From a virus, in IMG/VR virus record IMGVR_UViG_3300032086_001593, positions 1-33,492 of that record: 33,492 nt of DNA. One strand, given 5' to 3'. The position numbers and the translations under genes are program-made. A model generated the notes under the pieces. That model saw only the letters and a program-made list of their open reading frames with translations. It was not told where the DNA came from and searched no databases. Every line of letters begins with the position of its first letter. The stretch's first letter is position 1. Below, piece by piece: positions 1 to 33,492 of this stretch.

Positions 1-1
1 A

Positions 2-817
2 CAATTAAGATTAAGAGGAGATATAAACTTAGAAATAAATGGTAATGATACAGACACTAATGTTAGTTTAGGTGCATTATCCAATGAAGCAGGATTTACT
101 GAACCTGATACAATGTCTGAGTTTTATGGCTATGCTAATGTTACTGCACCTACTGTTAGTGTTACTAATTCAAATGTTACTACATCATCAATAAGAATAA
201 TTGGTACATTAACTAATAATGGTAATGAAAGTATCTCAACTAGTAATATGAGAATATATTTTGGTACTAATTCAAGTCATTTATCTAATCCACAATATAC
301 TGTAACATTAAATAGTGGTACAAGTGGTGCAAGTGGATCAACATATAGAAGGGATTTTAGTGGGTTATCAGCAGGTACTACATATTATTATGCTTTTAAA
401 GCAACTAACTCAGTAGCAACAGCTACAGCAACTGGTGCAAGAACATTACCTTTACCTGTTAATGGTGCATCAGTAGGTAGTATTTATTGTGGTGCAGATT
501 GTGGAACTCAAGTATCTAATTCATATTCTAATGCATATACTTTATATTTTGGTGGATCAGCAACTTATAATCATGGAAATGCATCAACATCAACTGTTAA
601 AGTTCAAGGTTATAATGGAACTAATTATAATAATTATCAAAACAATTTTTCATCAACACAAAGTTTTAATATTGGTACAAGATATTGGACTTTTGGACCT
701 TGTTATTGTGGAGCAGCAACAGTTTATTGGTATGTTACTGCTAGTGGGTATCAAAGTAATTTAGGAGAATGGTGTGAGATTTGTGTTAGTTTAGCAGCAT
801 CTCATTGTGCATGTTAA
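2..817 (+). CDS. Tail fibre with FN3 domain, 5'-truncated (copy 1)
   Basis: The reading frame is open from base 2, so the start lies about 19 bases before the window. The first 45 residues (LRLRGDINLEINGNDTDTN onward, ending in MSEFYGY) closely match residues 9-52 of the fibre at 32125, which is the likely virion anchor. A fibronectin type III-like domain follows (YFGTN, the LSAGTTYYYAFKATNS strand). The Cys-rich C-terminus (CYCG, VYWY, final HCAC) resembles copy 2 only in a CxCG-YWY motif and a terminal Cys. It is inferred to be a receptor-binding tail fibre or tip, with the C-terminal half as the variable adhesive part. The start at codon 113 is internal and should not be used. Confidence 0.75.
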   Translation, partial: QLRLRGDINLEINGNDTDTNVSLGALSNEAGFTEPDTMSEFYGYANVTAPTVSVTNSNVTTSSIRIIGTLTNNGNESISTSNMRIYFGTNSSHLSNPQYTVTLNSGTSGASGSTYRRDFSGLSAGTTYYYAFKATNSVATATATGARTLPLPVNGASVGSIYCGADCGTQVSNSYSNAYTLYFGGSATYNHGNASTSTVKVQGYNGTNYNNYQNNFSSTQSFNIGTRYWTFGPCYCGAATVYWYVTASGYQSNLGEWCEICVSLAASHCAC

Positions 818-831
818 TAAAATAAAATAAA

Positions 832-1125
832 ATGGCAGAACTAGATATAGAAGAAATTAAAAAAAAGAAATTCAATATAAGTGTTGAGAATCTTGTAACA
901 ATAGGAATGGTTGTTGTAACTGTTACTGGAATGTGGTACAGTTTACAAGCTGATATAGAAGAAGCTAAACAATTACCTGAACCTGAGGTATCTAGAACTG
1001 AATATGATTTAAAAGACCAATTAATTAGAGAAACAATCATTAGTACTCAACAAAAAGTAGAGGAGAATGGTGAAAAGCTAAAAGACATAGATGAGAAGTT
1101 GTATGAAATAATAAGAAACAGATGA
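832..1125 (+). CDS. Small membrane-anchored coiled-coil protein (copy 1)
   Basis: The 97-aa protein has a charged N-terminus (AELDIEEIKKKKFN), one hydrophobic span at about residues 20-38 (VTIGMVVVTVTGMWYSL) and a charged, probably coiled-coil C-terminus. One membrane helix followed by a soluble coil, next to endolysin and holin candidates, suggests a lysis accessory such as a pinholin, spanin-like or holin regulator. No family was recognised. It overlaps the next gene by four bases (ATGA). A second copy at 33168 differs at five bases, with one amino-acid change (V to I). Confidence 0.7.
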   Translation: MAELDIEEIKKKKFNISVENLVTIGMVVVTVTGMWYSLQADIEEAKQLPEPEVSRTEYDLKDQLIRETIISTQQKVEENGEKLKDIDEKLYEIIRNR

Positions 1126-1436
1126 GAAATATAATATTAGCTTTATTGTTTACTGCATTTAGTTATGGTCAAAATGTAACTACAATTCATTTTAATTATA
1201 AATGGAATGATAATAATAGTTTAAAAGGATTAGATAGGCTTAGACATACAGATGTGAGCTATGCTAATGTAGAAGATCAAAAAGAAAGTTTACAAAAATC
1301 AATAAAATCTGTTCCAACAATAGTTATATATAAAGGACAAACTCCTGTAGCTAAATTTGAAGCAGGTTTATCAATGAGAATAACAGTTAGTTTGGATAGT
1401 ATTCAAAGAGTAATTGATAAATACAATGATCAATAG
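1122..1436 (+). CDS. Exported thioredoxin-fold-like protein lacking CxxC
   Basis: The 104-aa protein has a clear signal peptide (RNIILALLFTAFSYGQ, probable cleavage near residue 16-17), so it should be exported. The rest follows a thioredoxin pattern: a beta strand (TTIHFNYKW), then a helix, then SVPTIVIYKGQTPV, which matches the cis-Pro strand of thioredoxins (xxPTxxxFKxG), and a C-terminal helix. The position where thioredoxin has WCxxC reads WNDNN, so the redox cysteines are absent. It may be a binding or chaperone-like domain rather than an oxidoreductase. It overlaps neighbours on both sides. The fold call rests on pattern only. Confidence 0.6.
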   Translation: MRNIILALLFTAFSYGQNVTTIHFNYKWNDNNSLKGLDRLRHTDVSYANVEDQKESLQKSIKSVPTIVIYKGQTPVAKFEAGLSMRITVSLDSIQRVIDKYNDQ

Positions 1437-1578
1437 TTTTGAGCCTACAATACTTGGAATGGTAGCATTATTTATTAGTGTTGCAGAAGTTAATTCTGTA
1501 CTTCAATCTATACTATTATTGCTAACTATAATTTATACAGGATATAAAATTTTAGAAATAATCAAGAAAAACAAATAA
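1426..1578 (+). CDS. 50-aa membrane protein, holin candidate
   Basis: This short ORF starts inside the end of the previous gene (ATG at 1426, out of frame). It encodes two closely spaced hydrophobic stretches, at about residues 8-21 (TILGMVALFISVA) and 24-40 (SVLQSILLLLTIIYTGY), and a basic tail (EIIKKNK). Two short helices with a positive tail and a place just upstream of the endolysin fit a small class II-like holin. No sequence family was recognised. The ORF fills an otherwise empty stretch, which supports its being real. Confidence 0.55.
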   Translation: MINSFEPTILGMVALFISVAEVNSVLQSILLLLTIIYTGYKILEIIKKNK

Positions 1579-1579
1579 T

Positions 1580-1678
1580 ATGGTAAGAATATTAAGATAC
1601 TTAGCAAACAAATTAGAAAACTTTAACAACAAAGTAGCAGCTGCTTGGAATAAGTGGTTAAGTAAAATAAAAATGTAA
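1580..1678 (+). CDS. 32-aa amphipathic peptide
   Basis: A small ORF two bases after the previous stop. The product begins MVRILRYLANKLENFN and ends with a Trp-containing stretch (AAAWNKWLSKIKM). It is basic and would form an amphipathic helix, and it has no membrane span. It lies in the lysis region, four bases before the endolysin start. Peptides like this can associate with membranes, but no function can be assigned. It is supported mainly by its tight placement and its ATG. Confidence 0.4.
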   Translation: MVRILRYLANKLENFNNKVAAAWNKWLSKIKM

Positions 1679-1682
1679 ATAA

Positions 1683-2237
1683 ATGAAATTAAGTAAGAAT
1701 TTATCTTTAGCTGAAGTAGTAAGATCAGAAACAGCAAAGAGATTAGGCATAGATAATAATCCTACAAAAGAACATTTAGAAAACTTAAAGACAATTGCAG
1801 AAAAGGTATTCCAACCTATAAGGGACCATTTTGGGTGTCCTATTCATATATCTAGTGGATATAGATCAGAAGCTTTAAATATAGCTTTAAAATATTCTAG
1901 CAAAACAAGCTTACACATGCAAGGATGTGCATTAGATATAGATATGGATTTTACTAATGTGTCTAATAAGGAAATATTTGATTATATAAAAGACAATTTA
2001 GAATTTGATACTTTGATATGGGAATTCTGCAATGAAGATGATACACCTAGATGGGTCCATGTAAGTTATAGGGAAGGTAAAAATAGAAATCAAGTTCTTG
2101 AAGCTTACAAAGAAGAAGTAACAGGTTTAACTAAATATAAAATGTATGAGCCAAGAGAAAACAAAAAAGAAACTAAAGGACACAAAAGTAGGAAAGTTTC
2201 TTCTAGGGAAAACAGGAGTACTGAACAATCTACTTGA
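1683..2237 (+). CDS. Endolysin, peptidase M15 family
   Basis: This 184-aa enzyme resembles M15 peptidases, which cut peptide bonds in peptidoglycan stem peptides. The zinc-binding pattern is visible: SGYRSEALN (residues 58-66), SLHMQGCALDID with His78 and Asp85, and WVHVSY with His126. There is no signal peptide, so access to the wall needs a holin. The last 30 or so residues (from about 155) are Lys/Glu/Arg-rich and are encoded in the overlap with the next gene; they look like a dispensable tail created by the overlap. The start has ATG four bases after the previous stop. Confidence 0.88.
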   Translation: MKLSKNLSLAEVVRSETAKRLGIDNNPTKEHLENLKTIAEKVFQPIRDHFGCPIHISSGYRSEALNIALKYSSKTSLHMQGCALDIDMDFTNVSNKEIFDYIKDNLEFDTLIWEFCNEDDTPRWVHVSYREGKNRNQVLEAYKEEVTGLTKYKMYEPRENKKETKGHKSRKVSSRENRSTEQST

Positions 2238-2565
2238 TATAGCCCCAGATAATGGAATTTTAGGGGTTGTAAAGGGCTTAATACAAAAAGATGATACTTT
2301 ACCACCTTTAGATAAAGAAGAGGCCTTAAAATTGCTTGAATTAGATATGGCAGAAATGGAAGCTGTAACTAGAAGGTGGGAGGCTGATGCTCAAAGTGGA
2401 TCATGGCTTAGTCAAAATGTAAGACCTATGTCCTTAATATTTATGTTATTAGCATATACTTTAGGATTTTTCTTAGATTACAACTTAGAAACAATAAATC
2501 AATTATTACTTTTAATGGTAGGGGCCTATTTTGGTGGGAGATCATTTGAAAAAACTAGGAAGTAA
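2146..2565 (+). CDS. Holin-like protein, GTA-type 3-TM holin family
   Basis: The 139-aa protein has an N-terminal KDTKVGKFLL and PDNGILGVVKGLI pattern, a helical middle (KEEALKLLELDMAEMEA) and the signature WLSQNVRPMSLIFMLLAYT followed by a second hydrophobic stretch (INQLLLLMVGAYFGG). This matches the holin family of three-TM proteins described from gene transfer agents and many phages. It presumably permeabilises the inner membrane or anchors there during lysis. The gene starts 92 bases inside the endolysin in another frame; the N-terminal family pattern supports this early start. Confidence 0.75.
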   Translation: MSQEKTKKKLKDTKVGKFLLGKTGVLNNLLDIAPDNGILGVVKGLIQKDDTLPPLDKEEALKLLELDMAEMEAVTRRWEADAQSGSWLSQNVRPMSLIFMLLAYTLGFFLDYNLETINQLLLLMVGAYFGGRSFEKTRK

Positions 2566-2696
2566 TGTCAAAAGAATTAGAAAAAAACAAATGTCAATGT
2601 GGTAAAACCAAAGATAGAAATGGTTACTGTGATGGAAGTCACAAAAAAACTAAACAAATCTTTGATATGAATAACTTACCATTTCCATATCTGTAA
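2565..2696 (+). CDS. 43-aa CDGSH-like iron-sulfur miniprotein
   Basis: This very short gene starts on the stop codon of the holin-like gene (TAATG). Its product contains KCQCGKTKDRNGYCDGSHKK at about residues 9-28. The ligand pattern is Cys10, Cys12, Cys22, His26, that is C-x-C-x9-C-D-G-S-H. This is the three-Cys one-His [2Fe-2S] motif of CDGSH proteins, with one residue more than the x8 spacing of mitoNEET. The rest of the protein is only a nine-residue head and a short tail ending PFPYL. It could carry or sense a 2Fe-2S cluster; the role in infection is unknown. A zinc knuckle is the alternative. Confidence 0.65.
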   Translation: MSKELEKNKCQCGKTKDRNGYCDGSHKKTKQIFDMNNLPFPYL

Positions 2697-2823
2697 TATA
2701 CAGATAATTATTATATATTTATAACAGTTATAATACAGTTATAATTTATAGTATTTTATAATAAACTGTAATAAATTATTATAATAAAATTTCCCTTTTT
2801 AATATTTGTTGTAACTTAGAAGT
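2697..2823 (+). promoter_or_regulatory. AT-rich intergenic control region
   Basis: This 127-base gap is almost pure A/T and separates the lysis block from the early block. It holds a perfect 11-base tandem repeat (ACAGTTATAAT) and an inverted partial copy (AAACTGTAAT, near 2763). A weak promoter-like box AATATTTG sits at 2801-2808, 15 bases before the NinG start. It may be an operator, a promoter or an origin; nothing here decides between them. Confidence 0.5.
2724..2745 (+). repeat. Tandem 11-bp direct repeat ACAGTTATAAT
   Basis: Two exact, adjacent copies of ACAGTTATAAT lie at 2724-2734 and 2735-2745. One helical turn of spacing suits cooperative protein binding. A related inverted copy follows about 20 bases on. 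Confidence 0.7.
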
Positions 2824-3216
2824 ATGGCAAAGAAACCTAGCAGAAAAACTTGGATCAAAAAACTAGATACTATATTTTCCCAATATATAAGACAAAGAGA
2901 TGCTGATAAAAAGGGTTATTGTACTTGTTGCACTTGTGGTAAGAAGTTAAAAATCAAGGAAATACACTGTGGCCACTTTATGTCTAGAAGGCATTATTCA
3001 ACAAGATGGGATGAAGAAAACTGTGCTGCTCAGTGCAGTGGCTGCAATACTTTTAATCAGGGAGAGCAATATAAGTTTGCACTTTATCTTAATAATAAAT
3101 ATGGTGGAGATAAAGCAACTGAACTTCTTATAAAATCAAGGGAATCTTGTAAGTTATCAATAGTTGATTTAGAAGAAAAATATTTACATTTTAAAAATTT
3201 ATTAACAAAAGCTTGA
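2824..3216 (+). CDS. ninG: NinG-like recombination nuclease
   Basis: The 130-aa protein matches the lambda NinG (Rap) family, Holliday-junction and branched-DNA endonucleases that act in phage recombination. Visible motifs are a paired Cys cluster (CTCCTCGKKL, about residues 33-42), HCGHFMSRRHYSTRWDEEN (49-67) and CSGCNTFNQGEQYKF (71-85), which together form the zinc-binding HNH-like core. The length is shorter than lambda NinG because the N-terminal part is reduced. It opens the early block after the AT-rich control region. The start is the ATG at the end of AAGTATG. Confidence 0.85.
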   Translation: MAKKPSRKTWIKKLDTIFSQYIRQRDADKKGYCTCCTCGKKLKIKEIHCGHFMSRRHYSTRWDEENCAAQCSGCNTFNQGEQYKFALYLNNKYGGDKATELLIKSRESCKLSIVDLEEKYLHFKNLLTKA

Positions 3217-3242
3217 TTATTATATATTATAGTGTATATTTG
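3212..3242 (+). promoter_or_regulatory. Bacteroidetes-type promoter (-33/-7)
   Basis: CTTG at 3212-3215, 19 bases, then TATATTTG at 3235-3242. The -7 box is an exact match to TAnnTTTG, which the Bacteroidetes primary sigma factor uses. Transcription would start near 3249, giving a leader of about 15 bases before the ATG at 3265. It overlaps the stop codon of the NinG gene. Confidence 0.65.
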
Positions 3243-3264
3243 TATTAGAAATTCACTTAATAAT

Positions 3265-3486
3265 ATGTTTTTTTTCAATCTTATAAAAGGAATTGCCAAC
3301 AATAATAAGGCAAATAAAAAAAACCAATCCACTGATATTTCAGAAAAATTGGAACTTCTAGGTAAAATTAGGAGCCTTGAAAGTAGAGTCTATGATCTTG
3401 AAAGAGAAATAAAACTTTATGATACAAGAGAAGAAAAACCAAAAGAAATGTTTAACTTAAATTATGATGGTACCCATGAGTATTAA
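3265..3486 (+). CDS. 73-aa coiled-coil protein, unknown function
   Basis: An earlier in-frame start at 3232 would put the promoter's -7 box in the coding region, so the ATG at 3265 (MFFFNLIKG) is preferred. After a short hydrophobic head comes a Lys/Asn-rich stretch and a clear coiled coil (ISEKLELLGKIRSLESRVYD). It is the first gene after a host-type promoter, so it should be expressed early. The family was not recognised. It could be a small early regulator or a partner of the DNA-binding proteins that follow. Confidence 0.6.
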   Translation: MFFFNLIKGIANNNKANKKNQSTDISEKLELLGKIRSLESRVYDLEREIKLYDTREEKPKEMFNLNYDGTHEY

Positions 3487-3874
3487 AACAAGTACAATCA
3501 AATCCATTACACCAGCAGGAAATTGGTCTAATGGAAAACAAACTTTTAATAAGTTTAATGTAACCCTAGCAAATGGTGATTCACCAGATTTTTCTGCTAT
3601 TGGGGATTTCAAAAAAAGTGTAGGAGATGTTATCTATTATACTTTAGATGAAAAGAAGAACTATGCTAAATTGCAACAAAAACCACCTGATAATGATTCA
3701 GATATGACACAGCAACAATCAATTGCTAGATCAGTTGGTGTAAACAATGCAATTCAGTTAGTATCTACTGATGTATGGCAAAATGCTGACATTGAAACAA
3801 AGAGACAAATTTTAACAGATGTTAAAGATGTTTCTATATATTTATATAAAACACTAATAACTAAACCAGAGTAA
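3476..3874 (+). CDS. Candidate single-stranded DNA-binding protein
   Basis: The start is probably MSIKTSTIK at 3476, 11 bases inside the previous gene; an ATG-ATG at 3464 is also in frame. The product has a beta-rich OB-fold-like first half (ITPAGNWSNGKQTFNKFNVT, then GDFKKSVGDVIYYTL) and a helical second half with QQQSIARSVGVNNAIQLV, a pattern seen in several phage ssDNA-binding proteins. It would coat ssDNA at the replication fork. Adjacent early genes encode a second SSB-like protein and a helicase. The function is inferred from pattern and context. Confidence 0.5.
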   Translation: MSIKTSTIKSITPAGNWSNGKQTFNKFNVTLANGDSPDFSAIGDFKKSVGDVIYYTLDEKKNYAKLQQKPPDNDSDMTQQQSIARSVGVNNAIQLVSTDVWQNADIETKRQILTDVKDVSIYLYKTLITKPE

Positions 3875-3875
3875 T

Positions 3876-4163
3876 ATGGCAGATACAACAAAACCTTCAT
3901 TTGTTCAAGGAGTATATTTGGAAGAAAGCCCTAAGGACTTTGTTGTGGTTAAGATGAGATTAAATTCTGATAGATTTAAAGAATTTTTAGATAATCCACA
4001 TGTGACTGAATTCACTAAAAAGAATAATGGTTACTTAACTATGGATGTTTTAAAAAGTAGAAATGGAAAACTATATATTCCTTTTAATGAATTTCTACCA
4101 GAAAAAAAAGTTACTACTGTTGACCATAACCCAGATAGGGAACTTGATGAAGTACCCTTTTAA
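3876..4163 (+). CDS. SSB-like protein with acidic DEVPF tail
   Basis: The 95-aa protein is predicted to be mostly beta (FVQGVYLEESPKDFVVVKMR, YLTMDVLKSRNGKLYIPF). It ends RELDEVPF, which closely resembles the acidic Asp-Asp-Ile-Pro-Phe tip by which bacterial SSB recruits partner proteins. The tip suggests a partner-binding ssDNA protein or a replication accessory. It follows the previous SSB candidate by two bases and precedes the helicase by 12, so the three probably work together. Family membership is not established. Confidence 0.5.
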   Translation: MADTTKPSFVQGVYLEESPKDFVVVKMRLNSDRFKEFLDNPHVTEFTKKNNGYLTMDVLKSRNGKLYIPFNEFLPEKKVTTVDHNPDRELDEVPF

Positions 4164-4175
4164 TATTTAATAATT

Positions 4176-5093
4176 ATGATACTAGATATTCAATCTCAAC
4201 TTGATATTATCCATAAAATTAGAAAAGGAGAAATCAAAGAAGGTTTAGGATTGAATGTAAAGAGTTTTGACCAGCATTTTAGATTTAAAGAGGAATTTGG
4301 AATATTTCTTGGACACTCTAATGTTGGTAAAACTCATCTAGTATTATACCTTATGTTTCTATATTCTTATAGACATAAATTAAGATGGCTTGTATATTCA
4401 AGTGAAAATGAGCCATATAGCTTAGTAAAGAAATTAATAGAGTTTAAAGAGGGCCAACCTATCAACAAGATTGATGAGGATAAGTTGAAAGAAAGCAGTA
4501 GATGGGTTGACCTTCACTTTAAATTTATAGGTATAGATGAGCTTCAAACCTATAAAACCTTAATAGAAATAGGAACTGAAATAAAGAAGGGTTGGAACTA
4601 TCATGGTTTTTTAATTGACCCTTACAACTCTTTAGAAAAAGAAAGAGAATTGTTTAGATCTGTTGGATCACATGAATATGATTATACTGTTTGTTCAGAG
4701 TTTAGACAATTTACACACAAAAATAAAGTTGCATTATGGTTAACTACCCATGCTGTAACTGAAGCTTTAAGATTAGTTCACCCAACAAATCATGAGTATG
4801 CAGGATTTCCAATTGCCCCTAGAATGAGTCATACAGAAGGAGGGGGTAAGTTCTCTAACAGATCAAACTTTTTCTGCACTATCCACAGGTATGTACAACA
4901 CCCTATGGATTGGATGGTTTCAGAACTTCATGTTCTTAAAATAAAAAACACTGATACTGGTGGTATGCCAACAACTTTATTATCACCAATTAAAATGAGA
5001 TCTTTAATTAATAATGTAGGATATAGTATAGAAGGAAAATGCATGAAAGAGATAATAGATGAACATACTAGAGAAAGCATACAAAAAACATAA
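4176..5093 (+). CDS. DnaB/RecA-like replicative helicase ATPase
   Basis: The 305-aa protein has a P-loop GHSNVGKT (residues 46-53), a strand with WLVYSSENEP like the DnaB H1a region, a Walker B-like LIDPYNSLEKE and a following LWLTTHAVTEALR sensor. This is the RecA-fold core of DnaB-type helicases. It lacks the N-terminal DnaB domain and any primase domain, so it is a minimal helicase or a DnaB-related loader. It is expected to unwind phage DNA together with the SSB-like proteins upstream. Its end overlaps the sigma-like gene by 35 bases. Confidence 0.75.
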   Translation: MILDIQSQLDIIHKIRKGEIKEGLGLNVKSFDQHFRFKEEFGIFLGHSNVGKTHLVLYLMFLYSYRHKLRWLVYSSENEPYSLVKKLIEFKEGQPINKIDEDKLKESSRWVDLHFKFIGIDELQTYKTLIEIGTEIKKGWNYHGFLIDPYNSLEKERELFRSVGSHEYDYTVCSEFRQFTHKNKVALWLTTHAVTEALRLVHPTNHEYAGFPIAPRMSHTEGGGKFSNRSNFFCTIHRYVQHPMDWMVSELHVLKIKNTDTGGMPTTLLSPIKMRSLINNVGYSIEGKCMKEIIDEHTRESIQKT

Positions 5094-5541
5094 AACTTGG
5101 ATTGCAATAGTAAAATCATTTGGATTAGATGAATACCATGCAGAAGATATAGTTCAAGAGATGTATTTGAAAGTCCATGAAATGACAGAAAAAGGTAAAG
5201 ACCTAAGTTATAATGAAGAAGAAATAAATTACTATTATGTATTTAAAATATTATATACTATGTTTTTACAAATGAAAAAGAAACAAAATAAATTTACTTA
5301 TGGAGAAGATGATTTACTTTATAATGTTCAAGACAGTGAGAAAGTACATTTTGAATCAATGGAGAGAAAGTTTAATGAGGAGTTTAAAAAACTTCATTGG
5401 TATGATCAAAGGGTTTTTGAAATTGTAACAAATGGAACTAAGATAGCAGAACTATCAAGGAAGACACAAATTACTTATATAAGTTTATATAATACATATA
5501 CTAAAGTAAAAGCATTATTAAAAAAGAAGTTAGATTTATGA
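5059..5541 (+). CDS. Phage RNA polymerase sigma factor-like protein
   Basis: The 160-aa protein has a sigma-70 region 2-like segment (SFGLDEYHAEDIVQEMYLKV, about residues 20-39) and a C-terminal helix-turn-helix like region 4 (GTKIAELSRKTQITYISLY, about 125-143). The size fits an ECF-like sigma factor. It could redirect host RNA polymerase to phage middle or late promoters, such as the shared TATTATATAAGTATG sites before the structural operons. It starts inside the helicase gene, so the two are likely co-translated. A plain DNA-binding regulator is the alternative. Confidence 0.65.
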   Translation: MNILEKAYKKHKTWIAIVKSFGLDEYHAEDIVQEMYLKVHEMTEKGKDLSYNEEEINYYYVFKILYTMFLQMKKKQNKFTYGEDDLLYNVQDSEKVHFESMERKFNEEFKKLHWYDQRVFEIVTNGTKIAELSRKTQITYISLYNTYTKVKALLKKKLDL

Positions 5542-5789
5542 AGTTATCAAAAGGAATAAAAAGATATTTTCTAAATGGATATAGAATGGCAAGTGGAAAT
5601 AAAAGAAAAAAACCTATGAAGCTAGGAGACTTTACAGAAAAAGTAATTAGCTTAATAACATTAGGACAAGGAAAAAGAATAGCCAAGTTTGTAGCTAAGT
5701 TATTTGGTTACAAAGACTGTGGCTGTGACAAAAGAAAAGATAAATTAAACAAATATATATTTACTAAAGATGGCATTAAAAAGTTATAA
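5538..5789 (+). CDS. Basic 83-aa protein with CGC motif, unknown
   Basis: It starts on the stop of the sigma-like gene (ATGA). The protein is strongly basic (KRYFLNGYRMASGNKRKKPM), with a hydrophobic middle and DCGCDKRKDKLNKYI at about residues 60-74. The next gene carries a similar CGC, K-rich, (L/I)NK motif, so the two products may share a ligand or a partner. Similar short CGC-KR-LN proteins occur in Bacteroidetes phages, with no known role. The two Cys alone would not make a full metal site; a dimer could. Confidence 0.6.
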   Translation: MKLSKGIKRYFLNGYRMASGNKRKKPMKLGDFTEKVISLITLGQGKRIAKFVAKLFGYKDCGCDKRKDKLNKYIFTKDGIKKL

Positions 5790-6036
5790 AAGAATGTTAG
5801 AGCAACAATTTAATGAAGAGGATTATTTAGAATTCCAAGAATTTCAAACTAAAATGAAATCTGGAATTAATGATGAAGATTTGAAAGTAATTTATAGATT
5901 ACACTCAAAATATTTTAGTCATAATTATATTGAGCCATGTGGATGTGGTGGGGCAAAAAAGATGGATACAATTAACAAATGGATGGGGGATCTGGAGAAG
6001 ATATTTGAAAATGGATTGGAGACCAAAAGCATATAG
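5770..6036 (+). CDS. 88-aa protein with CGCG motif, unknown
   Basis: The product has a charged helical first half (LEQQFNEEDYLEFQEFQTK) and ends with PCGCGGAKKMDTINKWMGDL, about residues 56-75, then a short acidic tail. The CGC-KK-INKW segment parallels that of the preceding gene. The start at 5770 overlaps that gene by 20 bases. No family was recognised and no function is proposed. Confidence 0.6.
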   Translation: MALKSYKRMLEQQFNEEDYLEFQEFQTKMKSGINDEDLKVIYRLHSKYFSHNYIEPCGCGGAKKMDTINKWMGDLEKIFENGLETKSI

Positions 6037-6481
6037 TAACACTGGTAATTGGAAAAAAGGAAAAGAATCTGAAGACAAGTTTTATAATTTTATGAATAGA
6101 ATAGGGTTAGGATGTACAAAGTCAACTTTCACTGAAGACAAGGACCAACATATAGATTTCTTTATTGGGGATAATACCCCTGTTGATCTAAAAGGTAACA
6201 AACACACTGAACACCTATGGATAGAAAAGAAAAATGTATGGGGAACTAAAGGATCAATCTATGGGAATTATAAGTATCTTGTAGTTGAATATAGTGATAT
6301 TAGTACTTATGTATTTTATAGAAGATCAGAACTGGCAAGTTATATTGAACAATTTACTGATATTTGTGAAAATAAAAGTGATTACTATTGTCTATATACA
6401 AGAGAAGGTAATAAAGATGAAGTAATTAAAGTTAAAGAAGTAGATATTAGAGAATATGAAGAATTTAGAATTCAATATTGA
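6011..6481 (+). CDS. PD-(D/E)xK-type nuclease or resolvase-like protein
   Basis: The ATG at 6011 (MDWRPKAYSN) is preferred over 5930, which lies deep inside the previous gene. The 156-aa product has HIDFFIGDNTPVDLKGNK, a strand-Asp, ten-residue gap, Asp-x-Lys pattern typical of the PD-(D/E)xK active site, preceded by a GKESEDKFYNF helix that usually carries a conserved Glu. This is the core of restriction-endonuclease-like and RecB or Holliday-junction nucleases. The role is probably DNA processing in recombination or host DNA degradation. The specificity is unknown. Confidence 0.55.
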   Translation: MDWRPKAYSNTGNWKKGKESEDKFYNFMNRIGLGCTKSTFTEDKDQHIDFFIGDNTPVDLKGNKHTEHLWIEKKNVWGTKGSIYGNYKYLVVEYSDISTYVFYRRSELASYIEQFTDICENKSDYYCLYTREGNKDEVIKVKEVDIREYEEFRIQY

Positions 6482-6788
6482 AAAACATAGAGTAGATTGG
6501 GATAGGGAATTAGTAGGTAAGAAACTAAACAACCTTAAAGAGCTACAATACTTGACTAATAGTGAAGTTGTAAATAATATATTATTAGAATGGCAAAAAA
6601 AGCAACCTAATAATAGTAAGTTAGAAACTTTAATAAATGCAATATTGCAAATACATTTTTATTGTCATGATCTTAAAAATGAAAATGACTTATTAAAGTT
6701 AAGTTATGAAGAAAATTTAAATGATAAATTAAGAGCAATTGAAAGGGCTAGAAGAGCTGAATCCAAATTACAATCAAAAGAAGATTGA
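6456..6788 (+). CDS. 110-aa helical protein, unknown function
   Basis: The start overlaps the nuclease gene by 26 bases. The protein is almost all helix and charged, with a middle segment (LETLINAILQIHFYCHDL) and a C-terminal coiled coil (DKLRAIERARRAESKLQ). Small coiled-coil proteins are common in phage early regions as regulators or replication accessories, but no family was recognised. The next gene begins inside its end. Confidence 0.55.
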   Translation: MKNLEFNIEKHRVDWDRELVGKKLNNLKELQYLTNSEVVNNILLEWQKKQPNNSKLETLINAILQIHFYCHDLKNENDLLKLSYEENLNDKLRAIERARRAESKLQSKED

Positions 6789-7032
6789 ATTAGGGGTTGA
6801 AGTAGAATTTAATGAGTTTACAATATATAGGGGTGCTGAACTAGATATTGAAAATATGTTTATAGATCAAATAAATGCTATATTTATGAAGTATGATGCA
6901 ATACCAAATATGTATGAAGAAATATTAGTTACTTTTCAAAACATGGAATTGCTAGGAAGAATAGATGGGAAATTTTATCATTATCATAATGGCACATTAT
7001 TTATAAATTTAACATTAACACTTCAAGAATGA
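6739..7032 (+). CDS. 97-aa protein, unknown, start uncertain
   Basis: The frame is open upstream of any ATG. The longest version uses a TTG at 6739 (50 bases inside the previous gene); the first in-frame ATG (MFIDQINAIF) would lose 40 residues, including a well-formed beta segment (KIELGVEVEFNEFTIYRGAE). The real start is probably between 6739 and 6790, and a non-ATG start is likely. The C-terminus (GRIDGKFYHYHNGTLFINLT) is beta-rich. It overlaps the exonuclease gene by four bases. No function can be proposed. Confidence 0.45.
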   Translation: MKGLEELNPNYNQKKIELGVEVEFNEFTIYRGAELDIENMFIDQINAIFMKYDAIPNMYEEILVTFQNMELLGRIDGKFYHYHNGTLFINLTLTLQE

Positions 7033-7799
7033 ATATAACACTACTAGATGGTCAAACTTATGATGTAGGGGACCTAAAAGAAAAAGCTAAAGATGATACT
7101 TTCTATTATGATTTTTTAGGTAAGTATGCCTTTAGTTCAACATCAATCAAATACCTACTTAAATCACCAAAGACATATAAGTATATTATAGAATATGGAT
7201 CAGAAGAAACCCAAGCACTTAGGGATGGTTGGTTACTTCATGCTTGTATCTTAGAGCCAGATGTATTCAATAGCCAAATATATGTAAATGTACAAAGTAA
7301 GAATACAAAGAAATATAATGAGGCCAAGGCAAAGTATGGTAAAGTGTTCACTATTAAAGAAAAGAATGATGCAGAAAGATTAGCAGATGCTTTACTTAGA
7401 AATGAAATGGTCCTACAAAAATTAAACAATGCAGAGTTTGAGGTCCCAGCTATTGGGGAAATTATGGGGTTTCCTTTTAGAGCCAAGGCAGACATATTAG
7501 GAGTGAATGGATTGTATGACTTGAAGAGTACAATTTCCTTAGAAGGCTGGGAATACTCTGCTAAAAAATATGGTTATGACATACAATGTTTTATATACTG
7601 TGAACTTTTTAAGGTCAAACCAGAAGATATGGGCTTTGTTATAATAGACAAAGGATCATTAGACATTGGTTGGGCTCCTGCCAATAAATCTTTTTATGAA
7701 AGGGGTAAATTTAAAGTAAGGGCAGCTTTAGATAAATATGAAGAGTGGCTTATGCAAGATGCTGACTTAGATCAATATTATATACATATAGAATTATGA
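7029..7799 (+). CDS. RecE/exonuclease VIII-like PD-(D/E)xK nuclease
   Basis: The 256-aa protein fits the RecE-like, PDDEXK family of phage exonucleases. Visible are the N-terminal SSTSIKYLLKSPKTYKYI, WLLHACILEPD (the conserved His-Ala and Leu-Glu-Pro segment), RAKADILG-LYDLKST (the Asp, DxK catalytic core) and a C-terminal YDIQCFIYCELF helix with the conserved Gln-Tyr pattern. It would resect double-stranded ends to make 3' tails for annealing, working with the ssDNA-binding proteins. NinG and the other nuclease complete a recombination set. The start is ATG, sharing ATGA with the gene before. Confidence 0.8.
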   Translation: MNITLLDGQTYDVGDLKEKAKDDTFYYDFLGKYAFSSTSIKYLLKSPKTYKYIIEYGSEETQALRDGWLLHACILEPDVFNSQIYVNVQSKNTKKYNEAKAKYGKVFTIKEKNDAERLADALLRNEMVLQKLNNAEFEVPAIGEIMGFPFRAKADILGVNGLYDLKSTISLEGWEYSAKKYGYDIQCFIYCELFKVKPEDMGFVIIDKGSLDIGWAPANKSFYERGKFKVRAALDKYEEWLMQDADLDQYYIHIEL

Positions 7800-7948
7800 A
7801 AGCAACTAAAAAAGAGATCAACATGCCAGTTGACAAAGAATTTCAAAAAGCAATTAAAAAGAATTGGTGGTTATATTTTCCATTTACATTTTGGCTGATC
7901 ATGTTTACCAATTTTATATTTTTCATTTTAACAGGTAGTGTTGGCTAA
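7796..7948 (+). CDS. 50-aa single-span membrane protein
   Basis: The gene starts on the stop of the exonuclease (ATGA). The product is basic at the N-terminus (KATKKEINMPVDKEFQKAI) and then has an aromatic-rich hydrophobic span at about residues 24-46 (WWLYFPFTFWLIMFTNFIFF). The positive head suggests that the N-terminus stays in the cytoplasm. It sits between nuclease and methyltransferase genes and may be an early host takeover factor or a superinfection-exclusion protein. No family was recognised. Confidence 0.5.
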   Translation: MKATKKEINMPVDKEFQKAIKKNWWLYFPFTFWLIMFTNFIFFILTGSVG

Positions 7949-8621
7949 TATAAATCTACATAATAAAGATTGCCTTGTAGCTATGAAAGCTATGAAGGAT
8001 AAAGAATTTGATTTAGCTATTTGTGATCCACCCTATGGAATACAAGCAGACAAGAAACAAAATGATGCAGCCCTAAGAAGATTAAAAGCAAAGGGTAAAA
8101 GTAAAGCTGGTAGGGGTTATAAATTATATAAAGACACTGACTGGGATCAAGAGGCCCCAACTCAAGAATATTTTGATGAACTATTTAGGGTTAGTAGAAA
8201 ACAAATAATTTGGGGTGGAAATTATTTTCCATACTTATGGGGATATAGCAATAGTTTTATAGTTTGGAATAAGCAACAAAGAGAGTTTAGTTTGGCTGAT
8301 GGAGAATTAGCATGGTATAGTAAAACAAATAAAGCAATGAGAATATTTGATATGTCAAGAGGTGCTGCTTTGTCTGATGGTCAAAACAATGGGGGGAGAT
8401 TCCATCCAACCCAAAAGCCAGTAAAACTTTATAGATGGTTATTAAAAAGATATGCTAAAGAAGGTTATAGAATACTAGATACACATTTAGGATCTGGAAC
8501 TATTGCAATTGCCTGTCATATTGAAGGATATGATCTAGAAGGTTTTGAAATAGATAAAGATTATTTTGATGGTGCCTTAAAAAGATATAACTTGTTAAAA
8601 AATCAATTAACCCTTTTATGA
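7938..8621 (+). CDS. DNA adenine N6 (or cytosine N4) methyltransferase
   Basis: The 227-aa protein has the catalytic DPPYGI at residues 30-35, the family segment FHPTQKPV and a later SAM-binding DTHLGSGT loop, so the order is catalytic motif first, then SAM site (beta class). DPPY is typical of adenine-N6 or cytosine-N4 methylation. There is no target-recognition tail and no partner endonuclease, so it is a solitary phage enzyme, probably protecting its DNA from restriction. The start appears to be GTG (7938) or TTG (7941), inside the end of the previous gene. The target is unknown. Confidence 0.88.
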   Translation: MLANINLHNKDCLVAMKAMKDKEFDLAICDPPYGIQADKKQNDAALRRLKAKGKSKAGRGYKLYKDTDWDQEAPTQEYFDELFRVSRKQIIWGGNYFPYLWGYSNSFIVWNKQQREFSLADGELAWYSKTNKAMRIFDMSRGAALSDGQNNGGRFHPTQKPVKLYRWLLKRYAKEGYRILDTHLGSGTIAIACHIEGYDLEGFEIDKDYFDGALKRYNLLKNQLTLL

Positions 8622-8902
8622 GTAGAAAAGATTATCCAGTATGGACAGGTGTATTAGATTATTTCCCAGATGCTTTAATGGAAGTATCTAAAATAAGTAG
8701 GATAGGAAATGAACAACACCATAAAAATAAACCTTTACATTGGGATAAAACAAAAAGTACTGATCACTTAGATGCTTTGACAAGACACTTACTTAAAGCT
8801 AAGGAGATTGATGAAGATGGATGTTTGCATTTAGCTAAAGTAGCTTGGAGGGGATTAGCAGCCTTACAGGACTATTTAGATAAACAAAATGCCAAAGATT
8901 AA
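8618..8902 (+). CDS. dATP/dGTP diphosphohydrolase-like domain protein
   Basis: The 94-aa protein resembles the N-terminal dATP/dGTP diphosphohydrolase domain (DUF5664 group). Visible are VWTGVLDYFPDALMEVSKIS, the conserved KPLHWDKTKSTDHLDALTRH segment with His and Asp residues, and HLAKVAWRGLAALQDYL. Related MazG-like proteins trim purine dNTPs, in some phages as part of making base-modified DNA. The four-base ATGA overlap with the methyltransferase and the adjacency to a Mom-like gene suggest a shared job in nucleotide supply or DNA modification. The substrate is not known. Confidence 0.65.
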   Translation: MSRKDYPVWTGVLDYFPDALMEVSKISRIGNEQHHKNKPLHWDKTKSTDHLDALTRHLLKAKEIDEDGCLHLAKVAWRGLAALQDYLDKQNAKD

Positions 8903-9596
8903 AAAAAGCTATATATATTCAATACAAGATTCCTTATTTGGCCATAGGGACATAATAGGTTTTGGTACAGATGACTTTAATATAAAAGTTATAGATAGAA
9001 ACCTAGCTAATGATATAATTAAAAAGAATCATTATAGTAAGAAGTTTTATAATGCTACTTACATACATTTAGGGGTATATGAAAAAGATAATATGGTAGG
9101 GGTATTGCAATATGGATATGCTATGAATCCAGCTAGTTGTTCTAGTGTTGTTGAAGGAACTGAAATGGATCAATACTTAGAATTGAACAGGATGTGGTTA
9201 AGTGATGAAATAGAAACAAAATACCCAGAAAGTAGGGCAATAAGCTATTCAATAAAATATATAAGAAGACAATATCCAAAAGTTAAATGGATACAATCTT
9301 TTGCAGATGAGAGATGTGGTGGATTTGGTATAGTATATCAAGCTTGTACCTTTTCATATTATGGAGAACATAAAAGTGACTTTTGGGAATTAGAAGGTCA
9401 AGTATATCATAATATTCAAATGACTGTTTCAAAGGATTCAAAAAGATATGCAGGTGAAGCAAAGTACTTGCAGGAAAATAAAGATAGGGCCAAAAGGTTA
9501 AACCTAAGACAATTTAGGTATATTAAATTCTTGGACCAAAGGGAAAAGAAGAAGTGCCTTTTAAAAGAACAACCCTATCCTAAACATTATAACTAA
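8889..9596 (+). CDS. Mom-like DNA adenine modification protein
   Basis: The 235-aa product follows the Mom family pattern: NHYSKKFYNATYIHLGVYEK (residues 47-66), GVLQYGYAMNP (71-81), LELNRMWLSDE (97-107), then SFADERCGGFGIVYQACTF (137-155) and YYG. In phage Mu, Mom converts adenine to N6-carbamoylmethyladenine and blocks many restriction enzymes; the fold is a GNAT acyltransferase with bound metal. A similar role here is an inference. The gene overlaps the diphosphohydrolase by 14 bases, placing three DNA-modification genes in a row. The C-terminal tail is basic. Confidence 0.7.
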   Translation: MPKIKKSYIYSIQDSLFGHRDIIGFGTDDFNIKVIDRNLANDIIKKNHYSKKFYNATYIHLGVYEKDNMVGVLQYGYAMNPASCSSVVEGTEMDQYLELNRMWLSDEIETKYPESRAISYSIKYIRRQYPKVKWIQSFADERCGGFGIVYQACTFSYYGEHKSDFWELEGQVYHNIQMTVSKDSKRYAGEAKYLQENKDRAKRLNLRQFRYIKFLDQREKKKCLLKEQPYPKHYN

Positions 9597-9607
9597 AATA
9601 AACTATT

Positions 9608-10060
9608 ATGAGAACAAAAAGTAGGATTAGAAACCTAATAAATGAAATAGAATCCCTATCAGACCTAGAAGTATTTAGACCAACTAGAGAAAGGGGAATA
9701 GTAGAAGTAAGATCATTGCTTTTCACTGTATTAAAAAAGTATTATAGATTTACACTAAGGGAGATGATAGAGCTTTGTGCTGAAAATCATTTCTTTATAA
9801 CACATGCTAGTATTATACATAGTTTAAAATCTTTTGATATATATGCAAAATATAATACTAACTTATTACAATGGCTTCATGTATTAGCTTTAGATTTAGA
9901 AGAAGATGCAGCCCAAGAGAGAATAGATTTTATTAAACCTAAATTGAAGTATTTATCAGAAGATAATCTATTTAAGTTATCAACAATTGTTAAAGAAATG
10001 TATGAAGAAGATATTATACTTTTAGCAGAAAAAGAGAAAGAAGAAACTTTACAAACTTGA
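9608..10060 (+). CDS. DnaA domain IV-like DNA-binding protein
   Basis: The 150-aa protein contains RERGIVEVRSLLFTVLKK, then FTLREMIELCAENHFFI and THASIIHSLKSFD (about residues 27-77), which match the helix-turn-helix and signature (DHSTVxHAxxK) of the DnaA C-terminal domain. DnaA domain IV binds 9-base DnaA boxes at origins. There is no AAA+ domain, so this is a stand-alone DNA-binding domain that may mark an origin or repress or compete with host DnaA. The C-terminal third is acidic coil. It precedes the terminase genes, the last early gene. Confidence 0.6.
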   Translation: MRTKSRIRNLINEIESLSDLEVFRPTRERGIVEVRSLLFTVLKKYYRFTLREMIELCAENHFFITHASIIHSLKSFDIYAKYNTNLLQWLHVLALDLEEDAAQERIDFIKPKLKYLSEDNLFKLSTIVKEMYEEDIILLAEKEKEETLQT

Positions 10061-10082
10061 CAAAAAATAACAAAAAGGAAAA

Positions 10083-10421
10083 ATGGCAAAGGATAGGGAT
10101 AAATTCTTAGAAGTATTTGCAAGTAAATTAGGGAATATTAGTAAAGCCTGTGAGGCTGCAAATATATCAAGGCAAACTTATTATGATTGGATGAAGGATC
10201 AAGAGTTTGCTAGTAAGATTGAAGAAGTAACAGAAGGTTTATTGGACTTTGCTGAACATCAATTATTAAGCAACATTAAAGAAGGCAAAACTGCTGAAAT
10301 ATTATTTTATCTAAAAACAAAAGGCAAGAAGAGGGGTTATATTGAAAGACAAGAGTTTGACACTGTAGGTGAGAAGATGTTTGAGGTTAAGATATTAAAG
10401 AATGAAGCAGATAAGGACTAA
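10083..10421 (+). CDS. terS: Terminase small subunit
   Basis: The 112-aa protein has an N-terminal helix-turn-helix (GNISKACEAANISRQTYYDW, about residues 17-36), the DNA-binding feature of small terminases, then a helical oligomerisation segment and a beta-rich end (FEVKILKNEA). It should recognise the packaging site and recruit the large subunit. The gene order, with the large subunit overlapping by 20 bases, supports the call. A good A/G-rich ribosome site (AAAAAGGAAAA) precedes the ATG, one of the few clear ones here. Confidence 0.82.
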   Translation: MAKDRDKFLEVFASKLGNISKACEAANISRQTYYDWMKDQEFASKIEEVTEGLLDFAEHQLLSNIKEGKTAEILFYLKTKGKKRGYIERQEFDTVGEKMFEVKILKNEADKD

Positions 10422-11556
10422 TGTTGTATTTGAATACTTACAAAATTCTGAATCTAAAATAACAGCACTTCAAGGTGGGTCCAGATCTGGTAAGACATAT
10501 AATGTTCTTATATGGATCATATTTAGTTATTGCCATAATAATACAGGTAAGGTTATTAGTATATGTAGAAAAACCCTTCCTAGTTTAAAAGCTTCAGTTC
10601 TAAGGGACTTTCTTGAGATACTAAGGAATAATGATCTATATAGTGAAATCTACCATAATAAAACATCTAATGAATATTGGCTTAATGGTAACCTAATAGA
10701 ATTCTTCAGCTTAGACATGGGGTCTAGGGTTAGAGGGAGAAAAAGGGATATGCTTTTTGTAAATGAAGCAAATGAGATAGATTATGAATCATGGAACCAA
10801 TTACTATTTAGAACAGATGGGTCTATAATAATTGACTACAATCCCCATGATCAGTTCCACTGGATATATGATAAAGTATTAGTTAGGCCAGATTGTTCTT
10901 TGCATATATCTACTTTTATGGACAATCCTTTTATATCTGATAACCTAAGAGAAGAAATACAAAGGTTAAAAGAAACTGATCCAGATTACTGGAGGGTATA
11001 TGGATTAGGACTAAGGGGGAGAAATAGATCACTTGTATTTAAGTTTGAAATAGTTGATGAAATTCCAAGCACTGCTAGATTCCTTGCATTTGGATTAGAT
11101 TTTGGATTTGCTTCAGATAGTTCTTCTTTATGTGCAACTTATATAGAAGGGGACAATATGTATTGCAAAGAGATGTTATATGAAACTGGTTTAACTAATC
11201 AAGATTTAGTAAGAAAGTTTGAGCAACTAGGATTAGATAAAAGAGATGAAATATTTGCAGATTCAAGTGAACCTAAATCAATAGAAGAAATATATAGAAT
11301 GGGTTGGAATATAAAAGGTAAAAAGAAGTTTGAGATAAACTATGGTATTGATCTAATTAGAAGATATAAGCTTCATATTACAAAAGAAAGTACAAATGGG
11401 ATTAAAGAACTAGAAAGCTATAAGTATATAGAAGATAAGAATGGTAATCCTACTAACAAGCCCCTAGATAAGAATAATCACTTTGCAGATAGCCTAAGAT
11501 ATAGTGTGGTCCATAAACTATCTTATCCTAATTATGGAAGATATGCAATAAAATAA
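10402..11556 (+). CDS. terL: Terminase large subunit
   Basis: The 384-aa packaging motor has a Walker A site QGGSRSGKTYN (about residues 24-34), the conserved CRKTLPSLKASVLRDF segment, a Walker B region DMLFVNEANE with downstream IIDYNPHDQFHW, and the nuclease centre FGLDFGFASDSSS, EIFADSSEPKS and NHFADSLRYS. The ATPase drives DNA translocation and the RNase H-like nuclease cuts concatemers. The order of motifs is complete, so the gene is intact. It overlaps the small subunit and ends at a strong hairpin. Confidence 0.93.
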   Translation: MKQIRTNVVFEYLQNSESKITALQGGSRSGKTYNVLIWIIFSYCHNNTGKVISICRKTLPSLKASVLRDFLEILRNNDLYSEIYHNKTSNEYWLNGNLIEFFSLDMGSRVRGRKRDMLFVNEANEIDYESWNQLLFRTDGSIIIDYNPHDQFHWIYDKVLVRPDCSLHISTFMDNPFISDNLREEIQRLKETDPDYWRVYGLGLRGRNRSLVFKFEIVDEIPSTARFLAFGLDFGFASDSSSLCATYIEGDNMYCKEMLYETGLTNQDLVRKFEQLGLDKRDEIFADSSEPKSIEEIYRMGWNIKGKKKFEINYGIDLIRRYKLHITKESTNGIKELESYKYIEDKNGNPTNKPLDKNNHFADSLRYSVVHKLSYPNYGRYAIK

Positions 11557-11583
11557 AAAGGGGGCTGACTAGAGACCCCCTTT
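11557..11583. terminator. Bidirectional terminator after terL
   Basis: A perfect stem AAAGGGGG (11557-11564) and CCCCCTTT (11576-11583) with an 11-base loop. On the reverse strand the stem is followed by TTTTTATTTT, a good terminator tail; on the + strand only TTTAA. It separates the terminase operon from the convergent reverse genes. Confidence 0.82.
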
Positions 11584-11616
11584 AAACAAACCAATTTAAT
11601 TAATATGAAAAGAACA

Positions 11617-11739
11617 TTAACTTGGATTATCTACTATTGCCATAAGTATTACAAAGGCTACAGTACCAATCCAAATCAATAAGGTTATTACCCATATTGG
11701 CAATTTGAAATATTTTTCTAAATCTTTTAAATCTTTCAT
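11617..11739 (-). CDS. 40-aa reverse-strand membrane peptide
   Basis: On the reverse strand, one base after the stop of the next listed gene. The product starts MKDLKDLEKYFKLPIW and has one hydrophobic span at about residues 14-35 (IWVITLLIWIGTVAFVILMA), then DNPS. It has its own ATG and is the second gene of a reverse operon ended by the hairpin at 11557-11583. It may act at the host membrane. No family was recognised. A 25-codon + strand ORF (11605-11682) lies antisense and is less convincing. Confidence 0.5.
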   Translation of the reverse strand: MKDLKDLEKYFKLPIWVITLLIWIGTVAFVILMAIVDNPS

Positions 11740-11740
11740 A

Positions 11741-11932
11741 TTAATCTAATAAATCTTCAATAGCATCTTGTTCATCCTTTACTTCAAAGGCCCTATCATG
11801 TATTAATTGGGCAGTATCATGCATACTTATAGGATTAAGTGTATCAGCTATAATTAAAGCAGCAAGTTGCTTTCTTTGAAATTCAGGTAATGCTTGAATT
11901 TGGTTGTATAATAATTTAAGTTCTTTATTCAT
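11741..11932 (-). CDS. 63-aa reverse-strand protein, unknown
   Basis: A small helical protein (MNKELKLLYNQIQALPEFQR, ending DEQDAIEDLLD), probably alpha-helical throughout with an acidic end. It is the first gene of the only reverse-strand operon. A clear Bacteroidetes-type promoter lies just upstream, with a leader of about 15 bases, so it should be expressed right after infection by host polymerase. Opposite orientation between two blocks is a common place for accessory or anti-defence genes, but nothing in the sequence shows such a role. Confidence 0.65.
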   Translation of the reverse strand: MNKELKLLYNQIQALPEFQRKQLAALIIADTLNPISMHDTAQLIHDRAFEVKDEQDAIEDLLD

Positions 11933-11953
11933 AATAGTTTGTATTTGTTACAG

Positions 11954-11985
11954 CAAATATAATAGATTATTATAATACCACCAAA
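11954..11985 (-). promoter_or_regulatory. Bacteroidetes-type promoter, reverse strand
   Basis: Read on the reverse strand: TTTG (11985-11982), 20 bases, then TATATTTG (11961-11954). Both boxes match the Bacteroidetes -33 and -7 consensus exactly. The start codon of the 63-aa gene is 21 bases past the -7 box, so transcription would start near 11947. It is the best host-type promoter in the window. Confidence 0.75.
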
Positions 11986-12010
11986 TATTTTAATAAAAAG
12001 TTTTTAAAAT

Positions 12011-12038
12011 CTTTATAATAAAGTATTATATAAGTATG
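12011..12038 (+). promoter_or_regulatory. Putative late promoter, TATTATATAAGTATG type
   Basis: The tail operon is preceded by CTTTATAATAAAG and TATTATATAAGTATG, ending in the start codon itself (12036). The 15-base string recurs exactly at 25913-25927 before the portal operon. No TAnnTTTG box lies here, so a different sigma factor may read it. Confidence 0.5.
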
Positions 12039-12707
12039 GAAATAACAATTAATAGCCCTGAATCATTAAGGGAAATAACTTTAGGCCAATATCAAAAGTA
12101 TCTTAAAATAATAGAAGCTAATGAAGATGAAACCTTTATTGCTCAAAAAATGATAGAGATATTTTGTGGAACAGAGTTAAAATATGTGATGAAGATGAAG
12201 TGGGCTGATGTTCTTAGTGTTACAACAGATCTAGCTAATATGTTTGAACAACAAGAAACATTAGTAAAGACCTTTACCCTAAACAACAAAGAATATGGTT
12301 TTATACCTAATCTAGATGAAATTAGCTTTGGTGAGTTTGTTGATCTAGATGTTTGTTTAAAAGATTGGCAAGAAATGCATCATGCTATGAATATCTTATA
12401 TAGGCCAATTGATATTAAGGTTAGGGGCAGATATAATATAGAAGCTTATAAAGGTGAGATGAATGATACAATGAAAGATATGCCTTTAGATATAGCTTTA
12501 GGTGCAGTTTTTTTTTTATTGAATTTAGGCAAAGAGTTGAGTCAAGTTATGATGGATTATTTGCACAGGGGGATATTGAAGGAGGATTTTCAGCAGAAGC
12601 AGGGTTCAATGCAAAGTATGGATGGTATAGCAGCTTTTGGACAGCAGCTCAAGGAGATGTTACAAAATTTGAACATATCTCAGAACTTGGATTACATAAA
12701 ATCCTAA
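12036..12707 (+). CDS. Tail assembly chaperone, zero-frame product
   Basis: The 223-aa product starts ITINSPESLREITLGQYQKY and has WADVLSVTTDLANMF and ISFGEFVDLDVCLKDWQEMH, patterns of tail chaperones in flavobacterial phages. Such proteins hold the tape measure ready for tail assembly and are not in the virion. A run of ten T (12508-12517) followed by A forms TTTTTTA; a -1 slip opens a second, conserved-looking reading frame. The zero-frame end (GKELSQVMMDYLHRG, GIAAFGQQLKEMLQ) is the shorter of the two products. The placement ahead of tail genes supports the call. Confidence 0.75.
   Translation: MEITINSPESLREITLGQYQKYLKIIEANEDETFIAQKMIEIFCGTELKYVMKMKWADVLSVTTDLANMFEQQETLVKTFTLNNKEYGFIPNLDEISFGEFVDLDVCLKDWQEMHHAMNILYRPIDIKVRGRYNIEAYKGEMNDTMKDMPLDIALGAVFFLLNLGKELSQVMMDYLHRGILKEDFQQKQGSMQSMDGIAAFGQQLKEMLQNLNISQNLDYIKS
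12512..12518 (+). other. Programmed -1 ribosomal frameshift site TTTTTTA
   Basis: The zero frame reads T TTT TTA across 12512-12518, a canonical X-XXY-YYZ slippery heptamer, at the end of a T10 run. Slipping by -1 leads into a long open frame at 12518. Tail chaperones of many siphoviruses use the same device to make two products. Confidence 0.75.
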
Positions 12708-12778
12708 TGTATTTAGAATTTGTAAATGAAAAACAAACAATTGAAAATAATAAATTAAAAAGTAAATATGGCAGATGA
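12518..12778 (+). CDS. Tail chaperone extension in -1 frame
   Basis: The -1 frame is open for 86 codons after the slip and ends with TGA at 12776-12778, 11 bases inside the next gene. Its sequence (GDIEGGFSAEAGFNAKYGWY, then SSFWTAAQGDVTKFEHISEL and LHKILMYLEFVNEKQTIE) is rich in Trp/Tyr and looks like a conserved domain rather than random translation. Fused to residues 1-161 of the zero-frame protein, it gives a product of about 247 residues, the equivalent of the long G-T form in lambda. It has no start of its own. Confidence 0.7.
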   Translation: MEFRQRVESSYDGLFAQGDIEGGFSAEAGFNAKYGWYSSFWTAAQGDVTKFEHISELGLHKILMYLEFVNEKQTIENNKLKSKYGR

Positions 12779-13238
12779 AGGAATAAGGGGATATTATTTA
12801 GTAGTTGATGCAATTAAAAATGAACTATTATCAAACCCTAATATAGCAACTTGTACTTTTGGAGATATAACAGATATTGATTTAGATAAGCAATCAATAT
12901 TTCCATTAGCCCACATTATTATTGATAATGTAGTAAATGCAGAAAAGTCATTGCAGTTTAGCTTTACAGTTCTAACAATGGAACAGCTAAATAGTAGCAA
13001 AGTATATGTTGAAGATTTATTTGAAGGAAATACAAATGTACATAACATATTAAACACCCAATTAGCTGTAAGCAATAGATTAATAAGTAGATTAAGAAGT
13101 GGTGAGTTATATGAAGATGGTTATCAATTAATAGGTAACCCAACTTGTGAACCCTTCTTTGATAGATTTGAAAATGTACTTGCAGGATGGTCCACTTCTT
13201 TTGTTGTTGAAATATTTAATGATATATATAATTGCTAA
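12768..13238 (+). CDS. Probable tail terminator/head-tail joining protein
   Basis: The 156-aa protein has a mixed alpha/beta pattern (YYLVVDAIKNELLSNPNIAT, IDNVVNAEKSLQFSFTVLTM) and ends GWSTSFVVEIFNDIYNC. This length and layout fit tail terminator or neck proteins found between tail chaperones and tail fibre genes in Bacteroidetes phages. It starts inside the frameshift extension and is followed by a TAATG overlap. The call is by resemblance and place only; it could be a tail completion protein. Confidence 0.5.
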   Translation: MADEGIRGYYLVVDAIKNELLSNPNIATCTFGDITDIDLDKQSIFPLAHIIIDNVVNAEKSLQFSFTVLTMEQLNSSKVYVEDLFEGNTNVHNILNTQLAVSNRLISRLRSGELYEDGYQLIGNPTCEPFFDRFENVLAGWSTSFVVEIFNDIYNC

Positions 13239-13750
13239 TGGAATATAAACAAACAGTTAAGGTAATTAAGGACTTTGCTATTGAAGTAGTTAAACAAGCT
13301 AAGAAAAATGCAAGTAAACATAAAGCTAGTGGTAAACTACAAAGATCAATAGGTTATGACTATCAAGTAAATCCTAATTCCTTTAGCTTACAATTCTTTA
13401 TGAATGACTATGGTGAATTTATTGATGCAGGGGTTGATGGTAAAGAGAAGAAGTATGGTAAGAGAAAATTTGATTTACCAACCTTTAGTTTTAAAAGCAA
13501 AATGCCACCAACTAAGAAACTAGATCAATGGACCATTAGGAAAAGAATAGCACCTAGGGATAAACAAGGAAGATTCCTTAACAGACAATCACTAACCTTT
13601 GCAATTGCTAGAAGTATATTTAAAAAAGGTTTTAAACCTTCTTATTTCTTTGCTAGTGCATTTGAACAAGCTTATTCTAAATTACCAAAAGAATTTTTAC
13701 AAAAATATGAATTAGACATTGACAACTTTTTAAAATTTACAACAAAATAA
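13238..13750 (+). CDS. Tail completion / HK97 gp10-like protein
   Basis: The ATG at 13238, sharing TAATG with the previous gene, is preferred over 13232. The 170-aa basic protein begins EYKQTVKVIKDFAIEVVKQA, then SGKLQRSIGYDYQ and DYGEFIDAGVDGKEKKYGK, which is the pattern of HK97 gp10-type connector proteins. It also has KRIAPRDKQGRFLNRQSLTF and a FKPSYFFASAFEQAY end. It would close or terminate the tail at the head. The basic nature suggests contact with DNA or with acidic tail subunits. Family assignment is moderate. Confidence 0.55.
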   Translation: MEYKQTVKVIKDFAIEVVKQAKKNASKHKASGKLQRSIGYDYQVNPNSFSLQFFMNDYGEFIDAGVDGKEKKYGKRKFDLPTFSFKSKMPPTKKLDQWTIRKRIAPRDKQGRFLNRQSLTFAIARSIFKKGFKPSYFFASAFEQAYSKLPKEFLQKYELDIDNFLKFTTK

Positions 13751-14742
13751 TGGCAACTTATTTAGCAAGATTAAGATCACCTTTTTTTATAGATCATACA
13801 ACTAGTGTAACATCAGGATCAGCTGATTTAACAATTACTATTAATTCAGTAGATCAATATGTAATATCAAAAGACACTATAAGCAATAGAGCAACATTTG
13901 AAGTATCAGAATTAATAAGGGACTTCTTAAAACCTACATGGGATGGTGTATTTCCTTATTCAACAGCAACAACAAATAGTTTAGTTGTAACTGCATCTAT
14001 ACAAGTAGAATTCTACACAAACAATAAAAAGACAAGAGCAGCTAATACAGCAGCAGGTACACCTGACACACCAATAGGGGCTGAAACACAAAATCATACT
14101 TTATATGGTTTTGATGCATATAGTGAATTTAAAGAAGGGGCAAACAAACAATTAGTATCAGGTCAAATGCTACAAAGTGCAACTACTATGTATTTACCAG
14201 AAACAGGTGATGCATATATTCCAATTGAATCATCTAATGCAGTTTCTTATTTTACAGTTGCAGATACTGTAGCTGATGGTACTATTGTAAATCCAGTTGC
14301 AGGAATAGATGTTACAATTAGAAGAATATGTGAACCAGTTTTTAATATTATTAAAGTAATATTCATAAATAAATTTGGTGCATTACAAGAATTTCATTTT
14401 AATAAAAAGAATACAATAAGCTTTAATTCTACTCAACAAAATTATGAATCAATGCTTATTCAAGCTAATACCTATTCTGTAAACAAACATCAAAAGTATG
14501 TTTATAATAAACAAGGATCAGAATCAATACAATTAAATACAGGTTATATAGATCAAGCCCAATATGAAACAATTAAACAATTAATGTTATCAGAACAAGT
14601 ATGGGCCATAGTAGATTCAACAATATACCCTGTTAATATTAATACAAATTCCCTTACTAAAAAAACAAAAATAAATGACAAACTTGTAAACTATACATTA
14701 GAAATGGAGTTTGCATTTGATGTGATTAATAGTGTTAGATAA
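13750..14742 (+). CDS. Tail structural protein, possible distal tail
   Basis: The 330-aa protein is beta-rich with few charged runs, typical of a structural subunit. It starts ATYLARLRSPFFIDHTT and has SVDQYVISKDTISNRATFEV early, FNIIKVIFINKFGALQEFHF in the middle and NYTLEMEFAFDVINSVR at the end. It lies between connector-type genes and the giant tail protein, sharing ATAATG and ATGA-like overlaps. It may form the distal tail ring. No named family was recognised. Confidence 0.55.
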   Translation: MATYLARLRSPFFIDHTTSVTSGSADLTITINSVDQYVISKDTISNRATFEVSELIRDFLKPTWDGVFPYSTATTNSLVVTASIQVEFYTNNKKTRAANTAAGTPDTPIGAETQNHTLYGFDAYSEFKEGANKQLVSGQMLQSATTMYLPETGDAYIPIESSNAVSYFTVADTVADGTIVNPVAGIDVTIRRICEPVFNIIKVIFINKFGALQEFHFNKKNTISFNSTQQNYESMLIQANTYSVNKHQKYVYNKQGSESIQLNTGYIDQAQYETIKQLMLSEQVWAIVDSTIYPVNINTNSLTKKTKINDKLVNYTLEMEFAFDVINSVR

Positions 14743-17700
14743 TGAGTAAATTTCAACTTTATATAGATAACCAAAAAGTAGATCAATTTCAAGATGAATC
14801 AGTTAGTTTAACTGAAACAATACAAGATATAAGGGATATATCAAAAGTGTTCACTGACTTTACTAAATCCTTTAACTTACCTGCAAGTGATGTTAATAAT
14901 AAAATATTCAAACATTATTATAGATTCAACTTAGGACATGGTTATGCTTTTGATGCAAGAAAAAAGGTAAGTGCTAAAATAGAATTAAATACAATACCAT
15001 ATAGGGATGGAAAAATAAGATTAGAAGGTGTTGATTTAGAAAATGGTAAACCAAAATCATATAGGGTTACTTTTTTTGGAAACACAGTTAATCTAAAAGA
15101 TGTTTTAGGAGATGATGAAATAAACTCCCTAACATGGCTATCTAACTTTAATACAATATATAGTGAAGCAAAAATTAAAGACATTTTAACTAGGTCTGAA
15201 GGTTTACAAGTAACAGTAGGAAGTGATACCTATGATGCAGCTTTAATAGTTCCTTTAATATCTAATACAGTTAGATTGTTTTATGATTCAACTATTGAGG
15301 TTCCTTATGAAAATGCTGATGGATCTGTTAACACAGAACTTGGGGGTAATCTATATCCTACTAATAAAAATTCAGAAACAACTAATGATGTTCATGGTGT
15401 TTACTTTGAAGATTTAACTTATGCTATCAAGCTTCATTTAATAGTTGAAGCAATACAGCAACAATATGAACAAATTGTATTTAGTGATGACTTCTTAGAC
15501 CTAACCAATGGTCCAGATGCTTATAAAAACCTTTATATGCTATGTCAAAGAAAAGAAGGAAGACCTTTTGAAGATATGGGGGTAGGAGAAAAACTAATAA
15601 CAGGATTTCCTACAACTGTAAACAATTATATAGCAGTAAACAATGAAGCAGTAAGAATATACAATCTAAACCCTAATCAACTTGTTACAGGTGCTTGGAC
15701 TATAAATACTCAACAACCTTATCCAACTTTCACAGCAGTATTAAAGGAAGGAAGTGAAGAAATATTTAGAAAAGAATTTGCAGCAGGATCAAATACAACT
15801 GCAACTATAAATCAAATATTAACTAATTCATCAGAAGGTTATACCTTAACAATAGAAACACAAACTTCTTTTACAATAGCTAGTTTATCATTTGAAGGTG
15901 TAACACCTACTGGTAATCAACTAACATCACAAATTAATTCACAAATAGATATAACCAATGAAAAAGAATTTGTAGTACAAAATCATTTACCTAATTTAAA
16001 AATTATAGATTTTCTTACAGGTTTATTTAAGATGTTTAATTTAACTGCCTATGAACAAGATGGCATTATTCATGTTAAAACTTTAGAAAGCTTTTATTCT
16101 GCTGGATCAGTTAGGGATATTACAGAATTTGTTGATCCACAGACAATGCAAATAGATAAGGCTTTACCTTATGAAGAAATAGAGTTTAAATATAAAGATA
16201 CTGAAGCAAAAATAGCAAAACAACATGAACAACTAAGTAGTAATACATGGGGTGCTATTAAGTATCAAGAAACAGGGGGACTTAACAGTAATGAAACTAA
16301 ATTTGAAGTAATTGCACCTTTTGCACATTTAAAATATGAAAGATTCCCAAATACAGATATACAATGGGGCTGGATGGCTAATGAAAATGGTGAACCTTAT
16401 TTTAAAGATGCAGTTGTATTTTTAAGTGAATATGTAACCCTTCCAAGTACTGATTACCTAAGATTCTTAGAGGGAACTTCAGGGGTAACAAGTATTTCAG
16501 ATATTCAAGCTTATTGGATGCCTTCTAATACAGTAGAAAGAGATCCAACTGTAAGTAAAGAAAGTATCCATTTTAATTTAGAATTAAGTGAATGGACAAA
16601 TAGTTCTGCTTTTACTGAAACCCTATTTGAACAATATTATAGGTTTTATATAGCTGGTATATTTAACAGTGCAAAAAGATTAACTAAAATAAAGGCTAGA
16701 TTACCTAAGAAGTTTGTTATCAATTACACATTAGCAGACACACTTGTTATAAATGGGGATAAATATAAAATTAATAGTATAACTACAAATCTTCTAACAG
16801 GAGATAGTCAATTAGAATTACTAAATGACACAGTTGTTGATACAGGGGTAACACAAACTGACACAGGGGGTGGTGGTCAACCATCAAATAATCCTCAAAC
16901 TAATGTTTTGACACTATATCAATGTGATTCACCAAATGCAACTTATGAATCAACACAAACATTAGCTACTTTAAATTTAGCTAACAATACAAGGGTACAA
17001 GATAGTTCTGGTAACACTTATAGGGTAACAGGTAATGCAGCACCTAATCAATATACTGCTATATCTGTAACTTCAACAGGATTAACTGGATGTCCATCTA
17101 CTCCAACAACACCAACAACTTATTACTATGGGTTAACAAGATGTAGTGATAATGCAACTAACTTTAGAACATCAACAGATGTAGGTAATCCAACTTATGC
17201 AATTACTCAACAAGTATTTGATGGAAGTGTAAAATATATTATTAGAAATTCAAACACTGTTTCTACAGTTCCAAGTGTAACAATAACATCTACACCTAGT
17301 CCTGTTCAGTTAACTTGTGCTGGTAATACAACAACTAATTACTATCAATTAAATCCATGTTGTAGTGGTACCACACTTTATGGTTTTAGTGCTAGTAATT
17401 CTTTAAGTGGAACAGTAGTTTATCAAGGTCAATCTTATGTAATATCCCCCACTTCTACAAGTGGAACTATTGATATTGACTCTCTAAGTGCAGGATCATG
17501 TCAAACATATTATTATACACTTAATGATTGTTCAAACACTTCAACTATTGTGCATTATGCAAATAGTAACTGTTCAAATTTAGCTGGATCAGAATTAGAG
17601 TATAGTGGAACTTGTTATTATGTAGCAACAACTACAAATACATCTGGAACTATTGACTTAGATAATTTATCTAGTTGTTCATGTGGAGGAGGACCAGTAA

Positions 17701-19115
17701 CACCTCCTGCAACAGAATATTATGTTTTAAGAGATTGTGATACAGCTACTTTAGTTGTAACAACTACAACTACTAATGATTTAACACTAACCACTAGTTC
17801 CACACCTTCTAATGCATCAAGGGTTCAAGATTCAAGTACAAGCAAATGTTATACTGCTAATGGTTTAACAACTGATCCAAGTCAATATACAACACAAATA
17901 GGTCAAGTAAGTGATTTAAATATTTTAGGCTGTCCTTCAACACCTTGTACCACAGTGCTTTATTATCATTTACAACAATGTGCAACAGGAAATACAGGTT
18001 ATATAAGTGGTCAAACAACAAATCAAATAACATTAAACACCAATGATATGGTAGCTTCTGGATCAACAAGTGGTCCAAGGTATAAAGTTATAGGTACTAC
18101 AAGTTCTGGAAGTTCAGTAGGAACTGTTTATTCAGTATCTGATACAGATTGTCCTACATATTATGAACTACAACAATGTTACACTTTACAAGGAAATTAT
18201 AGAACAGATCAAAACATAAATGAAATTACTTTAAATGTAGGTGATAGGGTAGCTGATTCTTGTGGTCAACCTTATACTGTAGTAACAGTAGGTGTTCAAG
18301 GTGGAACTTATGCTAATGTAGGAACTGTTACAGATTTAGGTGCTAGTGGATGTCCAAGTTTAACAGGACCAGTTTATTCATTACAAAGATGTTCTGATAG
18401 TACTACAGGATACACATCATTACAACAAGCATCAGATGTAACAATAGCATTAAATGATACAGTAACAATTAGTGGTGGAGATAGGTATCAAGTAGTAGGT
18501 ACTACAAGTAGTATTGTTAATCAAATAGGTGTTGTATGTCCTGATGGAGGTAATAACTGTATTACACCTGTAATTCCACCCCCACCACCACCTGCAACAA
18601 TAAATTATGCTAGATTTATATCTTGTGATGATCCATTAGGAGCTGTTATTGCAGTTTACAGTTACTCACAAATAAGTACATGGTGGGTTATTAGTGAAGT
18701 AGGTCAATATGAATGTTATAGGTGGTTAGATACTAATCAAGGACTTAATCCTGTAGAGTTAAATAGTAGTAACTTTAATTTCTTTACAGAAGAATCAACA
18801 GCAGGTGGAAACTGTTTAGATTGTCAAGCACAGTCACCACCACCTCCTCCTCCACCCCCTCCTCCTGCACAAACTTGTTTTACTTTAACATTGTATAGAG
18901 CAACAAGTGCAATAGGATTATGTAGTGCAACACAAAGAACTGTTTATACAAATGGTGCATCTTTAGGGGCTTCAAGTGCAATATACTCAACAAGTGATTG
19001 TTCTGCTTATTTAACAAATGATCAATACTATTCTGATGATGGAGGGGTAACTTATTACTTTTGGGATTATAGTGCTTTAACCTTATCAGGTCCATTTACA
19101 AATAATTGTCCATAA
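14742..19115 (+). CDS. 1457-aa tail tip protein with Cys-rich repeats and polyproline
   Basis: The longest gene. The first half (about residues 1-720) resembles tail proteins of Bacteroidetes phages (FQLYIDNQKVDQFQDESVSL, RYRVTFFGN-like strand, GLFKMFNLTAYEQDGIIHVK), likely a baseplate or tail-tip domain. From residue 724 there are about nine modules of roughly 70 residues, each opening with an aromatic-x-Leu-x-x-Cys motif (YYGLTRC, YYTLNDC, YYHLQQC, YYELQQC) and rich in Thr/Ser/Gly and Cys. Two polyproline runs, Pro6 at 1279-1284 and Pro10 at 1366-1375, act as hinges. The modules look like disulfide-linked adhesion domains. The next gene is a prolyl-hydroxylase-like enzyme that starts on this stop. 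Confidence 0.75.
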   Translation: MSKFQLYIDNQKVDQFQDESVSLTETIQDIRDISKVFTDFTKSFNLPASDVNNKIFKHYYRFNLGHGYAFDARKKVSAKIELNTIPYRDGKIRLEGVDLENGKPKSYRVTFFGNTVNLKDVLGDDEINSLTWLSNFNTIYSEAKIKDILTRSEGLQVTVGSDTYDAALIVPLISNTVRLFYDSTIEVPYENADGSVNTELGGNLYPTNKNSETTNDVHGVYFEDLTYAIKLHLIVEAIQQQYEQIVFSDDFLDLTNGPDAYKNLYMLCQRKEGRPFEDMGVGEKLITGFPTTVNNYIAVNNEAVRIYNLNPNQLVTGAWTINTQQPYPTFTAVLKEGSEEIFRKEFAAGSNTTATINQILTNSSEGYTLTIETQTSFTIASLSFEGVTPTGNQLTSQINSQIDITNEKEFVVQNHLPNLKIIDFLTGLFKMFNLTAYEQDGIIHVKTLESFYSAGSVRDITEFVDPQTMQIDKALPYEEIEFKYKDTEAKIAKQHEQLSSNTWGAIKYQETGGLNSNETKFEVIAPFAHLKYERFPNTDIQWGWMANENGEPYFKDAVVFLSEYVTLPSTDYLRFLEGTSGVTSISDIQAYWMPSNTVERDPTVSKESIHFNLELSEWTNSSAFTETLFEQYYRFYIAGIFNSAKRLTKIKARLPKKFVINYTLADTLVINGDKYKINSITTNLLTGDSQLELLNDTVVDTGVTQTDTGGGGQPSNNPQTNVLTLYQCDSPNATYESTQTLATLNLANNTRVQDSSGNTYRVTGNAAPNQYTAISVTSTGLTGCPSTPTTPTTYYYGLTRCSDNATNFRTSTDVGNPTYAITQQVFDGSVKYIIRNSNTVSTVPSVTITSTPSPVQLTCAGNTTTNYYQLNPCCSGTTLYGFSASNSLSGTVVYQGQSYVISPTSTSGTIDIDSLSAGSCQTYYYTLNDCSNTSTIVHYANSNCSNLAGSELEYSGTCYYVATTTNTSGTIDLDNLSSCSCGGGPVTPPATEYYVLRDCDTATLVVTTTTTNDLTLTTSSTPSNASRVQDSSTSKCYTANGLTTDPSQYTTQIGQVSDLNILGCPSTPCTTVLYYHLQQCATGNTGYISGQTTNQITLNTNDMVASGSTSGPRYKVIGTTSSGSSVGTVYSVSDTDCPTYYELQQCYTLQGNYRTDQNINEITLNVGDRVADSCGQPYTVVTVGVQGGTYANVGTVTDLGASGCPSLTGPVYSLQRCSDSTTGYTSLQQASDVTIALNDTVTISGGDRYQVVGTTSSIVNQIGVVCPDGGNNCITPVIPPPPPPATINYARFISCDDPLGAVIAVYSYSQISTWWVISEVGQYECYRWLDTNQGLNPVELNSSNFNFFTEESTAGGNCLDCQAQSPPPPPPPPPPAQTCFTLTLYRATSAIGLCSATQRTVYTNGASLGASSAIYSTSDCSAYLTNDQYYSDDGGVTYYFWDYSALTLSGPFTNNCP
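16911..18560 (+). repeat. Cys-rich protein repeats, about 70 aa each
   Basis: At protein level the repeats share an opening YY-x-L-x-x-C, a central (G/N)D/TRV-x-D-S-x-G-x-x-Y-x-V and a closing GCPS. The modules start near 16911, 17119, 17338, 17507, 17717, 17959, 18157 and 18372. They are diverged and show no obvious DNA identity. Confidence 0.65.
18576..18866 (+). other. Two polyproline runs (Pro6 and Pro10)
   Basis: Six Pro codons at 18576-18593 and ten at 18837-18866, all CCA, CCT or CCC and never CCG. They flank a Cys-poor beta module. Runs of this length would stall ribosomes without EF-P and can form rigid polyproline-II rods. Confidence 0.85.
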
Positions 19116-19729
19116 TGAAAGAAATAGAAAACTTTATAACATATCAAGAAGCTGATTACCTAATTAAAATGATAGATCAATATGCATCTAAGTCAATGGT
19201 TGTAGGATCAGGCAAAGATATGAATCAATATAGCCCATCTAGAACATCTTATACTTCTAATTTAATACATAATGATCCAACTGTTAAATCATTACATGAA
19301 AGAATAGCTAAATATCTAGGACAACCTATACAAAAGGGGGAATCATTACAAGGACAAAGATATGAAGTAGGGCAATACTTTAGATCACACACTGATTACT
19401 TTACTAAAGATAGTTATGAAAAGAATTGTTTATCAAGTGGGAATAGAACTTTTACTTTTATGTTATATCTAAATGACAATTTTGAAGGTGGTACTACTAA
19501 ATTTCCAAATTTAAATAAAGAATTTCAACCAAAAGCTTGTAAAGCAGTTGTATGGAATAATTTACAACATGGATTGCCAAATGAATATATGCAACATAGT
19601 GGTGAACCTGTAACAAAAGGGACTAAATATATAATTACTTCATGGTGGAGGGAAAATATATGGAATGGTGGGGCTGATCAAAAGGAATATCAAGAAAAAT
19701 TAAAAAGTAATCAATTAAGTATTATATAA
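19115..19729 (+). CDS. 2-oxoglutarate/Fe(II) oxygenase, prolyl 4-hydroxylase-like
   Basis: Start at the TAATG (19115); an earlier TTG at 19106 is less likely. The 204-aa enzyme has the metal ligands His92 and Asp94 (YFRSHTDYF) and distal His161 (QHSGEPVTKG), with Lys171 ten residues on to bind 2-oxoglutarate, plus RTFTFMLYLNDNFEGGTTKF. That is the double-stranded beta-helix of prolyl 4-hydroxylases. Such enzymes hydroxylate proline or other residues using O2, iron and 2-oxoglutarate. It begins on the stop of a gene with Pro6 and Pro10 runs, so that tail protein is the obvious candidate substrate; this link is inference. All catalytic residues are present. Confidence 0.85.
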   Translation: MKEIENFITYQEADYLIKMIDQYASKSMVVGSGKDMNQYSPSRTSYTSNLIHNDPTVKSLHERIAKYLGQPIQKGESLQGQRYEVGQYFRSHTDYFTKDSYEKNCLSSGNRTFTFMLYLNDNFEGGTTKFPNLNKEFQPKACKAVVWNNLQHGLPNEYMQHSGEPVTKGTKYIITSWWRENIWNGGADQKEYQEKLKSNQLSII

Positions 19730-19733
19730 ATAT

Positions 19734-19886
19734 ATGCTAAAGAATATTATTGAATTATTACAAGTAGTAAATGGGGAAACTGAAAGAATAAAGTTTGCTC
19801 AAGGATCACACTTTCTACCATCTAATTGGAAGAATGGCTTTAAACTAGCAAAAAGAATAGCAGATTGGCAAAAAGATAACAAATGA
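19734..19886 (+). CDS. 50-aa protein, unknown
   Basis: A small ORF between the oxygenase and the tape measure, with ATG at 19734 and an ATGA overlap into the next start. The product (MLKNIIELLQVVNGETERIK, HFLPSNWKNGFKLAKRIADW) is probably two helices with a Trp-rich end. A copy of the AAGTATTATATAA motif precedes it but is partly explained by the end of the oxygenase. No function was recognised. Confidence 0.55.
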   Translation: MLKNIIELLQVVNGETERIKFAQGSHFLPSNWKNGFKLAKRIADWQKDNK

Positions 19887-21532
19887 AATCAACAAAATAT
19901 ACAATTGACATTGAGGTAAATAATAAAGAAGCTGATTTAGCCATACAAGGTACTGCAAAAGAAGTTAAAGAGTTAGATCAAGCCAATACAGATGCCTTAG
20001 ATAATATAGATAATCTATCTGGTGGATTAATATCTAATTTCCAAAATGTTACAAAAGTAATTACAGGTTCAATAAAAGCTTTAAAAACTTTAAGAGGTGT
20101 CTTAATAGCAACAGGTATAGCTGGATTTGCTTTAGCAGTTGCTTCTGTATCTAAAGCTTTCACTAATTCAGAAGAAGGACAAAATAGATTTGCAAAACTT
20201 ATGGGCCAGATTGCAGTTGTAACTGGTAATGTTTTTGATATATTAGAAAATCTAGGTAAGTCAATTCTAAATTTAGGCCAATCATTAAAGTTTTTAGTAA
20301 AGGGTGACCTTGGAAATGCAGCCTTAGCTTTTAAAGAAGTAAGAAATAATATTAGTGATGCAACTGATCAAGTAAAAAACTTTGGTGAAGAGACAAGAAA
20401 AGAGATTGCAATAGCAGGGGAACTTGCAGATCAAAGGGCAAAGGCAGATAAGATTGAAAGGCAGTTATTAGTTGATAGGGCAAAAGCTGATAGAGATAGG
20501 GCTGATTTATTAGAGAAAGCAGTTGATTTAGAAAACTATACAGTTCAAGAGAGGATTGGGTTCTTACAAGAAGCTAGTGCTTTAGAAGAAGAAATAACAA
20601 ACAAAGAAATAAGGTTAGCTGAAATAAGATTAAATGCTAAAATAGAAGAAAATAAATTAAGTGGCTCAACAAAAGAAGATTTACAAGAAGAAGCAGAATT
20701 AAGAGCTCAACTTATAACATTAGAAACAACAAGGTTATCTAAACAAAAGGAAGTAACATCACAAATTATTACTTTAAAGAATGAAGAAAAAGCTGCTAAT
20801 GAAGCTGCAAGTAAAGCAGCTCAAGATGAAATAGATAAACAAGAAGAGGCTTTAAGATCATTTGAAGAACAAGAATTAGAAGCCCTAGCAATTACAGAAG
20901 AATTAAAAACAGAATTAGCAGTTAAAAAGAGCAATGAAAGATATGATAAGTTAATTAAGTTAGCTAAAGAATTTGGTAAAGATACTTATGAACTTGAAAC
21001 AGCTAGGATTATTGCAGAACAAGATATTAGAATAGGTGCTAGTGAAGATGAAGTAGATTTAGTAGAAGGAACAGAAAAAGCAAAGCATGATGTCCTTTTA
21101 AAATTTACTGCAATAGGTTTAGCATTAGCAACAGAAGGATCAAATGCAGGTAAAGCACTAGCAATAGCAAATGCCTTAATATCTACTTATGCAGGTGCTG
21201 CTCAAGTATTAGATGATAAAACCTTACCACTTATTGCAAAGATAGCAGGGGTTGCAACAGTCTTAACAACAGGTTTCACACAAATTAGGGCTATACAACA
21301 AACACAAATACCAGTGCTAAGTGTTGGTGGTGTAACAGGGGGAGCTGGATCAGCACCTGCCCCTCAAATACAACCTCCTTCTTTCAATGTAGTTGGTGCT
21401 AGTCCAATTAATCAATTAACAGAAGCAATAGCTGGTCAAACCAATCAACCAATTAGAGCTTATGTTGTTTCAAATGATGTAACAACCCAACAAAGTGTAG
21501 ATAGGAATATAGTACAAACTGCTGGAATATAA
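19883..21532 (+). CDS. Tail tape measure protein
   Basis: The 549-aa protein has a coiled-coil N-terminus, hydrophobic segments (GVLIATGIAGFALAVASVSK, about residues 72-91; AVVTGNVFDILENL), long charged helices in the middle (EEALRSFEEQELEALAITEE) and a C-terminal GKALAIANALISTYAGAAQV segment, the usual end of tape measures in this group, then a Pro-rich tail. It sets tail length. At roughly 1.5 angstroms per residue it predicts a tail of about 80 nm, consistent with a siphovirus, though the estimate is rough. Confidence 0.78.
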   Translation: MKSTKYTIDIEVNNKEADLAIQGTAKEVKELDQANTDALDNIDNLSGGLISNFQNVTKVITGSIKALKTLRGVLIATGIAGFALAVASVSKAFTNSEEGQNRFAKLMGQIAVVTGNVFDILENLGKSILNLGQSLKFLVKGDLGNAALAFKEVRNNISDATDQVKNFGEETRKEIAIAGELADQRAKADKIERQLLVDRAKADRDRADLLEKAVDLENYTVQERIGFLQEASALEEEITNKEIRLAEIRLNAKIEENKLSGSTKEDLQEEAELRAQLITLETTRLSKQKEVTSQIITLKNEEKAANEAASKAAQDEIDKQEEALRSFEEQELEALAITEELKTELAVKKSNERYDKLIKLAKEFGKDTYELETARIIAEQDIRIGASEDEVDLVEGTEKAKHDVLLKFTAIGLALATEGSNAGKALAIANALISTYAGAAQVLDDKTLPLIAKIAGVATVLTTGFTQIRAIQQTQIPVLSVGGVTGGAGSAPAPQIQPPSFNVVGASPINQLTEAIAGQTNQPIRAYVVSNDVTTQQSVDRNIVQTAGI

Positions 21533-21562
21533 AAAAATTAATAATTAAACAATTATAATAAT

Positions 21563-22756
21563 ATGAAGATTATAGAATTGATTTTAGATGAAGAACTAGA
21601 GTTCAATGGTGTTGATGCAATATCAATAGTTGAGAACCCAGCTATTCAAAGTAACTTTGTAGCCTTAAAGGACCAACAAGTTAGATTAGCAGAAGTAGAT
21701 AATGAAAAAAGAATACTACTTGGGGCTATACTAATCCCTAACAAGCCAATACTTAGAAATGGAGATGAAGAAGATTATTATATATACTTTTCTAGGGAAA
21801 CTGTTGAAAAAGCTAGTCAAATGTATTTAAAACAAGGTAATCAACATAATGCTAGTTTAGAACATCAATATAGTTTAAAGGGATTAACACTGGTTGAATC
21901 TTGGATAGTACAAGATGAAGTACATGATAAGAGTAGATTATATGACAATACTAAAGAAGTACCACTTGGAACTTGGATGGGTGCTATTAGGGTTGATAGT
22001 GATGAAGTTTGGCAAGATTATGTAAAGAATGGATCAGTTAGGGGATTTTCAATAGAAGGCTACTTTGCAGATAAAGCAGATAGGCCTAAAGAGAAGCTAA
22101 ATGACTTCCTAAGCCAATTAGAAAACCTTGAAGCAGAGTTTATGCTGTCAGAGATAGAAACAGTTATCAATGAAGAAGAAGTATCCTTAGAAAGCTTTAA
22201 TGACTATCCAGATAGTGTTGCTAATAATGCAAAAAGAGGTATTGAGTTAAATGAAAAAGTAAACAATAAATGTGCTACTGATGTTGGTAAGATAAGAGCT
22301 CAACAATTAGCACAAAAGAAAAATATAACAGTTGAAACTATAAAAAGAATGTATAGTTACTTATCTAGGGCAGAAGAACAATATAGGAAGAATGAGAATG
22401 ATTCAGAAGCATGTGCTAATATATCCTACCTATTATGGGGAGGGTTAGCAGCTCTTGGATGGTCTAGAAACAAATTAAGACAATTAGGTGAACTAGAACT
22501 TGTAACAACACCTGTTAATGATGAATTCATAATAATAGATGATAGATTAGCATATTCTTCTGTTGATAAGGCAATTGAAATGGCAAGTAATATTGGATGT
22601 GAAGGTTATCATGTACATATTATTGAAGATAAAGAATGGTTTATGCCATGTGAACAACATCAACTAAAAGAACCATGTCAAACTGGTTATGAGATGTATG
22701 GGTTTAAAATAAAGAATGGTAAAAGGGTACCTAACTGTGTGCCAATAAAAAGTTAA
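21563..22756 (+). CDS. XkdF-like prohead serine protease (S78_2 type)
   Basis: The 397-aa protein starts IIELILDEELEFNGVDAISI, then VENPAIQSNFVAL, and carries the S78_2/XkdF hallmarks: SLEHQYSLKGLTLVESWIV, VPLGTWMGAIRVD and GSVRGFSIEGYF (about residues 150-161). These proteins mature the scaffold and the capsid. The C-terminal part has DYPDSVANNAKRGIELNEK, LLWGGLAALGWSRNKLRQLG and a Cys-rich end (CEQHQLKEPCQTGYEMYG), the last seen in relatives but of unknown role. It begins a head-gene block after a 30-base gap. Confidence 0.75.
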   Translation: MKIIELILDEELEFNGVDAISIVENPAIQSNFVALKDQQVRLAEVDNEKRILLGAILIPNKPILRNGDEEDYYIYFSRETVEKASQMYLKQGNQHNASLEHQYSLKGLTLVESWIVQDEVHDKSRLYDNTKEVPLGTWMGAIRVDSDEVWQDYVKNGSVRGFSIEGYFADKADRPKEKLNDFLSQLENLEAEFMLSEIETVINEEEVSLESFNDYPDSVANNAKRGIELNEKVNNKCATDVGKIRAQQLAQKKNITVETIKRMYSYLSRAEEQYRKNENDSEACANISYLLWGGLAALGWSRNKLRQLGELELVTTPVNDEFIIIDDRLAYSSVDKAIEMASNIGCEGYHVHIIEDKEWFMPCEQHQLKEPCQTGYEMYGFKIKNGKRVPNCVPIKS

Positions 22757-22759
22757 TAT

Positions 22760-22801
22760 ATGCCAAGTAAATACAAACATAAAAAGAAAAAGAAAAAGTA
22801 A
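22760..22801 (+). CDS. 13-aa Lys-rich micro-ORF
   Basis: ATG, then PSKYKHKKKKKK and TAA; the stop overlaps the start of the next gene (TAATG). The product is almost wholly Lys. It may be a translation-coupling leader rather than a functional peptide. The evidence is its position only. Confidence 0.25.
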   Translation: MPSKYKHKKKKKK

Positions 22802-22938
22802 TGGCTAGAAAACTATTTGGAACTTCTAGTATTTTAAAAAAGAAAGTTAGAAGAAAAGGTGTTCATGCTAAAACTAAATCAAGTAAATTGAAATCTAGCA
22901 AATATTATGCTAAAGCTTATAGAGGTCAAGGAAGATGA
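22801..22938 (+). CDS. 45-aa highly basic protein
   Basis: The product (ARKLFGTSSILKKKVRRKG, VHAKTKSSKLKSSKYYAKAY) has about 17 Lys or Arg in 45 residues and no acidic residue. It lies between the protease and head genes, overlapping the next by ATGA. Small very basic proteins near head genes may be packaged with DNA or cement the head. The sequence pattern (GVHAKTK, RGQGR) looks conserved in phages of this group, but no function is known. Confidence 0.6.
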   Translation: MARKLFGTSSILKKKVRRKGVHAKTKSSKLKSSKYYAKAYRGQGR

Positions 22939-23162
22939 GTAGAAATAGAAAAAGAAAAAACCCAGCACCTTCTTATACAAGTCCTATAAGATCACAAAAG
23001 GGGTGTTTATGTGATGACAATACTTATCATCCAGATTGTTGTGATGGTACACTATGGGGCCAAGGTATAGGTATAACTGAAGCAACAATAGAAGAAGATT
23101 TCATTTTACAAGAAAATAGTAGCTTTTTATTACAAGAAAATAATTATAAAATAAGACAGTAA
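22935..23162 (+). CDS. 75-aa Cys-containing protein, unknown
   Basis: The product has a basic head (SRNRKRKNPAP), a cysteine cluster GCLCDDNTYHPDCCDGTLWG (about residues 23-42) and a QENSSFLLQENNYKI end. Four cysteines and a His in 18 residues could bind a metal. The ending resembles the short Leu-Gln-Glu-Asn signature found on small virion proteins of flavobacterial phages. The gene is coupled to both neighbours. The role is unknown; a minor head protein is likely. Confidence 0.55.
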   Translation: MSRNRKRKNPAPSYTSPIRSQKGCLCDDNTYHPDCCDGTLWGQGIGITEATIEEDFILQENSSFLLQENNYKIRQ

Positions 23163-23644
23163 TGGCAAATAAGAAAATATCAGAATTAACAAGTGCAAGC
23201 ACATTAACAGGATCAGAAGAATTTGCAGTGGTCCAAAGTGCTGCAACAAAAAAAACAACATTAACTACAATTCAAACTAAAATTGTAGATGCTGTTGCAA
23301 AAAACTATATAACACCAACAGGTTTAACTTGTAGTGCAACTAATGATGTTGATTTAAATGATTCTACTTATGAAAATGTAGAATTACTAAAACTAAGCTG
23401 GTCTGGTAGTACTGGTAGCATGAATTTAACTTTACCAGATGCTACATCTACAAACAATACTAACAGACTATTAAGAATTATAACAGATACCAGCTATTCT
23501 ACATCAACTAGATCACACCTTACACCTAGGGCTGGTCAAACTTTAGATGGTTCTACTGATTACTATGAAATTAATAAAGAGTATGAAGGAATAACTGTTT
23601 GGAGTGATGGTACTGAATGGTTTATAATTCAGAAAAAAGCATAG
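23162..23644 (+). CDS. Head fibre / virion appendage protein
   Basis: The 160-aa protein begins ANKKISELTSASTLTGSEEF and continues AVVQSAATKKTTLTTIQTKI, a segment very common at the start of phage fibre proteins where it anchors to the virion. The rest is a beta-rich Thr/Ser-rich domain ending YEGITVWSDGTEWFIIQ, which fits a short appendage. It overlaps the previous gene by one base. Being among capsid genes, a head fibre is more likely than a tail fibre. Confidence 0.6.
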   Translation: MANKKISELTSASTLTGSEEFAVVQSAATKKTTLTTIQTKIVDAVAKNYITPTGLTCSATNDVDLNDSTYENVELLKLSWSGSTGSMNLTLPDATSTNNTNRLLRIITDTSYSTSTRSHLTPRAGQTLDGSTDYYEINKEYEGITVWSDGTEWFIIQKKA

Positions 23645-23681
23645 AAAATATAAATTTTAACAGTAATATAATTATAAAAGT

Positions 23682-24290
23682 ATGAAAGCAACTGATACAT
23701 TAAGTAAAATTAAAAATTTACTAGGCATGGAGTTGTCAAGTGAAGCTAAGGAAGTAGAAGTTAATGCAGAAGAAGTTGTATTGGCTACTGCTAACCTTGA
23801 AAATGGAACAGTCATAGAGGCTGAAGAGTTTGCTTCTGGAAATGAGGTCTTTATTGTCACTGAAGATGAAAGAGTACCCATGCCAGTAGGAAGCTATACT
23901 CTTGAGGATGGCAGAACAGTTGAAATTAAAGAAGAAGGAATTATTGACAGTATTTCAGAAGCTACTGAAGAACCAGTTGCAGAAGAAGCTACTGAAGAAG
24001 AAGTAGAAGCATCTACTGAAGAAATTTCTGAAGATTTATCAACTGACTTTGCTACTAAAGAAGAGTTTGAAACATTAAAAACAATGATAGAAGATATTAA
24101 AACAAATCTATCAGAGGTTTTGGGAAAACAAAAGGATGAGATTGAGGCTTTAGAAACTCAACTGTCAGAAGAACCTGCAGCTGAACCTTTAAAGCATAGT
24201 CCTGAAAATCAATCAAAAAAAGATTTCTATCACATTGCATCAGGCAGAAGAGAAACATCTCTTGATAGGATCATGAGAAAATTAAGTTAA
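23682..24290 (+). CDS. Capsid scaffold protein
   Basis: The 202-aa protein is strongly acidic in the middle (ATEEPVAEEATEEEVEASTE) and has a coiled-coil stretch (FETLKTMIEDIKTNLSEVLG) and a basic C-terminal end (GRRETSLDRIMRKLS), the layout of phage scaffolds that bind the capsid through a basic C-terminus. It lies directly before the major capsid gene and after the protease that would digest it. An AATTATAAAAGTATG box precedes the start. Confidence 0.7.
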   Translation: MKATDTLSKIKNLLGMELSSEAKEVEVNAEEVVLATANLENGTVIEAEEFASGNEVFIVTEDERVPMPVGSYTLEDGRTVEIKEEGIIDSISEATEEPVAEEATEEEVEASTEEISEDLSTDFATKEEFETLKTMIEDIKTNLSEVLGKQKDEIEALETQLSEEPAAEPLKHSPENQSKKDFYHIASGRRETSLDRIMRKLS

Positions 24291-24308
24291 ATTTAAAAAT
24301 CAATAAAA

Positions 24309-25217
24309 ATGAGTAAACCTACTTTTACTTCCAGTTATGCAGGAGAGTCAGCAAAAAAATATATCTCTGCAGCATTACTAGAAGGTACAACACTGGCTAA
24401 TGGTGGAGTGACTATTATGCCAAATGTAAAGCACAAAAGTGTTATACAAAAAATTGATGCAGCTGATCTTATTGCCAATGCAACTTGTGATTTTACAGAT
24501 GCAGGTACAGTTGCAGTTACTGAAAGAGTAATCACACTAGAAGAATTCCAAGTTAACATTAAATTCTGTACTAAGCAGTTTGTTGACACTTGGGAGGCTG
24601 CAGAGCTTGGTGCATCAACTTTTAAAGATCTCCCAAGTTCATTTAGTGACTATATTATTGGTCACTTTGCAGATCAAATTTCAGCAAGTGTAGAAAATTC
24701 AATATGGACAGGAACAAATTCTGTAGCAGGAAATATTGATGGTTTTGAAACTTTATGGGCTGCTGATACAAGTGTAGTTTCTGTAACAGGTACAACTGTA
24801 ACAGCTTCTAATGTAATCACTGAGCTAGGTAAAATCCTAGATGCAGCACCTAACACTATTTATGGTAAAGATGATCTAACACTATATGTTGGTAGAGACA
24901 TCATGAAAGCATATATTAGAGCTTTAGCTAATCAAGGTGGTGGTTATGAAAATAAAGTTAACATGTGGTATGATAAAGGTATGGCATTAACATTTGATGG
25001 TATTCCTTTATTCTTAGCAAATGGTTTAGCAGCAAACAGTGCAGCACTTGCACAAACTAGCAACCTGTACTATGGTACAAACTTACTATCTGATAACAAT
25101 GAGATCAGATTAATTGACACTTCTGAAACATTAGGTGATCAAAATGCAAGATTTGTAGCTAGATTTGCTTATGGAATCCAGTATGGAATCCCAGCAGAGA
25201 TTGTGTACTATACATAA
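24309..25217 (+). CDS. Major capsid protein, HK97 fold
   Basis: The 302-aa protein is the size of a bare HK97-fold capsid subunit. It has SYAGESAKKYISAALLEGTT near the start, then VIQKIDAADLIANATCDF, RVITLEEFQVNIKFCTKQF (the typical mid-domain strands), SVENSIWTGTNSVAGNIDGF and a C-terminal ARFVARFAYGIQYGIPAEIV. It follows the scaffold by 18 bases, and a hairpin follows it. No delta domain is apparent, so a separate scaffold is needed, as found. It forms the icosahedral head. Confidence 0.8.
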   Translation: MSKPTFTSSYAGESAKKYISAALLEGTTLANGGVTIMPNVKHKSVIQKIDAADLIANATCDFTDAGTVAVTERVITLEEFQVNIKFCTKQFVDTWEAAELGASTFKDLPSSFSDYIIGHFADQISASVENSIWTGTNSVAGNIDGFETLWAADTSVVSVTGTTVTASNVITELGKILDAAPNTIYGKDDLTLYVGRDIMKAYIRALANQGGGYENKVNMWYDKGMALTFDGIPLFLANGLAANSAALAQTSNLYYGTNLLSDNNEIRLIDTSETLGDQNARFVARFAYGIQYGIPAEIVYYT

Positions 25218-25245
25218 TAGTAAGTTAATAATAATAATCAAGTAT

Positions 25246-25268
25246 ATGGGGGTGTAAAAGCCCCCCAT
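25246..25268 (+). terminator. Hairpin after the capsid gene
   Basis: ATGGGGG (25246-25252), nine-base loop, CCCCCAT (25262-25268). No T-run follows on the + strand, so it may be a partial terminator or an mRNA-stabilising hairpin for the abundant capsid message. Confidence 0.6.
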
Positions 25269-25287
25269 GCTTAAAAAATAAAATAAT

Positions 25288-25821
25288 ATGAGTTGTAATT
25301 TAACATCAGGTAGAATAGTTCCTTGTAGAAATAAATCTGGATCAATAAAAACTATTTACTTTGCAGATTTTGGTAGTTTAGGTTCAATCACAGAATCAGC
25401 TGGTTTAATATCAGCTTTTGGTGGTACACCTACTTTTTACCAATATGATGTAAGGGGTACTTCAAACTTAGATTCAGTAGTAACTTCTTCAAGAGAAAAT
25501 GGTACTACCTTCTATACACAAACATTAACACTGCAACTTCAATATTATGATAGAGCAACAAGTGAAGAGATTAAATTATTAGCTGTTGGAAGACCACACA
25601 TTGTAGTAGTAGATGCAGATGATAACCATGTTCTTGTTGGTAAGGTCAATGGAGCAGAACTTACAACTGGAAACTTTACAGTTGGTGCTAATATGGGAGA
25701 TTTTAATGGATTCAATCTGACATTTGAAGCATTAGAAACTGAACCACCAACATTTGTTACAGGATCAGTTGTAACTGCTTTAGCTAGTTCAACACAAATT
25801 AATACTTTTCCTACATCATAA
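25288..25821 (+). CDS. Probable major tail tube protein
   Basis: The 177-aa protein begins SCNLTSGRIVPCRNKSGSIK and has YFADFGSLGS, the strand TTFYTQTLTLQLQYYDRATS, IVVVDADDNHVLVGKVNGAE and a closing FNGFNLTFEALETEPP. This beta-rich pattern is typical of tail tube subunits in Bacteroidetes phages. It is followed by a strong terminator, as befits an abundant virion protein. It sits right after the capsid gene, away from the tail block; a head-decoration role cannot be excluded. Confidence 0.6.
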   Translation: MSCNLTSGRIVPCRNKSGSIKTIYFADFGSLGSITESAGLISAFGGTPTFYQYDVRGTSNLDSVVTSSRENGTTFYTQTLTLQLQYYDRATSEEIKLLAVGRPHIVVVDADDNHVLVGKVNGAELTTGNFTVGANMGDFNGFNLTFEALETEPPTFVTGSVVTALASSTQINTFPTS

Positions 25822-25843
25822 TAGTTAAGTGTTTTTCTAAGAG

Positions 25844-25872
25844 AAAGGGGTCTATTAGGTCCCTTTTTTTTT
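25844..25872 (+). terminator. Rho-independent terminator after tail tube gene
   Basis: AAAGGGG stem (25844-25850), nine-base loop, TCCC and a run of nine T (25864-25872). It is the clearest classical terminator on the + strand and ends the protease-to-tube operon. Confidence 0.85.
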
Positions 25873-25882
25873 ATAAAAAAAC

Positions 25883-25927
25883 TTGACACTTTATAAAAAA
25901 GCCTATTTAAGTTATTATATAAGTATG
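25883..25927 (+). promoter_or_regulatory. Promoter region before the portal operon
   Basis: Just past the terminator lies TTGACA (25883-25888) and then TATTATATAAGTATG (25913-25927), the same 15-mer as at 12024-12038, ending in the start codon. The region is AT-rich with TATTTAAG between. It probably drives the portal and fibre genes. Confidence 0.55.
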
Positions 25928-26431
25928 ATATATCTAAGTACTGCTTCATCAGCACAAACTTTTACATTTATACCTAAGAAATTTGTAATAAGTGCAAATA
26001 TTAGTGTAACAGATGAAGAAACTGGTCTTGTTCAAACAGAATTAGTTGGTATTACTAAGCTTAATAACTTAGGATCAATTAGTGTGGCCCTAAACCTACA
26101 AGAAGGTAAGTTTTATGAATTAAGCATTACTTCTTTAGGTTCAAATTGGGATACAGTAGGGCAGAATTGGAACTTAATAGGTATAAATTGGGAAGAAGCC
26201 CTTACACCTGTTGGTGCAGCTTGGGATACAGCTCAAGAAGAATGGGAAGTAACAACTGGGGCTTGGAATGATACAAGAGAACCTGTTACACAGGTAATAT
26301 ATAAAGATAGGATATTCTGTACTGATCAAACTATTTCACAAAGATCAGAAGAATACTACAACATAGATGAAGGATTGTATATCACTAGTAATTTAGGAGA
26401 TAATACATATAAAGTATATAATGCAGCATAA
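25925..26431 (+). CDS. Structural protein with heptad-spaced tryptophans
   Basis: The ATG at 25925 (MIYLSTASSAQTF) is preferred over 25883, which lies inside the promoter region. The 168-aa protein has a beta-rich first half and then six Trp spaced 7, 7, 11, 7 and 7 residues apart (NWDTVGQNWNLIGINWEEAL, AAWDTAQEEWEVTTGAWNDT). Such Trp repeats occur in small virion proteins of flavobacterial phages. It is the first gene of the portal operon; a minor head or tail role is likely, but no family was recognised. Confidence 0.55.
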   Translation: MIYLSTASSAQTFTFIPKKFVISANISVTDEETGLVQTELVGITKLNNLGSISVALNLQEGKFYELSITSLGSNWDTVGQNWNLIGINWEEALTPVGAAWDTAQEEWEVTTGAWNDTREPVTQVIYKDRIFCTDQTISQRSEEYYNIDEGLYITSNLGDNTYKVYNAA

Positions 26432-26434
26432 GAA

Positions 26435-28246
26435 ATGAGCAGACAACATAGAAGACCAAAATTTCAAGGGGATATTAGAGTAGTTGAATTGTCAACCTAT
26501 ACATCTCCAAAAATAATAGAAGATTCCAGAAAGGATTTTGTAATGTATGGTGAGGATAACAACTATTATCAGTACTTGATAGATATTTATAATGGATCAC
26601 CAACTAATCATGCCTGTATTAATGGAATTAGTGAAATGATATTTGGAAAAGGACTAGATGCTTTAGATTCTAGTAATAAACCAAATGAATATGCACAAAT
26701 GATTAGCCTTTTAAAAGAAGATGTAATTAGAAAAATAACTTATGATTATTATTTAATGGGTGGTGCAGCTATTCAAGTAATTTATGGAAAAGGAAGGAAA
26801 AAAATAGTACAAATTGAACATATACCAGTTGAAACATTAAGAGCTGAAAAATCTAGTGAAAAAGGTGAAATAGATGCTTATTATTATCATCATGATTGGT
26901 CTAGTTATAAGACATCAGATGATTTAAAAAGAATTCCAGCTTTTGGTAAGTCAAAAGAACCTATTGAAATACTATTTATAAAGCCATATAAGGCAGGATA
27001 TTACTATTATAGCCCACCAGCTTATACAGGTGGCCTACAATATGCTGAACTTGAAGCAGAAGTAAGTAATTTCCACATGAATAACATAAAAAATGGTCTA
27101 AGTCCTTCTATGATCATAAATATGAATAATGGAATACCTAATGAAGAAGAGAGATCACTAATAGAACAAAAAATTGCTCAAAAGTTCACTGGTTCAAGCA
27201 ATGCAGGGAGATTTATTTTATCATTTAATGATAATACAGAATCTCAAGCTACAATTGAGCCTATACAACTATCTGATGCACATAATCAGTATCAATTTCT
27301 ATCAACTGAAAGTCAAGAAAAAATATTAGTGGCCCACAGAATTGTCTCCCCAATGCTTTTAGGGGTTAAAAATAACACAGGTCTTGGAAATAATGCAGAT
27401 GAACTTGAAAAAGCATCTATTTTAATGGATAATATGGTTATTAGGCCTTATCAAAACTTAATTATTGATGCTTTAGACAAGATTTTATCCTTTAACAATA
27501 TTACTTTGAAGCTATACTTTAAAACTTTACAACCTTTAGAGTTCACTGATCTAACAAATGTTACTGATAAAGAAACAAGAGAAGAAGAAACAGGTCAAAA
27601 GTTAAGTTTAAAGAAGGAGGAGAAGCCAACAAGAAAAGATAATCACCCTTCTAATGCAATAGCAGATGAATTAATTAGCCTAGGTGAAGATGAAGATTTA
27701 GAATCATGGGATATTATATCAGAAGAACAGGTAGATTATGATAAAGATGATAAGCAAAATGATATGTTAACACTAGCTTCTACTGGATCTGCCAAGCCTG
27801 ATTCTAAAAGTGATCAAGATAAAGGGTTATTTAAAGTTAGATATAGGTATGCACCTTTAACAACAAGTGCAAATTCTAGGGAGTTTTGTAGAAAAATGGT
27901 TGCAGCTAATAAGGTTTATAGAAAAGAAGATATAACAGCAATGGATGAAAAAGCTGTTAATGCTGGTTGGGGACCTAATGGATCAGATACTTATTCAGTT
28001 TGGTTCTATAAAGGTGGTGGTTCTTGTAAACATTTTTGGACTAGAGTAGTATATTTTAGAAAAAGAAATGAACAAGGTGAGTTTTTACCTAGCAAAGGAC
28101 TAAATAATGATAAACAAGTTAGTGTAAATGAAGCTAGAAAAGAAGGGTTTACACCAGAAACAAATGATTCTAAAGTGGCTAAGAGGCCAAGAGATATGAA
28201 AAATAGAGGTTTTTTAAAACCAAAGAAATTTACAACACCTAGATAA
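26435..28246 (+). CDS. Portal protein with C-terminal extra domain
   Basis: The 603-aa protein begins with a portal-like clip and wing (DFVMYGEDNNYYQYLIDIYN, SPTNHACINGISEMIFGKGL, YYLMGGAAIQVIYGKG), then the stem (AHRIVSPMLLGVKNNTGLGN, ILMDNMVIRPYQNLIIDALD). Portals form the 12-mer through which DNA enters. From about residue 460 there is an added domain (FKVRYRYAPLTTSANSREFC, VWFYKGGGSCKHFWTRVVYF) joined by an acidic linker. This domain is seen at the C-terminus of portals in Bacteroidetes phages and may be a minor head protein fused in. Its Cys-His pair could bind metal. Confidence 0.8.
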   Translation: MSRQHRRPKFQGDIRVVELSTYTSPKIIEDSRKDFVMYGEDNNYYQYLIDIYNGSPTNHACINGISEMIFGKGLDALDSSNKPNEYAQMISLLKEDVIRKITYDYYLMGGAAIQVIYGKGRKKIVQIEHIPVETLRAEKSSEKGEIDAYYYHHDWSSYKTSDDLKRIPAFGKSKEPIEILFIKPYKAGYYYYSPPAYTGGLQYAELEAEVSNFHMNNIKNGLSPSMIINMNNGIPNEEERSLIEQKIAQKFTGSSNAGRFILSFNDNTESQATIEPIQLSDAHNQYQFLSTESQEKILVAHRIVSPMLLGVKNNTGLGNNADELEKASILMDNMVIRPYQNLIIDALDKILSFNNITLKLYFKTLQPLEFTDLTNVTDKETREEETGQKLSLKKEEKPTRKDNHPSNAIADELISLGEDEDLESWDIISEEQVDYDKDDKQNDMLTLASTGSAKPDSKSDQDKGLFKVRYRYAPLTTSANSREFCRKMVAANKVYRKEDITAMDEKAVNAGWGPNGSDTYSVWFYKGGGSCKHFWTRVVYFRKRNEQGEFLPSKGLNNDKQVSVNEARKEGFTPETNDSKVAKRPRDMKNRGFLKPKKFTTPR

Positions 28247-28248
28247 CA

Positions 28249-28758
28249 ATGGCAGCAACAGTATTATTTATAAATAGAAATGATTTAGTACAAAATACAA
28301 TAATAGATGGTAATGTACAAGCAGACAAATTGATGCATTTTATTAAAATAGCTCAAGAAATACATATTCAAAATTATTTAGGTACTGATTTATACAATAA
28401 AATAAGTTCAATGATCAATGATAGTACAATAACAGGTACTGTTTATGAAACATTGTTAGTAGAATATGTGCAACCTATGCTAATCCACTGGGCTATGGTT
28501 GATTATTTACCTTTTGCTGCTTATTCTATTAAACAAGGTGGTGTTTATAAGCATGTAAGTGAAAATGCTGAAACAGTGGATAAAAATGAAATAGATTATC
28601 TAGTTGGAAAAGAGAGGGATAGGGCAGAATGGTACACTAGAAGGTTTATAAAGTATATGGATTTCAACCAAAATACTTATCCAGAATATACATCAAACAC
28701 AAATGATGACATATATCCAGATAGAGATGAACCAACCTTCCATGGGTGGCAATTGTAA
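28249..28758 (+). CDS. Head-tail connector (DUF6712-like)
   Basis: The 169-aa helical protein (VLFINRNDLVQNTIIDGNVQ, FIKIAQEIHIQNYLGTDLYN, YETLLVEYVQPMLIHWAMVD) fits the DUF6712 pattern of adaptor proteins found after portals in Bacteroides phages, corresponding to gp6-type head completion proteins. It starts two bases after the portal. It probably docks below the portal to receive the tail. The end is acidic (DDIYPDRDEPTFHGWQL). Confidence 0.65.
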   Translation: MAATVLFINRNDLVQNTIIDGNVQADKLMHFIKIAQEIHIQNYLGTDLYNKISSMINDSTITGTVYETLLVEYVQPMLIHWAMVDYLPFAAYSIKQGGVYKHVSENAETVDKNEIDYLVGKERDRAEWYTRRFIKYMDFNQNTYPEYTSNTNDDIYPDRDEPTFHGWQL

Positions 28759-28768
28759 AAAGTTGATT

Positions 28769-28858
28769 ATGAAAATATATAAACCTAAGCAAAAAAATAT
28801 TATAAAGTTAATGACATATATAAATAATAAATTAAAATTAAATAAAGATGGCAAGTAG
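28769..28858 (+). CDS. 29-aa basic micro-ORF
   Basis: A small ORF (MKIYKPKQKNIIKLMTYIN, ending KLNKDGK) in the 89-base gap before the fibre gene, overlapping its start by 11 bases. It has ten Lys. It may be a coupling leader or simply open A-rich sequence. Low support. Confidence 0.25.
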   Translation: MKIYKPKQKNIIKLMTYINNKLKLNKDGK

Positions 28859-31637
28859 TTTAACAGGTATTAGTATAGCATCAAGTTATGACTCTTTACT
28901 TAAAGTAGGGGACAATGATGGATTATCAAATACACTACAAGTTATTTCAGATGGTCTAGGAACAGAAACAGGTATTTCTTTAAACAATCAAGGAGATCTA
29001 ACTGCAACTGGGACCATAACTGCTAATTCAGTTGTTGCTGATTTAACTGGTAATATTACAGGTAATTCAACTGTTTCTGGTACTTTAACTTTTGGTTCAG
29101 GGTTGAGTGATGGTACTATAACAATTACAGATATAAAAGATGAAGACAATATGGCTTCAGATAGTGCAACTGCACTAGCAACCCAACAAAGTATAAAAGC
29201 TTATGTTGATGCTCAAGTAACAGCAAGTGATTTAGATTTTCAAGGAGATAGTGGGGGTCAACAAAGTATTGATTTAGATTCAGAAGTATTATCTATTGTA
29301 GGTACAACAAATGAAATATCAACTAATTCAACAGGTAATTCTTTAACCATAGGATTAGCAGCTAATATATCAGGATTAACTTCTGTTGCAGCTACTTCTT
29401 TTGTTGGTGCATTAACAGGGAATTCTTCAACAACTACTGCCTTACAAACTGCAAGAAATATTGCAGGTGTGTCATTTGATGGGACAGGAGATATAACCCT
29501 AACAACAGACAATATTACTGAGGGGTCAAATCTTTATTATACTTCTGCAAGATTTGATTCAGCTTTATCAGCTAAATCTACAACTGACTTATCTGAGGGG
29601 ACCAACCTTTATTATACTGACTCAAGGGCAGATGCAAGGGTTAATTTACAAACAGGTGGTAATTTAGATTTATCTAGTAAAACAACAAGTGATTTAGCAG
29701 AAGGGACAAATAAATATTATACAGAAGAAAGAGTAGATGATAGGGTGGCTAGTTTATTAGTAGCTTCAACAGGTATCTCAAGCAGCTATGATGATGTAGC
29801 AAATACCTTAACCCTAACAAACACTGCACCAGATCAAACTGTTGCTTTGTCTGCTGGAACAGGAATTAGTACTTCAGGAACTTATCCTAACTTTACAATT
29901 ACTAATTCATCACCAGATCAGACTGTTTCTATAACTGCCTCAAATGGATTAACTGATGGAGGTACTTATCCAAGCTTAACAATAGCAGGTGATGATGCAA
30001 CTAATTCAACTAAGGGTGTTGCTAGTTTTTCTTCTGATCATTTCACTGTAACAAGTGGTGCAGTTAGTTTAGGAGTTGATACAATTGATAACACCTTAAT
30101 AGATTTTGGAACAGGTGCAGGTCAAGTAAACACTGATAATATACCAGAAGGGAGTACAAATTTATTCTTTACTCAAGAGAGAAGTGATGATGCAGTAAAT
30201 AATTTATTAGTTGGGGGAAGTGGAATAGGATTATCATATGATGACATAAACAATACCCTAACTATTGCAAATACACAAAGTGGTATAGGCTTAGGAGATT
30301 TTTCAGCTTCTACATCTGGAATTGGTAGTTTAGCTTATAACAATGTAACAGGGGTATTTACTTACACTGGTCCTAGCAAATCAGAAATAGATGCTTTAGG
30401 AATTGCAGCTTCAACAGCTGATACTTTAGCAACTGCAAGAACTATAAATGGAACTAGCTTTGATGGATCAGCAAACATAAGTTTTGATACTGATTCAGTT
30501 TCAGAAGGAGCAGCAAATTTATACTATACTGATGCAAGGGTACAAGCAATAAGCATTAATAATGTAGTTGAGGATACAACACCACAGTTAGGTGGTAATC
30601 TTGATGGACAAACTTATGATATTGATACAACAGGTAAGATTTACTATTCAAATGTATTTTCTTTAGTTGGTGATCTTCCAAGTGCTTCTACATATCATGG
30701 AATGTTTGCTCATGTACATGCTACTGGAAAAGGGTATTTTGCACATGCAGGTAACTGGATAACTTTACTAGATGAAACTAGTAGCACTACTGATAATTTA
30801 ACAGAAGGCTCAACTAATTTATATTATACTTCTACAAGGGCAAACACTGACTTTGATACTAGATTAGCAACTAAGTCAACTACTGATCTTGCTGAGGGGA
30901 CCAACTTGTATTATACAGATAGCAGATGGGATACAAGGTTAAGTGCAAAAACAACAGATGATCTAACAGAGGGTGTAACAAACTTGTATAACCAAACCCA
31001 CACAGGTGATGTGACTGGATCAACAGCCTTAACCATTGCAGCAGATTCTGTAACTTATGATAAGATGCAAGACCTTGTAACTGCTAATAGAGTATTAGGT
31101 GGAACTGCAGCAGGAACTATTGCAGAAGTACAAGTAGCAACTGATATGATTGCAGATGATGCAGTAACAGCAGCTAAAATAGATAGTGATTTAAGGGCAG
31201 TTCAATATATAGGTTTAGATTCTACAGATTATCTAGAATTTACTGACAACACTCAAGTTGATCTTTATATAAATGGTTCTAATGAGTTTAGATTTGAATC
31301 AGATGGGGACTTTCATGCAAATGGAGATGTAGTTGCTTATTCAACAACAGTAGCATCAGATGAAAGATTAAAAGAAAATGTTAAAGTAATTGATAATGCT
31401 TTAGATAAAATTGACCAGTTAAGGGGTGTAACTTTTGATTGGATTGATAGAGGAGATAAAAGATCAGGTGGTGTTATAGCACAAGAGCTTGAAAAAGTAA
31501 TGCCTGAGCTTGTAAAAGAGGTTGAGAACCTTAAAACACAAGATAGTTTTAAAGCAGTTGATTATAATGGTATAATTGGATTGTTAATTGAAGCTGTAAA
31601 AGAGTTAAAAGATAATTGTAATTGTTTAAATAAATAA
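28848..31637 (+). CDS. Tail fibre with S74 autocleaving chaperone
   Basis: The 929-aa fibre has an N-terminal stalk, then repeats of EG-T/S-NLYYT-x-x-R (eight or so, for example TEGSNLYYTSARFDS, LSEGTNLYYTDSRAD, LAEGTNLYYTDSRWD) alternating with Thr/Ser-rich spacers, typical of trimeric fibre shafts. The C-terminus is a peptidase S74 intramolecular chaperone: SDERLKENVKVIDNALDKI starts at Ser837 and continues to GGVIAQELEKVMPELVKEV. It folds the trimer and cuts itself off before Ser837 using a Ser-Lys pair. The fibre probably recognises the host surface. It ends five bases before the next gene. Confidence 0.85.
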   Translation: MASSLTGISIASSYDSLLKVGDNDGLSNTLQVISDGLGTETGISLNNQGDLTATGTITANSVVADLTGNITGNSTVSGTLTFGSGLSDGTITITDIKDEDNMASDSATALATQQSIKAYVDAQVTASDLDFQGDSGGQQSIDLDSEVLSIVGTTNEISTNSTGNSLTIGLAANISGLTSVAATSFVGALTGNSSTTTALQTARNIAGVSFDGTGDITLTTDNITEGSNLYYTSARFDSALSAKSTTDLSEGTNLYYTDSRADARVNLQTGGNLDLSSKTTSDLAEGTNKYYTEERVDDRVASLLVASTGISSSYDDVANTLTLTNTAPDQTVALSAGTGISTSGTYPNFTITNSSPDQTVSITASNGLTDGGTYPSLTIAGDDATNSTKGVASFSSDHFTVTSGAVSLGVDTIDNTLIDFGTGAGQVNTDNIPEGSTNLFFTQERSDDAVNNLLVGGSGIGLSYDDINNTLTIANTQSGIGLGDFSASTSGIGSLAYNNVTGVFTYTGPSKSEIDALGIAASTADTLATARTINGTSFDGSANISFDTDSVSEGAANLYYTDARVQAISINNVVEDTTPQLGGNLDGQTYDIDTTGKIYYSNVFSLVGDLPSASTYHGMFAHVHATGKGYFAHAGNWITLLDETSSTTDNLTEGSTNLYYTSTRANTDFDTRLATKSTTDLAEGTNLYYTDSRWDTRLSAKTTDDLTEGVTNLYNQTHTGDVTGSTALTIAADSVTYDKMQDLVTANRVLGGTAAGTIAEVQVATDMIADDAVTAAKIDSDLRAVQYIGLDSTDYLEFTDNTQVDLYINGSNEFRFESDGDFHANGDVVAYSTTVASDERLKENVKVIDNALDKIDQLRGVTFDWIDRGDKRSGGVIAQELEKVMPELVKEVENLKTQDSFKAVDYNGIIGLLIEAVKELKDNCNCLNK

Positions 31638-31641
31638 AGAT

Positions 31642-32112
31642 ATGGCACTACAAGGAACACTAAGATTTTATGAAATGCAAGATGATTTAAATGCTGAACC
31701 ATATACTGTGGATGTTCAGCTCCCTGATAATTTAAAAGAGGGACATCCTGACTATGAACTCAGGGGACAAATTAAAACAATAACTGAATATCCTCAAATT
31801 GAAGTTTTAACACAAGAAGAAGAAGATGTTTATGTTGTTATAGAAATGTGTGCATTACATTTAATTGATTTTCTTAGAGATCATGAAAATGCAACATCAC
31901 CAAAACATTTTAATGTTCAATATAAATTTAATGTTTATATGAATAAAGAAGCTAGAGAATATAATTTATATGATAAAATGATGGAAATTGAAGGTGATAG
32001 AGTACATATTGACAATATATCAGAAGAACAATTAAACAATAAAAATCTATTAGCATATTGTTATGACCACTTGAAACAAAGGAGAGGTTTTGAAGATATG
32101 GTAGATGCTTAA
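31642..32112 (+). CDS. 156-aa protein between fibre genes, unknown
   Basis: The product (MALQGTLRFYEMQDDLNAEP, YTVDVQLPDNLKEGHPDYEL) is acidic, with a beta-rich head and a helical end (NLLAYCYDHLKQRRGFEDMV). It sits between two fibre genes, where tail fibre assembly or baseplate accessory proteins are often found. The sequence has no signature that settles this. No family was recognised. Confidence 0.5.
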   Translation: MALQGTLRFYEMQDDLNAEPYTVDVQLPDNLKEGHPDYELRGQIKTITEYPQIEVLTQEEEDVYVVIEMCALHLIDFLRDHENATSPKHFNVQYKFNVYMNKEAREYNLYDKMMEIEGDRVHIDNISEEQLNNKNLLAYCYDHLKQRRGFEDMVDA

Positions 32113-32124
32113 AAATTAAATATT

Positions 32125-33156
32125 ATGCCAGTACCAAGTTCAGGAGAATTAAGATTAAGAGCAGACATTAATTTAGAAGTTAATGGTAATGATACAGACA
32201 CTAATGTTAGTTTAGGTGCATTATCAAATGAAGCAGGATTTACAGAACCTGATACAATGTCAGAATTTTATGGCTATACTTCATGTACAGCACCTAGTGT
32301 AACTACAAGTGCTATGTCAAATGTAAGTTATACTTCAATGAGGGCAAATGGTAATGTTACTGCTGACAATGGATGTACTGTAACAGAGAGAGGTTTTTAT
32401 TTTGGAACTAATGGATCATCACCAACTAATAATACTAAATATACAGTAGGAAGTGGAACTGGTTCTTATAACAGAAATATGACTGGTTTAAATTCAAGTA
32501 CTAATTATTATTGTTGGGCATATGCAACAAATTCAGCAGGAACAACTTATGGAGCTAGAGTTAATGCTACAACTTTAACACCTGCTACCTATGCATTACA
32601 GGGAACATATAGTGGTGCTATGCATTGGTATTCTATGCACTATTGGGCAAATGGAGATTCAAGTTATTTAGGTGTAACATGGGATAATATTGCTCAAGGA
32701 CAATATCACCATGCTAGTTATGGATATACTGCTTATGCTTCATATTCAGCTAACTGGTATAATTCAAGTGCATTACCAACATCAAATTATAATCCTTATA
32801 TAACTGATAAGAGATACAAAAGAACTGATACAACAGAATATACTGAACATAGAAGGTATCATACTTACTATCAAAATCAAGGAAATTTACCTGGATATGC
32901 AGGTATATCTCAGGTTGAGGGAGCTTCAAGTTCTGTTCCTAGTGGTTGTACATCAGGTTCATCTACAAGTAATAACTATCAATCTCACTCTTATTCTGGT
33001 TGTAGCTTGGGTTGTACATCAGGATTTGGTATAGATTGTAACTGTGGAAACACTAATATTTATTGGTATAATGCAATATACATGACTGGTGATGCAAATG
33101 GTGTTCCTGCAGGTTATGGAGCTACTCAACATCAAACAAATTCAAGAGCTTGTTAA
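32125..33156 (+). CDS. Tail fibre with FN3 domain (copy 2)
   Basis: The 343-aa full-length version of the fibre seen at the window start. The N-terminus SSGELRLRADINLEVNGND and the following SLGALSNEAGFTEPDTM and EFYGY match copy 1 closely. An FN3-like domain follows (RGFYFGTNGSSP, TGLNSSTNYYCWAYATNSAG). The C-terminal 190 residues are Tyr/Ser/Cys-rich (MHWYSMHYWANGDSSY, GCSLGCTSGFGIDCNCG) and unlike copy 1 except for a CNCG-x3-IYWY motif and a final Cys. It is inferred to be the receptor-binding tip; the variable end suggests host-range change. Confidence 0.75.
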   Translation: MPVPSSGELRLRADINLEVNGNDTDTNVSLGALSNEAGFTEPDTMSEFYGYTSCTAPSVTTSAMSNVSYTSMRANGNVTADNGCTVTERGFYFGTNGSSPTNNTKYTVGSGTGSYNRNMTGLNSSTNYYCWAYATNSAGTTYGARVNATTLTPATYALQGTYSGAMHWYSMHYWANGDSSYLGVTWDNIAQGQYHHASYGYTAYASYSANWYNSSALPTSNYNPYITDKRYKRTDTTEYTEHRRYHTYYQNQGNLPGYAGISQVEGASSSVPSGCTSGSSTSNNYQSHSYSGCSLGCTSGFGIDCNCGNTNIYWYNAIYMTGDANGVPAGYGATQHQTNSRAC

Positions 33157-33167
33157 AATAAATTAAA

Positions 33168-33461
33168 ATGGCAGAACTAGATATAGAAGAAATTAAAAAA
33201 AAGAAATTTAATATAAGTATTGAGAATCTTGTAACAATAGGAATGGTTGTTGTAACTGTTACTGGAATGTGGTACAGTTTACAAGCTGATATTGAAGAAG
33301 CTAAACAATTACCAGAACCTGAGGTATCTAGAACTGAATATGATTTAAAAGACCAATTAATTAGAGAAACAATCATTAGTACTCAACAAAAAGTAGAGGA
33401 AAATGGTGAAAAGCTAAAAGACATAGATGAGAAGTTGTATGAAATAATAAGAAACAGATGA
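33168..33461 (+). CDS. Small membrane-anchored coiled-coil protein (copy 2)
   Basis: Nearly identical to the 97-aa gene at 832: five base differences, four silent and one V-to-I. One membrane span at about residues 20-38 and a charged helix. The 91 bases from 33402 to the end are identical to 1066-1156. It is either a second copy or the same locus seen again at the end of a circular assembly. Confidence 0.7.
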   Translation: MAELDIEEIKKKKFNISIENLVTIGMVVVTVTGMWYSLQADIEEAKQLPEPEVSRTEYDLKDQLIRETIISTQQKVEENGEKLKDIDEKLYEIIRNR

Positions 33462-33492
33462 GAAATATAATATTAGCTTTATTGTTTACTGC
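33458..33492 (+). CDS. Start of the thioredoxin-like gene (truncated)
   Basis: Codons for MRNIILALLFT, the same as the start of the gene at 1122, cut by the window end. It carries the beginning of the same signal peptide and shares the ATGA overlap. It adds nothing new except to show that the gene order continues as at the window start. Confidence 0.75.
   Translation, partial: MRNIILALLFT

Follow-up and report, generated by a model that had tools for sequence, protein, structure and literature searches.

A predicted prolyl 4-hydroxylase gene overlaps the gene of a probable phage tail protein with proline-rich linkers

Prolyl 4-hydroxylases (P4Hs) have been described in several systems that are close to the locus studied here. 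As Eriksson 1999 is cited in PMC9301287 and PMC7019647, the chlorovirus PBCV-1 encodes a P4H that is active on Pro-containing peptides (structure 5c5t); hydroxyproline was sought in PBCV-1 virions and not detected, despite the active enzyme (PMC7019647). In plants, the Hyp-O-arabinosylation of extensins is achieved by a P4H together with HPAT of CAZy family GT95 (PMC8012813), and in protists Skp1 is modified by the cytoplasmic P4H PhyA, after which the hydroxyproline is glycosylated (PMC7864055, PMC11570480). In Baltic Sea viral data, P4H is among the commonest 'auxiliary metabolic genes', and its use has been called cryptic (PMC9301287). We have found no direct report of hydroxyproline or prolyl hydroxylation of bacteriophage tails or virions in the open-licence literature.

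We have analysed a stretch of 33,492 nucleotides of viral DNA (the window hereafter), in which a P4H-like gene follows the gene of a probable tail protein. The features concerned are as follows.

14742 to 19115, plus strand: probable tail protein of 1457 aa, with an N-terminal core of ~700 aa and a C-terminal extension
18576 to 18593, plus strand: P6 linker, residues 1279–1284 of the 1457-aa protein
18837 to 18866, plus strand: P10 linker, residues 1366–1375 of the same protein, ~98 aa before its C-terminus
19115 to 19729, plus strand: prolyl 4-hydroxylase-like 2OG-Fe(II) oxygenase of 204 aa, with the motif HxD...H...K
19883 to 21532, plus strand: coiled-coil, tape-measure-like gene of 549 aa, which bounds the enzyme slot on its far side

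The stop codon TAA of the 1457-aa ORF lies at 19113–19115 and the ATG of the oxygenase begins at 19115, that is, the two genes share one nucleotide (TAATG). The original prediction had placed the oxygenase start on the tail stop codon, had noted the runs of six and ten prolines in the tail gene, and had listed His92, Asp94, His161 and Lys171 in the enzyme; all of this agrees with the sequence.

The N-terminal core of the 1457-aa protein matches phrog_38559 (1.8e-73), a PHROG whose function is unannotated, and a PDB search with this core has returned no matching chain. The C-terminal extension of 757 residues is built of Cys-containing repeats with Pro-rich linkers between them, and residues 701–1457 hold 32 Cys versus a single one in residues 1–700. 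Shuffling the C-terminal part's own residues in 20,000 trials has produced P10 in none and P6 in one, and no other ORF of the window is Pro-rich. As the surrounding genes look neck/tail-like and the 549-aa coiled-coil gene comes next, the position of the gene makes its product a probable tail protein, with a probable location in the virion. Since its homologues occur in the Nonlabens phages P12024L/S (29% identity) and in contigs of Flavobacteriaceae and Psychroflexus MAGs, the host of the window phage is probably a marine flavobacterium.

Several other genes of the window can be named. A Mom-family protein (8889–9596, PF25680, 1e-67) and an N6/N4 DNA methylase (7938–8621, 7e-17) suggest that the phage probably modifies its own DNA. 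A 929-aa protein with a C-terminal Peptidase_S74 intramolecular chaperone (28848–31637) is likely a second tail fibre or spike, and a Peptidase M15 gene (1683–2237, 2e-14) encodes a probable endolysin. Rfam and tRNA scans of the window have found nothing.

By sequence, the 204-aa oxygenase is a prolyl 4-hydroxylase, and this activity is predicted for it. The ligand set H-x-D...H...K is present in order (His92, Asp94, His161, Lys171) and is invariant in 13 aligned relatives, and the family also conserves Arg111 and Trp177 (alignment A1). The protein matches PF13640 at 3.3e-15 (57.3 bits against the curated cutoff of 27) and phrog_61 at 5.9e-29. The closest PDB structures found by phmmer are those of the Bacillus P4H (5iax, 3itq and 5hv0, about 1e-24), followed by human P4HA2 (7zsc, 4e-17) and an algal P4H (2jig, 7e-12). 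A search of bacterial and archaeal genomes with the window P4H has found no relative, and NCBIfam names none of the enzymes.

A scan of IMG/VR with the oxygenase has yielded 35 relatives at 52–87% identity and 8 distant ones. The 28 closest (69–87% identity) overlap the tail ORF in the same TAATG without exception (28/28), and each of their tails has a Pro-rich linker ~98 residues from the C-terminus; in more distant relatives, the enzyme starts within about 2–40 nt of the tail stop. We have called a segment Pro-rich at a density of 5 Pro in 12 residues, as a run criterion (at least 4 consecutive Pro) misses the Pro-rich linkers in loci L022, L027 and L028. For enzymes with at least 50% identity, the adjoining gene is Pro-rich in essentially every judgeable case. 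Overall, 40 of the 45 loci that have the P4H alone and an upstream ORF place the enzyme directly behind a Pro-rich gene, compared with 22 Pro-rich ORFs among 807 in control loci that lack the enzyme. Four of the five exceptions (L036, L037, L039, L040) belong to a group of 25–32% identity. The fifth, L246 (59%), was the only outlier at or above 50% identity when we looked for relatives with the enzyme and without a Pro-rich structural protein, as the original prediction had proposed; the ORF two positions upstream encodes a protein with about twenty (GLQPSGG)-type repeats, which contain Pro below the density cutoff.

Since these loci were gathered by similarity, the counts overstate their independence, and fairer measures are the unrelated N-terminal cores and two large lineages without shared neighbours. 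Owing to the shared Cys repeats, single-linkage clustering of the Pro-rich proteins did not serve for counting independent families, and N-terminal and lineage clustering was used instead. Cys-rich adhesin-like repeats are indeed common to structural proteins with unrelated N-terminal cores (L032, L035, L124-type loci and the window C-terminus).

On the other hand, enzymes at 25–40% identity, from Erwinia, Salmonella, Microcystis and Prochlorococcus/Synechococcus phages, are not beside Pro-rich genes and are located among replication or metabolic genes. The pairing rule is therefore limited to this enzyme subfamily and does not extend to all phage 2OG oxygenases; the expectation that homologues occur only beside polyproline fibres holds within the subfamily and fails outside it. 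The distant enzymes also speak for another explanation, in which the oxygenase is an auxiliary gene for a host protein (e.g. EF-Tu) or for 2-oxoglutarate or oxygen responses, with an incidental Pro-rich neighbour. DNA-repair or 2OG roles have been proposed for the cyanophage enzymes (PMC2984593, PMC3037559), and the PHD of Pseudomonas putida acts on EF-Tu (PMC7864055). However, across unrelated lineages the subfamily lies next to Pro-rich structural genes almost without exception, the presence of the enzyme tracks linker composition, and a role on EF-Tu would not predict any pairing with Pro-rich genes. We thus regard a host-directed role as unlikely.

Across relatives, the linkers conserve their richness in Pro but no fixed run length. 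The linker equivalent to P10 is Pro-rich in all 38 P4H-bearing tail relatives with variable sequence, including P10, P11, PVPPPPPSPP, PAPPPTPPPT, PVQPPVRPP and PTPPTPPPTPPPTP. Almost every complete close relative has a Pro-rich linker at the position homologous to P6; in L023 this linker reads TPVTPPVVP, under the density cutoff. Both P6 and P10 contain no Gly and thus differ from collagen-type Gly-X-Y or PPG substrates. The proposed action of the enzyme on the proline runs of the adjoining tail fits the Pro-rich or Pro-repeat neighbours found at 50% identity or more and the absence of the enzyme where such linkers are lacking, though uninterrupted P6 or P10 runs are not needed. The variants also bear on the idea that polyproline serves as an unmodified rigid spacer, or as a ribosome-pausing signal that times the next gene, the hydroxylase being unrelated. 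A P10 run should slow the ribosome, and this one is located 82 codons upstream of the overlapping start, but relatives with the same TAATG overlap carry PVQPPVRPP or PAPPPVRPP, which should stall far less, and pausing leaves the co-occurrence of the hydroxylase unexplained; we find this idea hardly credible.

We have further gathered tail-core homologues without regard to the enzyme, obtaining 107 non-redundant loci, of which 96 were suitable for a tree. The slot, by which we mean the interval from the tail gene to the tape-measure-like gene, measures about 128 nt when empty and about 770 nt with a P4H. In the tree set, all 34 loci with a hydroxylase in the slot (31 P4H, 3 c11, a second domain described below) have a Pro-rich extension, and all 57 loci with an empty slot have none; that is, no hydroxylase occurs without Pro-rich linkers among the 96 tail-family loci. 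The remaining 5 slots hold a phrog_4417 gene, with a marginal Pro segment in 2 of the 5 tails. Actually, the enzyme changes only three times on the tree, with the linkers changing along in all three (sign test p 0.25), so the within-family test is by itself too weak for significance, and the strength of the association comes from unrelated lineages. The phrog_4417-type genes that occupy the P4H slot are the following.

L110, 7147 to 8028
L144, 10084 to 11013
L152, 8061 to 8942
L153, 11985 to 12866
L162, 5977 to 6858

The slot content also helps to locate the probable target within the tail protein. Nearly all enzyme-linked tails have Cys-rich repeats, which even proteins with unrelated N-terminal cores share, and the enzyme might thus act within these repeats instead of the proline linkers. 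All five tails with a phrog_4417 slot have Cys-rich extensions, and four of them (L110, L152, L153, L162) have 30–36 Cys in repeats detectably similar to those of the window, with Thr-run linkers and no hydroxylase. Thr/Ser runs of at least 8 occur in the linkers of 5/5 tails with the phrog_4417 gene, versus 2/38 of those with P4H and 0/59 of those whose slot is empty. The occurrence of the hydroxylase therefore goes with the proline linkers and not with the Cys repeats, and the enzyme class in turn tracks the linker sequence (PP versus PT/PV), which makes Cys repeats a very improbable target. The long tails of L087, L135, L139 and L140 have nearly Cys-free extensions, no Pro-rich linker and an empty slot; the single P5 of L140 falls outside the counted extension. 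The phrog_4417-type protein has a DxD-like motif by eye and no Pfam match, and it may be a transferase that glycosylates Thr.

Further lineages have been found with profiles of the P4H family (A1) and of another domain, c11 (A2), and unrelated phage lineages show the same pairing of hydroxylase and Pro-rich genes. The c11 domain, of 190 aa and without a Pfam family, is fused to the P4H in many loci; examples of the domain are as follows.

L085, 10996 to 11574: c11 domain
L124, 6423 to 7001: c11 domain, fused copy

Among the fused P4H+c11 genes with an upstream ORF, a Pro-rich protein is directly upstream in 46 of 48 and among six neighbours in 48 of 48. The fibres paired with them carry (PT/PV/PPT)n repeats, and the PP fraction of the linkers is 0.54 for P4H alone versus 0.06 for P4H+c11, the latter being mostly PT, PV and PS. 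The AlphaFold2 model of c11 has a pLDDT of 94.8, and its top Foldseek matches are prolyl hydroxylases of Pseudomonas, human (PHD2) and Dictyostelium (E 1e-7). In VIA-align, c11 reaches Z 13–16 to P4Hs and also to the BesD/HalB lysine halogenases, which have the same fold, and H109, D111 and H172 are invariant in 43 rows. The model thus assigns c11, with high confidence, to the 2OG-oxygenase fold (DSBH, H-x-D...H), though hhalign of the P4H and c11 profiles gives no significant match despite the common fold class. The best PHROG of c11 is phrog_2954, whose label 'ferrochelatase' looks wrong for this domain.

Directly downstream of the c11-bearing gene, 50 of 58 loci have a gene from one or the other of two glycosyltransferase clusters. 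The first cluster matches PF23452 (HPAT, hydroxyproline O-arabinosyltransferase) in 14 of 25 members, at best with 1.1e-7. When members were checked singly, L124 (25.2 bits) and L125 (24.8 bits) exceeded the curated cutoff of 23.9 and the others fell below; an HPAT-like model from 7 sequences has a pLDDT of 55 and only weak GT-A-type matches. The second cluster is mixed (n = 38), with Gly_transf_sug in 20, O-FucT in 9 and PF11397 (GT60-type) in 8, up to 3e-35. PF11397 is the family of the Dictyostelium Skp1 hydroxyproline GlcNAc-transferase Gnt1. Because a glycosyltransferase lies downstream of the second oxygenase, hydroxyproline in the c11-type relatives is probably a site of sugar attachment. 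The window is of the P4H-alone kind; such loci have no HPAT-like gene nearby, and in the window, whose sequence may not be a complete genome, we have found no glycosyltransferase. The suggestion that hydroxyproline could be a glycosylation site thus gains from the relatives and finds no such gene in the window itself. In L033, a radical-SAM-like gene (9170–10075, CxxxCxxC by eye) lies between the hydroxylase fusion and a GT60-like transferase, and it possibly serves a further modification of the fibre.

Based on the above analyses, we infer that the gene very probably encodes a prolyl 4-hydroxylase whose substrate is the product of the preceding tail gene, modified at its Pro-rich linkers. The tail protein and the hydroxylase would be made from the same message, presumably coupled via the overlapping start and possibly in stoichiometric amounts, as the original prediction suggests. 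Using Fe(II), O2 and 2-oxoglutarate, the hydroxylase would modify, before or during assembly, exposed prolines in the linkers that join the Cys-repeat domains of the C-terminal part (P6, P10 and the like). Hydroxyproline would then stabilise extended polyproline-II linkers, by which the presumed receptor-binding repeats are held away from the tail. In relatives with (PT/PV/PPT)n repeats, where the second 2OG oxygenase is usually joined to the hydroxylase or stands in its place, the glycosyltransferase would then add a sugar.

The extension, the linker and the modifying enzyme are distributed as if they move together as a module. We consider it rather likely that marine phages carry plug-in cassettes behind the tail-fibre gene, matched to the chemistry of the linker: a hydroxylase for polyproline, hydroxylases with a hydroxyproline glycosyltransferase for (PT/PV/PPT)n, and a putative transferase for Thr runs. 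If so, phage adhesins would have an extensin- or mucin-like decoration, and phage virions would contain hydroxyproline. Judging by its genomes, the subfamily has a single probable substrate, the Pro-rich tail protein of the phage itself, and its modification would bring hydroxyproline, in relatives probably with a linked sugar, into the particles. Such genes would then shift from modifiers of host metabolism to enzymes of virion maturation, and they would offer compact combinations of P4H and glycosyltransferase acting on simple Pro repeats.

Compared with the known systems, the cyanophage members of phrog_61, which is common in such phages, are 24–33% identical to the window enzyme, and those inspected are located elsewhere, e.g. 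beside uvsX. With the P4Hs of Bacillus (3itq, 5hv0, 5iax), algae (2jig, 3gze) and animals (P4HA, 7zsc), the homology is nearly full length, and HxD...H...K, Arg111 and Trp177 are common; the window enzyme differs in being phage-encoded, in overlapping a structural gene, in having none of the extra domains of animal P4HA, and in having Phe89 where the Bacillus P4H has Tyr next to the HxD motif. The likeness to Skp1 modification is that a PF11397 enzyme (E 3e-35) accompanies the hydroxylases in some relatives, though the phage substrate would be tail fibres and the window has no PF11397-type gene. Extensin modification is resembled by the Pro-rich structural protein with an adjacent P4H, in the window and in nearly all judgeable close relatives, and by the HPAT-family neighbour in L119/L124-type relatives; it differs in that the phage genes form a cassette, that the HPAT match of the relatives is remote (best about 1e-7), and that the window lacks a glycosyltransferase. 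Overall, this would be known chemistry in a new variant, and it assigns a role that can be tested to a marine viral gene that is abundant but whose function has been cryptic. The P4H is virus-encoded here as in PBCV-1, but PBCV-1 infects eukaryotic algae, whereas the phage gene overlaps the gene of its presumed substrate and tracks it in evolution.
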